A stretch of DNA of 55,531 nucleotides from Acidobacteriota bacterium (GTDB taxonomy: Bacteria; Acidobacteriota; Terriglobia; Acidiferrales; UBA7541): positions 1 through 55,531 of the forward strand of contig QHYZ01000079.1 of assembly GCA_003225295.1 (NCBI GenBank). Reading direction: 5' to 3'. Both the position numbers and the translations under genes were made by a program. Below, one piece after another: positions 1-55,531 of the stretch (positions are counted from its first letter, which is position 1; every line of letters starts with the position of its first letter). The notes under the pieces were generated by a model that was not told the DNA's origin, did not search any database, and was given only the letters and a program-made list of their open reading frames with translations.

Positions 1-1837
1 CAACCGCCTCACGCGCCGTCATGCCTGGTGGCTCGCCACCATCGGCCGCTTGAAACCTGGATGGACCATGACGCGCGCCAACGCCCAAATCCTCGCGGTC
101 ACGCCCGCCATTTTGCAGGAAACGATTCCGACCGTTTATGATGCCGAAGCAACGAAGAAGTATCTCGAATATAAGCTCGGCGCGTTTTCCGCCAGCACTG
201 GATTTTCGGAATTGCGCTCGGAATCCGAGACTTCCCTGTGGTTGCTCGTGGGAATCTCCGGACTGGTCTTGCTCATCGCTTGTGCCAACCTGGCGAACTT
301 GATGCTTGCGCGCGCCAGCGCTCGCGAGCGGCAAATCGCCATCCGCCGTGCCCTCGGAGCCACACGATGGCGCATGGTTCGCGAATTGCTCTCGGAAAGC
401 CTGTTGCTCGCAGCAGCCGGGTCAACTTGCGGGCTGTTTTTGGCTTTCGCGATAAGCCGCTTGCTTGTGGCTTTCATTAGTACAGAGCAGAATCAGATTT
501 TTCTGGATCTCGGAATGGATTGGCGCGTCCTGGCGTTCACCGCCGGACTCGCGGCCCTGACGACCGTTTCCTTTGGGTTGGCACCTGCCCTGCGTGCCAC
601 CCGAGCCGAGCCCGCAATGCTACTCCAGTCGGGGAGCTGGGGAGCAACTGTCGGCCGCGAGCTCTTTAGTCTTCGGCGCATTCTCATCGTCTCGCAAGTG
701 GGCCTCTCTGTTGTCCTTCTGATGGGTGCGCTACTTTTTGTCCGGAGTTTGCGCAACTTGACCACCCTGAATGTCGGCTTCCAGCAGACCGGAATCTTGG
801 TCACCAGCGTTGATTTCACGCGGTTGCAGCTCCCTGAGGAACGCGACACCGAATACAAACGTGATCTCGTGAAGCGCGTGCAGGCCATCCTTGGTGTCGA
901 ATCCGCCGCCCACGCCATGCTTGTCCCATTTGGGGGCAGCACCTGGAATGACGACGTCATCAACGAAGGTTCTGACCAGGACGCAGGTGTCGCCTGGGAA
1001 AATTTTCTCGGCCCAGGCTATTTTAAGACCGTTGGAACACCCTTCCTCGCCGGACGCGACTTCGATGACCGCGACACCTCTACTTCGGCCAAGGTCGCCA
1101 TCGTGAATCAGGCCTTTGCGCGCAAAATCCTCAAAGTCGCTGATCCCCTTGGCAAGCACTTCCGTATCCACGAGGCGCCGGGGAAGCCCCGCCCACTCTA
1201 CGAGATTGTGGGAGTGACAGCGGATAATAAGTTTCAAGACATGCACGAGGAATTTTTGCCGTTCATGTATTTCCCGTCCACCCAGGAGGAAAAACCCAGC
1301 CCGGACGATCACATCCTCATTCGCTCCTCGCTTCCTTTGACCAATCTCATCTCTTCGATGAAAGAAACGATTGCCGATGTGAATCCCGGAATTGATCTTG
1401 AATTCTTGGTTTTCAAGACACGCATTCAAAACTCTCTGATTCAGGATGAATTGATGGCCACCCTTTCGGGTTTCTTCGGATTCCTGGCCGCGCTCCTGGC
1501 TGCGATTGGGCTCTACGGCGTTATGTCCTACATGGTGATCCAGCGCACCAAGGAAATTGGGATCCGTATGGCGATTGGCGCCGAGCGTTTCGACGTGCTA
1601 AGAATGATTCTTCGCGAAGCCACTGTGCTCACCGTCACAGGCTTGGTGATTGGCACTGGCTTGGCGCTTGCCGCGGCGCAAGCCGCCAAATCTCTGCTAT
1701 TCGGTTTGAAGCCTCGCGACCCCCTCACTCTTGTAATGGCGGTCGTCACCCTTTCCGCCGTCGCCGCTCTCGCCAGCTTTTTGCCGGCCTATCGCGCCTC
1801 CAAACTCGATCCGCTGACAGCCTTGCGTTATGAATAG
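1..1837 (+). CDS. ADOP/MacB-type ABC transporter permease, 5' end outside window
   Basis: This is the C-terminal two thirds of a large FtsX/MacB-type permease of the acidobacterial ADOP class. The reading frame is open from base 2. The residues before the first possible start codon (TTG at 50) read WWLATIGRLKPGWT, which is the usual interior of the periplasmic MacB-PCD domain, so the gene begins upstream of the window. An FtsX core follows: a membrane helix near [18 protein letters not shown], the RRALGATRWRM coupling segment, a second periplasmic domain, and a C-terminal FtsX block containing IGLYGVMSYMVIQRTKEIGIRMAIGA. The end LDPLTALRYE is typical of the family. Such proteins sit in the inner membrane with two FtsX modules; the matching ATPase is usually not encoded nearby, and none is seen here. 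Substrate unknown. A second, broken ADOP gene follows after about 50 bases. Confidence 0.9.
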   Translation, partial: NRLTRRHAWWLATIGRLKPGWTMTRANAQILAVTPAILQETIPTVYDAEATKKYLEYKLGAFSASTGFSELRSESETSLWLLVGISGLVLLIACANLANLMLARASARERQIAIRRALGATRWRMVRELLSESLLLAAAGSTCGLFLAFAISRLLVAFISTEQNQIFLDLGMDWRVLAFTAGLAALTTVSFGLAPALRATRAEPAMLLQSGSWGATVGRELFSLRRILIVSQVGLSVVLLMGALLFVRSLRNLTTLNVGFQQTGILVTSVDFTRLQLPEERDTEYKRDLVKRVQAILGVESAAHAMLVPFGGSTWNDDVINEGSDQDAGVAWENFLGPGYFKTVGTPFLAGRDFDDRDTSTSAKVAIVNQAFARKILKVADPLGKHFRIHEAPGKPRPLYEIVGVTADNKFQDMHEEFLPFMYFPSTQEEKPSPDDHILIRSSLPLTNLISSMKETIADVNPGIDLEFLVFKTRIQNSLIQDELMATLSGFFGFLAALLAAIGLYGVMSYMVIQRTKEIGIRMAIGAERFDVLRMILREATVLTVTGLVIGTGLALAAAQAAKSLLFGLKPRDPLTLVMAVVTLSAVAALASFLPAYRASKLDPLTALRYE

Positions 1838-1888
1838 CGGAAGCCGACACCAAGGACTTAGCAAGTCGGTTCAGGCGGCGGCAATCAG

Positions 1889-4307
1889 ATGCGAGTGAAA
1901 GCTATGGAAGCTTTGCTTCAGGATTTGCGCTACGCGTTTCGCATGCTGCGGAAGGCTCCCGCCTTCACGGCTGTAGCAGTGATGACCCTGGCGCTTGGAA
2001 TTGGGGCGAACACTGCGATCTTTACTGTTGTGAATGCCGTTCTGTTCCGTCCGCTGCCGCTGCGGCATCCTGGCCAGATAGTGCGGTTGCAGGAGTACCA
2101 TCAACACCCGGCGAACGTGACCGGAGCGACATTTCGCGATGTGCGCGAGCGCAATCGTGTGTTTACTCAAGTTGCGGCTTATCGCATTTTTTCCCAGAAC
2201 TTGAGCGACACGCGGCAAGCGGTGCCGCCGGAGCAGATCGACACGGCATTCGTTTCGCAGGATTTCCTACTGCTGCTTGGGGTAACGCCGTTCCTGGGGC
2301 CGGGATTCACCCAGGAACAGTTCCGCAAGAATGCCGAAAGCGTGGTGATCCTCAGTTACGGACTTTGGCGGCATCATTTCGGATCGGACCGCGAGACCGT
2401 CGGCAAGATGATTACCCTCCATGGGGAGCCTCACCGGGTTGTCGGTGTAATGCCGATGGGATTCTCCTTTCCGGAAACGGTCCAGGCGTGGGCGCCACTC
2501 ACCGAAGATATGGTCTTTCCGCAGAACCGACGTGCGCACCTATTCACGACGCTTGCGCGCGTCAAAGCCGGCGTTTCGAGGGAGGCTGTGCAGGCCGATT
2601 TGCAGGCGATTTCCCTCCAAGTTCAGCAAGAGAATCACGACGTCGATCCTGGATTCACATTCCGTGCGGAGCGCCTGCAGGATAATCTCGTCTCCAGTGT
2701 TCGCCCTATTCTGTTGATTCTGTTGGGTGCGGTTGCCTTCGTGCTCTTGATTGCATGCGCGAACGTGGCCAACCTTCTGCTTTCGCGGTCAGTGTCGCGC
2801 CAAAAGGAAATCGTGGTGCGTGCGGCTCTGGGGGCCACGCGGTTTCGGCTGGCACGGCAACTCTTGACCGAGAGCATGTTACTCGGGCTTCTCGGCGGAG
2901 CGACTGGATGCCTTCTAGGGCTGTGGTCGGTGAAGGTCATGTATGCCGCGTATCCTGGTGCCATCCTGGCTTGACGACTCCGGTGATCGACTTGCAAGTC
3001 CTGCTCTTCGTATTCGCCGTTTCATTGCTGGCATCGATTCTGTTCGGAAGCATTCCCGCCATGCAATCTTCGGAACTGAACTTACAGGTACAGCTTGTGG
3101 AGGGTGGCCGCAACACCGCCTCGGTACGCCGTCAGCGCTTTCGGTCATTCCTGGTAATCTCGGAAGTGGCGCTCGCCATGATGTTGCTCGCTGCCGCTGG
3201 CCTGCTTATCCGAAGCTTCATTCTGTTGCAGCGGGTTGATCCCGGTTTCGACACTTCGCATCTCGCCGTGGTTCGGCTGTCACTGCCAGACTCCCGGTAC
3301 CCTGAGCTCCGAGAGCGGACACAGTTTGTGAATTCCGCTCTGGAGCGCCTTCGGGCGCTGGCTGGAGTTCAGTCGGTTGCCGCCGCCGGAACGCTGCCGT
3401 TCGATCCGGTACCTGACACCGACCTGGAAGTCGAGGGTCACGTCTACGAGCCTGGGAACGAACCGGACGCGGAGATTCTAACTGTCAGCCCGGAATATTT
3501 CCGCACCATGGGAATCCGCCTGCTTGCCGGAAGAACGTTTACCCCGCGGGATATTCCGGAGAGTCCGACCGCTTTGGTGATTAATCAAACCATGGCACAA
3601 CGCTTCTGGCCCGGGGAAAATGCGCTGCGGAAACGCGTGGTAATGAAAGATTGGGGGCCACCACTGCCCGGTGAAATCGTGGGCGTAGTGTCGGATGTCA
3701 AGCAAGACTCCCTGGAGACGAGTACCCAGCCCGCAATTTACTACAGCTTCGCCCAGTTTTCTCAGAGCACGCTGACCACCTACGTCATCGTGCGATGCGC
3801 TTCGGATGCGCTCAGTCTTGCGGCGGCCATTCGGGATCAGATCTGGTCGGTTGATCGCGACCAACCCGTCAGTGTATTGCCCATGGACCAAATCGTCTCG
3901 GGATCGCTGGAGCGCCGCCGGTTCGTACTCATGTTGCTGGGCATGTTCGCCGCACTTGCACTGCTTCTGTCCGTGGTTGGCATTTACGGAGTCATTGCAT
4001 ATTCGGTGGGCCAGCGGACGCATGAATTTGGCATACGCATGGCTCTGGGCGCTCAACGGCATCAGCTTCTGCTGATGGTGCTGAGCCAAAGTGTCGGGAC
4101 CTCGCGGTCGGCCTAACCATCGGAGTCACGGGAGCCTTAACTGTGACTCGATTGATGGGAAGCTTGCTGTTTGGAATTGGCCCGGCTGATCCGCTGATCC
4201 TCTCGTTGATGGCGGCGATCTTGCTCGTGGTTGCCCTGATCGCCAGTTATGTCCCTGCGCGGCGGGCGGCCAAGGTTGATCCCATGGTGGCACTGCGGGA
4301 CGAGTAG
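1889..4307 (+). pseudogene. ADOP/MacB-type permease, broken by two frameshifts
   Basis: Three reading frames together make one ADOP permease. The first runs from ATG 1889 (or ATG 1904, [15 protein letters not shown], the more typical N-terminus) to a stop at 2974 and holds the first MacB-PCD domain and first FtsX helices. The second is picked up near 2975 ([20 protein letters not shown]) and runs to a stop at 4116 within the last FtsX block. The third continues from about 4100 ([12 protein letters not shown]) to the family-typical end VDPMVALRDE, stop 4305-4307. At both junctions a few residues expected in the family also seem to be missing, so these look like small deletions rather than single-base slips. 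There is no PadR-type N-terminal extension, unlike the gene at 5815. Probably inactive. Confidence 0.85.
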
Positions 4308-4430
4308 GCCAAGCGACGCATTCTACACAGATCCTCAGACGCCAACAGGATTGCGGGCGGATGGTCGGCAACTCTTGCCGTGGGATTACTTCAGATCTCC
4401 CCGTAATAGAACCGGGATCGTCAACCGAGA

Positions 4431-5231
4431 TTGCCGGCCCGTTCCGCGGTTCACGACGGCCCAGGCGCCTTCGTGATTCCAAATCCATGGGACGTCGGCT
4501 CCGCGCTCATTCTCGCCGGACTTGGCTTTCAGGCGTTGGCCACATCTAGCGCTGCTTCCGCATGTGTTCTTGGTCGAAAAGATCACGGCTTGACACGGGA
4601 CGAGGCGCTCGCGCACGCGCGTTCCATTATCGACGCGACGGATTTGCCCGTCTCCGCGGATCTGGGAAACGGGTTCGGTGAAGCTCCAGAAATTGTCGGC
4701 GAAACGATCAGGCTGGCAGCCGAGGTCGGACTCGTAGGGTGCACAATCGAGGATGCGACTGGAAAGCAAGGCCATCCGCTTTATGATTTTAGCCTGGCTG
4801 TCGAACGGATTGCCGCAGCCGCAGAAGCGGCACGCGCACTCCAATATCCCTTCATGTTGACTGCACGAGCGCACAACCTGGTCTATGCCAATCCGAACTT
4901 GGACGAAACTATCAGCCGCCTGCAGACCTTCGAAAAGGCCGGAGCCGACGTGCTTTTCGCCCCCGGCCTGCCTGACCTTGCTGCAGTCGGCGCAGTCTGT
5001 GCAGCCGTGTCGAAGCCGGTCAATTTCATGGCAGGAATCAAAGGAAAGTCATTTTCTGTCGCTGGACTTGCCGCGGCTGGCGTCAGACGCATCAGCCTTG
5101 CGACCTCACTCTATCGCGCGGCAATGACCGGCTTTCTTGACGCTGCCCGCGAGGTGAAAGACGCCGGCCAGTTCGATTTTCTCAACCGTTGCGTGACAAC
5201 GCCGGAGCTAAACGAACTCATGCGGATTTGA
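4431..5231 (+). CDS. isocitrate lyase/PEP mutase family protein
   Basis: A TIM-barrel protein of the isocitrate lyase/phosphoenolpyruvate mutase superfamily (oxaloacetase/2-methylisocitrate lyase-like), 266 residues. Recognisable blocks are FVIPNPWDVGSALIL near the N-terminus, PVSADLGNGFG near residue 75, CTIEDATGKQG, FMLTARAHN, AGADVLFAPGLPD and VNFMAGIKG. The family usually carries an acidic residue two positions after the first metal-binding Asp (DLE or DAD); here it is DLG, so one metal contact may be lost. The only in-frame start is TTG 4431, since an in-frame TAG lies at 4407-4409, and the protein starts a few residues shorter than usual. No good ribosome site was seen. Cytoplasmic; the exact substrate cannot be told from sequence. 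Confidence 0.8.
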   Translation: MPARSAVHDGPGAFVIPNPWDVGSALILAGLGFQALATSSAASACVLGRKDHGLTRDEALAHARSIIDATDLPVSADLGNGFGEAPEIVGETIRLAAEVGLVGCTIEDATGKQGHPLYDFSLAVERIAAAAEAARALQYPFMLTARAHNLVYANPNLDETISRLQTFEKAGADVLFAPGLPDLAAVGAVCAAVSKPVNFMAGIKGKSFSVAGLAAAGVRRISLATSLYRAAMTGFLDAAREVKDAGQFDFLNRCVTTPELNELMRI

Positions 5232-5413
5232 CCGCACGGTGGGCCAGCAATGCGTTAGGGTTGCCGCTTCGAGTACATCGCGAGTGACTTTCCCGAACTC
5301 CGTTTTCTGGGCCGCGATAGTAGCGCAAGCGTCCGAAATCCCGCCGGCCTCCCTGCCGGCCACGCTGCGAGCGTGTGGGCGCAGACACATTTGGGTGTTC
5401 TTCAAAACTCTTG

Positions 5414-5441
5414 TTGACGGCCAAAAGGAATTTGATACGCT
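5414..5441 (+). promoter_or_regulatory. candidate sigma-70 promoter of padR-ADOP pair
   Basis: TTGACG (5414-5419) and TACGCT (5436-5441) are 16 bases apart and lie about 35 bases before the padR start. The match is moderate. PadR-family genes are often autoregulated, so an operator may overlap, but no clear palindrome was found here. Confidence 0.35.
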
Positions 5442-5475
5442 CTCTTTTTGTCCTGTTGACCGTCTAAAGGAGCGC

Positions 5476-5811
5476 ATGCCAACTTCCAAGAGCGAAGTCT
5501 TGCAAGGAACTCTCGACTTGCTGACGCTGAAGACACTCGACTCCGTGGGACCGATGCACGGCTTCGGGATTGCCCTGCGCATCCAGCAGGTCTCCAAAGA
5601 CCTGCTGCAACTGAACCAAGGAACGCTTTATCCCGCGCTGCTGCGGCTGGAGCAGCGGGGGTGGCTCGCCTCCAAGTGGGGCGTTTCGGAAAATAACCGC
5701 AAGGCTAAGTTTTACTCTCTGACTCGCGCCGGACGCAAACAGCTCGAGGAGGAAGCGGAAAGTTGGGACCGTATGTCCGCAATGATCAACCGCGTGTTAA
5801 GGACTACGTAG
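5476..5811 (+). CDS. PadR-family transcriptional regulator
   Basis: A 111-residue winged-helix regulator of the PadR family, in the short form typically found in front of ADOP permeases. Motifs: LQGTLDLLTLKTL at the N-terminus, HGFGIALRIQQ, then NQGTLYPALLRLEQRGWLAS forming the recognition helix and start of the wing, and a C-terminal helix with LEEEAESWDRM. The open frame extends further upstream, but ATG 5476 is chosen because it is preceded by AAAGGA (5466-5471) and gives the normal family length. It ends three bases before the ADOP permease ATG at 5815, so the two are almost certainly co-transcribed and this protein probably controls that permease. Ligand unknown. Confidence 0.92.
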   Translation: MPTSKSEVLQGTLDLLTLKTLDSVGPMHGFGIALRIQQVSKDLLQLNQGTLYPALLRLEQRGWLASKWGVSENNRKAKFYSLTRAGRKQLEEEAESWDRMSAMINRVLRTT

Positions 5812-5814
5812 CTT

Positions 5815-8484
5815 ATGAGCGCGACCCTCCGCAGCATTGTCCAGCGTCTCACCGCGCTCTTCCGCCGCCGCCGTCTGGAGGACGACCTGGACGATGAGCT
5901 GCGTTCGCACCTGGAGATGTCGGCTGAAGTGAACCTGCGCAAAGGCATGTCTCCCGCCGACGCTCGCCGTGAAGCGCTTCGCAGTTTCGGCGGCGTTGAG
6001 CAAACTAAGGAAATCTATCGCGAACAAAGGGGGCTGCCCATGATTGAGACCACTTGGCAGGATTTGCGCTTTGCCTTGCGGATGCTGCGCCGCAGCCCGG
6101 GATTTTCGCTGCTGGCGATTTTGTGCCTTACCCTCGGCATCGGCGCCAACGCCGCCGTCTTCAGTTGGATCGAAGGCATCCTCTTCCGCCCCTATCCCGC
6201 TGTCGCGCATCAGGAGCGCCTCGTCGCCATCGGCGGCACCTCACGCGACGAACCCCGGGGCACCCCCCTCTCCTGGCCTGATTTCCAGGACCTACAGCGA
6301 AGCTGCACCCTCTGCGAGACGCTCTTCGTCAGCAAAATCACCGGCACCACGCTGAGCATCGGCGATCGTGCCGAGCGCACCACCGGCAGCATCGTCTCCG
6401 CCAACTACTTCGACGCCATCGGCGTTCCCCCCATGCTCGGCCGCGGCTTCCTCCCCGGCGAAGACCAGGGACAAAGTGCGCATCCCGTGGCGGTGATCAG
6501 CCATCAGCTTTGGCAGGGCCGCTTCAAACGCGATTCCGCCATAGTCGGAAAAACGCAGCGGCTGAATGGTGTGATTCACACGATCGTCGGCGTCGCGCCG
6601 GAGGGATTTTTCGGCACCTTCGTCGGCTGGGGCATGCAATTCTGGGTGCCCGCCTCCATGGAAGACATCTTCGAAGCCGGCGGCTACAAGCTCGAAGACC
6701 GCGGCGCGCGCTGGATCGAAGCCTACGCGCGCCTGAAGTCGGGCGTCACGTTCCAGCAAGGGCAGCAAGAATTCGCCGCAATCTCCGGCCGCCTTGAGGT
6801 CGAATATCCCGCCACCAATCGCGGCCGCGCCATTCGATGCTGGCCTTTGTGGCAAACGCCCTTCAACAACGCGGGCACCCTGCTGCCCACTCTGGAAATC
6901 ATGCTCGCCGTCGTCGCCTTCGTCCTGCTCATCGCCTGCGCCAACGTCGGCAATTTGCTCCTGGTGCGCTCCTTCGCGCGCCGTCACGAAATGAGCGTGC
7001 GCCTAGCCGTCGGCGCCGGTCGCGCGCGCCTCTGGAAACAACTCCTCACCGAAGGCCTCGTGCTCTCCCTGTTCGGAGCCGCCGGCGGCCTCTTGGTCGC
7101 GTACTGGTGCCGCCACGCGCTCGTCCTGCTCTTCCCCGCGCGCGGCGGCGTGCAGATGCATCTACCCGGCGAAATCGATTGGCGCGTCCTCGCGCTGAGC
7201 GCCGGCGTGTGCCTCGCCACCACGCTGCTGATGGGCCTCGTCCCCGCCCTGCAAACCGGCAAGATCGACCTCGCGCAGTCTATGAAAATGGAATCTGCCG
7301 GAGTGGTCGGCGGCCGCGCGCGAGCCTGGGCACGCTCGGGACTGGTGCTGGTGCAAGTGTCGCTCAGCTTCGTGTTGCTGGTCGGTGCCGGCCTGCTGAT
7401 GCAGAGCCTGCTCAAGGTCCGCACCGCCAGCCCCGGCTTTAATACCCGCGGCGTGCAGGATACCGCCATCGACCTGGTCTCCGCCGGCTACACTCCCGCG
7501 CGTGCGCAGACCTTTCAGGACGCGCTGCTCGAACGCGTCCGCAACCTTCCCGGCGTGGACTCCGCCGCCTTCGCAAAAATGACTCCGCTCAGCTACGTCA
7601 GCTCTGCCACCGCGCCCATCGTCGTCGATGGCTACCAGCCGCGGCCGGAGGAATCGCCCACCGTGGAGTACAACGAGGTCGGCGACGACTACTTCGCCAC
7701 CATGGGCATTCCGCTTCTCGCCGGCCGTGAATTCACACGCGCCGATGACGAAAAAGCCGCGCTCGCCGCGGTGGTCAACGAAACCATGGCCCAGCGCTAC
7801 TGGCAGGGCCGCAACCCTCTCGGCGAACGCCTGCAACTGAAGGGGCGTTGGATACAGGTCGTCGGTGTCGCCAAAGACTCGAAGTATTCCAGCGTCCGCG
7901 AGAATGCCACGCCGTTTTTCTTCGTCCCGCTGCGGCAAAATTCGCTGCGCGGCAGCGTGCTGAACATCCGCACGCCGCTCGCTCCGCAAACGATGGCCAC
8001 AGCCATCGCGCGCGAAGTGCATGCGCTCGACTCCAATCTGGCGCCGTACGAGGTGATCACCATGCAGGAGCAGCTCGACCGCTCGACGTCGGCGCAAATG
8101 GTGGCCGTCACGCTGGTGGGGATTCTCAGCGCGCTGGCGCTCGTTCTGGCGGCGATTGGCTTGTACGGCGTGATGTCGTATGCCGTCTCGCAGAGCACGC
8201 GTGAACTCGGCCTGCGCATGGCGCTCGGCGCTGGCACCTCGAACCTGCTGTGCCTGGTGCTGTCGCGCGGATTGGCGCTCACCGGCGCCGGCCTGCTGCT
8301 CGGCGCGGCAACAGCTCTGCTGCTGACGCGCTTGCTCGGCAACCTGCTGTACAAGGTCAGCCCGCGCGATCCGCTCGCCTTCGGCACAGCCTTCGCCGTC
8401 ATGGGCGTAGTCTCCCTGGCAGCCAGTTTCCTCCCAGCCTGGCGTGCCACCCGCACCGACCCCGCCCAAGTCCTCCGCGGCTAG
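5815..8484 (+). CDS. ADOP/MacB-type ABC transporter permease with N-terminal extension
   Basis: A complete 889-residue ADOP permease. About 80 N-terminal residues (RRRLEDDLDDELRSHLEM, ADARREALRSFGG) form the soluble helical extension seen in ADOP proteins linked to PadR. Next come the first helix (LLAILCLTLGIGANAAVF), a MacB-PCD periplasmic domain, and the first FtsX block ([27 protein letters not shown], residues about 360-460). A second helix and PCD domain follow from about 500, then the final FtsX block with IGLYGVMSYAVSQSTRELG and the usual end ATRTDPAQVLRG. Both halves are intact, unlike the neighbour at 1889. It directly follows padR with a 3-base gap. No ATPase gene is nearby. Inner membrane; substrate unknown. 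Confidence 0.93.
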   Translation: MSATLRSIVQRLTALFRRRRLEDDLDDELRSHLEMSAEVNLRKGMSPADARREALRSFGGVEQTKEIYREQRGLPMIETTWQDLRFALRMLRRSPGFSLLAILCLTLGIGANAAVFSWIEGILFRPYPAVAHQERLVAIGGTSRDEPRGTPLSWPDFQDLQRSCTLCETLFVSKITGTTLSIGDRAERTTGSIVSANYFDAIGVPPMLGRGFLPGEDQGQSAHPVAVISHQLWQGRFKRDSAIVGKTQRLNGVIHTIVGVAPEGFFGTFVGWGMQFWVPASMEDIFEAGGYKLEDRGARWIEAYARLKSGVTFQQGQQEFAAISGRLEVEYPATNRGRAIRCWPLWQTPFNNAGTLLPTLEIMLAVVAFVLLIACANVGNLLLVRSFARRHEMSVRLAVGAGRARLWKQLLTEGLVLSLFGAAGGLLVAYWCRHALVLLFPARGGVQMHLPGEIDWRVLALSAGVCLATTLLMGLVPALQTGKIDLAQSMKMESAGVVGGRARAWARSGLVLVQVSLSFVLLVGAGLLMQSLLKVRTASPGFNTRGVQDTAIDLVSAGYTPARAQTFQDALLERVRNLPGVDSAAFAKMTPLSYVSSATAPIVVDGYQPRPEESPTVEYNEVGDDYFATMGIPLLAGREFTRADDEKAALAAVVNETMAQRYWQGRNPLGERLQLKGRWIQVVGVAKDSKYSSVRENATPFFFVPLRQNSLRGSVLNIRTPLAPQTMATAIAREVHALDSNLAPYEVITMQEQLDRSTSAQMVAVTLVGILSALALVLAAIGLYGVMSYAVSQSTRELGLRMALGAGTSNLLCLVLSRGLALTGAGLLLGAATALLLTRLLGNLLYKVSPRDPLAFGTAFAVMGVVSLAASFLPAWRATRTDPAQVLRG

Positions 8485-8821
8485 CCGCAATGTGACACCG
8501 AAGCCGGAAGCTCCGGCGCGCCAATCTTGAACCGCGATGGGCGTCCTAGAACGTGCGCTCAAACTCACCGGATAAACAAGGCCGTCCAGATAGATAAAAT
8601 ATTAGACTTTCTCACGACCCATCACGCAGATCTGCCGAGAAGACTCTCGGTACGGTAAGAACTGCTGAATCCGTTCACGGAAAGTGGCTTTTTGCTGCCT
8701 TGGGCGAGCTCGCCGGAGCCCCAAGACGCCGTTCTCTTTCGGTTTGGAGCCGAGAAATACAGGATGCCGAAGAACAGTAATTGACTTAAACTCCCGAGAA
8801 ACTGACCGACGGGAGGAATCC
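8485..8821 (+). other. intergenic region without recognised gene
   Basis: 337 bases between the ADOP permease and the O-methyltransferase. No protein-like frame was recognised on either strand. A TTGACT at 8781-8786 has no convincing -10 partner. GGAGGA at 8812-8817 is the ribosome site of the next gene. Confidence 0.5.
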
Positions 8822-9838
8822 ATGGCCACCACAGCCACGCACCAACAGCCCACTCCGGAGCGCTTTTTCAACTCCATAAACGCCTATGAGCAGACCGAGG
8901 CAATGAAGGCTGCCGTTGAGCTGGAAATCTTCACTGCCATCGCCGAAGGAAATACTACCGCCGCAACGATTGCGAAGCGCTGCGGGGCCGTGGAACGCGG
9001 CGCGCGGATCCTGTGCGATTTCTTAACCATTCACGGCTTCTTGACCAAAGAAGGAGCGCAGTACGCTCTCGCCGCGGATTCAGCTCTATTCCTCAATCGG
9101 CATTCGCCGGCATACATCGGCACCGCCATCGAGTTTCTGCTCACCCCGCGCTTGCGCGAAGGTCACGCTCGGCTGACCGAGGCCGTGCGCCGCGGAGGCA
9201 CTGCGCTGGGCGAAGGAACACTGGAGCCCGAAAACCCCGACTGGGTGAAGTTTGCGCAGGCCATGATGCCGCTGATGCATCTGCCCGCCGAGATCATGGC
9301 GGCCGAACTCCGCAAAGGCGGCGAGGCACACAAAGTTCTCGATATCGCCGCCGGTCACGGCATCTTCGGGATCTCCGCGGCAAAACAAAACCCCGCCGCA
9401 CACATCTATGCAGCCGATTGGAAGAATGTGCTCGAAGTCGCAAGCAAGAATGCGCGGGCAATGGGAGTTGCCGATCGCTACCACCTGCTTCCCGGCAGCG
9501 CCTTTGAAACCGATTTTGGCAGCGGCTACGATCTGGTGCTGATCACCAATTTCCTGCACCACTTCGATCCGCCCACTTGCATCACTTTCATGCGCAAGGT
9601 GTATGCCGCGCTAATGCCAGGCGGCCGCGCCGCAATTGCTGAACTCGTTCCCAATCCTGATCGCGTTACGCCGCCCACTGCGGCTGCCTTCAGCATGATG
9701 ATGCTGGCGACTACGCCCGCCGGAGACGCTTACACTTTCGACGACCTTGAGGCCATTTCGAAAGGCGCCGGTTTCGCGCGAGTTGAGCTCGCGCCGCCGG
9801 AGATCGGCCTCGATCGCCTGGTCATTGCGTACCGGTGA
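8822..9838 (+). CDS. SAM-dependent O-methyltransferase (family 2, acetylserotonin/caffeate OMT-like)
   Basis: 338 residues. The N-terminal half (about 1-110) is the dimerisation and winged-helix domain of plant-type O-methyltransferases (AYEQTEAMKAAVELEIFTAI; IAKRCG; LCDFLTIHGFLTK). The C-terminal half is a Rossmann methyltransferase with SAM motif I KVLDIAAGHGIFG (residues 171-183), YAADW as the acidic loop, and LVLITNFLHHF followed by LMPGGRAAIAEL. The frame is open further upstream, but ATG 8822 has a strong GGGAGGA ribosome site five bases before it. Probably methylates a hydroxyl on a small aromatic or polyketide-like molecule; the substrate cannot be predicted. It stands alone, with no biosynthetic cluster around it. 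Confidence 0.88.
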   Translation: MATTATHQQPTPERFFNSINAYEQTEAMKAAVELEIFTAIAEGNTTAATIAKRCGAVERGARILCDFLTIHGFLTKEGAQYALAADSALFLNRHSPAYIGTAIEFLLTPRLREGHARLTEAVRRGGTALGEGTLEPENPDWVKFAQAMMPLMHLPAEIMAAELRKGGEAHKVLDIAAGHGIFGISAAKQNPAAHIYAADWKNVLEVASKNARAMGVADRYHLLPGSAFETDFGSGYDLVLITNFLHHFDPPTCITFMRKVYAALMPGGRAAIAELVPNPDRVTPPTAAAFSMMMLATTPAGDAYTFDDLEAISKGAGFARVELAPPEIGLDRLVIAYR

Positions 9839-10229
9839 ATTGCGGACTGAGAGGGTAGCCCTTGAGAGGACTGCACTCATAGCAGCGCGAGCGCGCAACA
9901 TCAGTAGGAATAGGAAGAGGGCGCGAATAGTCCTGCGAATGACGCAAGCCGCCTAGTCCCGTCTCGCCGTATTCGGCAGTTCGCAGATGGTTCCGCCCGA
10001 GTGACGGCAAGCGGGAAGTTATCAGCTCGCCGGTCGGGTTACTGCCGATAAACGCCCTGCTGGTCAGGAAATCGAAGAAAGACTAATGCTTTCGCTACGG
10101 CAATTGGAAGGCCGCATTCCATGGCGAAACGCAAACACAGACGAACCCATAAGACCGTCCTAAAGCTGCCTTGAACAATCGAAATCTGCAGTTATGAACA
10201 GCCTGACGTCGGCTGGCATATGAAGCGTC

Positions 10230-10380
10230 CGATTGCGGGCTCCTCAGCCCTGACCTCGCGGCAGGCATACGTCGCGTGAAGGGTGTTCGAAGGCTGGGAG
10301 TATGTGTCGGAAATTGGCTGACCGCGGAAGAAGGCAAGAAGTTGTTGCGCGCGTCCGAATCGACGATCCGCCCAGAAGGC
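10230..10380 (+). pseudogene. relic of tyrosine-type site-specific integrase
   Basis: An open stretch reads GLLSPDLAAGIRRVKGV followed by RRLGVCVGNWLTAEEGKKLL. This matches the joint between the core-binding and catalytic domains of tyrosine recombinases (family form: ...AAGIxRVKGVRxxGVRxGNWLTxEQAxxLL). Neither the rest of the core-binding domain nor the catalytic R-HxxR-Y part follows: after about 10370 the sequence becomes unrelated and runs into the next gene. The flanking spacer 9839-10229 shows nothing else recognisable. A leftover of an integrated element. Confidence 0.6.
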
Positions 10381-10469
10381 TTTTTGCCTCCCATTTCTGC
10401 CCCAGGAGCCAAGGTGAACGCCGCTCGGCACACGGGCAAAACTTACACACCACGTGCTATAACAAGCCC

Positions 10470-11399
10470 ATGCGCCTACACGGTTACGCACCCCGGCCCG
10501 CGCACATCAAATGGCTCCTCGATTCTGACCCGGCCATCCGTTGGCAGGTCATGAGGGACCTCACAGGGGAAGCCCCCAATGCGATTGCAGCCGAGCGGTC
10601 GCGCGTCGCAACCGAAGGCTGGGGAGCCAAACTTCTCGCCCTGCAATCTCCTGCCGGCAGCTGGGGCGGGCCGAAGTGGGACCTTATTACCCTCTACAGT
10701 CTCGTCGTCTTGAAGGACCTCGGTCTCGACCCCGCCAGCAAGCAGGCTCGCAAAATGACCGACCGCGTCGACAAGCGGCTCGTGTTTAAGTGGCTTAACA
10801 ACCGGCCTTACCTTCACGGCGAAACGGAGCCCTGCATCAACGGCAGAATCCTCGGCATCGGTTCGTATTTCAAGGAACCGAACGACGCGCTGGCTAATCA
10901 ACTCCTGAGCGAGCAGCTCGAAGATGGCGGCTGGAACTGCGAAGCACCCAAGAGCCGGCGCTCTTCGTTCCATACCACCATCTGCGTGCTCGAAGGACTG
11001 CTCGAATACAAACGAGCAGGGCGCAAATCGGCGGCCGTCACTAAGGCCCGCAAGAGCGCCGAAAACTATCTGCTCGAACGCCGCATGTTCCGCTCGCTTC
11101 GAACTGGCAAAGTCATCGACAAATGCTGGCTGCGCTTCTCGTTCCCGATGTTTTGGCACTACGACGTCTTGCGCGGACTCGATTATCTGCGAGATGCAGG
11201 AATCAAGCCCGACAGCCGCGTCGGTGACGCCATCGAAGCCGTGATGGAGCGCCGCCACCAGAACGGGCGCTGGCCGCTGAACCTCCTTCATCCCGAACAT
11301 ATTCCATTGGAGATGGAGATCGATGTCGGTGGGGCAAGCCGCTGGAACACACTGCGTGCTCTCCGAGTCCTGCGTTGGTACAACAACTCAACCTGGTAG
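10470..11399 (+). CDS. conserved protein with terpenoid cyclase/prenyltransferase-like alpha-toroid repeats
   Basis: 309 residues. Repeated helical units with GSWGG, GGWNCE and NGRWPLNLLHP, each following a helix, resemble the QW-like repeats of squalene cyclases and prenyltransferase beta subunits. The catalytic DxDD of squalene-hopene cyclase was not seen, so enzymatic cyclisation is unlikely. Proteins of this type are usually annotated only by fold. The frame is open from 10302, but ATG 10470 (MRLHGYAPRPAHIKWLL) gives the natural N-terminus; the 5' part of the longer frame overlaps the integrase relic. TATAAC at 10457-10462 ends seven bases before the ATG, which would suit a leaderless transcript, though no -35 box was found. 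Soluble, no signal peptide. Confidence 0.7.
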   Translation: MRLHGYAPRPAHIKWLLDSDPAIRWQVMRDLTGEAPNAIAAERSRVATEGWGAKLLALQSPAGSWGGPKWDLITLYSLVVLKDLGLDPASKQARKMTDRVDKRLVFKWLNNRPYLHGETEPCINGRILGIGSYFKEPNDALANQLLSEQLEDGGWNCEAPKSRRSSFHTTICVLEGLLEYKRAGRKSAAVTKARKSAENYLLERRMFRSLRTGKVIDKCWLRFSFPMFWHYDVLRGLDYLRDAGIKPDSRVGDAIEAVMERRHQNGRWPLNLLHPEHIPLEMEIDVGGASRWNTLRALRVLRWYNNSTW

Positions 11400-11449
11400 T
11401 TGTGGCTTGGGCATGGTCGCGCTATGGTTTGGGTCAGAAAGTTGCCGTG

Positions 11450-11738
11450 AATTTCCACCAGGGCCTGATTTCCTGACGAGATGCCGACATATCAGGACAA
11501 GTCAATCTCTGGGATCTTCATCGGTATGTCCGGCTCTCCTTGTGAGTGATTCCCTCTCACGCCCGCTGGACTTGTTTTGGCCGGTCACCTCAAGAAGCAC
11601 ACGCTTACGCGAGTTTCTCCAAAGGACACACTTGCTGTCAGGGTGAAATTCTCACCTAATGGGAAGACACTGATCTACACTGATTTCAATACGACTGTTA
11701 CGAGTGCTATCTATGAATACGACATAGTCACGAAGTAA
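11450..11738 (+). pseudogene. relic of WD40/TolB-like beta-propeller protein
   Basis: Two frames show short propeller-like blades: SGQVNLWDLHRYVRLSL ending at a stop near 11549, then an open frame 11550-11738 with LVLAGHLKKHTLTRVSP and VKFSPNGKTLIYTDF, ending IYEYDIVTK. The FSPNGKxLxY motif is characteristic of PD40/TolB repeats, as in the C-termini of acidobacterial kinases and winged-helix sensor proteins. No start codon or N-terminal domain remains. The rest of the 11400-11893 spacer shows nothing else. Confidence 0.5.
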
Positions 11739-11893
11739 TTAAAACGGCTCACGACGCCACGCGAGAGCGATTACGACTATGTGATCGATTGGCGACAGGT
11801 CCCTTAGTCTGCTCGTACGCGGAGCGGTATGCACTCCGTTTTTTGGCCGTCCTTCCAACTTCCCCGCGCAGCTACGAACCTCGGCATCAGGCA

Positions 11894-13520
11894 CTAATTC
11901 CCCAGAACTGCCTTGTTCGCCTCCAGCACCTCCGCCCGTCCTGGCTTGTCAGCGTACTCGCATATCTTTAATAGCTCGGCATAATACTTGCGACTTGCTT
12001 CGCGGTTGCCGCTGAGTTGCGCGGCGCGGGCCGCGCCGTACAGCGCACGGAAGCGGTTTGGCTCTTTCTTCAGCGTCGCCTCAAATTGCTCCAGCGCTTG
12101 CGCGGGCTGGTTGATCTCCAGCAGCATCTCGCCGAAAAGCTCGCGCGCAGGTGCAAGCGGCCCGGGCGTAATTGCCTTCTTGTCGGTACCATCTTCCATC
12201 TCGGCTGCCGACTTCATCGTGTTCAAAGCGAGGTCCTTACTTCCCTCTGCCAATGAGCTCCAGGCATTCACTTCGAGGCGCTGGATCTCGGCTTGCCCAG
12301 CCCAATAGCTTTCCTTTTGACTTCTCTAGGCGCGTACGGATGTCCTGCAGCGCAGCGACCGATGCCTGGGCCTTTGCCGCGTCATGCAGCCGGGCCGCTG
12401 CTATGCCGCGCGCAAACCAGGTTATGGCATCGGTGTAGAGAAACGGCGTCTCGCGTGGCTGCAGCTCCGTGGCCCGCTGCCAGTCGCGACGCTCCACAGC
12501 ATAGCGCGCGGGAATCGCTGCCAGCGCGAAGTATCCGGCGTCGGGACCCGCTGCGCCGCTCACCACCACTCTCGGATCGAACCGCGAGGCTATCTCCGGC
12601 AGTGCCTCGAGCACCTTGCGCGCAGCTTCGTCCTGCGCCGTCTGCAGATAGGCGTAAACCTGGTAGTCGCTTGCGTGGAGCTCTTCTGCCGTTTGGCCCT
12701 CGCGACGCGAAGCTGCTGCCGCAGCGCGGTTGCTGTCGATGGAATTCTGCCAGTAGCCCACGCGCGTGAACGTGTGTGACGGCATATGCAGCGCGTGTGG
12801 CGCATCAGGCGCGATATCGGAATAACGCCGCGCGGCGATAAGCGCCTTTCCCGCCAGAGACGGCACGTCGTAGGTGTGAATGATGTAATGCGCCAGCCCG
12901 GGGTGGTTCGGTTCTTCCCGGAATAGCTTCTCCAGGATCGCGCCCGCCTTGAGCCGCGCGGCGTAGGTTTTGTCGGTCGGCTCTTCCGCAGCCGCAAGCG
13001 CCAGCGCATAGAAAATCTGCGCCTCCTGATCGTCGGAATATTTCGACGCGAGAACTTCCATCGCATCTCGATAGTCGAGCAAACGCGCTTGCTGTGACGT
13101 GCTCTCGAAGTTGCTGTACAGACTGGCGACGGCCGCGATGTACGCTCGTTCGCGCTCCGTTTTTGCGCCAGCGGCTTTGCCCCGTTCGGCGCTCTCGCGT
13201 CCCGCCTGCAGCTGGCTGTTGTCCTTCATGCCAGCCGCGAACGGATTGCTCCACTGGCTGAGTGCGATTCCCCAGTGCGCGATTCCGCAAGTCGGATCAC
13301 TTTTGAGCGCTGCGTTGAATCCTTGAATGGCGTGATTGAATTGGAAGGAGTGCAGCAGCGCCACTGCTCGATCGAATTCCTTCTGCGCCTCAGCACTGCA
13401 CGACGTGGCAAAGTGCACCGCGCCTAACTTTTCGCCTTTTCCATGCTGGTGCTCCTGGCCGCCACCACTCGCCGCAAGCAGGGCAATGGCGCATCTGGCA
13501 AAGACTCTCCTCGTGAACAT
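11894..13520 (-). pseudogene. tetratricopeptide-repeat protein, single frameshift near the C-terminus
   Basis: Reading from 13520, a signal peptide (MFTRRVFARCAIALLAASGG) is followed by a TPR-rich protein: EFDRAVALLHSFQFNHAI, HWGIALSQWSNPF, NHPGLAHYIIHTYDVPSLA, ALHMPSHTFTRVGYWQNSI. These are hallmarks of a conserved periplasmic TPR family. The first frame stops near 12237 after KSKGKLLGWASR. The true continuation is in the next frame from about 12305 (YWAGQAEIQRLEVNAWSSLA) and runs to the stop at 11894-11896 with the repeat LEQFEATLKKEPNRFRALYG. The change lies in the purine run around 12305-12320 and could be a single-base deletion or a sequencing error. Apart from that, the domain is complete (about 540 residues). 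Function unknown beyond protein-protein contact. Confidence 0.8.
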
Positions 13521-13622
13521 TTGCTCCCCTGCCGCGGGATTATAGGCGCGGGAGCGCCGGGACGGAATCCTTATCTTAGGACAGTCTATCGTGAACTCGT
13601 CCGATCCTGACGATGAACTTAA

Positions 13623-13889
13623 CTGCGCCGTGTTCCGGGGCCGGCAAATGTCGTTGAAGTCGAACCCGTGATGATCTTCGAGGATTTTGCGGAGTTCAAC
13701 CTTGCCGGAATCCCGTCAGTGGATCTTTCGGTTGGCGCGGTGAAGCCAGAGAGGTTCGCCGCCGCGCAACAATCTGGGACACCACTCCCACAGCTCCGCT
13801 CGGCCGCCTGGGCTCCTGACCATGCTCCCACCCTCAAAATGGCGATGGTGGTGGAAACCACGGAATTAATGGAATTGCCCGCACACTAA
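13623..13889 (+). pseudogene. C-terminal relic of M20-family amidohydrolase
   Basis: An open frame without a start codon reads GPANVVEVEPVMIFEDFAEF, then LAGIPSVDLSVGAVKPERFA, SGTPLPQLRSAAWAPDHAPT and a final helix ending MELPAH. This fits the C-terminal part of M20/M25/M40 amidohydrolases, in which a metal-ligand ...EDFxEF block is followed by a G(V/I)PxVxxxVGA strand and an LHSxxxAP motif. The usual His in LHS is Arg here (LRS). The metal-binding N-terminal two thirds of the gene are absent. An in-frame stop lies at 13620-13622. Confidence 0.6.
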
Positions 13890-13917
13890 CGCTCGGTGCC
13901 TCCTGGATCACCAAAGT

Positions 13918-14337
13918 TCAGCTTGTCTTCGCAGCGAGCCACGCGGCCGCAATCAAACACACTGTAATCAGGGTTGAGACAACGATGGGGGTGGTGAAGG
14001 CGTATCTCCAGCTCAAAGCCGTGACTGCTACAAAGCAAATGGCCAGCGCCCACGCAATGCTGCGCACTCGCGCCAAAGTCTCTGCCGGAAGTCCGCCCAG
14101 CAGCCACGCTAATACCGCCGCGAACAAAAGAAACACGGAGAAAAAAAGCCCGAACGCGCTGAAGAAGTCCCAATATGTCCGGGTAAACCCTTGCGCGTCA
14201 AAGTGGACGGAGCGCATTAACCCAAGAACCGCGTCCGCTCCCCATTCCGGATTATTCTGGCGAAACCCAAACGTATGTCCGGCGGCAAAAAGCAGCAGAA
14301 GTACAGAAGAGATTCGGTAGAGAATTGGCGCCTTCAT
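13918..14337 (-). CDS. small four-helix membrane protein
   Basis: 139 residues with four hydrophobic helices: ISSVLLLLFAAGHTFGF, FFSAFGLFFSVFLLFAAVLAWLL, IAWALAICFVAVTAL and VSTLITVCLIAAAWLA. Conserved-looking features are the GHTFGF segment at the end of helix 1 and the RSVHFDAQGFTRTYWDFF loop. Homologous small membrane proteins occur widely in acidobacteria, but their role is unknown to me. Start ATG 14337 is the only reasonable one; GGGAGG lies about four bases upstream on the minus strand. The surroundings give no functional clue: relics on both sides. Confidence 0.7.
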   Translation of the reverse strand: MKAPILYRISSVLLLLFAAGHTFGFRQNNPEWGADAVLGLMRSVHFDAQGFTRTYWDFFSAFGLFFSVFLLFAAVLAWLLGGLPAETLARVRSIAWALAICFVAVTALSWRYAFTTPIVVSTLITVCLIAAAWLAAKTS

Positions 14338-14584
14338 GTACTCCCTCCCGAACGTTCGCGGCGGCAGTTTACCACATCAGTTAACCCCGCCTCGCTTGCT
14401 GCCGTTCCGCGTGGTTTACGGGGTATTCGGAAGGTAGGGTCAGTTGTGGATTGGTTCTGAGAAGCGTTTGTATTGACTTGTCTGGCCAAACTAAATGATA
14501 GGACCAACAAGATCGGGTCGTTGCGGCCCCCGCAACCGCACGCTTCAGGATCCGCGGGTGCCGACGGCGCCTGCCTCGCTGGCA

Positions 14585-14727
14585 GTAAGAAGAGTTACCC
14601 TTTTGTCGAGCGTGCTTACGTATTGCTGAAATTCGCAGGCCACAGAGGAGTCGCACCGGCCATTTGCCTGGTAGTCCAAGTAGGCCATCTAAGGACTCCG
14701 CTGCGAAAGCTAAGCGATTGGATAGCA
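14585..14727. repeat. dispersed repeat, copy A (pairs with 30207-30340)
   Basis: This stretch aligns over roughly 130 bases with 30207-30340 at an estimated 70 percent identity by eye. Anchors shared by both include GTAAG-AGAGT, TTCGC-GGCCA-AGAG, AGTCGCAC and a TCCAAGTAGGCCATCTAA-like block. A small hairpin (CTGCC, loop TCGCT, GGCAG; 14568-14583) abuts the left end, and copy B has a different hairpin at the equivalent place. No conserved protein frame explains it, although part overlaps the acyltransferase relic. Confidence 0.55.
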
Positions 14728-14870
14728 CCTTCCGCGTCCACCTGGGCCGGAATTTCTTTCACTTCGCCGGCGCAGGGCTGGAACCATTTTTTCGCGGCGC
14801 CGCGATTCTGCTGTGCTATTGGCTGGTGCTGTTTTGGCTGTATCGGCAGGAACTGTTCCTGAAGATCTAG
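14700..14870 (+). pseudogene. C-terminal relic of heparan-type acyltransferase (DUF5009/HGSNAT-like)
   Basis: The frame ending at 14870 reads FRVHLGRNFFHFAGAGLEPF, then a hydrophobic helix RGAAILLCYWLVLFWLYRQ and the end ELFLKI. This is the last transmembrane helix and C-terminus of the acyltransferase family related to heparan-alpha-glucosaminide N-acetyltransferase (family end: ...WLxxxWLYRxxIFLRI). The other ten or so helices are missing. Upstream the frame runs into the dispersed repeat, suggesting that a deletion or insertion there removed the rest. Confidence 0.6.
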
Positions 14871-15115
14871 GGGCTGACATCCAACAAATGCAGTTGCACA
14901 AATCTGGTGCAATGGACACTCCTAGAATACTTTGCTGACTCTGTATCGCTGACAACTAAGGACGGATGCTGAGTTCTGCGACCTCCGGCTCGCAGCCTTC
15001 TTCCGAGTTGGCCAATCCTGCTGGTGTTGTCACGCTCAATGCAGATCGACCTGACGATCCATCGCTGTGGCACGTCAGTTTTCTAGATAAGAAGCGGAGC
15101 GTTACGACTGTTTCT

Positions 15116-16192
15116 CTACGAGACGTGCAATGCCCCTTCCATCAAGAAATGATCCATCCATTCCAAGACCAGCGTTCGCATCTCCGGCAGCTCCACATGC
15201 GCGCAATCGAACAACTCTATGTGGCAATCCGATTCCTTGCCGTACTTACGGTAAAGCGGGAGCAGGTAATCGCGAATTTTCTCGACCCCCGCTGGTGGGG
15301 TCAAAGGATCCTGGCGTCCATTCACGCTCAGATGGGGACGAGGCACAATCAGTGCATTAATGTCTGCAGCCTGGAAGCGCTTCAGCAGAGACGGCACGTA
15401 GTAATAAATACCGTGTTCCTTCAGACCATGCGTTCTTATCAGCTCGTCATAGTCGGTGAGGCAACACACGTCCATGCAGAGCTTTAGTCGCGGATCAAGG
15501 GCCGCCAGCCACCAGGCTTTCGTAGCACCCATGGACATACCCAGGGTGCCCAGTCGTCGGACGTCGACTTCCGAACGACTCGCCAGATAGTCCAGCGCAC
15601 GGAATTCGTCGAACATCATCATGCCGAACAGAACTTGCCCCCTCCATAACATCAGCTTGAAGGCATTCTCTTCGCCTAGTTTTCCGTCAGCCTGGTGCTT
15701 TCGTTCTCCAAAGCACCAGCTATCGATCGCCAGCGTGACCAAGCCTTTTTCGGCACAGACGGACGCGTAAGCCGGTTGCGCCTGGACGCCCCGCAGAAGC
15801 TGCTCCTTGCCGAGGTCATACATGCCGCCATGCCAGTGGATGTACAGCAGTCCTGGTGCGGGTCTCTGACGCTTGTGCGGGATCAACATGAGCGCGGGAA
15901 CAGGCTCGATGCCATTCAGATCGAGCACCAGCCGTTCCACTGTGTAGCCCTCGTGCTCTTCGGTACTCAGCAGTCTCGCCAGTCCTGGGCGGTGCTGCCA
16001 CGGAAGGTCGCCCAACAAGTCCCACAGCTCTCTTCTACGTTTCTCCTGATCGGAAACAAATGATGTGCCTGCCTGTCCGGACGTCTCAGCATCGGCGGAA
16101 GCGTCTGCGAATGGAACCGCTCCCGAGGCGAAGAGGGCCGCAGAATTTTGAAGGAACTGCCGTCTAGTCGAGAACACGCTTGACGGTCTCAT
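15116..16192 (-). CDS. Tat-exported alpha/beta hydrolase (dienelactone/acetyl xylan esterase-like)
   Basis: 358 residues. The N-terminus STRRQFLQNSAALFASGAV is a twin-arginine signal, so the enzyme is probably periplasmic. The alpha/beta hydrolase core shows LLYIHWHGGMYDLG (oxyanion strand, residues 116-128), LAIDSWCFGERKHQ, and the nucleophile elbow GMSMG with Ser 220. A likely acid is Asp 295 (NGRQDPLTPP) and a likely His is 332 (CAHVELPEM). The fold variant resembles the large esterases annotated as dienelactone hydrolase or acetyl xylan esterase. Start ATG 16192 is supported by a strong GGAGG site five bases upstream. Transcribed alone, divergent from the kdp block. Substrate unknown. Confidence 0.85.
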   Translation of the reverse strand: MRPSSVFSTRRQFLQNSAALFASGAVPFADASADAETSGQAGTSFVSDQEKRRRELWDLLGDLPWQHRPGLARLLSTEEHEGYTVERLVLDLNGIEPVPALMLIPHKRQRPAPGLLYIHWHGGMYDLGKEQLLRGVQAQPAYASVCAEKGLVTLAIDSWCFGERKHQADGKLGEENAFKLMLWRGQVLFGMMMFDEFRALDYLASRSEVDVRRLGTLGMSMGATKAWWLAALDPRLKLCMDVCCLTDYDELIRTHGLKEHGIYYYVPSLLKRFQAADINALIVPRPHLSVNGRQDPLTPPAGVEKIRDYLLPLYRKYGKESDCHIELFDCAHVELPEMRTLVLEWMDHFLMEGALHVS

Positions 16193-16446
16193 GGTTGCCT
16201 CCGGAGAAGAGCACGGGTGTCTTCTCGACTCACGAAACTCTTCCTATGCGTATATCTTTGTCAAGACAAACCTTAAGAACGAATCGCTCAGATGGATTTA
16301 TTGAATGGGGCACTAAAATCTGCACCGAACACACCTCCCGACAAGAGTTTGTCCTGTCATGCTATGCATGGAGAACCTTATAGATTCCTTACAAACCTCT
16401 CAGGACTTTCTCAGGCGTCATTCGCTATGTTGTCGTCGGTGGAGGG
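16193..16446. promoter_or_regulatory. divergent intergenic region upstream of kdp-linked genes
   Basis: 254 bases between the minus-strand hydrolase and the plus-strand kdp block. On the minus strand TTGACA is present (16253-16258) but without a good -10 at 16-18 bases. On the plus strand no convincing promoter was found. No c-di-AMP or other riboswitch fold was recognised, although such elements precede kdp in some bacteria. Confidence 0.3.
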
Positions 16447-16842
16447 ATGATTCCTTCATTAAATCGCTTGACTCGAGAAGAGCAAAATGAATCGCGAGCC
16501 CTGTCCCGCGGGCCGATGACCTTGATTGTCTTAGCTATGACTGGTTGGCTGGCATGTGCTTTCTACGTTTACGTCTTATGTCAATGGATGCGAGATACGA
16601 GAGGCAAGAGGGCAGCTCGTCCCGCAATTGATGAACCAAGCGATGGGGCGCAGACGGACAAACGCCCGTACCTCATGGGTTCCCGGAAGAATGCCGAAAG
16701 ACACGACAGCCTTGAAGTGAGTTCATACCGGGCTACGAGGATGACGGGGCTGTCTCGCCGTCGCGGACTGGGTTGGAACGAGTCCGAACGGATTGCGTAC
16801 CAAGAGATCGCCACCTCACTGCGCTTGCGGAAGAGACGTTAG
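16447..16842 (+). CDS. small single-helix membrane protein of unknown function
   Basis: 131 residues with one hydrophobic segment (MTLIVLAMTGWLACAFYVYVL, about residues 24-44) and a basic, hydrophilic tail ending SLRLRKRR. I do not recognise the family. ATG 16447 is preceded very closely by GGAGG; ATG 16516, just before the helix, is an alternative start. It ends nine bases before the barrel gene at 16852, with AGGAGAGAGGA between, so the two are probably co-transcribed and may belong with the kdp block. Confidence 0.5.
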   Translation: MIPSLNRLTREEQNESRALSRGPMTLIVLAMTGWLACAFYVYVLCQWMRDTRGKRAARPAIDEPSDGAQTDKRPYLMGSRKNAERHDSLEVSSYRATRMTGLSRRRGLGWNESERIAYQEIATSLRLRKRR

Positions 16843-16851
16843 GAGAGAGGA

Positions 16852-18519
16852 ATGCACGTCTTGGGTCAGAAAGGCGTTGTTTCACTCGTGTTGGTCGCAG
16901 GTTTTTACGGAAGTACAATTCCCGCTTTTGCGTCTACGGACGCTAACGGCAAGAGCGAGCCTCCGGCCAAGCGAGTGGCGGCGAAGGTAGATGCGCCCGC
17001 ACCATTGACCGAGCGCGAACGTTGGCTACTGGACCGTGTGGAGGAGCTCGAAAAGCGTGTTGCCGACCTCGAATCTAAGGGCAACGCCACGTCGTCCGCT
17101 ACGGAACCGTCTGTCGCGCTGCCATCTTCAGCGAAAGCAACGCCATCGGCTGTTGCAGCCAATGATCGCGTAGCAGCGGTCGGGCCGCAAGCCACTGAAA
17201 AGGACACATCGGGCGCTACCAAAGCCGAAAAGGCCGATCCCTTTGCGTTTGCCGATTTCACGTGGCTGGACGGCAACTCACGCACCAAAGATACGCCGTA
17301 CGCCACCAGTTTCTTCACGCCAGAGATCAGGGCCAACGTGGATTACAACTACAGTTTCAGTCACCCGAAGGATGACACGATAGGCGGCTCGAGCGAGGTC
17401 TTCCGGCACGGCGAAGTCCAAGTCACGCAGCTAGGCGTTGGCGGCGACATGCACTACGATAATGTACGCGCTCGATTGATGACGCAGTTTGGCCTCTATT
17501 CACAAACCACTCCACGGAATGACGCGAGTCCCGCACGGGGACAATGGAACCTCGACAATGCGTACCGGTATATTTCTGAGGGCTACGGCGGGTACCACTT
17601 CAACGCACTGCATGGGATCAACGTCGATGCGGGCATCTTCATGTCCTACATCGGGCTTTTCAGTTACTACCAATTCGACAATTGGGCGTATCAGCCCTCA
17701 TACGTCTCTTCCAATACGCCGTGGTTTTTCAACGGCGTGCGCGTGCAAATTTTCCCAACAGAGCATCTGAAGGTCGAGCCGTGGTTTATTAATGGCTGGC
17801 AGTCGTACGGCCGATTCAACGGTCGCCCGGGATTGGGTGTGCAGATCCTGTGGCGGCCGAACGGATGGCTGTCGGTGCTCGGGAATCAATACGCTCTAGG
17901 TGAAGAGGCCTTGGGCGTTCACGGCCGTGTCCGTTACCACAGCGATGACAGTATCGAAATCAAGTATTTCGATAAGCCGGGAAACAGTGGGCTGGACAAG
18001 ATGGCGTTTTCGTTGACCGGCGATATCGGTTGCGAACATGGCGGTGGCGTGAGCTGCTATACAGATTCCGCGAAGGGCCCGAAACAAGATTTTCTGGGCT
18101 TCATGTTCTACAACCGCTTCTGGTTTCACCATGACCGCTACGGCCTGACGCTGGGCGGCGGCAAAATCAACAATCCGGGACGCTATCTGGTGCTGCTGCC
18201 GCCGATCAATGGCGCGACGGCGGCCTCAGGTACGCCGTACTTCACCGAAAATCCGGGAGACCCGTTCAAGGCGTGGGACGCTTCCGGCACGTTTGACTAC
18301 ATGCCCAGCGAGTACATTACTTTTCGCGGCGAATTCAATCACCGCGCGGCCAATGTTCCGTACTTCTCGGGTCCGGGGGGAGTTACACCGACGTCCTGTC
18401 CCACTGCTCCCCTGGTCGAAAATATTTGCGGATCGCCAGGAGCATTGGTGCCCGGTTTTGCGCCGGATTTGAAGAAAATTGAGAACCGGATCAACCTCTC
18501 GATCCTCGTGAAATTTTGA
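16852..18519 (+). CDS. outer-membrane beta-barrel protein (porin-2/OmpL-like)
   Basis: 555 residues. A signal peptide (VVSLVLVAGFYGSTIPAFAS) is followed by a short coiled coil (ERERWLLDRVEELEKRVADL, residues about 55-80), a Ser/Ala-rich linker, and a large barrel rich in alternating aromatic strands. The segments FADFTWLDGNSR, FFTPEIRANVDYNY, NVDAGIFMSYIGLFSYYQFDN and FMFYNRFWFHHDRYGLTLGGG fit the BBP2 (putative beta-barrel porin-2) family. The C-terminal residue is Phe (LSILVKF), the classical outer-membrane sorting signal. GGAGAGAGGA precedes ATG 16852. It lies directly ahead of the kdp genes and may provide solute entry for potassium uptake; that is inference from position only. Compare the broken relative at 23622. 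Confidence 0.82.
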   Translation: MHVLGQKGVVSLVLVAGFYGSTIPAFASTDANGKSEPPAKRVAAKVDAPAPLTERERWLLDRVEELEKRVADLESKGNATSSATEPSVALPSSAKATPSAVAANDRVAAVGPQATEKDTSGATKAEKADPFAFADFTWLDGNSRTKDTPYATSFFTPEIRANVDYNYSFSHPKDDTIGGSSEVFRHGEVQVTQLGVGGDMHYDNVRARLMTQFGLYSQTTPRNDASPARGQWNLDNAYRYISEGYGGYHFNALHGINVDAGIFMSYIGLFSYYQFDNWAYQPSYVSSNTPWFFNGVRVQIFPTEHLKVEPWFINGWQSYGRFNGRPGLGVQILWRPNGWLSVLGNQYALGEEALGVHGRVRYHSDDSIEIKYFDKPGNSGLDKMAFSLTGDIGCEHGGGVSCYTDSAKGPKQDFLGFMFYNRFWFHHDRYGLTLGGGKINNPGRYLVLLPPINGATAASGTPYFTENPGDPFKAWDASGTFDYMPSEYITFRGEFNHRAANVPYFSGPGGVTPTSCPTAPLVENICGSPGALVPGFAPDLKKIENRINLSILVKF

Positions 18520-18622
18520 CGACTCGCGAGGGGCGAGATTTCTGCTGAACGCCGGCCGATGTGGAATCAAGAAAAGGCGGCCGATATTTGCCGCATGATT
18601 TGACCTGAGGAGACAAACAGGC

Positions 18623-18709
18623 ATGTTGGACATCATTTTTATAGCAGCGACCGTCGCTTTTTTCGCCCTGGGAATTGTCTACGTTCGCGGATGCGAACGC
18701 TTGAAATAG
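18623..18709 (+). CDS. 28-residue single-helix micropeptide upstream of kdpF
   Basis: A short frame, ATG 18623 to TAG 18709, encodes 28 residues: MLDIIFIAATVAFF, then ALGIVYVRGCERLK. It is one transmembrane helix with a short basic/cysteine tail. TGAGGAGA lies at 18605-18612, a good ribosome site though 10 bases from the ATG. It is followed after 10 bases by kdpF, so it belongs to the kdp transcript. I recall similar peptides ahead of kdp genes in other bacteria, but no established function. It is not KdpF itself, which follows and has the KdpF-type ending. A second small Kdp-complex subunit is a reasonable guess. Confidence 0.6.
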   Translation: MLDIIFIAATVAFFALGIVYVRGCERLK

Positions 18710-18719
18710 GAGCGAGGCT

Positions 18720-18809
18720 ATGCACGCAAGTGATGCGGCACTGTTGGTGATTTGCGCGCTTCTTTTGGGGTATTTGCTCTATGCCCTCTTGAAGGCGGAG
18801 GAGTTCTGA
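18720..18809 (+). CDS. kdpF: KdpF, small stabilising subunit of K+ transporting ATPase
   Basis: A 29-residue peptide starting MHASDAALLVICALL and ending YALLKAEEF. The single transmembrane helix and the Y-(A)-LL-x-(P/A)E-x-F ending are the KdpF signature. Stop at 18807-18809, two bases before the kdpA ATG. GGAGCGAGGCT ahead of the start contains GGAG at 18709-18712. In the known complex KdpF is a lipid-like stabiliser of KdpA. Confidence 0.88.
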   Translation: MHASDAALLVICALLLGYLLYALLKAEEF

Positions 18810-18811
18810 GC

Positions 18812-20584
18812 ATGACCGCAAATGGCTGGTTTCAAATTGGATTGTATCTGTTTGTAATCGCCCTGGTGACGAAACCCATGGGCGCGTTCATGACGCGAGT
18901 GTTCAACCGCGACAAGACATTTCTCGATCCGATCTTACGTCCGATCGAGCAACTCGTCTATCGCCTCACGGGCGTCGATGAAAGGCGCGAGATGCGTTGG
19001 ACAGAATACGCCATCGCCATGCTTCTGTTCAGCGGTGTTTCCATGGCGCTTCTCTACATAATCGAGCGCACACAGAGATGGCTGCCGTTCAATCCACAGA
19101 AATTCGCCAACGTTGAGCCGGCCCTGGCCTTTGGAACCGCGGCCTCATTCACAACAAATACTAACTGGCAGGCCTATAGCGGCGAATCCACCATGAGCTA
19201 TCTCACGCAGATGGCGGGTCTGGCCTATCACAATTTCGCGTCCGCCGCTGTCGGTATCGTTCTCGCCATTGTGGTTATCCGTGGCATCGCACGCAAAGAA
19301 ACGGACAAGCTCGGAAACTTCTGGGTCGACACCACGCGTTGTCTCCTTTGGGTTCTGCTGCCGGTTTGCGTGTTAGGTTCCTTGGTCCTCGTGTCCCAAG
19401 GTGTCGTGCAGAATTTGAAGCCCTATACGACGGTGGAGCTGATTCAGCCGTACGCGGCGCAGGTCGCGGGTGCAGACGGCAAGAGCAGTGCGCAAACCGT
19501 GACTCAGCAGGTGATCGCGCAAGGACCGGTTGCCTCGCAGGAGGTAATCAAGGAATTCGGTACCAACGGGGGTGGATTTTTCAATGCTAACAGCGCGCAT
19601 CCTTTTGAAAATCCTACTCCATTCTCGAACTTTTTTGAAATGGTGCTGATTTTTGCGATTCCATCGGGACTGACCTATACGCTCGGCCGCATGACCGGCT
19701 CGCAGCGCCACGGCTGGGCGGTCTGGGCGGCCATGGCTTTCTTGTTCTTAGCCGGTGTGACCACCGCGTATTGGGCGGAAGCAAAGGGCAACCCGCTCTT
19801 GGCCGGCACGGACCAGCACGCCGGTGCGTCGCAATCCGGCGGAAACATGGAGGGCAAGGAAGTGCGGTTGGGCATCGCGAATTCAGCTTTGTTTACCACC
19901 GTCACGACTGATGCCAGCTGTGGCGCCGTAAACAGCATGCACGATTCGTATACGCCGCTTGGCGGCATGGTGCCGCTGGTCAACATCATGCTCGGCGAGG
20001 TTGTGTTTGGGGGAGTCGGCGCTGGGCTGTACGGAATTTTCGTGTTCGTGGTCCTCGCCGTGTTCATTGCAGGACTAATGGTGGGGCGCACGCCAGAATA
20101 TCTCGGCAAGAAGATTGAATCGTATGACGTCAAAATGGCTATGCTCGCGGTTCTCATTTTAACCTTCACGATCCTTACCTTTTCAGCGATTTCTGTTGTT
20201 AAGCCTTATGGGACTTCTAGCATCTCCAACCCTGGCCCACACGGCTTATCCCAAATCCTGTACGCCTACGTTTCGTCGACTGGTAACAATGGCTCGGCAT
20301 TTGGAGGTCTTATCCCGAATACGATGTGGTACAACACGACCACCGCTGTGGCCCAACTGTTGGGCCGGTTCTTCATGATCATTCCGGTGCTCGCCATAGC
20401 CGGAAGTCTAGCGAAAAAGAAGACTGTTCCCAAATCGGCCGGCACCTTCCCTGTCACCGGAGGTCTCTTCGCCGGTTTGCTGGTCTCCACGATAGTAATC
20501 GTTGGCGCTCTTACATTTTTCCCGGCTCTGAGTCTCGGGCCGATTCTCGAGCACCTATTAATGAACGCAGGAAAGGCTTTCTGA
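18812..20584 (+). CDS. kdpA: KdpA, potassium-binding channel subunit of K+ ATPase
   Basis: 590 residues from ATG 18812, two bases after the kdpF stop; the frame is open further upstream but would overlap kdpF. Ten hydrophobic helices and all four selectivity-filter loops are seen: [46 protein letters not shown] with TPLGG, and [11 protein letters not shown]. This is the superfamily-of-K+-transporters subunit that binds and conducts K+ in the high-affinity pump. The gene is followed by kdpB after about 7 bases. Intact and of normal length. Confidence 0.97.
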
Positions 20585-20591
20585 GGTGTCC

Positions 20592-22649
20592 ATGGACCCA
20601 GTTGCTCAAATTGGTCAAATCAGAAAAAAATCGCTCGCCGATAGCGCCATTCTGTCGCGGGCCGTTGTGGACTCCTTTCGCAAGTTGAAACCACGGGCGA
20701 TGGTCAAGAACCCGGTGATGTTCGTTGTCGAGGTCGGTGCGGTTCTCACCACGATTCAACTTGGTTGGAACGTCTTTCGCCATGCCGGACAGTTTGGGTT
20801 TGGACTGCAAATCACGCTTTGGCTATGGTTCACGGTGCTCTTTGCCAATTTTGCGGAAGCTATGGCCGAAGGCCGCGGTAAGGCGCAGGCTGACACGTTG
20901 CGCAAAGCACGCGCGGAAACGCAAGCCCATCGCTTGCGTAGCGATGGCCATACAGAATGCGTGCCCAGTTCGAAGCTTCGCTCCGGAGACATCGTCGTTG
21001 TCACCGCTGGGGATTTCATCCCCGGAGATGGAGAGGTCATCGAAGGCGTGGCGTCAGTAGACGAATCGGCGATCACGGGCGAGTCCGCCCCGGTAATCAG
21101 GGAATCCGGCGGAGACCGCTCGGCGGTCACCGGTGGAACACGAGTTCTCTCCGACGAGATCAAAGTGTGCATCACCTCGAATCCCGGCGAGACCTTTCTT
21201 GACCGCATGATCAAGCTCGTCGAGGGCGCCTCGCGGCAGAAGACGCCCAACGAGATTGCGCTGAATATTCTCCTGGCAGGTTTGACGATCATATTTTTGC
21301 TGGCGGTCGTGACGCTTCAGCCGTTCGCGATTTATTCAGGCGCTCCGCAGAACATTTTCGTGTTGGCCTCCCTCCTCGTGTGTCTCATCCCTACAACCAT
21401 TGGCGGATTGCTCTCCGCGATCGGCATCGCTGGGATGGACCGCTTGATTCAGCGAAACGTCATCGCGATGTCCGGGCGTGCTGTCGAGGCCTCCGGGGAC
21501 GTCGATGTGCTGCTGCTCGACAAAACGGGAACGATCACGCTGGGCAACCGAGCGGCAACCCAATTCTTTCCTGCACCGGGCGTTGAAGAGGCTTATCTCG
21601 CCGATGCTGCGCAACTTTCCTCCCTGGCCGACGAGACTCCCGAAGGTCGGTCGATCGTGGTGCTGGCAAAGGAGCGCTACCACCTCCGCGGACGCGATCT
21701 TTCGACTCACGCGGCCAATTTCATCCCATTCTCCGCACAAACGAGAATGTCCGGCGTGGACCTCGACGGTCGAGAAATCCGTAAAGGCGCTTTAGAGGCT
21801 ATCAGCCGCTTGACCAGCAATCGCGGCAATGGCATTCCCTCCGAGTTGCGGGTGTGTGTCCGAGAAATTTCGAATGCGGGTGGAACACCGCTGCTGGTTG
21901 CAGAGAGCGGCCGAGTACTGGGCGCGATAGCCCTTACAGACATTGTGAAGGGGGGCATGAAGGAACGCTTCGATCATCTGCGCGCTATGGGGATTCGCAC
22001 GATGATGATCACGGGCGACAACGCGCTTACCGCGGCTGCGATCGCCCGCCAAGCGGGAGTCGACGATTTCCTCGCGGAAGCTACACCGGAAGACAAGATG
22101 GCGCTCATCAAGAGAGAACAGGCCAAGGGAAAACTCGTGGCTATGACTGGCGACGGCACAAATGACGCCCCCGCGCTTGCTCAGGCGGATGTCGGAGTGG
22201 CCATGAACACCGGAACGCAAGCCGCGAAAGAAGCCGGAAACATGGTCGACCTCGATTCCAACCCCACCAAGCTGATCGAAATCGTGGAAATCGGTAAGCA
22301 ACTCCTGATTACTCGTGGTGCGTTGACTACGTTTTCCGTCGCCAATGATGTGGCCAAGTATTTCGCGATCATTCCCGCGATGTTTGCCGGAGCATTTCCT
22401 GTATTAAGTGTCCTGAACGTAATGCATCTTCGCACGCCGGAGTCTGCCATTCTTTCCGCCGTGATCTTTAACGCGCTGATCATCATCGCCTTGATCCCAC
22501 TCGCTCTCCGCGGCGTTCGCTATCGCCCGGCGGGCGCCGCCGCTCTGCTACAGCGCAACCTGTTGATCTATGGCGTTGGCGGAATAATTGCGCCGTTTAT
22601 CGGAATCAAGTTTATCGACGTACTGCTGACCTATCTCCGGGTTGTTTGA
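20592..22649 (+). CDS. kdpB: KdpB, P-type ATPase subunit of K+ transporter
   Basis: 685 residues. A GTG at 20586 is in frame, but ATG 20592 is preferred because TGAGG (20582-20586) is then well spaced. P-type ATPase motifs in order: [13 protein letters not shown] (actuator TGES), the phosphorylation motif [10 protein letters not shown] with Asp 310, KGALEA in the nucleotide domain, and the hinge [20 protein letters not shown]. Membrane helices lie at about 35-85, 215-275 and at the C-terminus ([20 protein letters not shown]). It hydrolyses ATP to drive K+ passing from KdpA. The stop overlaps the kdpC ribosome site. Confidence 0.97.
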
Positions 22650-22656
22650 GGACGCC

Positions 22657-23226
22657 ATGAAAAGGAATCTTCTGATCGCGCTGTGGTTCACTCTGGTTAC
22701 GACGGTGATGTTCGGAGTGGTGTATCCCCTGGCAATTACAGGTCTGGCTCAGGTGTTGTTTCCCAGCCAAGCCAACGGACAATTGATCAAAAAAAATGGC
22801 AAGATTGTTGGCTCGCGGATTATCGGCCAATCTTTCACGGAACCGGGTTATTTCCATTCGCGGCCGTCCAGCGCCGGAACCGGGTACGATCCTACTTCCA
22901 GTAGCGGCTCCAATCTCGGCCCCACAAACAAGCTTCTGATCGAACGAGTAAGGAGTGATGTTCAAAAGCTACAGGCAGAGAATCCCAATGTCCCAATCCC
23001 GGTTGACTTAGTGACTGCCTCGGGATCTGGCCTGGACCCGGATATCTCCCCGGCCGCCGCGGAATTCCAGATTCCTCGTGTTGCTCATTCGCGTGGCATG
23101 AAAGAAGACGAGGTTCGCATCGTTGTGCGGAAACACACAAAGGATCGCGACCTGGAATTTCTAGGTGAACCGCGTGTCCATGTTTTGGAACTGAATCTGG
23201 AGCTCGACACCCTTCATCCGTTGTGA
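22657..23226 (+). CDS. kdpC: KdpC, subunit of K+ transporting ATPase
   Basis: 189 residues from ATG 22657 (TGAGGA at 22646-22651). One N-terminal membrane helix (LIALWFTLVTTVMFGVVYPLAITGL) is followed by the periplasmic KdpC domain with GSRIIGQSFTEPGYFHSRPS, the SSGSNLGPTNKLL block, the DLVTASGSGLDPDISPAAAEFQ motif and RVHVLELNLELD. This subunit assembles with KdpA and KdpB. It is the last intact gene of the operon; the KdpD sensor that often follows is absent. Confidence 0.96.
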   Translation: MKRNLLIALWFTLVTTVMFGVVYPLAITGLAQVLFPSQANGQLIKKNGKIVGSRIIGQSFTEPGYFHSRPSSAGTGYDPTSSSGSNLGPTNKLLIERVRSDVQKLQAENPNVPIPVDLVTASGSGLDPDISPAAAEFQIPRVAHSRGMKEDEVRIVVRKHTKDRDLEFLGEPRVHVLELNLELDTLHPL

Positions 23227-23620
23227 TGAGACTTCACAATTTGCGGCGTGACCATTTTTCGGAGTCCATCCCGAGGGTTCTCCGTTTCCTCGCCGCGGTC
23301 CGGGCCCCACACGGTTTGCCGCGACCTCTTATGTTATGGGTAAGCGGCTTCCCTTGCTGAATGACGAGAGTGCGCAGGACGTCGAAATCCTTCGGGGTCA
23401 GACGGACTCTCTGACCGCGAACCTCCACGATCCTTCTCTCGAGATCGATACTCAATTCCGGAGTTTCGACCTTCGGGAGCGGCTCCGCCGACGCTCGGAC
23501 CGGCGAAGAGTGGACACGCGTCTTGGTACTAAGAGACGCTTTCTTCTGCTGCTGGGTGCTTTCAGAGCGGATGCGAACTCGTCCAACAACACGTCGGTCA
23601 AATCGAAGGGAGAGTAATGC
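23226..23620 (-). pseudogene. kdpE: relic of KdpE-type response regulator (winged-helix part), antisense to kdp
   Basis: On the minus strand the frame reads VETPELSIDLERRIVEVRGQ then RVRLTPKDFDVLRTLVIQQG and KPLTHN, which is the OmpR/PhoB-type DNA-binding domain with the KdpE-like LTPKxxDxLRxLVxxxGKPLTH. After a frameshift near 23335 the match continues as HKRSRQTVWGPDRGEETENP and then RDGLRKM, matching the KdpE ...LLxxVWGPxYGEETxxLRxxxxxLRKK stretch. The receiver domain and the C-terminal end are missing. It lies tail-to-tail with kdpC, so it is a remnant of a differently arranged kdpDE. Not functional. Confidence 0.75.
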
Positions 23621-23621
23621 G

Positions 23622-25129
23622 ATGCGTTCCTTTAACAAACCTTCCGAACAGTCCGATCGCCGTCGCACTTGGCGCTGGTGGAGTGTGGGATGTTGCGTCG
23701 CACTGATAGTGGGCGGGTCCAGACTCGTTTTTGCCCAGCAAGTAGGACTTTCGGAGAATGGCGCTCAAACCGGCCATGACCTTCAGCGCAGGGTGGCACA
23801 ACTCGAAGCGGAAGTAACTGAGCTAAAAAAATTGATCCAAGAGAGGAACTCCTCAACCCCACATCAACCGGAAACACCTCCTTCCGCTGGTTGCGTCCCC
23901 GCGAGCGCGATTCCCTCGACAATGGCGCTTTCCTCGACGGAGGGTCACCAGCAAGAATCAGGTGCTCCGCCAAGTGCGTCCCGCGGCGGAGAAGATGGAA
24001 AGACGCTGGACTTCCTGCGCAACACGACCATCAACCTAGGCATGGACGGCTACTACGCCTATCTTGAGCAACAACTTCAGCCTGAATCAGGCAAGTATTT
24101 CGTTTCGGTGGCCGCTTGGACCTGCAATTCGGCCAAGCGACGGATACCTTGCAAGGGAATCCAGCAAACGAACCTCGGCCTCAGATTTACCGAAACATTT
24201 TCCAGGCGTACGGTACTTACATTGCTCCAGTAGGGAATGGCTTGACCTTGGATTTTGGAAAATGGAGCAGTTCTTTGGGACTCGAAAACAACTACACGAA
24301 AGATCAAATGAATTATTCCCGTTCGTATTATTTCGATTTTCTACCTTTCTATCACACAGGCATCCGCGCGAATTACCAGGTCAACGATCGGCTAGCGCTG
24401 AACTACTGGTTGGTGAATGGCGCGAATCAAGCCGAAGCAACGAATGGTTTTAAAGATGAGCTTTTCGGATTCGTTGTCAAACCCAGGACCTCAATCACAT
24501 GGACTTTCAACTACTATTTGGGGCAAGAACATCCTGACCGAATCGTCGTCAGTCCCGTCAATCCGATTCCTGTGCAGCCGGGCCTGAGTTTTCAAGCTAT
24601 TCGTCCCGCGCCGGACGGGCGCTTGCACATTTTTGACAGTTATGTGATATGGCAGCTTTCACCGAAGTGGAGAATGGCTGTTGAAGGCGACTACGTCATT
24701 GAGCGCTTGTCGAGAAATGAAGCCCTGGCGCGGTCATCAGCGACCTCTCATGTCGCTGGCGGTGCTGTTTATGCACGCTATCAGCTCACACAGAAACTTG
24801 GCGTAGCCGCGCGGGCCGAGTATCTCTCGGATCGTGGTGGCCTTTTCAGTGGCCTAACCCAAGCTCTGAAGGAGACCACGGCCACATTGGACTACAAGCT
24901 AGACGATGGTTTCTTGATGCGTTATGAATGGCGCCGGGACTTTTCGAATCAACGAAGGACTAACCCGGTGCCGGAGCCGGTGATGCGCCGTCCCTACTCC
25001 GCCAGCGAAGCCGCCGCTTCCCGCAAGCCCAGCTTCCTGACGGATTCGCAGGGCGTATTGAGCAAACAGCAGAATACTGCAAGCGTTGGGCTGGTATGGT
25101 GGTGGGGACGGAAGGAAGGAACATGGTAA
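23622..25129 (+). pseudogene. second outer-membrane barrel gene (porin-2 type), broken
   Basis: ATG 23622 with AAGGGAGAG upstream starts a signal peptide (WSVGCCVALIVGGSRLVFAQQ), a coiled coil (LQRRVAQLEAEVTELKKLIQ) and the barrel entry FLRNTTINLGMDGYYAY. The continuation is split over three frames between 24060 and 24120: SNNFSLNQASI in one, LDLQFGQATDTLQGNPANEP in another. About 40 expected residues appear to be missing there, so this is deletion plus frameshift rather than a base-call error. The remainder to 25129 is a normal barrel (GLTLDFGKWSSSLGLENNYT, FLPFYHTGIRANYQVN), ending VGLVWWWGRKEGTW. It differs in detail from the barrel at 16852, so it is not a recent copy. Confidence 0.78.
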
Positions 25130-25432
25130 GTGCCTCGGCCGCTTGTAAACGTCGTTCCGTACAGTAACGGATGGGCTCATCCCCTCTGTGGCCGATGGGT
25201 CTTGCGCGCTTTCTCAGGCCGGCATGGTGACTCTGAGACGGGTCGGGGGCAAGGGGGTTATAAGATTGCATTATTTTGTCACAGTGTCCGAGCAGCGTCT
25301 CTGACGCGACTGTGATTGTGGTTTCAGTAGCCGAGTTTGTTGATCTGGCGGGACGATGCTTCTGATCCCCGACCTTCTTTACCGGTGCGCTAAACTTGAC
25401 AAGAGAATTGTTGGGAACAAGGGGGTGGAACA
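25130..25432 (+). other. intergenic region before UPF0182 gene
   Basis: 303 bases with no recognised gene. A TTGACA (25397-25402) lies shortly before the UPF0182 gene but has no clear -10 at normal spacing. GGGGGTGGA just before 25433 is the ribosome site. Confidence 0.4.
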
Positions 25433-28252
25433 ATGCCGGAGTCCATTGACTGGCCGAGCATGCGTGCGCCGCGGCGGCGTCGCCGCTTCTTGCTACTCGT
25501 GATCGCGGCCCTTGCCGTCATTGTTCTCGGCGGTCGGGCCGCCTTGTCGTATTACGTGGACCTGCTGTGGTTCGATTCGCTCGGCTACGGCGATGTGTTC
25601 TGGAAAACGCTAGGCCTGCAATGGGGAATCTTCACTGCCTTTGCAGTAGCCACGTTTCTCATTCTGTACGGATCGTTTCTGGTTCTGAAGCGAACGCATC
25701 TGCCTGACCTGCCAAGCGGTCACACAATCTTCATCGGCGGACAGCCGCTGAAGCTGCCGGTTGAGCCCGTCCTGCGCCTCATCGCACTTGGCCTTTCGCT
25801 CGTCATTGCCGTCGCCACCGGCGCCGGCGTGATGCTGGAGTGGCCGACGATCGCCCTCTTCTGGTACGCAGCGCCCGCCGCGGGTGGCTTCCTAGACCCG
25901 GTCTTTGGCAAGCCGCTGAACTTCTTCCTCTTCAGCCTGCCTGGATGGCAACTCATCGTCGGCTGGCTACTTACGCTGGTCTTGATGACCTGTGTACTCG
26001 CGGTTTTCTTTATCCTCATTACGGGTGGCATTCGTGCGTTCCTTGGTCGTAGCAGGACCTACGTCACGCCGCCTTGGCGTGGGCTCTCCGTCACGTTTGC
26101 CTTCCTATTGCTGATCCTTGCGGTGCGTGTGTACCTCGGTCGATTCGAGCAGTTGTTCGACGGTCATACGATCTTCGCAGGCGTTACTTACTCTGACGCG
26201 CACATCATGCTTCCAGGAATGCTAGCCGTCTGCGCAGCGCTCATTCTCGGCGCGCTGATCGCCTCCGCAAACGCCGTGAGGGTGCCACGCGGGCGCTGGA
26301 TTGCGGCGGCGATTCTCCCGGCGGCCCTGTGTTATGTCTCCCTTCTAGTAGTCGGCTGGTACGTCAGCAGCTTTATCGTGAAACCAAACGAGCTCGTTCG
26401 CGAGCAGCCCTATATTACCCACAACATCGAACTGACGCGGCAAGCCTACGGACTAGACCGAGTCTCGCAACGCGAGTTTCCCGCTGAGACGGACGTCGCA
26501 GCGGCCGACCCGGCGAATAATCAGGCTACTCTTCAGAACATTCGTCTGTGGGACTGGCACGCTCTCCAGGATACCCTGCGTCAGATTCAGGAAATCCGCA
26601 CCTACTACGACTTTCCCGACATCGACATCGATCGCTATCAAATCGATGGCGTGACTCGTCAGGTGATGCTCGCCACTCGCGAGTTGAACGTCGACAAGCT
26701 CCCGGAGAGCAGTCGCAACTGGATCAACGAGAAGCTGATCTACACCCATGGTTATGGAATAACGATGAACCCAGTAAATGGGTTCACGCCGGAAGGGCTG
26801 CCCACGCTGATTCTGAGCAACATGCCTGTCCAGAGCACGGTGCGTGGTCTAACTGTGATTCGCCCCGAAGTCTATTTCGGCGAGCTGACCAACACCGATG
26901 TCTACGTAAAGACACGGCAGAAGGAATTCAACTACCCGCAAGGCCAAACCAACAGCCTAACGTCTTACGAAGGCAACGGGGGCATCGTGCTCGGCGGTTT
27001 TCTGCGCCGCATCATTATCGCGCTCGACCGCGGCGACCTCGCAAAGCTACCGTTCAGCGATGACGTGAAGAACGATAGCCAACTGTTAATGCATCGCAAC
27101 GTGCGCGATCGCGTATCGGCGGTAGCGCCGTTTCTTACCTACGATCCGGATCCTTATATCGTTCTCGGCGACGACGGCCGGCTGTCATGGGTCATGGACG
27201 CGTTTACGGTCTCAGACAGCTATCCGTACGCAAGCCATTACCGTCTCGACCGAGATCCCATTAACTACATGCGGAACAGCGTTAAGGTCGTGATCGACGC
27301 CTACAACGGTGCGACGACGTTTTACGTGTTTGACGCAGAGGACCCAATCATCGCGACGTACCGCCGCATCTTTCCGAGTTTGTTTAAGGATGCCGCCATG
27401 ATGCCGGCCGGGCTGCGCAAGCACATGCGCTACCCGGAGTTGTTGCTCAAACTGCAAGCGGAAGTGTACGGCCTGTATCACATGACGGACCCGGGAGCGT
27501 TTTACAACCGTGAGGATCTGTGGACAGTCGCTACCGAAGTAGGCATGAGCGAAGGGGGGCAGCAGGTGACACAGACGATGGAGCCGAACTTCGTGCTGAT
27601 GAAACTGCCGGGCGAAACGGGCGTGGAGTTCGTTGAGATTCTGCCATTCACGCCGGCCAACCGGAATAATCTGATTGGCTGGATTGCCGGGCGCAGCGAC
27701 GGCGCTCAATACGGTACGTCGGCGGTCTACAATTTCCCCAAGACGAAACTGGTCGACGGACCCCTGCAAATTGAGGCGCGCATTGATCAGAACGCGCAGC
27801 TTTCCGGACAATTGACGCTTTGGAATCAGCAAGGCTCGCACGTGCGGCGCGGAGCTCTGCTGGTGATTCCGACTGGGCGCGCGCTGTTGTACGCGGAGCC
27901 GATTTACCTGCAGGCCGAGCGGAGTCCCATGCCGGAGTTGCGTCTGGTTGTGCTCGCACTCCAAGATCGGCTTGCGTACGGACCAACCTTCGAATCGGCG
28001 ATGGCTGCCCTTTTTGGCGGAGCGGTCTCGTCACTGAGCGCCGCCCCAGTCTCCGCGGAGGTGGCGCGTAACGCACCAGCATCCGCCGGGTCGCCCCAAC
28101 CCCCATCGGACTTCAATGCGCTCATCTCGGAAGCCGCCAAAGATCTCGCCGACTACCAGCGCCTGACGGCAGAAGGCAAGCTCGGCGAGGCGGGGCAGAA
28201 GCTTGAAGAGCTGAAGCGCACAATTGAAAGGCTGAACGCGCGTCACAGATAA
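25433..28252 (+). CDS. UPF0182 family membrane protein
   Basis: 939 residues. Seven hydrophobic helices occupy about residues 20-310 (FLLLVIAALAVIVLGGRAAL; LGLQWGIFTAFAVATFLILYG; and so on), followed by a long periplasmic or extracytoplasmic domain. Typical UPF0182 blocks are ALSYYVDLLWFDSLGYGDVFW, RLWDWHALQDTLRQIQEIRTYYDF, HGYGITMNPVN, FNYPQGQTNSLTSYEGNGGI, DPDPYIVLGDDGRLSWVMDA and a C-terminal LEELKRTIERLNARHR helix. The family is widespread in actinobacteria, cyanobacteria and acidobacteria; its function is not established. ATG 25433 gives the usual N-terminus. Stands alone. Confidence 0.93.
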   Translation: MPESIDWPSMRAPRRRRRFLLLVIAALAVIVLGGRAALSYYVDLLWFDSLGYGDVFWKTLGLQWGIFTAFAVATFLILYGSFLVLKRTHLPDLPSGHTIFIGGQPLKLPVEPVLRLIALGLSLVIAVATGAGVMLEWPTIALFWYAAPAAGGFLDPVFGKPLNFFLFSLPGWQLIVGWLLTLVLMTCVLAVFFILITGGIRAFLGRSRTYVTPPWRGLSVTFAFLLLILAVRVYLGRFEQLFDGHTIFAGVTYSDAHIMLPGMLAVCAALILGALIASANAVRVPRGRWIAAAILPAALCYVSLLVVGWYVSSFIVKPNELVREQPYITHNIELTRQAYGLDRVSQREFPAETDVAAADPANNQATLQNIRLWDWHALQDTLRQIQEIRTYYDFPDIDIDRYQIDGVTRQVMLATRELNVDKLPESSRNWINEKLIYTHGYGITMNPVNGFTPEGLPTLILSNMPVQSTVRGLTVIRPEVYFGELTNTDVYVKTRQKEFNYPQGQTNSLTSYEGNGGIVLGGFLRRIIIALDRGDLAKLPFSDDVKNDSQLLMHRNVRDRVSAVAPFLTYDPDPYIVLGDDGRLSWVMDAFTVSDSYPYASHYRLDRDPINYMRNSVKVVIDAYNGATTFYVFDAEDPIIATYRRIFPSLFKDAAMMPAGLRKHMRYPELLLKLQAEVYGLYHMTDPGAFYNREDLWTVATEVGMSEGGQQVTQTMEPNFVLMKLPGETGVEFVEILPFTPANRNNLIGWIAGRSDGAQYGTSAVYNFPKTKLVDGPLQIEARIDQNAQLSGQLTLWNQQGSHVRRGALLVIPTGRALLYAEPIYLQAERSPMPELRLVVLALQDRLAYGPTFESAMAALFGGAVSSLSAAPVSAEVARNAPASAGSPQPPSDFNALISEAAKDLADYQRLTAEGKLGEAGQKLEELKRTIERLNARHR

Positions 28253-28300
28253 TCTCGCTGCAGTGGCGTGCTCAGTTTCGGGGCCTTTATAACAACGGCA

Positions 28301-28681
28301 TCACGGAATACACGGAACAAAATCCTGCCTCGGGCCGCTTGCTTCGATTAGGTCGTCTTCAGATGCGCGACAGTTACAGGTGCGTCTTTTTTCTCCGCGA
28401 CAGGGCGGCCAGCAATTGGGGATCTGCCGAGCCCTTTCGCTGCCGGCCTTAAAGCCTCGAACGGTGCTATGGAGAACAACGAGATCGCCGACACTCGTGG
28501 CGTTGCGGTCGCCGTCGCGGAAGACATGCTGAAACTTTACGTGCTCTAGCTGGCTCATGAGGTTCTCGTAGAGTGCAACTTGAAATTCGGCAGGCAGCTT
28601 AATTTCGTCGGATTGGATCACCTCGACTTGGATCGCCGATGCCTTGATCTTGGTGGGTTGGTGTTCCTGGGACTTAGTGGC
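28301..28681 (-). pseudogene. truncated DUF4410 family protein
   Basis: Minus-strand frame with IKASAIQVEVIQSDEIKLPA, EFQVALYENLMSQLEHVKFQ, HVFRDGDRNATSVGDLVVLH and STVRGFKAGSERARQ, which is the conserved half of DUF4410 proteins common in acidobacteria. After GSERARQ (near 28420) the sequence no longer resembles the family. At the other end, the frame runs directly into the stop codon of the amine oxidase gene (TGA, 28682-28684) with no start, signal peptide or ribosome site. Both termini have therefore been lost, probably by deletion. Confidence 0.7.
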
Positions 28682-30157
28682 TCATGATTCACTGTCAATC
28701 CTTTCGGCTGAGCGATTTGCTGACCTGGTCGCCGCTTCCATGCCCCAATTCAGATTGTCTGCGTAGGCCCCGGCGAAATGGATACGGCCGTGAGGTTCGA
28801 CGAGCGCGGGCCAAAGGCGGGTGAGGTCGCCGGGAGGATAGTGAAGAGTCTCGCAGGCCATGACCCACGGTTGGCGCGACCAGTCGAACACCAGCGCTTG
28901 CTCGATGTCCTCGGATTTTCCGGGATAGTACTGGCGAAACGTCTTCAGGGCGACATCGCCGGTGGTCAAGGCGTCCGCCGTCCCTACGAGAAGCCCCCGA
29001 CGTGTGTCTACATCGTGGGCCATTCGCCAAATATGGTTCAGCGCCCGTTCGTTGAACTCGATGTTCGGACTGACGCTGTCCTTTTCCCAAAAGCGGCTAC
29101 GCGACTGAAAGAAGGGCCGCGAAGCTGTGTAGTAAGGGACGCTAGCGAGCGCATAGCGCTTGCTCTCCGGCCAAGAGGGAATCACGGGAATCTGCCGTAG
29201 CATAATCGCAGACATGCAGCACACTAGGAACTCAGCCTCCAGAGTTTTTTCCTCGCCGGATTCGCGGTAGTGGACACGCACACCGCTCGAGCCGTGCTCG
29301 ATGCTTGTGACCGGTGTCTCGAGGCGGACACGCTCGCCGAGACGCAAGGCGAACGTGTCGGTCATTAGCTGATTACCGCCCTTCAGTCGGTAGACTTGGG
29401 GAGGGAATAGGGGCACTTTGCGCAGGTTGAGGATTGCGGCGTGCCACAAGACGTGCAGCGCCGATGCACCCGTGCTTCCAATGTATCTAATCGCTGACGG
29501 AGAGGCGCCCTGCTGCTTCAGCCATTCGTCTATCTTGACGGAATCGAGCTTATTCAGGCCGGCGTCGAACGGCCGGTATTCATCGGTGAATTTATCTAGA
29601 TACGGCGCGAAATAGAGGGAAGGCAGCTCCCACCATGCGTGGCGCGTGAGAAACTCGATCTCTTGCCGATTGAAACCCATCGCCTTGAGCACGTTCGGAC
29701 TTTGCAGGTCGTCCTCTGCGTACATCTTCCCTTGAAGCACCCGCATTATGCGGTTGCGGCGTGGATAGGGGAGTGCCGTCAGATTGAATTCCTGAACGTA
29801 TTGCCAGTAGCGGTCATAGCCGGGCTGGGTGAAATGCTCGGCCCCGGCGTCCACATAAAGCCCCTCGGCGAGGCCTTCGCGGACGGTACGCACGTGACCT
29901 CCGGTGCGGTTGGAAGCTTCGAGGACGGTGACGTCGTGCCCTCGTTTCATAAGCTCGTATGCACACGAGAGCCCGGCAATGCCAGCCCCGGCGACTACGA
30001 CTCTTTTGGCGCGTTTCGGTTGGCGGCCGACGGGTAGAGAGGGCAAGCCCGCAAACAGAAGCACGCCCGCAATTTGGAGCGCTTCGCGTCGCGGGATGCG
30101 ACCTGCACTAACCGGTGGTTTCTTTGCCTGTTCAGCAGATTCGAATGGCATGAACAC
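28682..30157 (-). CDS. FAD-dependent amine oxidase/desaturase-like oxidoreductase
   Basis: 491 residues. N-terminal IPRREALQIAGVLLFAGLPSL resembles a twin-arginine signal, although the RR context is not ideal. The FAD-binding motif is KRVVVAGAGIAGLSCAYEL (residues 51-69, GxGxxG at 57-62), followed by TVLEASNRTGGHVRT, the second dinucleotide contact typical of flavin amine oxidases and phytoene-desaturase-like enzymes. The C-terminal FAD motif is RIHFAGAYADNLNWGMEAA. The substrate cannot be predicted; likely a periplasmic or cofactor-loaded exported oxidase. Start ATG 30157 (or the internal ATG two codons later). No obvious operon partner: a DUF4410 relic follows and the dispersed repeat precedes it. 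Confidence 0.85.
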   Translation of the reverse strand: MFMPFESAEQAKKPPVSAGRIPRREALQIAGVLLFAGLPSLPVGRQPKRAKRVVVAGAGIAGLSCAYELMKRGHDVTVLEASNRTGGHVRTVREGLAEGLYVDAGAEHFTQPGYDRYWQYVQEFNLTALPYPRRNRIMRVLQGKMYAEDDLQSPNVLKAMGFNRQEIEFLTRHAWWELPSLYFAPYLDKFTDEYRPFDAGLNKLDSVKIDEWLKQQGASPSAIRYIGSTGASALHVLWHAAILNLRKVPLFPPQVYRLKGGNQLMTDTFALRLGERVRLETPVTSIEHGSSGVRVHYRESGEEKTLEAEFLVCCMSAIMLRQIPVIPSWPESKRYALASVPYYTASRPFFQSRSRFWEKDSVSPNIEFNERALNHIWRMAHDVDTRRGLLVGTADALTTGDVALKTFRQYYPGKSEDIEQALVFDWSRQPWVMACETLHYPPGDLTRLWPALVEPHGRIHFAGAYADNLNWGMEAATRSANRSAERIDSES

Positions 30158-30206
30158 GTACCTCGGAGACGAATTGTATCAGGCTCCTCCTTTTCATGAG
30201 CCGGGT

Positions 30207-30340
30207 AAGGAGAGTGATCCATTTGCAGAGCATGTTTAGGTGTACCGAAGTTCGCGGGCCAAAGAGCAGTCGCACGCGCCCTTTACCATGTAGACCAAGC
30301 AGTCCATTTAGCGATCCCGTTGCAAGAACTGACGCACTAC
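30207..30340. repeat. dispersed repeat, copy B (pairs with 14585-14727)
   Basis: Shares with copy A the ordered anchors GTAAGGAGAGT, AAGTTCGCGGGCCAAAGAG, AGTCGCAC, TAGACCAAGCAGTCCATTTA and a GATCCCGTTGCAAGAACTGA block. A hairpin with GGCTC and GAGCC arms (30182-30202) sits at the left end, at the same relative position as in copy A but with different arm bases. It lies just downstream of vapC. No protein frame is conserved between the copies. Confidence 0.55.
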
Positions 30341-30390
30341 CAGAGGTCTTGAGAGTTTGCCTCATCGGCAACCGAAGGAGCACCCTCATC

Positions 30391-30783
30391 TCACCAGATC
30401 GTACGAACCACTTTGGACCGAAGGATCTGACGGTCCGCAGTGAGCAGACGTAGCCCTTCGACCAGTGCGGTGGCTGCGATAATGCGGTCCGCTGGATCTT
30501 TGGGATAAGCTGGCGGAAGTGCAATGGCGCGCGCGCACGCGCGGCCACTGATCGGTAGGACAACGAACCGGGCCTGGACTTCCTGCAGGAAAGATTCGAG
30601 GCTAATATCGAGGTGAATCCGGCCCTTACTCGTGAGTGTCGCTAACTCCAGCAGTGTGATATCGCAAATTGCCAAGCCGTCGCCCTTCTTGCGCGCATCG
30701 TCGATGGCCGCCCTTGCCTTCCCTGAGAGCTGGCCTTGGTCAAACGCCAGCCAGACTACGACATGAGTGTCGACCAGAATCAC
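30391..30783 (-). CDS. vapC: VapC-type PIN-domain toxin ribonuclease
   Basis: 130 residues with a PIN domain: Asp 5 (ILVDTHVVVWLAFD), an acidic residue in DITLLELATL, Asp in YPKDPADRIIAATA and the last acidic residue in LLTADRQI. These four carboxylates form the metal site of VapC ribonucleases, which in known members cut tRNA or rRNA. The ATG at 30783 overlaps the antitoxin stop by four bases (ATGA), the classical toxin-antitoxin arrangement. The C-terminus (SKVVRTIW) is normal. All catalytic residues are present, so it is probably functional. Confidence 0.93.
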   Translation of the reverse strand: MILVDTHVVVWLAFDQGQLSGKARAAIDDARKKGDGLAICDITLLELATLTSKGRIHLDISLESFLQEVQARFVVLPISGRACARAIALPPAYPKDPADRIIAATALVEGLRLLTADRQILRSKVVRTIW

Positions 30784-31013
30784 TTGAGCTCGCCCCAGTC
30801 CTCGGGGGAAATAGCAGGCGAAACGACATCGCCTGCAACCGTGCCCTTGCCACTGAGGAAATTGTAAATCTCGTCTGTATCCGTGCGGACCGGGACGAGC
30901 TTCGCCACGGGCTTGCCGTGTTTAGTGATTACCACGGTCTCGTGCTTGGCCTGAACCTCGTCCATGACTGCGAGACAATTTGTCTTGAAGGCACCTGCTG
31001 CCATCCTCTTCAT
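30780..31013 (-). CDS. Phd/YefM-type antitoxin paired with VapC
   Basis: 77 residues with the Phd/YefM N-terminal DNA-binding fold: MAAGAFKTNCLAVMDEVQAK and the strand VVITKHGKPVAKLVPV. The C-terminal part (GKGTVAGDVVSPAISPEDWGELK) is the flexible toxin-binding region. AGGGGAGG lies about six bases upstream of the start. It neutralises the downstream VapC and probably represses the operon with it; see the palindrome at 31036. Confidence 0.92.
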   Translation of the reverse strand: MKRMAAGAFKTNCLAVMDEVQAKHETVVITKHGKPVAKLVPVRTDTDEIYNFLSGKGTVAGDVVSPAISPEDWGELK

Positions 31014-31035
31014 GCCGAACCTCCCCTAAAGAGCT

Positions 31036-31058
31036 ATGGTCATTATACCATGGCCATA
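31036..31058 (-). promoter_or_regulatory. vapBC promoter with overlapping palindromic operator
   Basis: On the minus strand TATAAT (bases 31047-31042) is a perfect -10 box about 25-30 bases upstream of the antitoxin start. It is embedded in a perfect inverted repeat, ATGGT-CATTAT-ACCAT (31036-31051), with a further ATGGCCAT palindrome touching it (31050-31057). This is the expected layout of antitoxin autorepression. No good -35 box was seen. Confidence 0.6.
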
Positions 31059-31218
31059 TTTGGATTCGCACATGCCAGGAGCAAGTTGATCCGACACTGA
31101 ATGGCGTCCTTAGGCCGCGGGAGGGGGAGCGCAGAATGATGCCAGAGGAACTGTTGCATTGTTGAGCTTGGGAGCAAAACTTTCCCAAACACATGTGGAC
31201 CCCCATGTCAGTGGACGA

Positions 31219-31890
31219 TTAGGAGTTGGCTATCGGCTTTCTGCCTACGCCAGAAATCCATCCTTTGGCGCGTTCCTCAATTACCTGCACATCTGAGTAA
31301 CCGGCGTTTGTAAGGAGTTCGCCATGCTCATTAACACTCAGGAGTGACATGCCCGTTCGTGAGGCGTATTTTTCAGCGAACCTTGCAGCCATGGTGTTCG
31401 CTCCCTTATAGATCTCCGCAATGAGGACCAGCGTGCCACCACCGGGCTTCATGACTCTGAAAACTTCGCGCATGTCACCGGGCAAGTTGGGCCACCAGAA
31501 GTGCGTTTCCAAGGCCGTTACGAGATCGAACATGCCGTCAGGAAACGGCAAGTCAGAAACAGAGCCGTGCCGGATCTCGACGCGGCCGAGATCTATCCAT
31601 CTTACGTTGGTTCCCTTTGTTGCCGCGACGCTCTCGTCGGAATAATCGACGCCGTAGACTTTTCCCTGCGTAGCGATCGCCGCTAACTTACTCACCGTCC
31701 TGCCGCCACCGCAACCTACATCGAGGATGGTGTGATGGTTCTCCATCGAGATGTGCCCTAGGCCCCAGTCTGTTAGCTTGGAATGGCTGGAATTCATTCG
31801 CCACAAAGTGAATCGGCCAAACCATCCTGTCGGCCTGCTGCATTGATTTACTGGTGTGTTCCTGCTGCCCACGATTGTGCACCCTGTCAT
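31219..31890 (-). CDS. class I SAM-dependent methyltransferase
   Basis: 223 residues from the ATG at 31890. The frame is open further upstream to 31953, but the natural N-terminus of similar proteins is near CSRPTGWFGRFTLWRMN. SAM motif I is TILDVGCGGGRTVSKLA (residues 54-70), then VYGVDYSDESV (motif II), HGSVSDLPFPDGMFDLVTALE and VFRVMKPGGG. This is a typical Methyltransf_11/25 domain of the UbiE type. The small molecule methylated is unknown. Divergent to the ADOP permease at 32182, separated by about 290 bases. Confidence 0.82.
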   Translation of the reverse strand: MTGCTIVGSRNTPVNQCSRPTGWFGRFTLWRMNSSHSKLTDWGLGHISMENHHTILDVGCGGGRTVSKLAAIATQGKVYGVDYSDESVAATKGTNVRWIDLGRVEIRHGSVSDLPFPDGMFDLVTALETHFWWPNLPGDMREVFRVMKPGGGTLVLIAEIYKGANTMAARFAEKYASRTGMSLLSVNEHGELLTNAGYSDVQVIEERAKGWISGVGRKPIANS

Positions 31891-32181
31891 ATAGTCTAAC
31901 CGTGGAGACCAGCCGGACCCCGTTGGCATCGAGGCAGTCTCACTTGCTGGCAAGGCGGGCGAATCGGAAAATGGCCGCTGACACGCACATCGGTAACGGC
32001 GCCAGCCATTTCAAAACGCCTCCAAACAATTACTTCAACTGGCACGGCCCCTAAGCACCGGGCCTCGGTGTGTTGCTCACGCAGTGCTGCTTTTGATCTG
32101 AGCAGAGCACAAAACGATTTCTCGAAACCCCCATACGCATGCGATTATGGACCGCATCCATCGCACCGCTAGGGGCGAGCT

Positions 32182-34620
32182 ATGCACACCTGGCTTCAGG
32201 ATGTCCGCTATTCCCTCCGACAACTCATCAAGAGTCCAGGATTCACGCTGACGGCGGTCGTCTCGCTTGCGCTTGGCATTGGAGCGACTACGGCCGTGTT
32301 CAGCGTGATCTATGCCGCCCTGATCAACCCCTATCCCTACCCCGCAGCGGACCGGATCGTGCGCTTGACGATAACGAGCAAAGCAGGTTCGTCGGATTGG
32401 GTCAATCCGAATGGTCCCCAGATTCGGCAATTGCGGCAGTTGCCTGTAGTAGAGAGTGTGCTGGCCATGGACTTCCAATCGCTGATTTTGACCGCGCACG
32501 ACCTGCCGGAGAATGTCAACGCGATCACTCTCATCTCGAACGGTTTCGACGATCTGGGTGTGCCCCCGCTGCTGGGCCGGGGACTCTTGCCTTCGGACGC
32601 AATCGATGGGCAGGAACCGCAGCCGGTGGTGGTGTTGTCCTACAGGTTTTGGCGGAAACAGTTCTTTGCGAATCCGGACGTGCTAGGAAAGACGCTGCAA
32701 CTGGACCGCAAGAACTATCAAATCGTAGGCGTTGCGGCGCCGCGATTCACCTGGTACATCGCGGATGTCTACCTGCCGCTGAAGTTGACCCAGGATCCAG
32801 GCAAAATGTATGTCGTTGATCTCCTCTTGAAGCGAGGTGTGACCTACCATGCGGCGGACGCTGCATTGCAGCCGCTGCTCGAACAGTTTGCCAAGGACAT
32901 GCCCAAGCATTTCCCCGAACTCTTCAAGGTGAAAGTGGAGGGGCTCAATGAGTGGGTCGTGAGTAGCATCAGCGGAACGCTGTATCTGCTGTTTGGCGCG
33001 GTGACGCTGCTGCTCGCGATCGGGTGTGGAAACGTGTCGATTTTGCTGTTGGCGCGGGGCGCCGTGCGGCAGCATGAGCTGGCTGTGCGAGCCGCCGTCG
33101 GCGCGCCCCGCAGCCGCATTGTGCGTCAACTGCTTACGGAATCGCTGCTGCTGGCGGCGATCGGCGCGTTGCTGGGCGTTTTGACTTCTTACGGAATACT
33201 CGCGGGCATCAAGGCGCTGCTGCCCCGATATGCCTTCGCACCGGAGGTCGCGGTCCGCATTAATCTTCCGGTGCTGTTCTTCAGTGTCGCGGTGGCGCTG
33301 GGAACGGGCGTTCTATTCGGATGGTGGCCTGCACTTCAGCTCTCGCGCACGCAGGTGGGTCAGATGATGCAATCAAACGCCCGCCGGGTGGCGGGCAGCG
33401 TGCGCGGACGCAACACGCACAATGTACTCATCGCCGGACAGATTGCGCTGACCATGCTTCTGTTGGCCGGAGCGGGCTCGGTCATGCAGGGTTTTGTGCG
33501 GCTGATACACACGCCACTGGGTTACGACCCGCACAATGTGATGTCGGTAGGAATTCCACTGCGCGAGAACTCGTACACGACATGGGCTTCGCGCGCGATT
33601 TATTTTGAGCAACTTCGAGCGAAGGTGGCAGAGACTCCCGCCGTGACCATGGCCGCCATTTCCAGCAACGCTACCCCGCCACGGAATGGATGGAATTCGC
33701 GGTTTGAGATTCTAGGCAAACCTGGGATGGAGCAGCAGATGGCGTCGATCAATCTGGTGAACCCAGGTTATTTTGCAGTGCTGCGGATCCCCCTGCTGCA
33801 AGGACGCGTATGGAACGAGACCGAGAATCATGACGGCGCGCATGTTGCCGTGATCAACCGGACCCTGGCGCAGCGCTATTTCCCCAATGGCGATGCCATC
33901 GGACACTTGGTAAAGCTACCGACCGTGGAGGACCGCCCCCCGGAGGTTTTATCGGCGCCAAACATAGCAGACTCGTGGTTGCAGATCGTGGGCATCGTAG
34001 AGGATGCCAGGAACGACGGGCTGCGAAACCCCATCAAGCCAGCGGTCTTTGTACCGTACACGTTGAGCATGAGGGAGGGGACCCAGATTCTGGTGCGGTC
34101 AGAGGTGCCGCCGCTGACGCTGCTGCACGCTGTGCGGGCGCAGTTGTTAGCAGTGAACCCAGACCAGCAGACCTGGAATGAGATCGAGGATCTGGACTCC
34201 TGGATTTCCAATGAGCCGGAGTGGCAGCAGGATCACCTGGCGGCATGGATCTTTGGCGTATTTGCCTGGCTGGCCTTGGCTCTCGCTGCAGTGGGGCTCT
34301 ACAGCGTGGTGTCCTATACAGTAGCGCAGCGCACCAAGGAATTTGGGATTCGCATAGCGTTGGGTGCTCAGAGCGGGCATGTGCTGCGGATCGTTTTTGT
34401 GTCGACCCTGGGAAGCGTGGCCACCGGGATTCTGGCTGGGCTTACACTCACCCTGGCCACCAGCACGATTCTAGCGAAGTGGGCGGAAGGCAACTCGCGC
34501 GATCCGATCATTCTATTGGCGGAGACCCTTCTGCTGAGTTTGGTATCTGCGATGGCCTGCGCAATACCGGCGCGGCACGCCTGTGAAGTCGATCCTATGA
34601 CAGCGCTCCGTTGCGAGTAA
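32182..34620 (+). CDS. ADOP/MacB-type ABC transporter permease, no N-terminal extension
   Basis: 812 residues, starting MHTWLQDVRYSLRQLIKSPG and therefore lacking the PadR-linked N-terminal helical domain of the copy at 5815. First helix SLALGIGATTAVFSV, a MacB-PCD domain, FtsX block 1 with LLFGAVTLLLAIGCGNVSILLLA and VRAAVGAPRSRIVRQLL, second PCD domain, and FtsX block 2 with VGLYSVVSYTVAQRTKEFGIR. Ends CEVDPMTALRCE. Intact. The lone gene has no PadR or ATPase beside it. Substrate unknown; inner membrane. It differs strongly in sequence from the three permeases at the left end, so it is an old paralogue rather than a recent copy. Confidence 0.92.
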   Translation: MHTWLQDVRYSLRQLIKSPGFTLTAVVSLALGIGATTAVFSVIYAALINPYPYPAADRIVRLTITSKAGSSDWVNPNGPQIRQLRQLPVVESVLAMDFQSLILTAHDLPENVNAITLISNGFDDLGVPPLLGRGLLPSDAIDGQEPQPVVVLSYRFWRKQFFANPDVLGKTLQLDRKNYQIVGVAAPRFTWYIADVYLPLKLTQDPGKMYVVDLLLKRGVTYHAADAALQPLLEQFAKDMPKHFPELFKVKVEGLNEWVVSSISGTLYLLFGAVTLLLAIGCGNVSILLLARGAVRQHELAVRAAVGAPRSRIVRQLLTESLLLAAIGALLGVLTSYGILAGIKALLPRYAFAPEVAVRINLPVLFFSVAVALGTGVLFGWWPALQLSRTQVGQMMQSNARRVAGSVRGRNTHNVLIAGQIALTMLLLAGAGSVMQGFVRLIHTPLGYDPHNVMSVGIPLRENSYTTWASRAIYFEQLRAKVAETPAVTMAAISSNATPPRNGWNSRFEILGKPGMEQQMASINLVNPGYFAVLRIPLLQGRVWNETENHDGAHVAVINRTLAQRYFPNGDAIGHLVKLPTVEDRPPEVLSAPNIADSWLQIVGIVEDARNDGLRNPIKPAVFVPYTLSMREGTQILVRSEVPPLTLLHAVRAQLLAVNPDQQTWNEIEDLDSWISNEPEWQQDHLAAWIFGVFAWLALALAAVGLYSVVSYTVAQRTKEFGIRIALGAQSGHVLRIVFVSTLGSVATGILAGLTLTLATSTILAKWAEGNSRDPIILLAETLLLSLVSAMACAIPARHACEVDPMTALRCE

Positions 34621-34724
34621 GTGCAGGAGCGGCAGTTTGTGCGGCGGACTCGAATCAGGACTGAGCGCGCCAAACATTGAGACGCTTCCTTTCAGAGTCG
34701 GAATTCTTCTCAGTTAGCGTGCTT

Positions 34725-34856
34725 TCAGGGGCGGATCGTGGGATTGCCGGGCTCGTCCACTGAGAGATTTTCTGTTTCGCGCACAATAACAGAGCGCTCG
34801 ACGACGTTTTGTAATTCGCGAATATTAACTGGCCAGGGATACGAAGAATCTGCGGG
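34725..34856 (-). pseudogene. relic of sigma-54-dependent activator (NtrC-type AAA+ domain end)
   Basis: Minus strand: DSSYPWPVNIRELQNVVERS followed by VIVRETENLSVDEP and a stop at 34725-34727. YPWPxNIRELQNVxERSVI is the diagnostic end of the sigma-54 interaction domain. The rest of the AAA+ domain and the Fis-type helix-turn-helix are missing, with in-frame stops on both sides. The remainder of the 34621-34970 spacer shows nothing else. Confidence 0.75.
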
Positions 34857-34970
34857 TCAGTATTCGTCGCCCACCGGTTGCCATGTGACTCTTTCATGCC
34901 TGGCCACGAGTTATGGCCTTAACCAACGCGTAGTTCTCGTTCGATTTGCCGCCTTCTCTGGGGCCTCTGT

Positions 34971-36635
34971 TCAGTGGGACGGGAGAGGCGGGGGCAGCGC
35001 GAAGGCGTAAAGAATGTCCTGGACAGCGAGGATGAGGTATTGCCGTCCGTCGAGTTCGTAGGTCATCGGCGACGCGTCCATGCGTCCGCCGGCGTTCAGG
35101 TGCCACAGGGTTTTGCCCGTGGCCGGATCGAGAGCCAACAGATTGCCGGAATTATCGGCGCTAAACAGGAGATGGCCGCCGGTGGTAAGAATTCCTGAGA
35201 TACCTTCGCCGTTTCCGATTTCGTGATTCCACACTACCTTGCCGGTGCGGTAGTCAAGCGCACGCAGCGTCGAATTAGCCCATAGGATGCGATCTCGGCC
35301 TGCCCAACCTTCCGGCTTCCCCGTGGCTGTGAGGTAGAAGATGCTAAAGATGCGGCGGGCATTGACATAAAAAAGGCTCGTCTGGGGATCAAAGCTTGGC
35401 GCCATCCAATTGCTGCCTCCGTCCGAGCCAGGCTCGACGAGCGCCCCGTCCGGGCTCGGAGCGGCTTCCGGCTTAGCGATCGGGCGGCCGCGAGAGTCGA
35501 CGCCGGAAGCCCACGTCTGGTCGATGAACGGGGCTGTGACCAGATGCTGTCCATTCGTTCGATCGAGCAGAAAGAAAAAACCATTGCGGCTGGCCTGCGC
35601 AAGAAGCTTACGCTGCTTGCCCTTGAACTCGGCGTCGAAGAGAACTGGAGTCTCGACAGCGTCCCAGTCGTGCACGTCGTGCGGCGAAGGCTGGAAATAC
35701 CAGACAAGCTTCCCGGTGTCGGGATTCAGGGCCACGATGGAGCAAGTGAAGAGATTGTCGCCGGCGCGCCCCTCGCCTGCGAGCACGGGATTGGGATTGC
35801 CCGTGCCCCAATACAGCAGGTTGAGCTCCGGGTCATACGTTCCGGTCATCCACGTCATGCCGCCTCCGTGGAGGATGGCGTCGGGGTCGTTGGGCCACGT
35901 TTCAGAGCCCGGTTGGCCGGGGTCCGGATCGGTGTACCAGCGCCACTGGATTGCTCCGGTCTCCGGATCCAGGGACTCAAGGAAACCCCGAACATCCGTA
36001 ACGTCCCCGGAGACGCCCACGATCACGTGATCGCGTATAACAAGCGGTGCCATTGTCGAGAAGTAACCGAGCTTTGGATCGGCCAGCTCTACGATCCAGC
36101 GAACGCCGCCATCCTTGGCATCGAGACAGACCAAATGCGCGTCGGGCGTAGTAAAGTAGAGCCAATTCTTGTACATGCCCAATCCGCGATTGCCGATGTG
36201 GTCGCCTTCGGAAGCACGTAGGTAGTGCCAAATCTCACGCCCAAAGCGAGCGTCGACAGCCCAAACGTTGTCGGGCGCTGTGAAATAGAGAATGCCGTTC
36301 ACTTCCAGAGGGGTCGATTTGATCGAGGACGCGTGCGGCTGAAAGACCCAGGCGAGTGTAAGCGAGCCGACGTTTCCGGCATTGATCTGATCGAGCGTGC
36401 TGAAGCGACCACCCGAATAGTCCCCGTTATAGGTCGGCCAGGTATCGGTTGCAGGTCTGAGCAAAGCCGCAGGGTCGAGCCCTTGCGCCGCGGCGAACGG
36501 TACATGCAGGCTCAGTGCGAACAGCAGGAAGATGACCACCACCACTCGGCTGTGCAAATGAAGGCCCGTATCGTTCTCAAGGGGATCCTCGCAACTGCTC
36601 CTGATCTCGATTATTCCACACCGTTGAGAAAGCAT
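34971..36635 (-). CDS. PQQ-dependent dehydrogenase (alcohol/glucose dehydrogenase-like)
   Basis: 554 residues from ATG 36635, chosen because AGGAG lies just upstream and because the longer open frame would overlap the cytochrome gene. A signal peptide (VVVVIFLLFALSLHVPFAAAQ) sits after a longish polar leader, so the start could be somewhat later. The eight-bladed propeller shows WPTYNGDYSGGRFSTLDQIN, TPLEVNGILYFTAPDNVWAVD, GDVTDVRGFLESLDPETG, YWGTGNPNPVLAGEGRAGDN, FQPSPHDVHDWDAVETPVLF and FSADNSGNLLALDPATGKTLW, all typical of quinoprotein ethanol/methanol dehydrogenases. It oxidises an alcohol or sugar in the periplasm using PQQ and a metal ion. The stop is at 34971. Preceded after 38 bases by a diheme cytochrome c, the likely electron acceptor. 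Confidence 0.88.
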   Translation of the reverse strand: MLSQRCGIIEIRSSCEDPLENDTGLHLHSRVVVVIFLLFALSLHVPFAAAQGLDPAALLRPATDTWPTYNGDYSGGRFSTLDQINAGNVGSLTLAWVFQPHASSIKSTPLEVNGILYFTAPDNVWAVDARFGREIWHYLRASEGDHIGNRGLGMYKNWLYFTTPDAHLVCLDAKDGGVRWIVELADPKLGYFSTMAPLVIRDHVIVGVSGDVTDVRGFLESLDPETGAIQWRWYTDPDPGQPGSETWPNDPDAILHGGGMTWMTGTYDPELNLLYWGTGNPNPVLAGEGRAGDNLFTCSIVALNPDTGKLVWYFQPSPHDVHDWDAVETPVLFDAEFKGKQRKLLAQASRNGFFFLLDRTNGQHLVTAPFIDQTWASGVDSRGRPIAKPEAAPSPDGALVEPGSDGGSNWMAPSFDPQTSLFYVNARRIFSIFYLTATGKPEGWAGRDRILWANSTLRALDYRTGKVVWNHEIGNGEGISGILTTGGHLLFSADNSGNLLALDPATGKTLWHLNAGGRMDASPMTYELDGRQYLILAVQDILYAFALPPPLPSH

Positions 36636-36673
36636 ACCCACTCCTGTCTTCTGACATTGGGGTTCTCTATTCC

Positions 36674-37477
36674 CTATTTCAGACTTTCGAGATACGCAAA
36701 GAGGTTGTGAACATCTGCCTGCGTGAGCTTGTCGAGCAGTTCCCGATGGGCCGTCAGGGGATCTTGCAATTCGACCTTCACCCGATCTCGCGAGAATGAC
36801 TGATACCAACCGGAGGGGTCGTGCAGCGCAATCACAAAATCATCGGCGTGCGCCAACGGACCCTTGACCTGCTTGCCAGAGGGCAGCGTCACTACCACGA
36901 TGGTGTGCTTGCCCCCGGGATAGAGCATGTGTGCTTGGAGATCGATGGGGGAGTACTTGGTGGCAATAGTGGCCAGATCGCCCGTGGGGGAATGACAGTT
37001 CTTGCAGCCACCCGCGCCATTGAAAAACACCTTTCCGGCCTCTGGATCGCCAGTAAGCAGTTTCTCTATTGGGTATTTGCTAGGCACCCCTCCCGAATGT
37101 AGCGCTTCGGCGGCACGCGCGTGCAGATACGCCGCTATGTCGAGCACCTGCTCATCGGTCAGCGGCATCCCGGGCATGCCTTTATCAGGGCGGCCGAGAC
37201 GAATGATTTCGCCGAGCTTGTCACCCTTCACGTCATGCGCGACAAGCGTTGAGCGGACCAGGTCTGGCCCCCGAGCGCCTGTGGCCTCAGGGCCATGACA
37301 GAATCCACATGCTTGCTCGAACTGTTTGTGTCCGCGCTCGACTGCCGGATCTTGAGAAACAGACTGGGGCCAAGCCGTGGAATTCCACAGACCGAGTAGA
37401 AAAATGATCGCTGCACAAAAAATTGCAGATCTCGCCACATGTGTTTGCCATGCTGGCCCATTCCCTCGCATCTTCAT
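36674..37477 (-). CDS. periplasmic diheme cytochrome c
   Basis: 267 residues. Signal peptide ARSAIFCAAIIFLLGLWNSTA. Two haem-binding CxxCH motifs: CGFCH at 57-61 and CKNCH at 158-162. A Met ligand for the first haem is likely in KGMPGMPL (residues 99-106). The last 100 residues (LPSGKQVKGPLAHADDFVIALHDPSGWYQSF) resemble the extra domain found on cytochromes encoded with PQQ-dehydrogenases. It precedes the dehydrogenase on the same strand, so the two form an operon in which this protein takes electrons from the quinone. Confidence 0.9.
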   Translation of the reverse strand: MKMRGNGPAWQTHVARSAIFCAAIIFLLGLWNSTAWPQSVSQDPAVERGHKQFEQACGFCHGPEATGARGPDLVRSTLVAHDVKGDKLGEIIRLGRPDKGMPGMPLTDEQVLDIAAYLHARAAEALHSGGVPSKYPIEKLLTGDPEAGKVFFNGAGGCKNCHSPTGDLATIATKYSPIDLQAHMLYPGGKHTIVVVTLPSGKQVKGPLAHADDFVIALHDPSGWYQSFSRDRVKVELQDPLTAHRELLDKLTQADVHNLFAYLESLK

Positions 37478-38009
37478 TCCTCAATCCTCTGCCAATTCGC
37501 AGCTGTGTTCCCGAGGCCACAGATCCGGCTACCCAAAACCAGAATGTATGGAACTCTTGGTAGGTCCGCAATGAGCTTCTTGAGTCGCCGACATTGATGC
37601 AGCATGTATCTCGGAACTGATTCCTCCGTGGAGGACATTTAACGCAATGGGGGATTCTAACATTGAGTCGCGTGTGCCGCATGGGCCAAGCCCATCACCT
37701 GTCCGCGGCGGTATTGGTCTTGAAGAGCTGTTCTAAGCAGGCGTCGCTCCTCCGGTGCCTCGTCAAAATTGAGAGTGCGTTTGAAATCAATAACATACCA
37801 AGAGGTCGTGTCACACGCGTTGCAGAAAGGATATTCAGCTGGGCAGGGCTGCACATATTCGGTAGGGACAGTGTGGCACAGATTACCCTCGAAGAGGTTC
37901 GCGGCGATTCACCGATGCTTTCTGGACGTACGGCAGCAGAGTCCGACGAGGGACTCGACGCGGTCGTTAATCAGCCGTAGGAGAACTGGCGGGCAGCAGC
38001 GTGACGCTC
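37478..38009. other. intergenic region with an unassigned minus-strand frame
   Basis: 532 bases. On the minus strand an open frame (about 37980-37675) reads FCNACDTTSWYVIDFKRTLN then FDEAPEERRLLRTALQDQYR, ending HAAHATQC. It has a CxxC pair and looks protein-like, but no start codon with ribosome site and no family that I recognise. It could be another relic. Nothing is visible on the plus strand. Confidence 0.35.
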
Positions 38010-39254
38010 TCAATTCGTCTCGACTGGCTTGGAGAGCGGGGCATTCAGCTGAAGCGGAACTTCAGTATTTGCCCTTTCTACATGGCGATGGAGCTGTCGC
38101 TCCAATGCTAACGAGAACGCAATTGTGCACAAACAAGACCCCCACGGCACCAAAGGCGATACCCAGAAAAAGCGCGTGCCGTAACGCAGTGCCACGAGCC
38201 AAATCAAAGTACCGAGAAGCCCTCCGAGAATCGCCGCCAGGCGTCGTCTATCTTTCCAGGAGAGGCTAAACGAACAGACCGCCTCCACCAGTACTGCAAA
38301 GGGAAAGGCAACAACGAGGTCCACTAAGTAATGTTCCCCCGTACCGAGTGTTGCGAGAACCGTGAAGACGAGAAATGCGAATGCCACGCCGCGCTCCCAC
38401 CAGGAGAGTCCGCGCGAATACCACCACACCAGCAGCACCCAGGCCATATGAAGAGAGGGCATGGCATTTGGCGCACCAACGATCTTCACGGGTTCGACGA
38501 ACAAGCGAGATACATCGCCTGTTGGAATTGGCTGCCACGGAAATTGCTGCCGCAGGAGATGTACGGGTCCAAGGGCTGGAAAGAGATTGTAAAAGAGAAC
38601 GCCGACAGGTCCGGTGGCCAGCAAGGCCACAAAGGATGGCACTGCGTTTTCACCCAGGCGGAGGAGCCGACCCACATAGATCAAAGCGATGGGGATCGCC
38701 AAAGCAATATAGAAAAACTCGCTCGTCACTCGCAGGGAAGGCCACCTGGCAAACCATTGCCCCACAATAAACGGGAACTGCAAACGAAGGCTGGCATCGA
38801 AGGAGTAGAGATATAGGTCGAGGACTTTCGGATGAGCAGCCGCTGTCCACCCCAGGAGGTTACTGGCGAGATATTCGGACCCGACTAAGAGAAGCGCGGG
38901 AACAAAACCCAAAGCCAGCAGTTTGCGTGATGCACCCTCTGCCCAAACGGCGCGGACGCCCAGAAGGGCCAAGCTGCTGAGCCCAGCAAAAGAAAACCAC
39001 GACGCAAACATTGGCCGGAAATTTAGTAGTTGAAAATCAATCACCGCAAAGAGAAATGTCCCGCAAAAAACCAGTAGTGCATCCCGCCAGGAAGGATGGA
39101 TGCGGAAATGAATGACGCTAACGCTCGTGAGCGTGCACGCAAAAAAGATGGAGACGACTGCTTCAGTGTAAAATTGACGATTTCGGCCCAGCCAGATGCT
39201 GCTTGCGATCAACAGAAATGTGACGACGATTCTTGCGACCTGCTTGGGAGACAT
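38010..39254 (-). CDS. PAP2-superfamily integral membrane protein
   Basis: 414 residues with about ten hydrophobic helices. The PAP2 phosphatase/transferase signature is in the C-terminal half: NAMPSLHMAWVLLVWW (the PSxH motif) and LGTGEHYLVDLVVAFPFAV (the H-x3-D motif). This resembles the PAP2_3 type found in inositol-phosphoceramide synthase-like and lipid phosphatase proteins. Membrane location; it probably acts on a lipid phosphate or transfers a phospho-head group. Start ATG 39254. No partner genes nearby. Confidence 0.82.
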   Translation of the reverse strand: MSPKQVARIVVTFLLIASSIWLGRNRQFYTEAVVSIFFACTLTSVSVIHFRIHPSWRDALLVFCGTFLFAVIDFQLLNFRPMFASWFSFAGLSSLALLGVRAVWAEGASRKLLALGFVPALLLVGSEYLASNLLGWTAAAHPKVLDLYLYSFDASLRLQFPFIVGQWFARWPSLRVTSEFFYIALAIPIALIYVGRLLRLGENAVPSFVALLATGPVGVLFYNLFPALGPVHLLRQQFPWQPIPTGDVSRLFVEPVKIVGAPNAMPSLHMAWVLLVWWYSRGLSWWERGVAFAFLVFTVLATLGTGEHYLVDLVVAFPFAVLVEAVCSFSLSWKDRRRLAAILGGLLGTLIWLVALRYGTRFFWVSPLVPWGSCLCTIAFSLALERQLHRHVERANTEVPLQLNAPLSKPVETN

Positions 39255-39702
39255 GTTCCCTTCGTTTCAGCTTTCGCCGCGGAGTGGCCCTCCAGATTCA
39301 GCAGCGCGTACGTCCTGATTTGACCACGAAGAAGTGCTTTGATAGCCCACCGTCAGTCGATAGAAAACCAATCGGTAAACGCGGACACCAATCGAAACTG
39401 GTTTCGCTCGCGGGCCCCACGGCGAAGGCTGGGAAGGGCCATTCCTGCAGGGCGAGAATCATTCCGCAAAGCAGCACGGTCGGCAGGCAGGTGACTTCTC
39501 CAGAGTTAGCCGGGAACCTCCTCCTCGCCTGGCAAGGACACTTGCTCGCCTCGAACAGGCTTCCAGCCGATGCGGAACAGAGGGGATTTGCGCCGGCGCC
39601 GTACGTGCATCGCGGGCACCAGTCTTGGGGAGAAAATCATCACGTTCGTCGTGAAACGCTGAGGCGGCCTCTGCCTCGTCAGCAGCAACTTGCCACTTTA
39701 GT
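39255..39702. other. intergenic region without recognised gene
   Basis: 448 bases between two minus-strand genes. No frame on either strand resembles a protein, and no clear promoter, terminator or repeat was found. Confidence 0.4.
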
Positions 39703-40161
39703 TTACTTTTGTTTAGTGGTCTTCAGCCAATCTTCCAAACTGGCCTTGGGTGAAGTCCCTGGGGCCTCCAGATGCCCAGCCGGATTGTATTTTTTCTTCT
39801 GCTCCTCATTCAGAAGAGCCGTGATTCGTTCGACGGTATTGTCGTTGATGGCCCGCAATTGGTTTACACGGTCGACGGGTGACCGCGTCTCCGCCCTCAA
39901 CATCTTGATGATTTGTTCGTGCCGACTCCAGAGGACTCCCTTCAATTCGGACTGTTGTTTCTCGTCGAGGTCTAACAACTTGGCCAGTGACTTGACCCGA
40001 TCATCAATGCTGGGTGTCTTGTACTGACGCTGCCTCTGATGGCGGGGGGTAACATCCCCCGACGATTGGCGCCCAGCCGAGGCATGCAGCGGCATCAGGG
40101 AAAAAACCAGCAGTGCCACGACGAAGGGCCGACGCCTTCTGCCAAGGAATTCTGATTTCAT
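39703..40161 (-). CDS. Spy/CpxP-like periplasmic protein
   Basis: 152 residues. Signal peptide RRPFVVALLVFSLMPLHASAG, then a helical domain with SLAKLLDLDEKQQSELKGVLWSRHEQI and VERITALLNEEQKKKYN, which resembles the LTxxQ-type repeats of Spy/CpxP/CnrR-like periplasmic proteins (xLDLxxxQxxxLxxIL... followed by LTxEQ). A possible role is a periplasmic chaperone or metal/stress sensor. Short and single-copy here. No regulator gene beside it. Confidence 0.6.
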   Translation of the reverse strand: MKSEFLGRRRRPFVVALLVFSLMPLHASAGRQSSGDVTPRHQRQRQYKTPSIDDRVKSLAKLLDLDEKQQSELKGVLWSRHEQIIKMLRAETRSPVDRVNQLRAINDNTVERITALLNEEQKKKYNPAGHLEAPGTSPKASLEDWLKTTKQK

Positions 40162-40529
40162 GTTGTGAAGGACCTTTCGTTCGCAGAGGCCTTTGCTTCT
40201 GCACCAAAGCTACCGGTTCCGCTCGAACCTTCACACTTACGCGATCTATCCATTATCCTTGGGCCAAGTAATCTGTCAGGCCTAACTCGCGCCAGCTCTG
40301 GTCTACGCGGAGGGAATATCAACCAAGCTGTTCTTATTGTCCAAGAAGACGCGCACTCCTGTCAAGGTAACAGAGGCTTAACAGAGGCTAGACAGAGGCT
40401 GGGCTGGCTACCGAGAGGCAATCCCTTTTCGCCCACCAATTGCTTCTGTAGCTCATCGGTTACCTACGAAAGCTTCTAAATCACATTCCTGAAATACGCG
40501 TGTAACTTGGTCCGCCCGACACTTCGCGT
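40162..40529. other. intergenic region with small tandem repeat
   Basis: 368 bases with no gene seen. It contains the three-copy tandem repeat described at 40369-40401. Confidence 0.4.
40369..40401 (+). repeat. 11-bp tandem repeat, three copies
   Basis: AACAGAGGCTT, AACAGAGGCTA and GACAGAGGCTG lie head to tail with a period of 11 bases, about one helical turn. Possibly a regulator binding array, or merely a slippage product. Confidence 0.6.
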
Positions 40530-41197
40530 ATGCCCACGACCGCTGTCCTGGTGCACGACTGCGAAAATCCGTTTGCAACTACCAAGCTCTTCCGTGTGGG
40601 GATGGCCGCAACGTTGGAAGATGTCATCGAACGCCAGTGGCTGCGGTATCTGGATTTCAATTGTGAGCTTAGGGACGGGCTCGACAGCTCTGCCTGGACT
40701 GGGCTCGACCGCGATCGGTTCGATCTTATCTGCGATCACTTGATGGCGCATGACACGGCCACTTGCAAGCTCCGCATGCAGAGCGGATATCGCGCCAAGG
40801 GAAACCTTGGCTATTATGGCGAGGAATTCTTTGACTTCAGCTCCTTCGAAAGCATGCGTGGCGAAGTTCTGGAGCTTGGAAGGGCTTGCGTTCTGATGGG
40901 CTGCAGTTCCCTATCGTCTCAGAATGAAGATGAGGGAATGGCGCTTTATAAAGCGATGAGGGAAAAGTATCTCGTCGAGCCCTCGCTGAGGAGCAATCCA
41001 GTGGCGGGGCGCGGGTACAAGTCGAATAGTTCGTACACGGCGCCACTGCGCTACCGCGACTGCTCCGAGCCTATCTGGACATTCCCGGGCGCATCTGTGG
41101 ACCGCCGGCGATTGACCATGAATTCAAGACTATCGATTTCCTGACGTTAGTGGATCTGCGAGGGCTGCCAGATCGCGTTGGAGCGCGGTTTTTCTGA
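40530..41197 (+). pseudogene. OlsB-like acyltransferase (GNAT), internal deletion and frameshift
   Basis: The frame from 40530 contains RYLDFNCELRDGLDSSAWTG, LDRDRFDLICDHLM, GNLGYYGEEFFDFSSFESMR and GEVLELGRACV, which is the N-terminal half of the OlsB/hemolysin-like acyltransferases (ornithine lipid synthesis). Directly after GRACV it jumps to MGCSSLSSQNEDEGMALY; the roughly 30 residues normally between (a strand-helix carrying LWRGIAxYAxxxxxRYLI) are missing in frame. Near 41050 the frame also shifts: LPRLLRAYLDIPGRICGPPA and then FLTLVDLRGLPDRVGARFF continue in the next frame to a stop at 41195-41197. A dead gene with at least two lesions. Confidence 0.8.
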
Positions 41198-41224
41198 TTC
41201 GCGACCTACGCTCGCACTAGTGTA

Positions 41225-42802
41225 CTAGACAGCGGCGGGACGACGTTTTCCGACGTTCGTAGCCTGCTCGAAAGCGTAAGCCATCTGCAAGACTCCCCAA
41301 TCGTCGTTGTGCCGGCCGACGATCTGAATTCCGATCGGCAGTCCGCTTTCGGAGAAGGCACAGGGAACCGAGATGGCGGGGTTCCCCGCGACGGAGATGT
41401 AATAAGCCGACTTCATCCAGGCGATGTAGTTTTCCATCTTCACGCCGGCAATCTCCACCGGGTAATGCGTCTTCACGTCAAACGGTAAAACCTGGTTCAC
41501 GGGCAGAATAAAAAACTCATATTTTTCCATGAACTCGCGCATCCGCTGGTAGAGCGCCGTGCGTTTGGATTCCACTCGCGACAAATAGGGTCCCGTGAGT
41601 TTTCGCCCTTCTTCCACGTGCCAGCGGACATATTCATTCAGCTTACCGGAATTAGCTTCGAGAATATCGCCGAAACTTGCCTCAATGGACCAGTGACGCC
41701 ACGCGACAAAACACTCGTTGGCATCAGACAAATCTGGTTCGGCTTCCTCGACGATGCAGCCGAGGCTTTGGAATACTTTGTGCTGCGCTTGCACGGCATT
41801 CTTCACTTCCGGTTCCCAAGGCAGATCCATGTCCCTAAACATGGCGACACGAACGCCCTTGAAATTCCGACCTGCCAATGAGTGCGAGAACTGGCTGCCA
41901 GATTGATCAATGGAAATAGGAGAGCGGCGGTCGAAGCCTGCGAGGGCGCTTAGGAAAAAGGCGCAGTCGGTGACGCTGCGGGCAACCGGACCGGCGACAC
42001 CCAGAGTGAACCATCCGAGTGTGCTTGGGGGATTGGGGACGCGTCCAGGGGAAGTTCGCAGACCAACCACATTGCAAAAATTGGGGGGATTTCGCAGGGA
42101 GCCACCCATGTCGCTGCCATCGGCCAGCGGCACCATGCCGCAAGCCAGGGCCACTGAACCTCCGCCGGTGCTCCCCCCACAGGTCTTCGTCAAATCGTAA
42201 GGATTGAGAGTTGGTCCGAAAACTGGGTTGAATGTCTGCGAGCCGAGACCCCATTCCGGCACGTTGGTCTTACCAATGACAATGGCACCGGCATTCTTTT
42301 CACGTTCCACGACGAGGCAATCGAAATTAGGTATGTCGTTTTTGTGAAGAGGCGAGCCAAACGTCGTGCGAATGCCCCTTGTTGGGTGCAAATCCTTCAC
42401 ACCGACAGGGAGGCCGTGCAATGGCCCTTTGAGATTGCCCCTTAGGGTAGACTCGTCCGCGGCCAAAGCCTGCGCCATCAGCTGGTCCGCCGGAACCAGC
42501 GTGACAATTGCATTGACTTTGGAATTGACGCGATCGATCTGCCGCAAGTGGGCTCGCATCACTTCACGCGCCGAGAGCCTTTTCTGACGGATCAAATCTG
42601 CCATTCGCCTTGCGGACAGGAAGCAGATGTCCGAATCCGAAGCGGCAGGCGTGTCCATATTTTCGGTGATGCTTGCCAGCTGATGGTCTGGTTCCATGGC
42701 TCTGGTCTCCATCGAGCGTTCAATAAGCGGCCTAAGTGCTACCGAGGCGGCGGCTGTGGTTCCGAACTTGAGCACGTCACGTCGCGTGATTCTATCGGTC
42801 AT
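41225..42802 (-). CDS. amidase signature-family enzyme, Tat-exported
   Basis: 525 residues from ATG 42802, chosen because GAGGT lies six bases upstream; a GTG ten codons earlier has no site. The N-terminus TRRDVLKFGTTAAASVA is a twin-arginine signal. Catalytic triad of the amidase signature family: Lys 136 (PVGVKDLHPTRG), cis-Ser 211 (CGGSTGGGSVALA) and nucleophile Ser 235 (DGSDMGGSLRNPP). The C-terminal domain with SAYYISVAGNPAISVPCAF is usual. It hydrolyses an amide in the periplasm; the substrate is not predictable. Normal family length. Confidence 0.9.
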   Translation of the reverse strand: MTDRITRRDVLKFGTTAAASVALRPLIERSMETRAMEPDHQLASITENMDTPAASDSDICFLSARRMADLIRQKRLSAREVMRAHLRQIDRVNSKVNAIVTLVPADQLMAQALAADESTLRGNLKGPLHGLPVGVKDLHPTRGIRTTFGSPLHKNDIPNFDCLVVEREKNAGAIVIGKTNVPEWGLGSQTFNPVFGPTLNPYDLTKTCGGSTGGGSVALACGMVPLADGSDMGGSLRNPPNFCNVVGLRTSPGRVPNPPSTLGWFTLGVAGPVARSVTDCAFFLSALAGFDRRSPISIDQSGSQFSHSLAGRNFKGVRVAMFRDMDLPWEPEVKNAVQAQHKVFQSLGCIVEEAEPDLSDANECFVAWRHWSIEASFGDILEANSGKLNEYVRWHVEEGRKLTGPYLSRVESKRTALYQRMREFMEKYEFFILPVNQVLPFDVKTHYPVEIAGVKMENYIAWMKSAYYISVAGNPAISVPCAFSESGLPIGIQIVGRHNDDWGVLQMAYAFEQATNVGKRRPAAV

Positions 42803-42901
42803 GCGTGACCTCATTTCGAAGGTGACAGGCACCAGCGGGGCGGCCCGAGCTCAGGAAAGGTATGACCGGCGCCGCTGGTGACGAATCTCATAGCGCAAAA
42901 C

Positions 42902-44122
42902 CTAGGAACCCGGTAAGAGTTCTCTGGCGAGGAGAACGGCCTTCTCGGCATGCGACCTTTCAATCAAGCGGCCGCGGGCGAAGTCCTGTGTCCCGCCGCC
43001 TTTGCCGCCGACCTTTTCGAGCACCTGTTTGAGAAGCGCGCTCATGTCCTTGCCTGCAGAAGGATGCTGGGCAAAGAGTAGGTTGCCGCCTTCTGCAGCG
43101 GCCAAGAGAGCAATCGCTTTTTCGGACTTTGCAAATGCGGTGGCAAAGAAGCCTAGGTAATCGGCCGGAACACCTTCGAAAACGCGTGAGACGACACGAA
43201 ATCCGTTGGCTTCGAGCGGCGTGGTCTCGAACGCTAGAGTGGCTTCGCTTTCCGCCAACCGTTGAGTCACGGCGTGAAAACTCTTGAAATTCGTGTCCCG
43301 CTCTGCGAGCATGCGTGAGGCAGCGGAGACGAGGTCTTCGGGAGCGCACCTCAATTTCTCGGCGGTCTGGCGCAGTACCTGGAAATCATGACGCGCGAAC
43401 CGTTCCGAACGGCGTCCGCAGACAAATTCAACACGCCAATCCTGGCGGACTTTGGTGCAGCGGCGCAGCAATACGAGACCGATCTGGCCGGTGCGCTTGA
43501 CGTGAGTGCCGCCGCACGGTTGCAAATCGGCAGACTCTATTTCGATGGCACGGAGGATGCCGTCCCGTTCGACTTCTTTTCGCACGCCAAGTTGCGACAA
43601 TTGGTCCGCGGTTCCGTAACGGACGTTGACCGGGCGATCCTCGAAGACAACCTGATTTGCGGCCCGCTCTGCGCCTTCAAGAATTTCCTCTGCAGGTTCG
43701 GGGCCACGCAAGTCAATGGTGCATATTTCGCTTCCCAAATGGAAGGAAACCGTGGACAGCCCGAAGCGTTCCTGAAACATGGCAGACAGCAGATGCTGGC
43801 CGGTGTGCTGCTGCATGTGGTCGAAACGGCGGGGCCAGTTGATGCAGCCCTTGACCTCGCCGAGTTTCACGGGTCGATCAACGATGTGGAGGATTCCGTC
43901 CTCGGCATCGCGGACATCGACTACGTTGGCATCACCCAGCTTGCCGAGATCGTGCGGCTGGCCACCGGACGCAGGATAGAAGGCGGTTCGATCCAGGACG
44001 ACTTCCCAAGCAGGAGCTTGGGCCACAGGGAAGGAAGGAATCAAAGCCGGCTCAGAACTTATGACTCGTGCGGTGAATTCCGTTTCGAATGCGTCGTCGT
44101 AATAGAGCCTACGCGTGGCCAT
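42902..44122 (-). CDS. AlaX-like alanyl-tRNA editing protein with DHHA1 domain
   Basis: 406 residues from ATG 44122 (GGGGGT just upstream, inside the end of thrC). The N-terminal part is the tRNA synthetase second additional domain and editing site with HTGQHLLSA (His 106, His 110) and CGGTH (Cys 203, His 207), the four zinc ligands of AlaRS/AlaX editing domains. The C-terminal part (SEKAIALLAAAEGGNLLFA, GGKGGGTQDFARG) is a DHHA1 domain, so this is the long AlaX form. It clears mis-acylated Ser-tRNA(Ala) or a similar product. Its start is four bases after the thrC stop, so the two are co-transcribed. Confidence 0.88.
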   Translation of the reverse strand: MATRRLYYDDAFETEFTARVISSEPALIPSFPVAQAPAWEVVLDRTAFYPASGGQPHDLGKLGDANVVDVRDAEDGILHIVDRPVKLGEVKGCINWPRRFDHMQQHTGQHLLSAMFQERFGLSTVSFHLGSEICTIDLRGPEPAEEILEGAERAANQVVFEDRPVNVRYGTADQLSQLGVRKEVERDGILRAIEIESADLQPCGGTHVKRTGQIGLVLLRRCTKVRQDWRVEFVCGRRSERFARHDFQVLRQTAEKLRCAPEDLVSAASRMLAERDTNFKSFHAVTQRLAESEATLAFETTPLEANGFRVVSRVFEGVPADYLGFFATAFAKSEKAIALLAAAEGGNLLFAQHPSAGKDMSALLKQVLEKVGGKGGGTQDFARGRLIERSHAEKAVLLARELLPGS

Positions 44123-44126
44123 GCTG

Positions 44127-45317
44127 CTACCCCCTTGGCGCCGACTGGAGCGCACGCTGCCAGACTTCGGTGTATTTATAGCCGGTGCCGGTATTAAAGA
44201 GCACGACAGTTTCTTCCGGTTGGATCCAGCCAGAGGCGGCGAGCTTTCTCGTTGCCATCACGGTTGCTGCACCCTCGGGTGCGGCGAAGACTCCTTCGAG
44301 CGCGGCCAGTTCCCTTCCGGCCTGCAGCATCTCTTCGTCGGTGACGGTAAGTGCCGTTCCTTTCGTTTGGCGAAGCATGTTTAGAATCAGAACATCCCCG
44401 AGCGGCCCGGGAACGCGCAAGCCTGAAGCAATCGTGGCAGCATTCTGAAAGAAAGCGGCGGAATTCTGGTGGGCTTCCCATGCCCGCACGATGGGCGCGC
44501 ATCCTTGGGCCTGCACGACCACCATGCGGGGCCGGTCCGTGCCAATCCAGCCCATCTCCTGCATCTCGTCGAAGGCTTTGCACATTCCGATCAATCCGAC
44601 GCCGCCTCCTGTGGGATAGAGAATAACGTCGGGAAGTTTTCCTCCGAACTGCTCCCAGAGCTCGTATCCCATGGTTTTCTTGCCCTCGACGCGGTAAGGC
44701 TCCTTGAGCGTGGATACGTCGTACCACCCTTCGCGGTCCTTGTGCTCGGCGACGTATTTGCCGCAATCGGAGATCAGGCCGTTCAGCTTAACGACCTGGG
44801 CGCCAAACGCCCGGCACTCCATTACGTTGGCTGCCGGGGTGTCCGCGGGCATCACGATGACCGCAGGGAGCCCGGCCGCCGCGGCGTAGGCTGCCAGCGC
44901 ACCTCCCGCGTTGCCGGCCGTGGGAGCGGCCAATACCTTGGCGCCGAGCTGCTTGGCACGAGAGACAGCTGCGGTCATCCCGCGGGCTTTAAAGGAGCCT
45001 GTCGGATTCAATCCCTCGTCTTTGACGTACAGGCACTGCAAGCCCATGGAGGCTCCCAGGCGCCCCACATGGATCAAGGCGGTCATGCCTTCGCCGAGCG
45101 AAACCGGAGCATCGTTGGGCAAGACTTCAGCGTACCGCCACAGGGTGCGTGGCCGGGTCTTCAAGCTCTCGAGGAGGAGAGTGGCGGCGGCGCGGCGCAG
45201 GTCGTATCGAGCCAAAAGAGGCTTCCCGCAGGTGCACAGATGCTGTTCTATCGAAGGGTCATATTTCTTGTCGCAGGCGGAGCAATCTAGTTCAATAACA
45301 TTCAAAGGTTTGGTCAT
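44127..45317 (-). CDS. thrC: threonine synthase
   Basis: 396 residues. The N-terminus carries a small zinc-ribbon-like pattern: C12, C15, C28, C30 (DCSACDKK, HLCTCGKP), seen in many threonine synthases. The PLP fold type II core follows: KDEGLNPTGSFKARGM with the PLP-binding Lys 110, PTAGNAGGALAAYAA, PADTPAANVMEC and YPTGGGVGLIGM (phosphate-binding loop). Converts O-phosphohomoserine to threonine. Start ATG 45317. Upstream partner of the AlaX gene at 42902, which follows after four bases. No other threonine genes nearby. Confidence 0.92.
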   Translation of the reverse strand: MTKPLNVIELDCSACDKKYDPSIEQHLCTCGKPLLARYDLRRAAATLLLESLKTRPRTLWRYAEVLPNDAPVSLGEGMTALIHVGRLGASMGLQCLYVKDEGLNPTGSFKARGMTAAVSRAKQLGAKVLAAPTAGNAGGALAAYAAAAGLPAVIVMPADTPAANVMECRAFGAQVVKLNGLISDCGKYVAEHKDREGWYDVSTLKEPYRVEGKKTMGYELWEQFGGKLPDVILYPTGGGVGLIGMCKAFDEMQEMGWIGTDRPRMVVVQAQGCAPIVRAWEAHQNSAAFFQNAATIASGLRVPGPLGDVLILNMLRQTKGTALTVTDEEMLQAGRELAALEGVFAAPEGAATVMATRKLAASGWIQPEETVVLFNTGTGYKYTEVWQRALQSAPRG

Positions 45318-45416
45318 GACCGTGAGAGTCTAGCACAGGCCTTTTTGGCCGTTTATTAGTCGTCGTGGCCGCTTAACCAGCCGGAAGCGCATCCTATTTC
45401 ACGGTACAATTGGAGC

Positions 45417-46267
45417 ATGGGAGTGCGCCTGATCGCGCTGGATATCGACGGTACCCTGCTGGATAACCGCTGGCAGCTGTCCGAAGCCAATCGGGCCGCA
45501 ATTGCTGAAGCGTTGCGCCGGGGCATCGAGGTGGCGCTGGTCACCGGGCGACGCTATGACTTTGCTATGCCGGTGGCCCGCAAGCTGGATTCTCCCCTAA
45601 CGATGATCGTGAACAATGGCGCGTTGATCCGCTCCAAAGAAGGCCAGACGCATCTGCGGCATCTTCTGCCGCGGAGCACAGCCGAACAGGTTCTCGAACT
45701 GACCAGGCCCTGGCGCGATGGCGCGGCAGTGATTTTCGACCGGCCGCTCCAGAATCAGCTCATACTCGAACTACTGGATCCGGACGATTCGATGCGCTAC
45801 GCCTACTACTCGCGAAACAAGGAATTTATCGGCATCGTCAATCCCCTTGAATCCTGTCTGACGGAAGACCCCCTCCAGGTGATGCTCTCCGGGAAAGTCG
45901 AGCCGATGCGGAAGGCGGAGGCTGCTCTCGGCGGTGCGTCTTTCGCGGAAGAATTCTCGCGCGCAGTGACGTGCTACGAGAGCAAAGATTTCGCTATGAT
46001 TGACGTAATCAACCGCAGTGTTCGAAGGGATCGTCGCTGGCGGAATGGGCAGCGCTGCGCGGATTCACACGCGAAGAAGTGATGGCCATCGGGGACAACC
46101 ACAACGACCTGGATATGCTCTCGTTCGCGGGCATCCCCGTGGTGATGGGAAACAGCGTGGCGGCGTTAAAGACATACGGCTGGCATGAAACCGGGACGAA
46201 CGACGAGAACGGTGTAGCTTTGGCGATCGAACAATTTGCATTGCGGGAGGCCGCGCCTTGCGTCTGA
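45417..46267 (+). pseudogene. HAD-superfamily hydrolase (Cof/YidA type), single frameshift
   Basis: From ATG 45417: LIALDIDGTLLDNRWQLSEA with nucleophile Asp 9 (DxD), VALVTGRRYDFAMPVARKL and the Cof-type cap domain. Near 46010-46022 the frame changes. The first frame ends at 46082 as RRDRRWRNGQ..., while the correct continuation, CSKGSSLAEWAALRGFTREE then VMAIGDNHNDLDMLSFAGIP, lies in the next frame and runs to the stop at 46265-46267. The GDNHND motif is the fourth HAD motif, so both halves are well preserved. One base lost around AACCGCAGTGTTCG is enough to explain it; this could be real or a sequencing error. Confidence 0.8.
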
Positions 46268-46950
46268 AGCGTGCCGCACTTCTGCTCTCACTTGTCGTCT
46301 TGGCAGCGCCGACGCTGCGAGCGGAATACGTGGTGCTTCGCAGCGGCCAGCGCCTGAGGGTAACGGGCTACCAGCTTCTGGGAGACAAGTACCGCTTGCA
46401 AATGGCCGGAGGGGTGGTGGAGATTGCCGCCGAAGACGTCGTGGCCATCGAGCCGGAAGACTCCTTTACGTCTCTGCCTGCAAAGGCGATCGTCAAGCCG
46501 CCCTATCGCGAATTGGTTCAAGCAGCGGCGGCGCGCTATAACGTGGACGCCGACCTCATCACTAGCGTAATCGCCGTGGAGTCCAACTTCGATCCAAAAG
46601 CATTGTCGCGCAAGAATGCGCGCGGGCTGATGCAACTGTTGCCGGAGACGGCGGCGCGGCTGGGAGTGCAAGACATCTACGACCCGCAGGAGAACATCGA
46701 CGCGGGGACACGCTACCTGCGCGAACTACTGGAGAAGTACAACAACAACCTCACGCTGGCGCTGGCTGCCTATAACGCGGGGCCCGACCGCGTGGAGCAA
46801 TACGGCCGCGTTCCCCCCTTTACAGAAACGCTTTCCTATGTGCGCCGTGTGAAGCGCAGTTACGACAAGAGCAAATCCAAGGCTTCCGCGAAAACACCGG
46901 CTCCCCCTGGAGCAATCGCAGCGACTTCCCGGCCTCGTCAGTCTCAATAA
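46258..46950 (+). CDS. lytic transglycosylase (SLT domain), periplasmic
   Basis: 230 residues starting at TTG 46258, which has GGGAGG eight bases upstream and overlaps the end of the HAD gene by 10 bases. Signal peptide RAALLLSLVVLAAPTLRA; a short SH3-like or beta domain at about 23-65; then the SLT domain with the catalytic Glu 108 (AVESNFDPKA), GLMQLLPETA and AYNAGPDRVEQYG. It cleaves peptidoglycan glycan strands. It converges on the pilus operon (3 bases between stops) and could open the wall for pilus assembly, but that is inference from position. Confidence 0.88.
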   Translation: MRLKRAALLLSLVVLAAPTLRAEYVVLRSGQRLRVTGYQLLGDKYRLQMAGGVVEIAAEDVVAIEPEDSFTSLPAKAIVKPPYRELVQAAAARYNVDADLITSVIAVESNFDPKALSRKNARGLMQLLPETAARLGVQDIYDPQENIDAGTRYLRELLEKYNNNLTLALAAYNAGPDRVEQYGRVPPFTETLSYVRRVKRSYDKSKSKASAKTPAPPGAIAATSRPRQSQ

Positions 46951-46953
46951 AAA

Positions 46954-47802
46954 CTATTGTTGGGGCGGAGGATTTTGCTGTGGACTAGCTGGGCTGCCGG
47001 GTTGTTGGCCGGGGGTCTGACCGAACGACGGGGCCAATCCCGTTCCCGACTGCATGCCTGGCTGTCCCGCTCCGAGATTGTCCTTTGAAGGATCCCAGAT
47101 AAATTCGAAGAGTCGATAATTCTTGGCTTTCTCGTAGACGATGATGGAAGGTTTGTTGACCTTGCTTCCGACGCCGATGATGTTGCCTCCGATGATGGTG
47201 GGCGGATCACCAGTGGGGATGGCCTGCGGATTGGATCCCGAGTCGCTCTGGTCGGTCCCTTCAGGTGTTCCCGTACTAACCGGTGGATTGGTACCCGAAG
47301 TCGTTCCACCGAGCGGTGTCCCGCCCAGGCCTTGCTGGCCAAAAGCGCCGGGCTGGGCCGGGGCGCCAGGTCCGTTCAATGCGCTCGCGGGAGTGCCCAC
47401 GCCCCGTATTTGAGGAAGCTGGAGATTTTGGGCAGGCTTCAGGCTGCCCATGAGCTGTCCCGCTGGCCCCACATAAATGAACCTCCAGGAACCGTCTTCC
47501 TGGTTCATGGGGTCTTTGTAAACTTGGCGCATGAAGCGGAGTGAGCCCACCTTCGGCTTGGTGAGGTCTTCGAGGGAGGTCGGGAACCGCCCCATTTTGC
47601 GGAAATAGAGCTTTACTCCGCGGGCGTACTGCTTCCCTCGCCAAATCATCTCTTTTTCTTTTTCGCGCCGAGCCTCGGTCAGGATGTTTGGCACAACCAC
47701 CATCGTGGAAATCAGCAAAACGGTGACCAGGAAGATGATTACGAGCAAAGCATATCCACGCTCGCTGCGCTTCCCTGCTGTTGGTGGACGCCTGGCGTTC
47801 AT
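46954..47802 (-). CDS. pseudopilin-like protein of type IV pilus/type II secretion locus
   Basis: 282 residues. The N-terminus SERGYALLVIIFLVTVLLIS resembles a prepilin leader with cleavage after Gly, but the usual Glu at position 5 of the mature protein is absent. A GspG-like globular part follows: EMIWRGKQYARGVKLYFRKMGRFPTSLEDL and DPMNQEDGSWRFIYVGPAG. The C-terminal half is a low-complexity Gly/Pro/Gln-rich tail with a short ordered part (KNYRLFEFIWDPSKD). It starts within the last codons of the PilP-like gene (4-base overlap). Probably a minor pilin or assembly factor. Confidence 0.75.
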   Translation of the reverse strand: MNARRPPTAGKRSERGYALLVIIFLVTVLLISTMVVVPNILTEARREKEKEMIWRGKQYARGVKLYFRKMGRFPTSLEDLTKPKVGSLRFMRQVYKDPMNQEDGSWRFIYVGPAGQLMGSLKPAQNLQLPQIRGVGTPASALNGPGAPAQPGAFGQQGLGGTPLGGTTSGTNPPVSTGTPEGTDQSDSGSNPQAIPTGDPPTIIGGNIIGVGSKVNKPSIIVYEKAKNYRLFEFIWDPSKDNLGAGQPGMQSGTGLAPSFGQTPGQQPGSPASPQQNPPPQQ

Positions 47803-48338
47803 GAGGAGGGCGGTGCTCCTTGCTCCTCGAGGAGGGCGGTGCCTCGCCGCCCCGAGGAGACTTCTTCGAATTCGAGGTTCGCGTTGCCCACTTTCAGGAT
47901 ACGAAAGCGATTAAGCAAGAGTTCGCCTTCCGCGACAACATAGACCTCTTCGCCGTCAGTGAAGAAGGCACGACGGGCACTACCGAAGGGAACGGTGCCG
48001 TAGCCGAAGAATTTTAATGGCAGCGTCGGAGGAGGGGGAGGCGGCGGCGGGGGAGGGGGACCTGACGACTGTTCAGTCGTGGTGGTGACCGGTGGTGGTG
48101 GCGGCGGCGGAGGAGTCGCGCTGAAGATATTGCGGCCGGTACTCTTGTATTCGGTCTCGCGGGCCCTCTTCAGCCTGTCGGTGTGGAGCTGGGGGTTTTC
48201 CACGGAAAGCAATTGAGGGGCCGTGGTGCCCGCAGCGACGGTCACAATGGGTTTATCATGGTCGAGATACAAAAACCAGATAACCCCGGCGATCAGCAGG
48301 AGCACGGAGAGCACGGCGAGTTGTTTCTTCTGCTTCAT
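47799..48338 (-). CDS. PilP/GspC-like inner-membrane lipoprotein or linker
   Basis: 179 residues. One N-terminal membrane helix (LAVLSVLLLIAGVIWFLYL), a linker with two polyproline stretches (eight and eleven prolines), then a small beta domain: LPLKFFGYGTVPFGSARRAF and VYVVAEGELLLNRFRILKVG, as in the HR domain of GspC and in PilP. It takes the place of PilP between PilO and the outer membrane. Overlaps both neighbours by four bases (start 48338 in the end of pilO, stop in the pseudopilin gene). The polyproline linker probably spans the periplasm. Confidence 0.75.
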   Translation of the reverse strand: MKQKKQLAVLSVLLLIAGVIWFLYLDHDKPIVTVAAGTTAPQLLSVENPQLHTDRLKRARETEYKSTGRNIFSATPPPPPPPPVTTTTEQSSGPPPPPPPPPPPTLPLKFFGYGTVPFGSARRAFFTDGEEVYVVAEGELLLNRFRILKVGNANLEFEEVSSGRRGTALLEEQGAPPSS

Positions 48339-48892
48339 GTGCCCATCCGGAAATAGGTCCTGACGTGTAGCACCACCTTGATAACATTTGATGCTTGATT
48401 CGCGTTCTCAGATGCGAGAGTCAATGAATCCACCTGGTAGAGATTGGCGGAGCGCTGCAAGCCATTCAGAAACCCGATCATGCTCACATAATCTCCACTC
48501 ACGGTAGCGTCGATGGCCACTTCTGTCATCCCACGGTTGGCAATCTTGGTCTCCCTCGAAGAATACCCTTCGAGCTGAATTCCATTTTTCTTGGCAGTGG
48601 CGCCGAGTTCAGACCGGACGGAGGAATAGCCCGCGCTGGCCGGAAAGAGCGACTCTTCAAATTGATCACAATCTTTCTGGATGGCGGGAATGTTCTCGCG
48701 GATGTCCTGGGCGCGCTTGATATCTGCTTTCAAGACACTGTGTTGCCTGGTCTCCATGGCCAGCTGTTGTTGTGGCGCGTGCGGGGCGGAAAGCTGCCAA
48801 CTGTAGGCAGCAAGCGCGACATCCGTAAGGACGAGAAGAATCACGCTGCCGAGAATCGCCCGTTTCCGCACTGTGAAGTCGCGCCGCATCAA
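48335..48892 (-). CDS. pilO: PilO, type IV pilus inner-membrane alignment subunit
   Basis: 185 residues. N-terminal helix KRAILGSVILLVLTDVALAAYSW, a coiled coil (about 40-75), then a ferredoxin-like PilO domain: FPASAGYSSVRSELGATAKK, TEVAIDATVSGDYVSMIGFL and LYQVDSLTLASE. Overlaps pilN and the PilP-like gene by four bases each side. With PilM, PilN and PilP it forms the inner-membrane alignment complex. Confidence 0.85.
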   Translation of the reverse strand: MMRRDFTVRKRAILGSVILLVLTDVALAAYSWQLSAPHAPQQQLAMETRQHSVLKADIKRAQDIRENIPAIQKDCDQFEESLFPASAGYSSVRSELGATAKKNGIQLEGYSSRETKIANRGMTEVAIDATVSGDYVSMIGFLNGLQRSANLYQVDSLTLASENANQASNVIKVVLHVRTYFRMGT

Positions 48893-49458
48893 AGTCTCGA
48901 ATAGACAGTTGACAATTGGACCACCGTTCGATCGCCGTTTGTGTTTCCGCTCGGATTGGCGTGAACATCCAGTACTTTAACTCCCGTAAATTCTTTCGAT
49001 TCTTCGAGGGCGCGCTCAAATTTGAGCTCTGCTTCGTCACTTGTGGCGCCCACGGTCAGTTTCACTTCCACGTATCCTGCAACCTGCTTGGGCTCGATGC
49101 TGACGACGCGCACGCCGGTCGGAAGAATGTGCTCCAGATCCATGAACATGAGTGTCCAATTGAAGCTGCGCGCGTCGAGGATGGTATTGATGAAAGCGGC
49201 GCGATCGTGCAAATTGGCGATGTCCTTTTGACTGAAATAGCGCTCCAGCTCTTTGCGCTGCGCTTCGAGCTTGGCCATCTCCTGACGCATTTTTTCCGTC
49301 CGAGCGCGCAAGGCATAGTCGACTTTGCGGGCAGAATAGACGTGCCAACCCAACCCCAGAAACAGGAGTCCCGCGACGACCGCGGTCAGACCGGCACCAA
49401 CCAGGAATCGCCGGTGGGTTTCCAGTGCCTTGGTTGCTAAATTGAGCCGAATTTTCAT
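48889..49458 (-). CDS. pilN: PilN, type IV pilus inner-membrane subunit
   Basis: 189 residues. A short cytoplasmic N-terminus with the PilN-type MKIRLNLATK (the part that binds PilM), one membrane helix (LVGAGLTAVVAGLLFLGLGWHV), a coiled coil (LRARTEKMRQEMAKLEAQRK) and a periplasmic PilN domain with SFNWTLMFMDLEHILPTGVR and VEVKLTVGATSDEAELK. Lies 32 bases after pilM and overlaps pilO by four bases. Confidence 0.88.
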   Translation of the reverse strand: MKIRLNLATKALETHRRFLVGAGLTAVVAGLLFLGLGWHVYSARKVDYALRARTEKMRQEMAKLEAQRKELERYFSQKDIANLHDRAAFINTILDARSFNWTLMFMDLEHILPTGVRVVSIEPKQVAGYVEVKLTVGATSDEAELKFERALEESKEFTGVKVLDVHANPSGNTNGDRTVVQLSTVYSRL

Positions 49459-49490
49459 GCTCTTCTTGCCTCAATCCCGAAAAACCGACG

Positions 49491-50471
49491 TTAGCCTCGT
49501 TGCAGCATCCAACCGATCAAACCTTCCAATTCGCGATCCGCCAGCGGACTGGCGTCCTCTTTGATGCGTCCATCGGAGACTGCGGAGTGTAGCAACGACC
49601 GCACCTCACAATGGAATTCGGCCTCCAGTGGCTTGGCAAACTCAGCGAGTCGGGTGCCAAGCCCGGCGACGCATACGGATTGAATGGCCTCATGCCAGGT
49701 ATCCTGATAGTACGCCGCCACCGGAAAAATCTCTTCGAGAAGCATTTGCGGCTGGAGGTTCACGCCGTGTGCCGGAAGTTCCGTACAACGATAGCCGCAC
49801 AAAACACCGCGGCGCACGATCGCGGTAGTCAAGGTGGAACCCGAGACGCGCGCCAGGAGCGTCGCCTTCTCATCTTCGACTAGCGAGATGGCGGCCAGCG
49901 AAGAACTCAACACCACGCCGGGATGCAGCCCGATTCCCTCGACCAGGGATTCGTACTCCCTGATAATGCGGAGCCTGGCGAGGGCCGTGACGACGTCCAC
50001 GCCGACTTCGCGCGGTGCCTGGCGCATGTAGGAGATGAGCGTCTCATCGGCTTCAAAGGGCACGCTCTTCTTCAGCTTCCACCGCAACATCGGAACGGCT
50101 TCGGCCGCCGAGCGCGGGAAGTCCTCAAAGTGCTGCACGAAGACGCGGATCACCGTGTCGGGAACGATCATGGCAACATCTTCTTCGTCCCGGGTGCCGA
50201 GACGAGTGCAGACATTGGTCACTGCCGCCTTAACGGCGGCTCCGTTCACGATGTTGGCTTCGACGGCCGATGGCACTAGCGCTCCAACCGGCAAAGATTC
50301 AACAGCATAGCCATCCAGCGAACCCGTGCGGCTCCAGCGGGCCGCTGCTACGCGATCCGGCGCAACTTCGATGGCCATCGCAGCGCCCGGCATGGCATCC
50401 AGCCAACGCGCAACCCGGCGCGCCCACTCAAACTGGTAAATCCCCTGCCGGAATGCAGTGGTGCTACTCAA
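49491..50471 (-). CDS. pilM: PilM, actin-like ATPase of type IV pilus assembly
   Basis: 326 residues. The N-terminal strand MAIEVAPDRVAAARWSR fits the PilM start, and the actin-like fold is indicated by EEDVAMIVPDTVIRVFVQHF, LRWKLKKSVPFEADE, LEGIGLHPGVVL-like helix (ESLVEGIGLHPG), and VRRGVLCGYRCTEL. The canonical nucleotide motifs are weaker than in model PilM proteins, for example no clear DxGxxxT. The start is uncertain: TTG 50471 overlaps the pilB end by eight bases, while the ATG at 50390 lies just before the conserved strand. Cytoplasmic partner of PilN. Confidence 0.78.
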   Translation of the reverse strand: MSSTTAFRQGIYQFEWARRVARWLDAMPGAAMAIEVAPDRVAAARWSRTGSLDGYAVESLPVGALVPSAVEANIVNGAAVKAAVTNVCTRLGTRDEEDVAMIVPDTVIRVFVQHFEDFPRSAAEAVPMLRWKLKKSVPFEADETLISYMRQAPREVGVDVVTALARLRIIREYESLVEGIGLHPGVVLSSSLAAISLVEDEKATLLARVSGSTLTTAIVRRGVLCGYRCTELPAHGVNLQPQMLLEEIFPVAAYYQDTWHEAIQSVCVAGLGTRLAEFAKPLEAEFHCEVRSLLHSAVSDGRIKEDASPLADRELEGLIGWMLQRG

Positions 50472-52104
50472 CGAAAGTCACCTTGTTAATCTCTTTCACG
50501 GTAGTGATGCCCGCGCGAATCTTGGCCAGCCCGCTTTCGCGCAGAGTGATCATGCCCTCTTCGCAAGCAACGCGCTTGATCTCCGAAGTCGGACGGCGAT
50601 CCACAATCATTTCCCGGATGCGGTCGGTCAGGTCGAGCAATTCGCAGATGGCCGTCCGGCCATGATAACCAGTACCCGAACACTCCAGGCACCCGGCGCC
50701 CTCGGCAAACGTGACGTTGGCCCACACAACCGGGTCGAGACCCGCTTCCTTCAATTCCTCGGGCGAATATCTTTTGGGCTTTTTGCAGTTCGTACAGATC
50801 ACGCGAACCAGCCGCTGCGCCATGATGCAGTTCAAAGCAGAGACAAAGTTGTACGGCTCGACCCCCATATTGATGAATCGGCCGATGACATCGGTCACGT
50901 TGTTGGCGTGGACGGTGGTAAAAACGAGGTGGCCGGTAAGTGCCGACTGAATGGCGATTTGGGCCGTTTCCTGGTCGCGGATTTCGCCGACCATGATCTT
51001 GTCGGGGTCGTGACGCAAGATGGACCGCAAGCCGCGCGCGAAGGTGAGACCCTTCTTCTCGTTCACCGGAATCTGGGTGATGCCCCGCAGCTGGTACTCA
51101 ACTGGATCTTCGATGGTGACGATCTTGTCTTCATCGCTCTTGATCTCGTTGATGGCCGCGTAGAGCGTGGTCGTTTTCCCGGAACCCGTGGGACCCGTCA
51201 CGAGAACCATGCCATAGGGTTCGCGAATGTAGCGCCGGAAACGGCGGGTTTCTTCCACAGAGAAACCAACGACGTCTAGAGTCAGACTCTGGAATTTCTC
51301 TGAAAGCGTTTCTTTGTCCAGAACGCGCAGGACTGCGTCTTCACCGTGACTGGCGGGCATGATGGAGACGCGCAAATCGATGTAGCGCCCCTTGTATTTC
51401 ACGCGGAAGCGGCCGTCCTGGGGAACGCGGCGCTCTGCGATGTCCAGATCGCTCAGCACTTTGATGCGGGAGAGCACCGTGGAATGCCATTCCTTGGCAA
51501 TGGGCTGCATGGCATGCTGCAGCACGCCGTCAATGCGGTACTTGACGGCTACTTCCGAGTCCCGTGCCTCGATGTGGATGTCGCTGGCGCGGCGCTCCAG
51601 TGCGGTGAAGATGATGGTCTCGACGAGGCGCACCACCGGGCTGGCGGTGCTATCGCGAGTTAGACGGTCGCCGGAAATCGTCTCCTCGCTGTCCTCGTCT
51701 TCCTTGGAAGTCTGCAGCGTGAAAGCCTCGGTGGCTTGCTCGAGCACGCGCTGGGATTGCTCGGTGCGTTTCAGAAGATCGCCGATCTGGCGGGCGGTAG
51801 CGACACGAATCAAAAGTTTCTTGCCGAGCAGGAGGGGCAGCTCATCGCTCATCTGCACCTGGCCGGGGTCCGCCGCCGCAATGGCCAAAACATTGTTGCG
51901 CAGTTCAAGCGGCACGAAGTTGTAGCGGAACATCAAGTCTGCGGGGATGGTACGAAACAATTCTGCATCGATCCGCTGTTCTCGAAGATCGATGAACACG
52001 TAGCGGTATCTTTCCGCGAGCTTGCGCGCGAACTCGCGTTCGTTCTGTTCGTCACCCTCAGCTGGCAGCCCAGGCGCAGGAGGAAGTTGTTCTATGGTGG
52101 CCAT
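50464..52104 (-). CDS. pilB: PilB/GspE-type assembly ATPase
   Basis: 546 residues. The N-terminal MshEN-like domain (about 25-110) is followed by the GspE/PilB ATPase core. Walker A GPTGSGKTTTL (304-314), Asp-box region around 175-190 (ASDIHIEARDSEVAVKYRID), Walker B KIMVGEIRDQETAQIAI (369-385) and the His-box TGHLVFTTVHANN. A tetra-cysteine zinc site is present: CTNC (437-440) and CLEC (472-475). It powers pilin polymerisation. Start ATG 52104. First of the six pil genes after pilC in the operon, ending inside pilM. Confidence 0.93.
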   Translation of the reverse strand: MATIEQLPPAPGLPAEGDEQNEREFARKLAERYRYVFIDLREQRIDAELFRTIPADLMFRYNFVPLELRNNVLAIAAADPGQVQMSDELPLLLGKKLLIRVATARQIGDLLKRTEQSQRVLEQATEAFTLQTSKEDEDSEETISGDRLTRDSTASPVVRLVETIIFTALERRASDIHIEARDSEVAVKYRIDGVLQHAMQPIAKEWHSTVLSRIKVLSDLDIAERRVPQDGRFRVKYKGRYIDLRVSIMPASHGEDAVLRVLDKETLSEKFQSLTLDVVGFSVEETRRFRRYIREPYGMVLVTGPTGSGKTTTLYAAINEIKSDEDKIVTIEDPVEYQLRGITQIPVNEKKGLTFARGLRSILRHDPDKIMVGEIRDQETAQIAIQSALTGHLVFTTVHANNVTDVIGRFINMGVEPYNFVSALNCIMAQRLVRVICTNCKKPKRYSPEELKEAGLDPVVWANVTFAEGAGCLECSGTGYHGRTAICELLDLTDRIREMIVDRRPTSEIKRVACEEGMITLRESGLAKIRAGITTVKEINKVTFVE

Positions 52105-52110
52105 GATCCC

Positions 52111-53325
52111 TTACTTTGTCGCCCCCATCATGGAGAAAGAAAAGATGGGTAGATACAGTGAAATCAGAATAAATGCAACTAACAAGCCCATGAAAATCAA
52201 TAGAATGGGCTCGATGAGGGACACCAGCGCGGACAGGCGCACGTTGACCTCTTCCTCATAAAACTCCGCCACGCTGTTCAGCATGGGGGAAAGCGCACCG
52301 CTCGATTCGCCCACCTCGATCATATCCAGGGCCATTTCCGGCATGACACCCTTGGAGGCCAGGGCGGCATGCAGGGATTCCCCTTCGCGTACCATCTGGG
52401 TAGCCTGGCCGACCGTGGCACGCAGCAATTTACTGGTGATGGCATCACTTGCGGTTTGGAGTCCTGCCACCAAGGGCGTCCCGCCCGTCAGTAGCGTCGA
52501 AAGTGTGCGGGAGAACTGCGCCACTTGAAATTTGAGGAGCGTGTCACCAATCACCGGCAGACGGAACTTGAAACGATCGAAAGCCGTTCCACCTTCTTCG
52601 GTACGGGACCAAAGAAAAACTCCGGCTGCCGTCGCGGCCATCAACGCGACGATTCCAAGAACAGCAAACCGATAGTCGACGGTCAAGGCAATCAACAATC
52701 GCGTGGGCCCGGGGAGCTCCACGTTCAGGTCGCGGTAAAGCAGACCAAACTTTGGAATCACCGCGGTAACCAAATAGGTCACGATAACGGTCGCAACGCT
52801 GAGCAACAAAACGGGATAGACCAGCGTCGCGAGAACCTTTTTGCGCACGCTCGTGCTCACTCGCTGATAGGCAATGTAGTAGTCCAGGACACCCGGCAAA
52901 TTTCCGCTCTTTTCGCCCGCCAGGATGGCCGTCGAGTAAACTTTCGAAAATACACCGGCTTCAGCGACAGCCTCGGAAAGCGACTTGCCCTCCCGGACCC
53001 GGTCCCGGATCTGGGTGATGACCGGACGGAGTTTGGGCGATGTGGCTCGGCTGGAGAGAAGATCCAAAGATTTCAAGATTGGCAAACCTGCTTTGATCAG
53101 CGTGTTGAATTGCTGATTGAGAATGAGGAATTCCGAACCGCCAATCTGGCGTCCACTCTTCTGGCGGACCAGCCCGGCGAGGCGGCCGCCACGGGATTCC
53201 ACCGAATAGACGTATAATCCCCGGTCAACGAGTTTCTGACGCGCTTCTTCCTGTGAATTCGCGGGTTCGACGTGCGAAAAGACACGCCCTTCGGCATCCG
53301 CCACCCGGCAGTGAAATTGACCCAT
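52111..53325 (-). CDS. pilC: PilC/GspF-type inner-membrane platform protein
   Basis: 404 residues. Cytoplasmic N-terminal domain, then the two T2SF repeats, each with LGxG-less QFxxxLxxxLxxGxPL-type motifs: LILNQQFNTLIKAGLPIL and QFSRTLSTLLTGGTPLVAGL. Three membrane helices: VLATLVYPVLLLSVATVIVTYLV, FAVLGIVALMAATAAGVFLW and VSLIEPILLIFMGLLVAFILIS. This is the platform that couples the ATPase to pilin extraction. It precedes pilB by six bases. Confidence 0.92.
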   Translation of the reverse strand: MGQFHCRVADAEGRVFSHVEPANSQEEARQKLVDRGLYVYSVESRGGRLAGLVRQKSGRQIGGSEFLILNQQFNTLIKAGLPILKSLDLLSSRATSPKLRPVITQIRDRVREGKSLSEAVAEAGVFSKVYSTAILAGEKSGNLPGVLDYYIAYQRVSTSVRKKVLATLVYPVLLLSVATVIVTYLVTAVIPKFGLLYRDLNVELPGPTRLLIALTVDYRFAVLGIVALMAATAAGVFLWSRTEEGGTAFDRFKFRLPVIGDTLLKFQVAQFSRTLSTLLTGGTPLVAGLQTASDAITSKLLRATVGQATQMVREGESLHAALASKGVMPEMALDMIEVGESSGALSPMLNSVAEFYEEEVNVRLSALVSLIEPILLIFMGLLVAFILISLYLPIFSFSMMGATK

Positions 53326-53418
53326 AGCCTCTCTAGTTTACCTCATCTAGCTGATATGCGGGGAAGGCCTGGTAGGTTGGCTGTTCCTCTCAGGAAAGGG
53401 GACTGCAATACCTGGCTG

Positions 53419-54135
53419 TTAGGGAGTGGCCCCACTTTCGCCGGGTAATTCTCCGTTTACGATGGCCACGCCCGGAGGAGCATGGAAATGGAAGAGAGCG
53501 TCGTCGACAGGAGGGTCAGCCTGCCAGTTGGTAAAGTGAAATTCGATGCGCACCCCCCCAGGATCTCTAACGGCCACGCTAACCAGTTCTCCAGTGTTCT
53601 TGACAATCTCAAAAAATACGGCTTCGCTATCCTCTGCACCGGGTTTCCCGCTCTCCGAGGCACTCGGATTTTGCGATTGAGCGCCAGAACCGCGGAGTTT
53701 GCAGCGAAGCATCACATCGACGGGGCTTTCGAGCTTCTCAGAAGTAGCGACTTGCACCCGGGCGCACACGCGCGAAATTCTCATCTCTCCCGCGAGCAGG
53801 GCCAGAGGTGTCCTCCAATCCGTGCTTTCCTTCGCGGGAACGCGCGTGACGGTGTGGTCTGCCGGAACGTAGAACCAGGCCGACTTGCCGTCCACGAGGA
53901 ATAGGTTTTTTTCGGGAGCCTGGTACTCCCAGCGCATCTTGCCAGGGCGGCGGAAATAGACAATGCCTGCTTCTATGCGGACGATGCGTCCGTTTTCGAT
54001 GTACCGCTCGAGAAATGTTGCTTGTAAGGTCCGGGCAGACCGATATCTAGTTTCCAACCGATTCACGATGATCTTAGCATCGGGAGCTGTCGCGACTATG
54101 AAAAACAAGAACAGGGAACGCAGGCACGGCGGCAT
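53419..54135 (-). CDS. lolA: LolA-like outer-membrane lipoprotein carrier
   Basis: 238 residues. N-terminal hydrophobic leader (LRSLFLFFIVATAPDAK), then the LolA fold: IVNRLETRYRSARTLQATFL, EAGIVYFRRPGKMRWEYQAP, EKNLFLVDGKSAWFYVPADH and a C-terminal VRIEFHFTNWQADPPVDDALF. It transports lipoproteins across the periplasm. Located between the pilin gene and pilC; 94 bases from pilC. Whether it is linked functionally to the pilus (for example for pilotin delivery) is open. Confidence 0.88.
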   Translation of the reverse strand: MPPCLRSLFLFFIVATAPDAKIIVNRLETRYRSARTLQATFLERYIENGRIVRIEAGIVYFRRPGKMRWEYQAPEKNLFLVDGKSAWFYVPADHTVTRVPAKESTDWRTPLALLAGEMRISRVCARVQVATSEKLESPVDVMLRCKLRGSGAQSQNPSASESGKPGAEDSEAVFFEIVKNTGELVSVAVRDPGGVRIEFHFTNWQADPPVDDALFHFHAPPGVAIVNGELPGESGATP

Positions 54136-54229
54136 ACATCCAGTCTAGCAAGGCTAGAGCCGTTGCGCTGAGCGCTTCCATCCGGTGCGATAAATTCTCA
54201 AAACCACGGGAAGGCCGGACGGGAAACGA

Positions 54230-54706
54230 TTAGATCGTCGGGTCGGAGACGGTCGCCGGGGCTGCATCGTTGTAGCGGATCACACCCGGATAATTGGTGA
54301 AAAAACTCCGTCGGCCACTCGAACCGCGCGCAGCTGGGTCGCCGTTAATAGTATAGCTAACCGAAGGCGTAAGCCCATCCCCGGCCCACGTAATGACATA
54401 GCCGCTTTTCGTACCGGTCGCCAGAATGGGATCGATCAAGCAGGCTTGCGTTGAGGAGGCCACGCACGGGCTTGCGCCGCCATCGCCGAGATCCGCCAGG
54501 GTCGCAGAAAAGCCCAAGGTCGGATAGGTAATCGCATAGGCTGTTTCTGACGACTGAATTGTACGAATACTTTGTACGGCGGAAGCCTCGTTGGCGGCCA
54601 TCCGTGAAGCCATAAGATTGGGGATCGCAATTGCCGCTACAATCAGAATGATCGCCACGACGATAAGAAGTTCGATGAGAGAGAACCCTGCCTGTTTTTT
54701 ACTCAT
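54230..54706 (-). CDS. type IV major pilin-like protein
   Basis: 158 residues from ATG 54706. The frame extends further upstream, but the prepilin leader MSKKQAGFSLIELLIVVAII fixes the start: cleavage after Gly 7, mature protein beginning FSLIE with the obligatory Glu 5. The hydrophobic N-terminal helix is followed by MAANEASAVQSIRTIQSSE and a globular part with two cysteines (SPCVASSTQACLIDP). The same architecture occurs in the second pilin at the right end of the window. A sigma-54-type promoter candidate lies about 50-80 bases upstream. Confidence 0.9.
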   Translation of the reverse strand: MSKKQAGFSLIELLIVVAIILIVAAIAIPNLMASRMAANEASAVQSIRTIQSSETAYAITYPTLGFSATLADLGDGGASPCVASSTQACLIDPILATGTKSGYVITWAGDGLTPSVSYTINGDPAARGSSGRRSFFTNYPGVIRYNDAAPATVSDPTI

Positions 54707-54767
54707 AGGGATGTCCCACACGACGGACAACCTTTCCTGGGCCGACACAGCCCACCAGCACTTAGGG

Positions 54768-54784
54768 AGCATTTCATGGGCCAA
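54768..54784 (-). promoter_or_regulatory. candidate sigma-54 promoter of pilin gene
   Basis: Minus strand TTGGCCCATGAAATGCT has the invariant GG and GC ten bases apart, as required at -24/-12, and partial agreement with TGGCAC-N5-TTGCT. Transcription would begin near 54757, leaving a leader of about 50 bases. Pilin genes are controlled by sigma-54 in several bacteria. Confidence 0.4.
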
Positions 54785-54990
54785 CCCTCGCCCTAACCGA
54801 CCTGTTATAACCCCTGTAAAATAAATCATATAGGGTCAAGACGATATCGCCGCGGATGGATTATTATCTCTATCGACAAAAAGCGTCCGCCAAAAACAAT
54901 CATTGACAATAACCGGCACCTTCGCAATTCCTGATATTAGTTTTCGGCCTCCCAGATTCGGTCGGTAGAGGTTGACGGCGTCAGAAATGA

Positions 54991-55020
54991 AAAAGCACGG
55001 GACCCAGGTCCCGTGCTTTT
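54991..55020 (-). terminator. intrinsic terminator after second pilin gene
   Basis: Perfect inverted repeat AAAAGCACGGGACC, loop CA, GGTCCCGTGCTTTT. It is symmetric, so it could work on both strands, but it lies about 40 bases after the stop of the right-end pilin gene on the minus strand and insulates it from the next pilin gene. Confidence 0.88.
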
Positions 55021-55062
55021 CGATTCTAACTGGAGCCAAGAGCAAGCCCCAGGTTGAGGTTC

Positions 55063-55531
55063 TTAGAGTGCCGGGCTGGCGTTCGTGGGGACGGCACCAG
55101 CTGCGTCGTAACGGATGACGCCGGACTGGTCGGAGAAGAACCCGCGCTGACCGCTCTGACCAACCACGGTCGGTACCCCAGTCGCAGTGTACTGAACGAA
55201 TGGTTGGGTACCGGACGTCGTAGCCACGAAGCTATAACCGCTCTTCACGCCGGCGGCCAAGGTCGAGTCGATCAAACATGCCAACGCTGAAGTTGCAGTC
55301 GTGGCACAAGTTCCCGCAGCGCCACCAAGCTGGGTTAGGGTTGCAAATCCAACTGAGGGATACGTAGTGGAATAAGTCACTTCCGCCGTGTTGATGGTGC
55401 GGATAGAACCGACTGCCGAAGCCTCGTTCGCGGCCATACGGGACCTGAGGAGGTTCGGAATTGCGATGGCCGCGATGATCAGAATGATGGCCACGACGAT
55501 CAGCAACTCGATAAGAGAGAAACCCTTCTGT
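55063..55531 (-). CDS. type IV major pilin-like protein, 5' end outside window
   Basis: The frame is open to the window edge and begins QKGFSLIELLIVVAIILIIA, so only the first few leader residues are missing. The prepilin cleavage is after Gly, with Glu 5 present. The core matches the neighbour at 54230: RMAANEASAVGSIRTINTAE, then a globular domain with a cysteine pair (TCATTATSALACLID). C-terminus VPTNASPAL. A terminator follows at 54991-55020, so it is a separate transcript. The two pilins are clearly paralogues, from tandem duplication. Confidence 0.9.
   Translation of the reverse strand, partial: QKGFSLIELLIVVAIILIIAAIAIPNLLRSRMAANEASAVGSIRTINTAEVTYSTTYPSVGFATLTQLGGAAGTCATTATSALACLIDSTLAAGVKSGYSFVATTSGTQPFVQYTATGVPTVVGQSGQRGFFSDQSGVIRYDAAGAVPTNASPAL

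Follow-up and report, generated by a model that had tools for sequence, protein, structure and literature searches.

Comparison of sequences across bacterial Kdp operons indicates that a 28-codon open reading frame (ORF) lying immediately ahead of kdpF is a real, conserved and widespread gene of the kdp operon. What is new here is a family of small single-helix proteins encoded in Kdp operons, for which an accessory role is likely.

A 28-residue membrane peptide is encoded ahead of kdpF

The window, by which we mean the whole analysed stretch of 55,531 nucleotides from an Acidobacteriota bacterium, harbours the peptide gene on its forward strand at 18623..18709, stop codon TAG included, where it encodes MLDIIFIAATVAFFALGIVYVRGCERLK (28 codons plus TAG). 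The gene was delineated from the ORF list, by homologue and profile searches and by a selection test. The window translation agrees with the original prediction of a 28-residue ORF ending in YVRGCERLK, and the ribosome site proposed for it corresponds to a Shine-Dalgarno-like AGGAG at 18608..18612, read in the sequence 10 nt before the ATG. The next gene, kdpF (18720..18809, forward strand, 29 aa), starts 10 nt 3′ of the peptide gene. As had been proposed, this second peptide is KdpF: it scores above the cut-offs of both Pfam (PF09604, 24.2 bits, cut-off 21.2) and NCBIfam (TIGR02115, 29.6 bits, cut-off 26.85). A further AGGAG, read at 18708..18712 and located 7 nt before kdpF, overlaps the stop codon of the peptide gene, a layout that would be suited to coupled translation. 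On the same strand follow kdpA (18812..20584; PF03814, E 2.2e-240, and TIGR00680), kdpB (20586..22649; TIGR01497, 1074 bits) and kdpC (22657..23226; PF02669, E 4e-75, and TIGR00681). No sigma-70-like promoter was found between 18300 and 18900 of the window.

The kdp operon is flanked on both sides by BBP2/OmpL-like porin genes. The beta-barrel porin gene 5′ of the peptide gene occupies 16852-18519 of the forward strand (PF07642). The 3′ porin gene spans 23523-25129, although its match is confined to the frame 24116-25129 and the gene may be split. Stretches resembling the upstream porin were present in 19 of the 78 loci scanned, that of the window included, with some of these loci sharing one genome.

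The reading frame is conserved and under protein-level selection

A match to the peptide at E≤1 was obtained in 35 of the 61 genomes searched, including the window's own. Within the genus of the window's genome, 27 of the 35 further genomes gave such a match. Thirty loci were returned and read, namely that of the window's genome and those of 29 relatives, and all of them carry the same ORF ahead of kdpF/kdpA. The pattern of the KdpA N-terminus was found 3′ of the peptide in 29 of these 30 loci and the pattern of the KdpF end in 28, and no locus lacked both; a looser KdpF pattern was found in 29.

Among the 30 peptide genes (435 pairs), the pN/pS ratio of the ORF was 0.43 (nonsynonymous 0.283, synonymous 0.658, uncorrected), and the same measure gave 0.32 for kdpF (29 genes). 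When the same DNA was read in the other two frames, the ratios were 1.25 and 1.56. In addition, differences peaked at the third codon position (0.35, 0.24 and 0.56 for the three positions), and D3, F13, Y20 and C24 were invariant in an alignment of 23 peptide sequences. The low in-frame ratio compared to the other frames, together with the third-position peak, demonstrates that the ORF is under purifying selection at the protein level. In-frame purifying selection and a conserved position 5′ of kdpF/kdpA, the two marks by which we recognise a small membrane protein of the kdp operon, were both found.

Distribution within Acidobacteriota

A profile built from the first homologues gave 67 matches at E≤0.1 in 66 of the 297 genomes of the phylum, and in 61 of these cases kdpA follows on the same strand at a distance of 116-456 nt. 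For the 42 kdpA genomes that were then without a match, a wider profile was used, which added seven with an adjacent peptide. In total, an adjacent peptide was found in 68 of the 104 Acidobacteriota genomes with kdpA above the cut-off, and no adjacent match was found in the remaining 36. Among these 36 are all 22 kdpA-bearing genomes of one family (f33). In a genome of this family an 82-aa ORF with hydrophobic stretches occupies the place of the peptide (locus L219, 1330-1578), and its end overlaps the kdpF start.

Of the six matches that are not adjacent, one stands beside a kdpF without kdpABC (L211), another is at the end of a contig (G287) and the other four are weak (E 0.03-0.08); the idea of orphan copies in Acidobacteriota was dropped. 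A match in genome G185 (E 4.2e-6), about 1.9 kb before a kdpA that was found in two pieces, was left out of the adjacent count. Copies relocated elsewhere in kdp genomes without an adjacent peptide were likewise ruled out: 19 genomes were searched, and among the 17 of them that lack an adjacent match the best hit had an E-value of 0.072 and lay inside a 291-aa frame.

In L211 (G322:C2:655300-661300), a porin gene, the peptide gene and kdpF lie together at 2908-3194 on the reverse strand with no kdpABC beside them, and another very small hydrophobic ORF comes next; a kdpA with its own peptide gene and kdpF sits elsewhere in this genome. A more distant extra KdpA copy was seen in several genomes (G314:C7, G322:C1, G543:C7, G547:C16 and G359:C4), and in G314 the peptide gene and kdpF precede the first KdpA copy only.

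Distribution beyond Acidobacteriota

At least 116 KdpA loci were collected from named records with a DNA pattern for a KdpA motif, a search that is blind to the peptide. A profile made from Acidobacteriota only (A1) was run over the 23,478 ORFs of the 116 KdpA loci listed. At E≤1 it gave 42 matches, 31 of them outside Acidobacteriota and all just 5′ of kdpA; at E≤10, 53 of 59 matches fell within the interval just 5′ of kdpA. A second profile (A2) of 53 sequences was partly seeded from the loci that were later counted, and we therefore regard the A1-only searches and the Mycobacterium loci, and not the A2 counts, as the clean tests.

With A2, the peptide was found in 83 of the 103 listed loci that lie far enough from a record edge. 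Assigned by record titles, these comprise, among the loci listed, Alphaproteobacteria (21/22), Betaproteobacteria (7/9), other Gammaproteobacteria (2/3), an unplaced proteobacterium (1/1), Myxococcus and other deltaproteobacterial records (4/4), Actinomycetota (18/20), Acidobacteriota (11/11), Bacillota (4/5), Chloroflexota (2/3), Bacteroidota and allies (8/12), Planctomycetota (2/2), Nitrospirota (2/2) and Lentisphaerota (1/1). The single Dormibacterota locus (0/1), the five Pseudomonas loci and the two Enterobacterales loci listed gave no peptide. The 20 listed loci without a match at the threshold include two in which a likely peptide can be recognised by eye (L121 and L184) and one, L105, that was counted as missing although its kdpF sits at the margin of the available sequence and the upstream region is unreadable. 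Neither the likely peptides of L121 and L184 nor one located farther upstream in L117 were added to the 83.

In Mycobacterium, the genus of Mycobacterium sp. Root135, KdpA was found in 32 of 41 genomes, and all 30 kdp loci returned from these contain the peptide (weakest E 0.0049); one of the 30 comes from a seed genome. In the phylum of Caldanaerobacter, 5 of 14 kdp loci had a match. Furthermore, 9 of 16 plasmid-borne kdp loci had a match at E≤1. Eight of these are seeds, including Deinococcus radiodurans and Rhizobium acidisoli, and the ninth is a non-seed locus of Sinorhizobium meliloti (L231, E 5.5e-5). The plasmid loci of Ideonella, Tsukamurella, Lactiplantibacillus, Picosynechococcus, Halobacterium and E. 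coli gave no match at E≤3, and no peptide was matched ahead of kdpF in the E. coli locus (L236); the best match in the Listeria innocua plasmid locus reached just E 2.5. A tblastn search of plasmids with the window peptide itself gave no match.

The original prediction, that a distinct peptide is conserved ahead of kdpF/kdpA, thus held in further genomes from many phyla. A frame that is not conserved among related kdp loci had been named as speaking against it; this is clearly contradicted by the 30 loci read, the wider profiles, the Mycobacterium loci and the selection measures.

Gene layout suggests translation together with kdpF

The layout was measured in the 82 of the 116 listed loci in which both starts could be placed automatically. 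Among these, the peptide stop and the kdpF start share exactly 4 nt in 31 loci, while a gap of 0-10 nt was found in 29, one of 11-25 nt in 16 and a larger one in three. The spacing was otherwise negative in the last three, one of which (L112) has a swapped gene order with the peptide gene between kdpF and kdpA. A Shine-Dalgarno-like motif precedes 59 of these 82 homologues compared to 214 of 1640 control ATGs. The arrangement suggests that the peptide is probably translated just before kdpF, with coupling to kdpF. In L117 the peptide gene is located 538 nt before kdpF, and in L217 an extra small hydrophobic ORF of about 35 aa lies between the two genes.

A putative accessory partner of the KdpFABC pump

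We consider it fairly probable that the peptide, as a genuine and probably translationally coupled kdp gene product, acts as an accessory micro-subunit that tunes or stabilises KdpFABC. Its membership of the pump, either as a subunit or as a regulator, appears likely from its operon position, the selection at the protein level and its distribution. Because the peptide is conserved across the Kdp operons of many groups, while the loci examined in E. coli and Pseudomonas gave no sign of it, it is probably an overlooked Kdp partner. In the mechanism that we propose, the peptide gene would be translated just before kdpF, and the product would insert into the inner membrane as one helix. This helix could pack against the membrane part of KdpFABC and thereby stabilise or tune the pump, as KdpF, CydX and AcrZ do for their partners. 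Several observations count against a pump subunit: the E. coli Kdp pump is not known to need any such peptide, matches are missing from 20 of the 103 listed loci, adjacent matches are missing from 36 of the 104 Acidobacteriota genomes, and in L211 the peptide gene is paired with a kdpF that has no kdpABC beside it.

A bolder form of this proposal, which we put forward tentatively and hold to be rather less probable, is that the ancestral Kdp pump had five subunits. The peptide would then be a second micro-subunit beside KdpF that attaches to one side of the pump's membrane domain and governs how active the pump is, comparable to the sarcolipin-type peptides of animal P-type pumps, and that was lost in the E. 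coli and Pseudomonas lineages. Such a loss in the E. coli lineage would explain why it is missing from structural and biochemical work on the E. coli pump.

The peptide is a single hydrophobic helix that carries, in most groups, an acidic residue close to its N-terminus; its C-terminus reads [DE][RK][LI], often with a preceding Cys. According to the positive-inside rule, the basic end of a membrane helix is cytoplasmic, and for that reason the C-terminus is predicted to be in the cytoplasm. The peptide thus probably resides in the inner membrane with its N-terminus (acidic MxD) outside and its basic C-terminus inside. In 59 Acidobacteriota sequences the conserved positions lie on one face of the helix (p 0.006 for the helical moment, with a best angle of 102 degrees), which speaks for the accessory role. 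Against it, the 26 Mycobacterium sequences showed this signal weakly (p 0.049, angle 94), the full set of 176 sequences was borderline (p 0.052, best angle 180) and the 85 diverse sequences lacked the signal (p 0.26, best angle 180); these p values are uncorrected across the four groups tried.

It is also conceivable that the ORF is a cis-acting leader whose translation opens or regulates the translation or transcription of kdpF, the peptide itself being inert. The 4-nt overlap or short gap with kdpF is common, the AGGAG of kdpF overlaps the peptide stop in the window, and a terminator-like hairpin with a T run lies inside the window's peptide gene (18646-18658), all of which would fit such a leader. 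However, the amino acids are conserved across phyla, beyond what the mere act of translation would demand. RNA structure was not in excess, either in the window (z 0.60) or over 40 of the 198 loci (mean z 0.01, with 2 of the 40 below −2), and the hairpin occurs in just 23 of the 198 homologous genes and is therefore probably incidental. Rfam gave no match at E≤0.5. Neither a conserved RNA structure nor a conserved terminator was thus found, and the readings as an RNA leader, an attenuator or an Rfam element were dropped. Moreover, the gene is kept when it lies 3′ of kdpF (L112) or 538 nt 5′ of it (L117). A protein partner fits better than a leader, since a conserved helix is made together with KdpF and the pump and is kept when its gene has moved. 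We consequently judge a leader to be unlikely and prefer the view that the peptide is a regulator or an accessory subunit of KdpFABC.

The target of regulation might instead be a membrane partner other than the pump, such as the sensor kinase KdpD. That small kdp peptides can have such partners is illustrated by the mycobacterial KdpF, which bound KdpD and MmpL7 in two-hybrid tests according to a passage of PMC3618439. However, the peptide gene travels with kdpF/kdpA, and we regard this alternative as improbable.

Relation to KdpF and other families

KdpF (PF09604/TIGR02115) resembles the peptide: it too is a single helix, of about 29 aa, its gene precedes kdpA in the same operon, and an acidic residue and a basic one usually stand at its C-terminal end. 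A diverged second copy of KdpF with the same lipid-like stabilising task would account for the common size, the single helix and the acidic-basic-hydrophobic C-terminus seen in the alignments (ERL versus ERF). However, KdpF mostly ends in Y-L-x-x-x-L-x-x-P-E-[RK]-F, whereas the peptide ends in [DE]-[RK]-[LI], often after Cys. The two genes stand side by side. Their profiles share no detectable similarity: hhalign gave a probability of 3.8% with one aligned column, a comparison of low power at 27 columns. The window peptide had no match to the KdpF models of Pfam and NCBIfam at E≤10. Among the 53 family members, a hit to a KdpF model was obtained for one (NF011326, E 0.0086), and Pfam KdpF gave no hit at E≤0.1. 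The peptide thus neither passes the PF09604/TIGR02115 cut-offs nor shows profile-profile similarity, the latter at the low power mentioned, and on the profile-profile comparison we dropped the paralogue reading as very improbable.

At most two of the 53 members are matched by any one family of Pfam or NCBIfam (best E 0.0039). BcsF (PF11120) is matched by at most two of them (best E 0.013) and was rejected for the window peptide (13.3 bits against a cut-off of 23, and 12.2 against 56). A profile search of the PDB gave nothing related, the sole sequence match being an unrelated enzyme (E 1.5). As far as these profile searches reach, the family is undescribed by Pfam, NCBIfam or the PDB, and a relation to KdpF is not detectable.

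Finally, although the ORF is very short and such ORFs are frequent in the six-frame list of the window, a chance ORF has practically no probability left, being refuted by the conservation and the held-out profile searches and opposed as well by the selection, the Shine-Dalgarno enrichment and the 30 of 30 Mycobacterium loci.

Comparison with known systems

KdpFABC is a textbook K+ pump that has been studied mostly in E. coli, whose examined locus gave no peptide. If the pump has a further small protein in many other bacteria, work on how it is regulated in species other than E. coli has so far lacked one component.

A counterpart may exist in Clostridium acetobutylicum, where orfZ and orfY are reported to be small ORFs for putative hydrophobic peptides. 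A passage of PMC5401905 cites the transcript kdpZYABCXDE of this species, with two genes before kdpA; like the peptide gene, kdpZ (orfZ) is the first of the two, in one transcript under K+ limitation. By operon position, kdpZ may be the same gene, and if OrfZ is homologous, the gene was already seen in one species in 1997. In the open-licence literature searched, no report of a wider conservation of kdpZ or of the peptide as a widespread family was found, just KdpF and the kdpZYABCXDE citation. The original description of the peptide as unrecognised therefore holds in part: the family is undescribed by Pfam and NCBIfam and the gene is unlisted in some records, but the kdpZYABCXDE transcript (as cited in that passage of PMC5401905) and two annotated homologues precede it. 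These homologues are named 'hypothetical protein' in Azospirillum and 'potassium ABC transporter ATPase' in Mycetohabitans (WP_338861741.1; L063, 708-812), the latter name being misleading. In the Rhizobium, Acetobacter and Deinococcus records that contain the peptide the gene is not listed, the plasmid gene tables being incomplete.

The peptide could also explain stretches that have been called 5′ untranslated regions of kdpF in Mycobacterium smegmatis and Caulobacter. The M. smegmatis transcript under K+ limitation starts 120 nt before the kdpF start, which a passage of PMC5401905 calls a long 5′ UTR. In Mycobacterium sp. Root135 (L103) the peptide starts 77 nt before kdpF, and the gene would thus fit inside such a transcript. 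A passage of PMC8552747 proposes that kdpF of Caulobacter is preceded by a structured 5′ UTR some 100 nt long; in a relative of Caulobacter (L140) the peptide starts 85 nt before kdpF, where that 5′ UTR lies.

In other publications it is KdpF that is named. According to a passage of PMC3618439, the operons of E. coli and M. tuberculosis begin with kdpF. KdpF also serves as an example for the Pro-SMP finder (PMC10903887) and is the sole concern of the relevant passages of two structure papers (PMC12629597 and PMC6255902). In the D. radiodurans peptide paper (PMC9650054) 'kdp' occurs once, in a list naming KdpF. Two passages of the D. radiodurans kdp paper (PMC5716572) contain no such ORF, an M. 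tuberculosis paper (PMC6375644) gave one passage, on a reporter construct, and 'kdp' is absent from the main text of the S. meliloti small-proteome paper (PMC10117765).

Among small membrane proteins, CydX, AcrZ and similar proteins share with the peptide a short single helix, a place beside a large membrane partner that is only proposed in the case of the peptide, and a size that gene callers easily miss. Their partners are unrelated to the Kdp pump, and the likeness is one of general description. Sarcolipin, phospholamban and FXYD proteins are single-helix regulators of P-type ATPases. As such they offer, by analogy only, a parallel to the role suggested here for the peptide, that of a single-helix regulator of a P-type pump.
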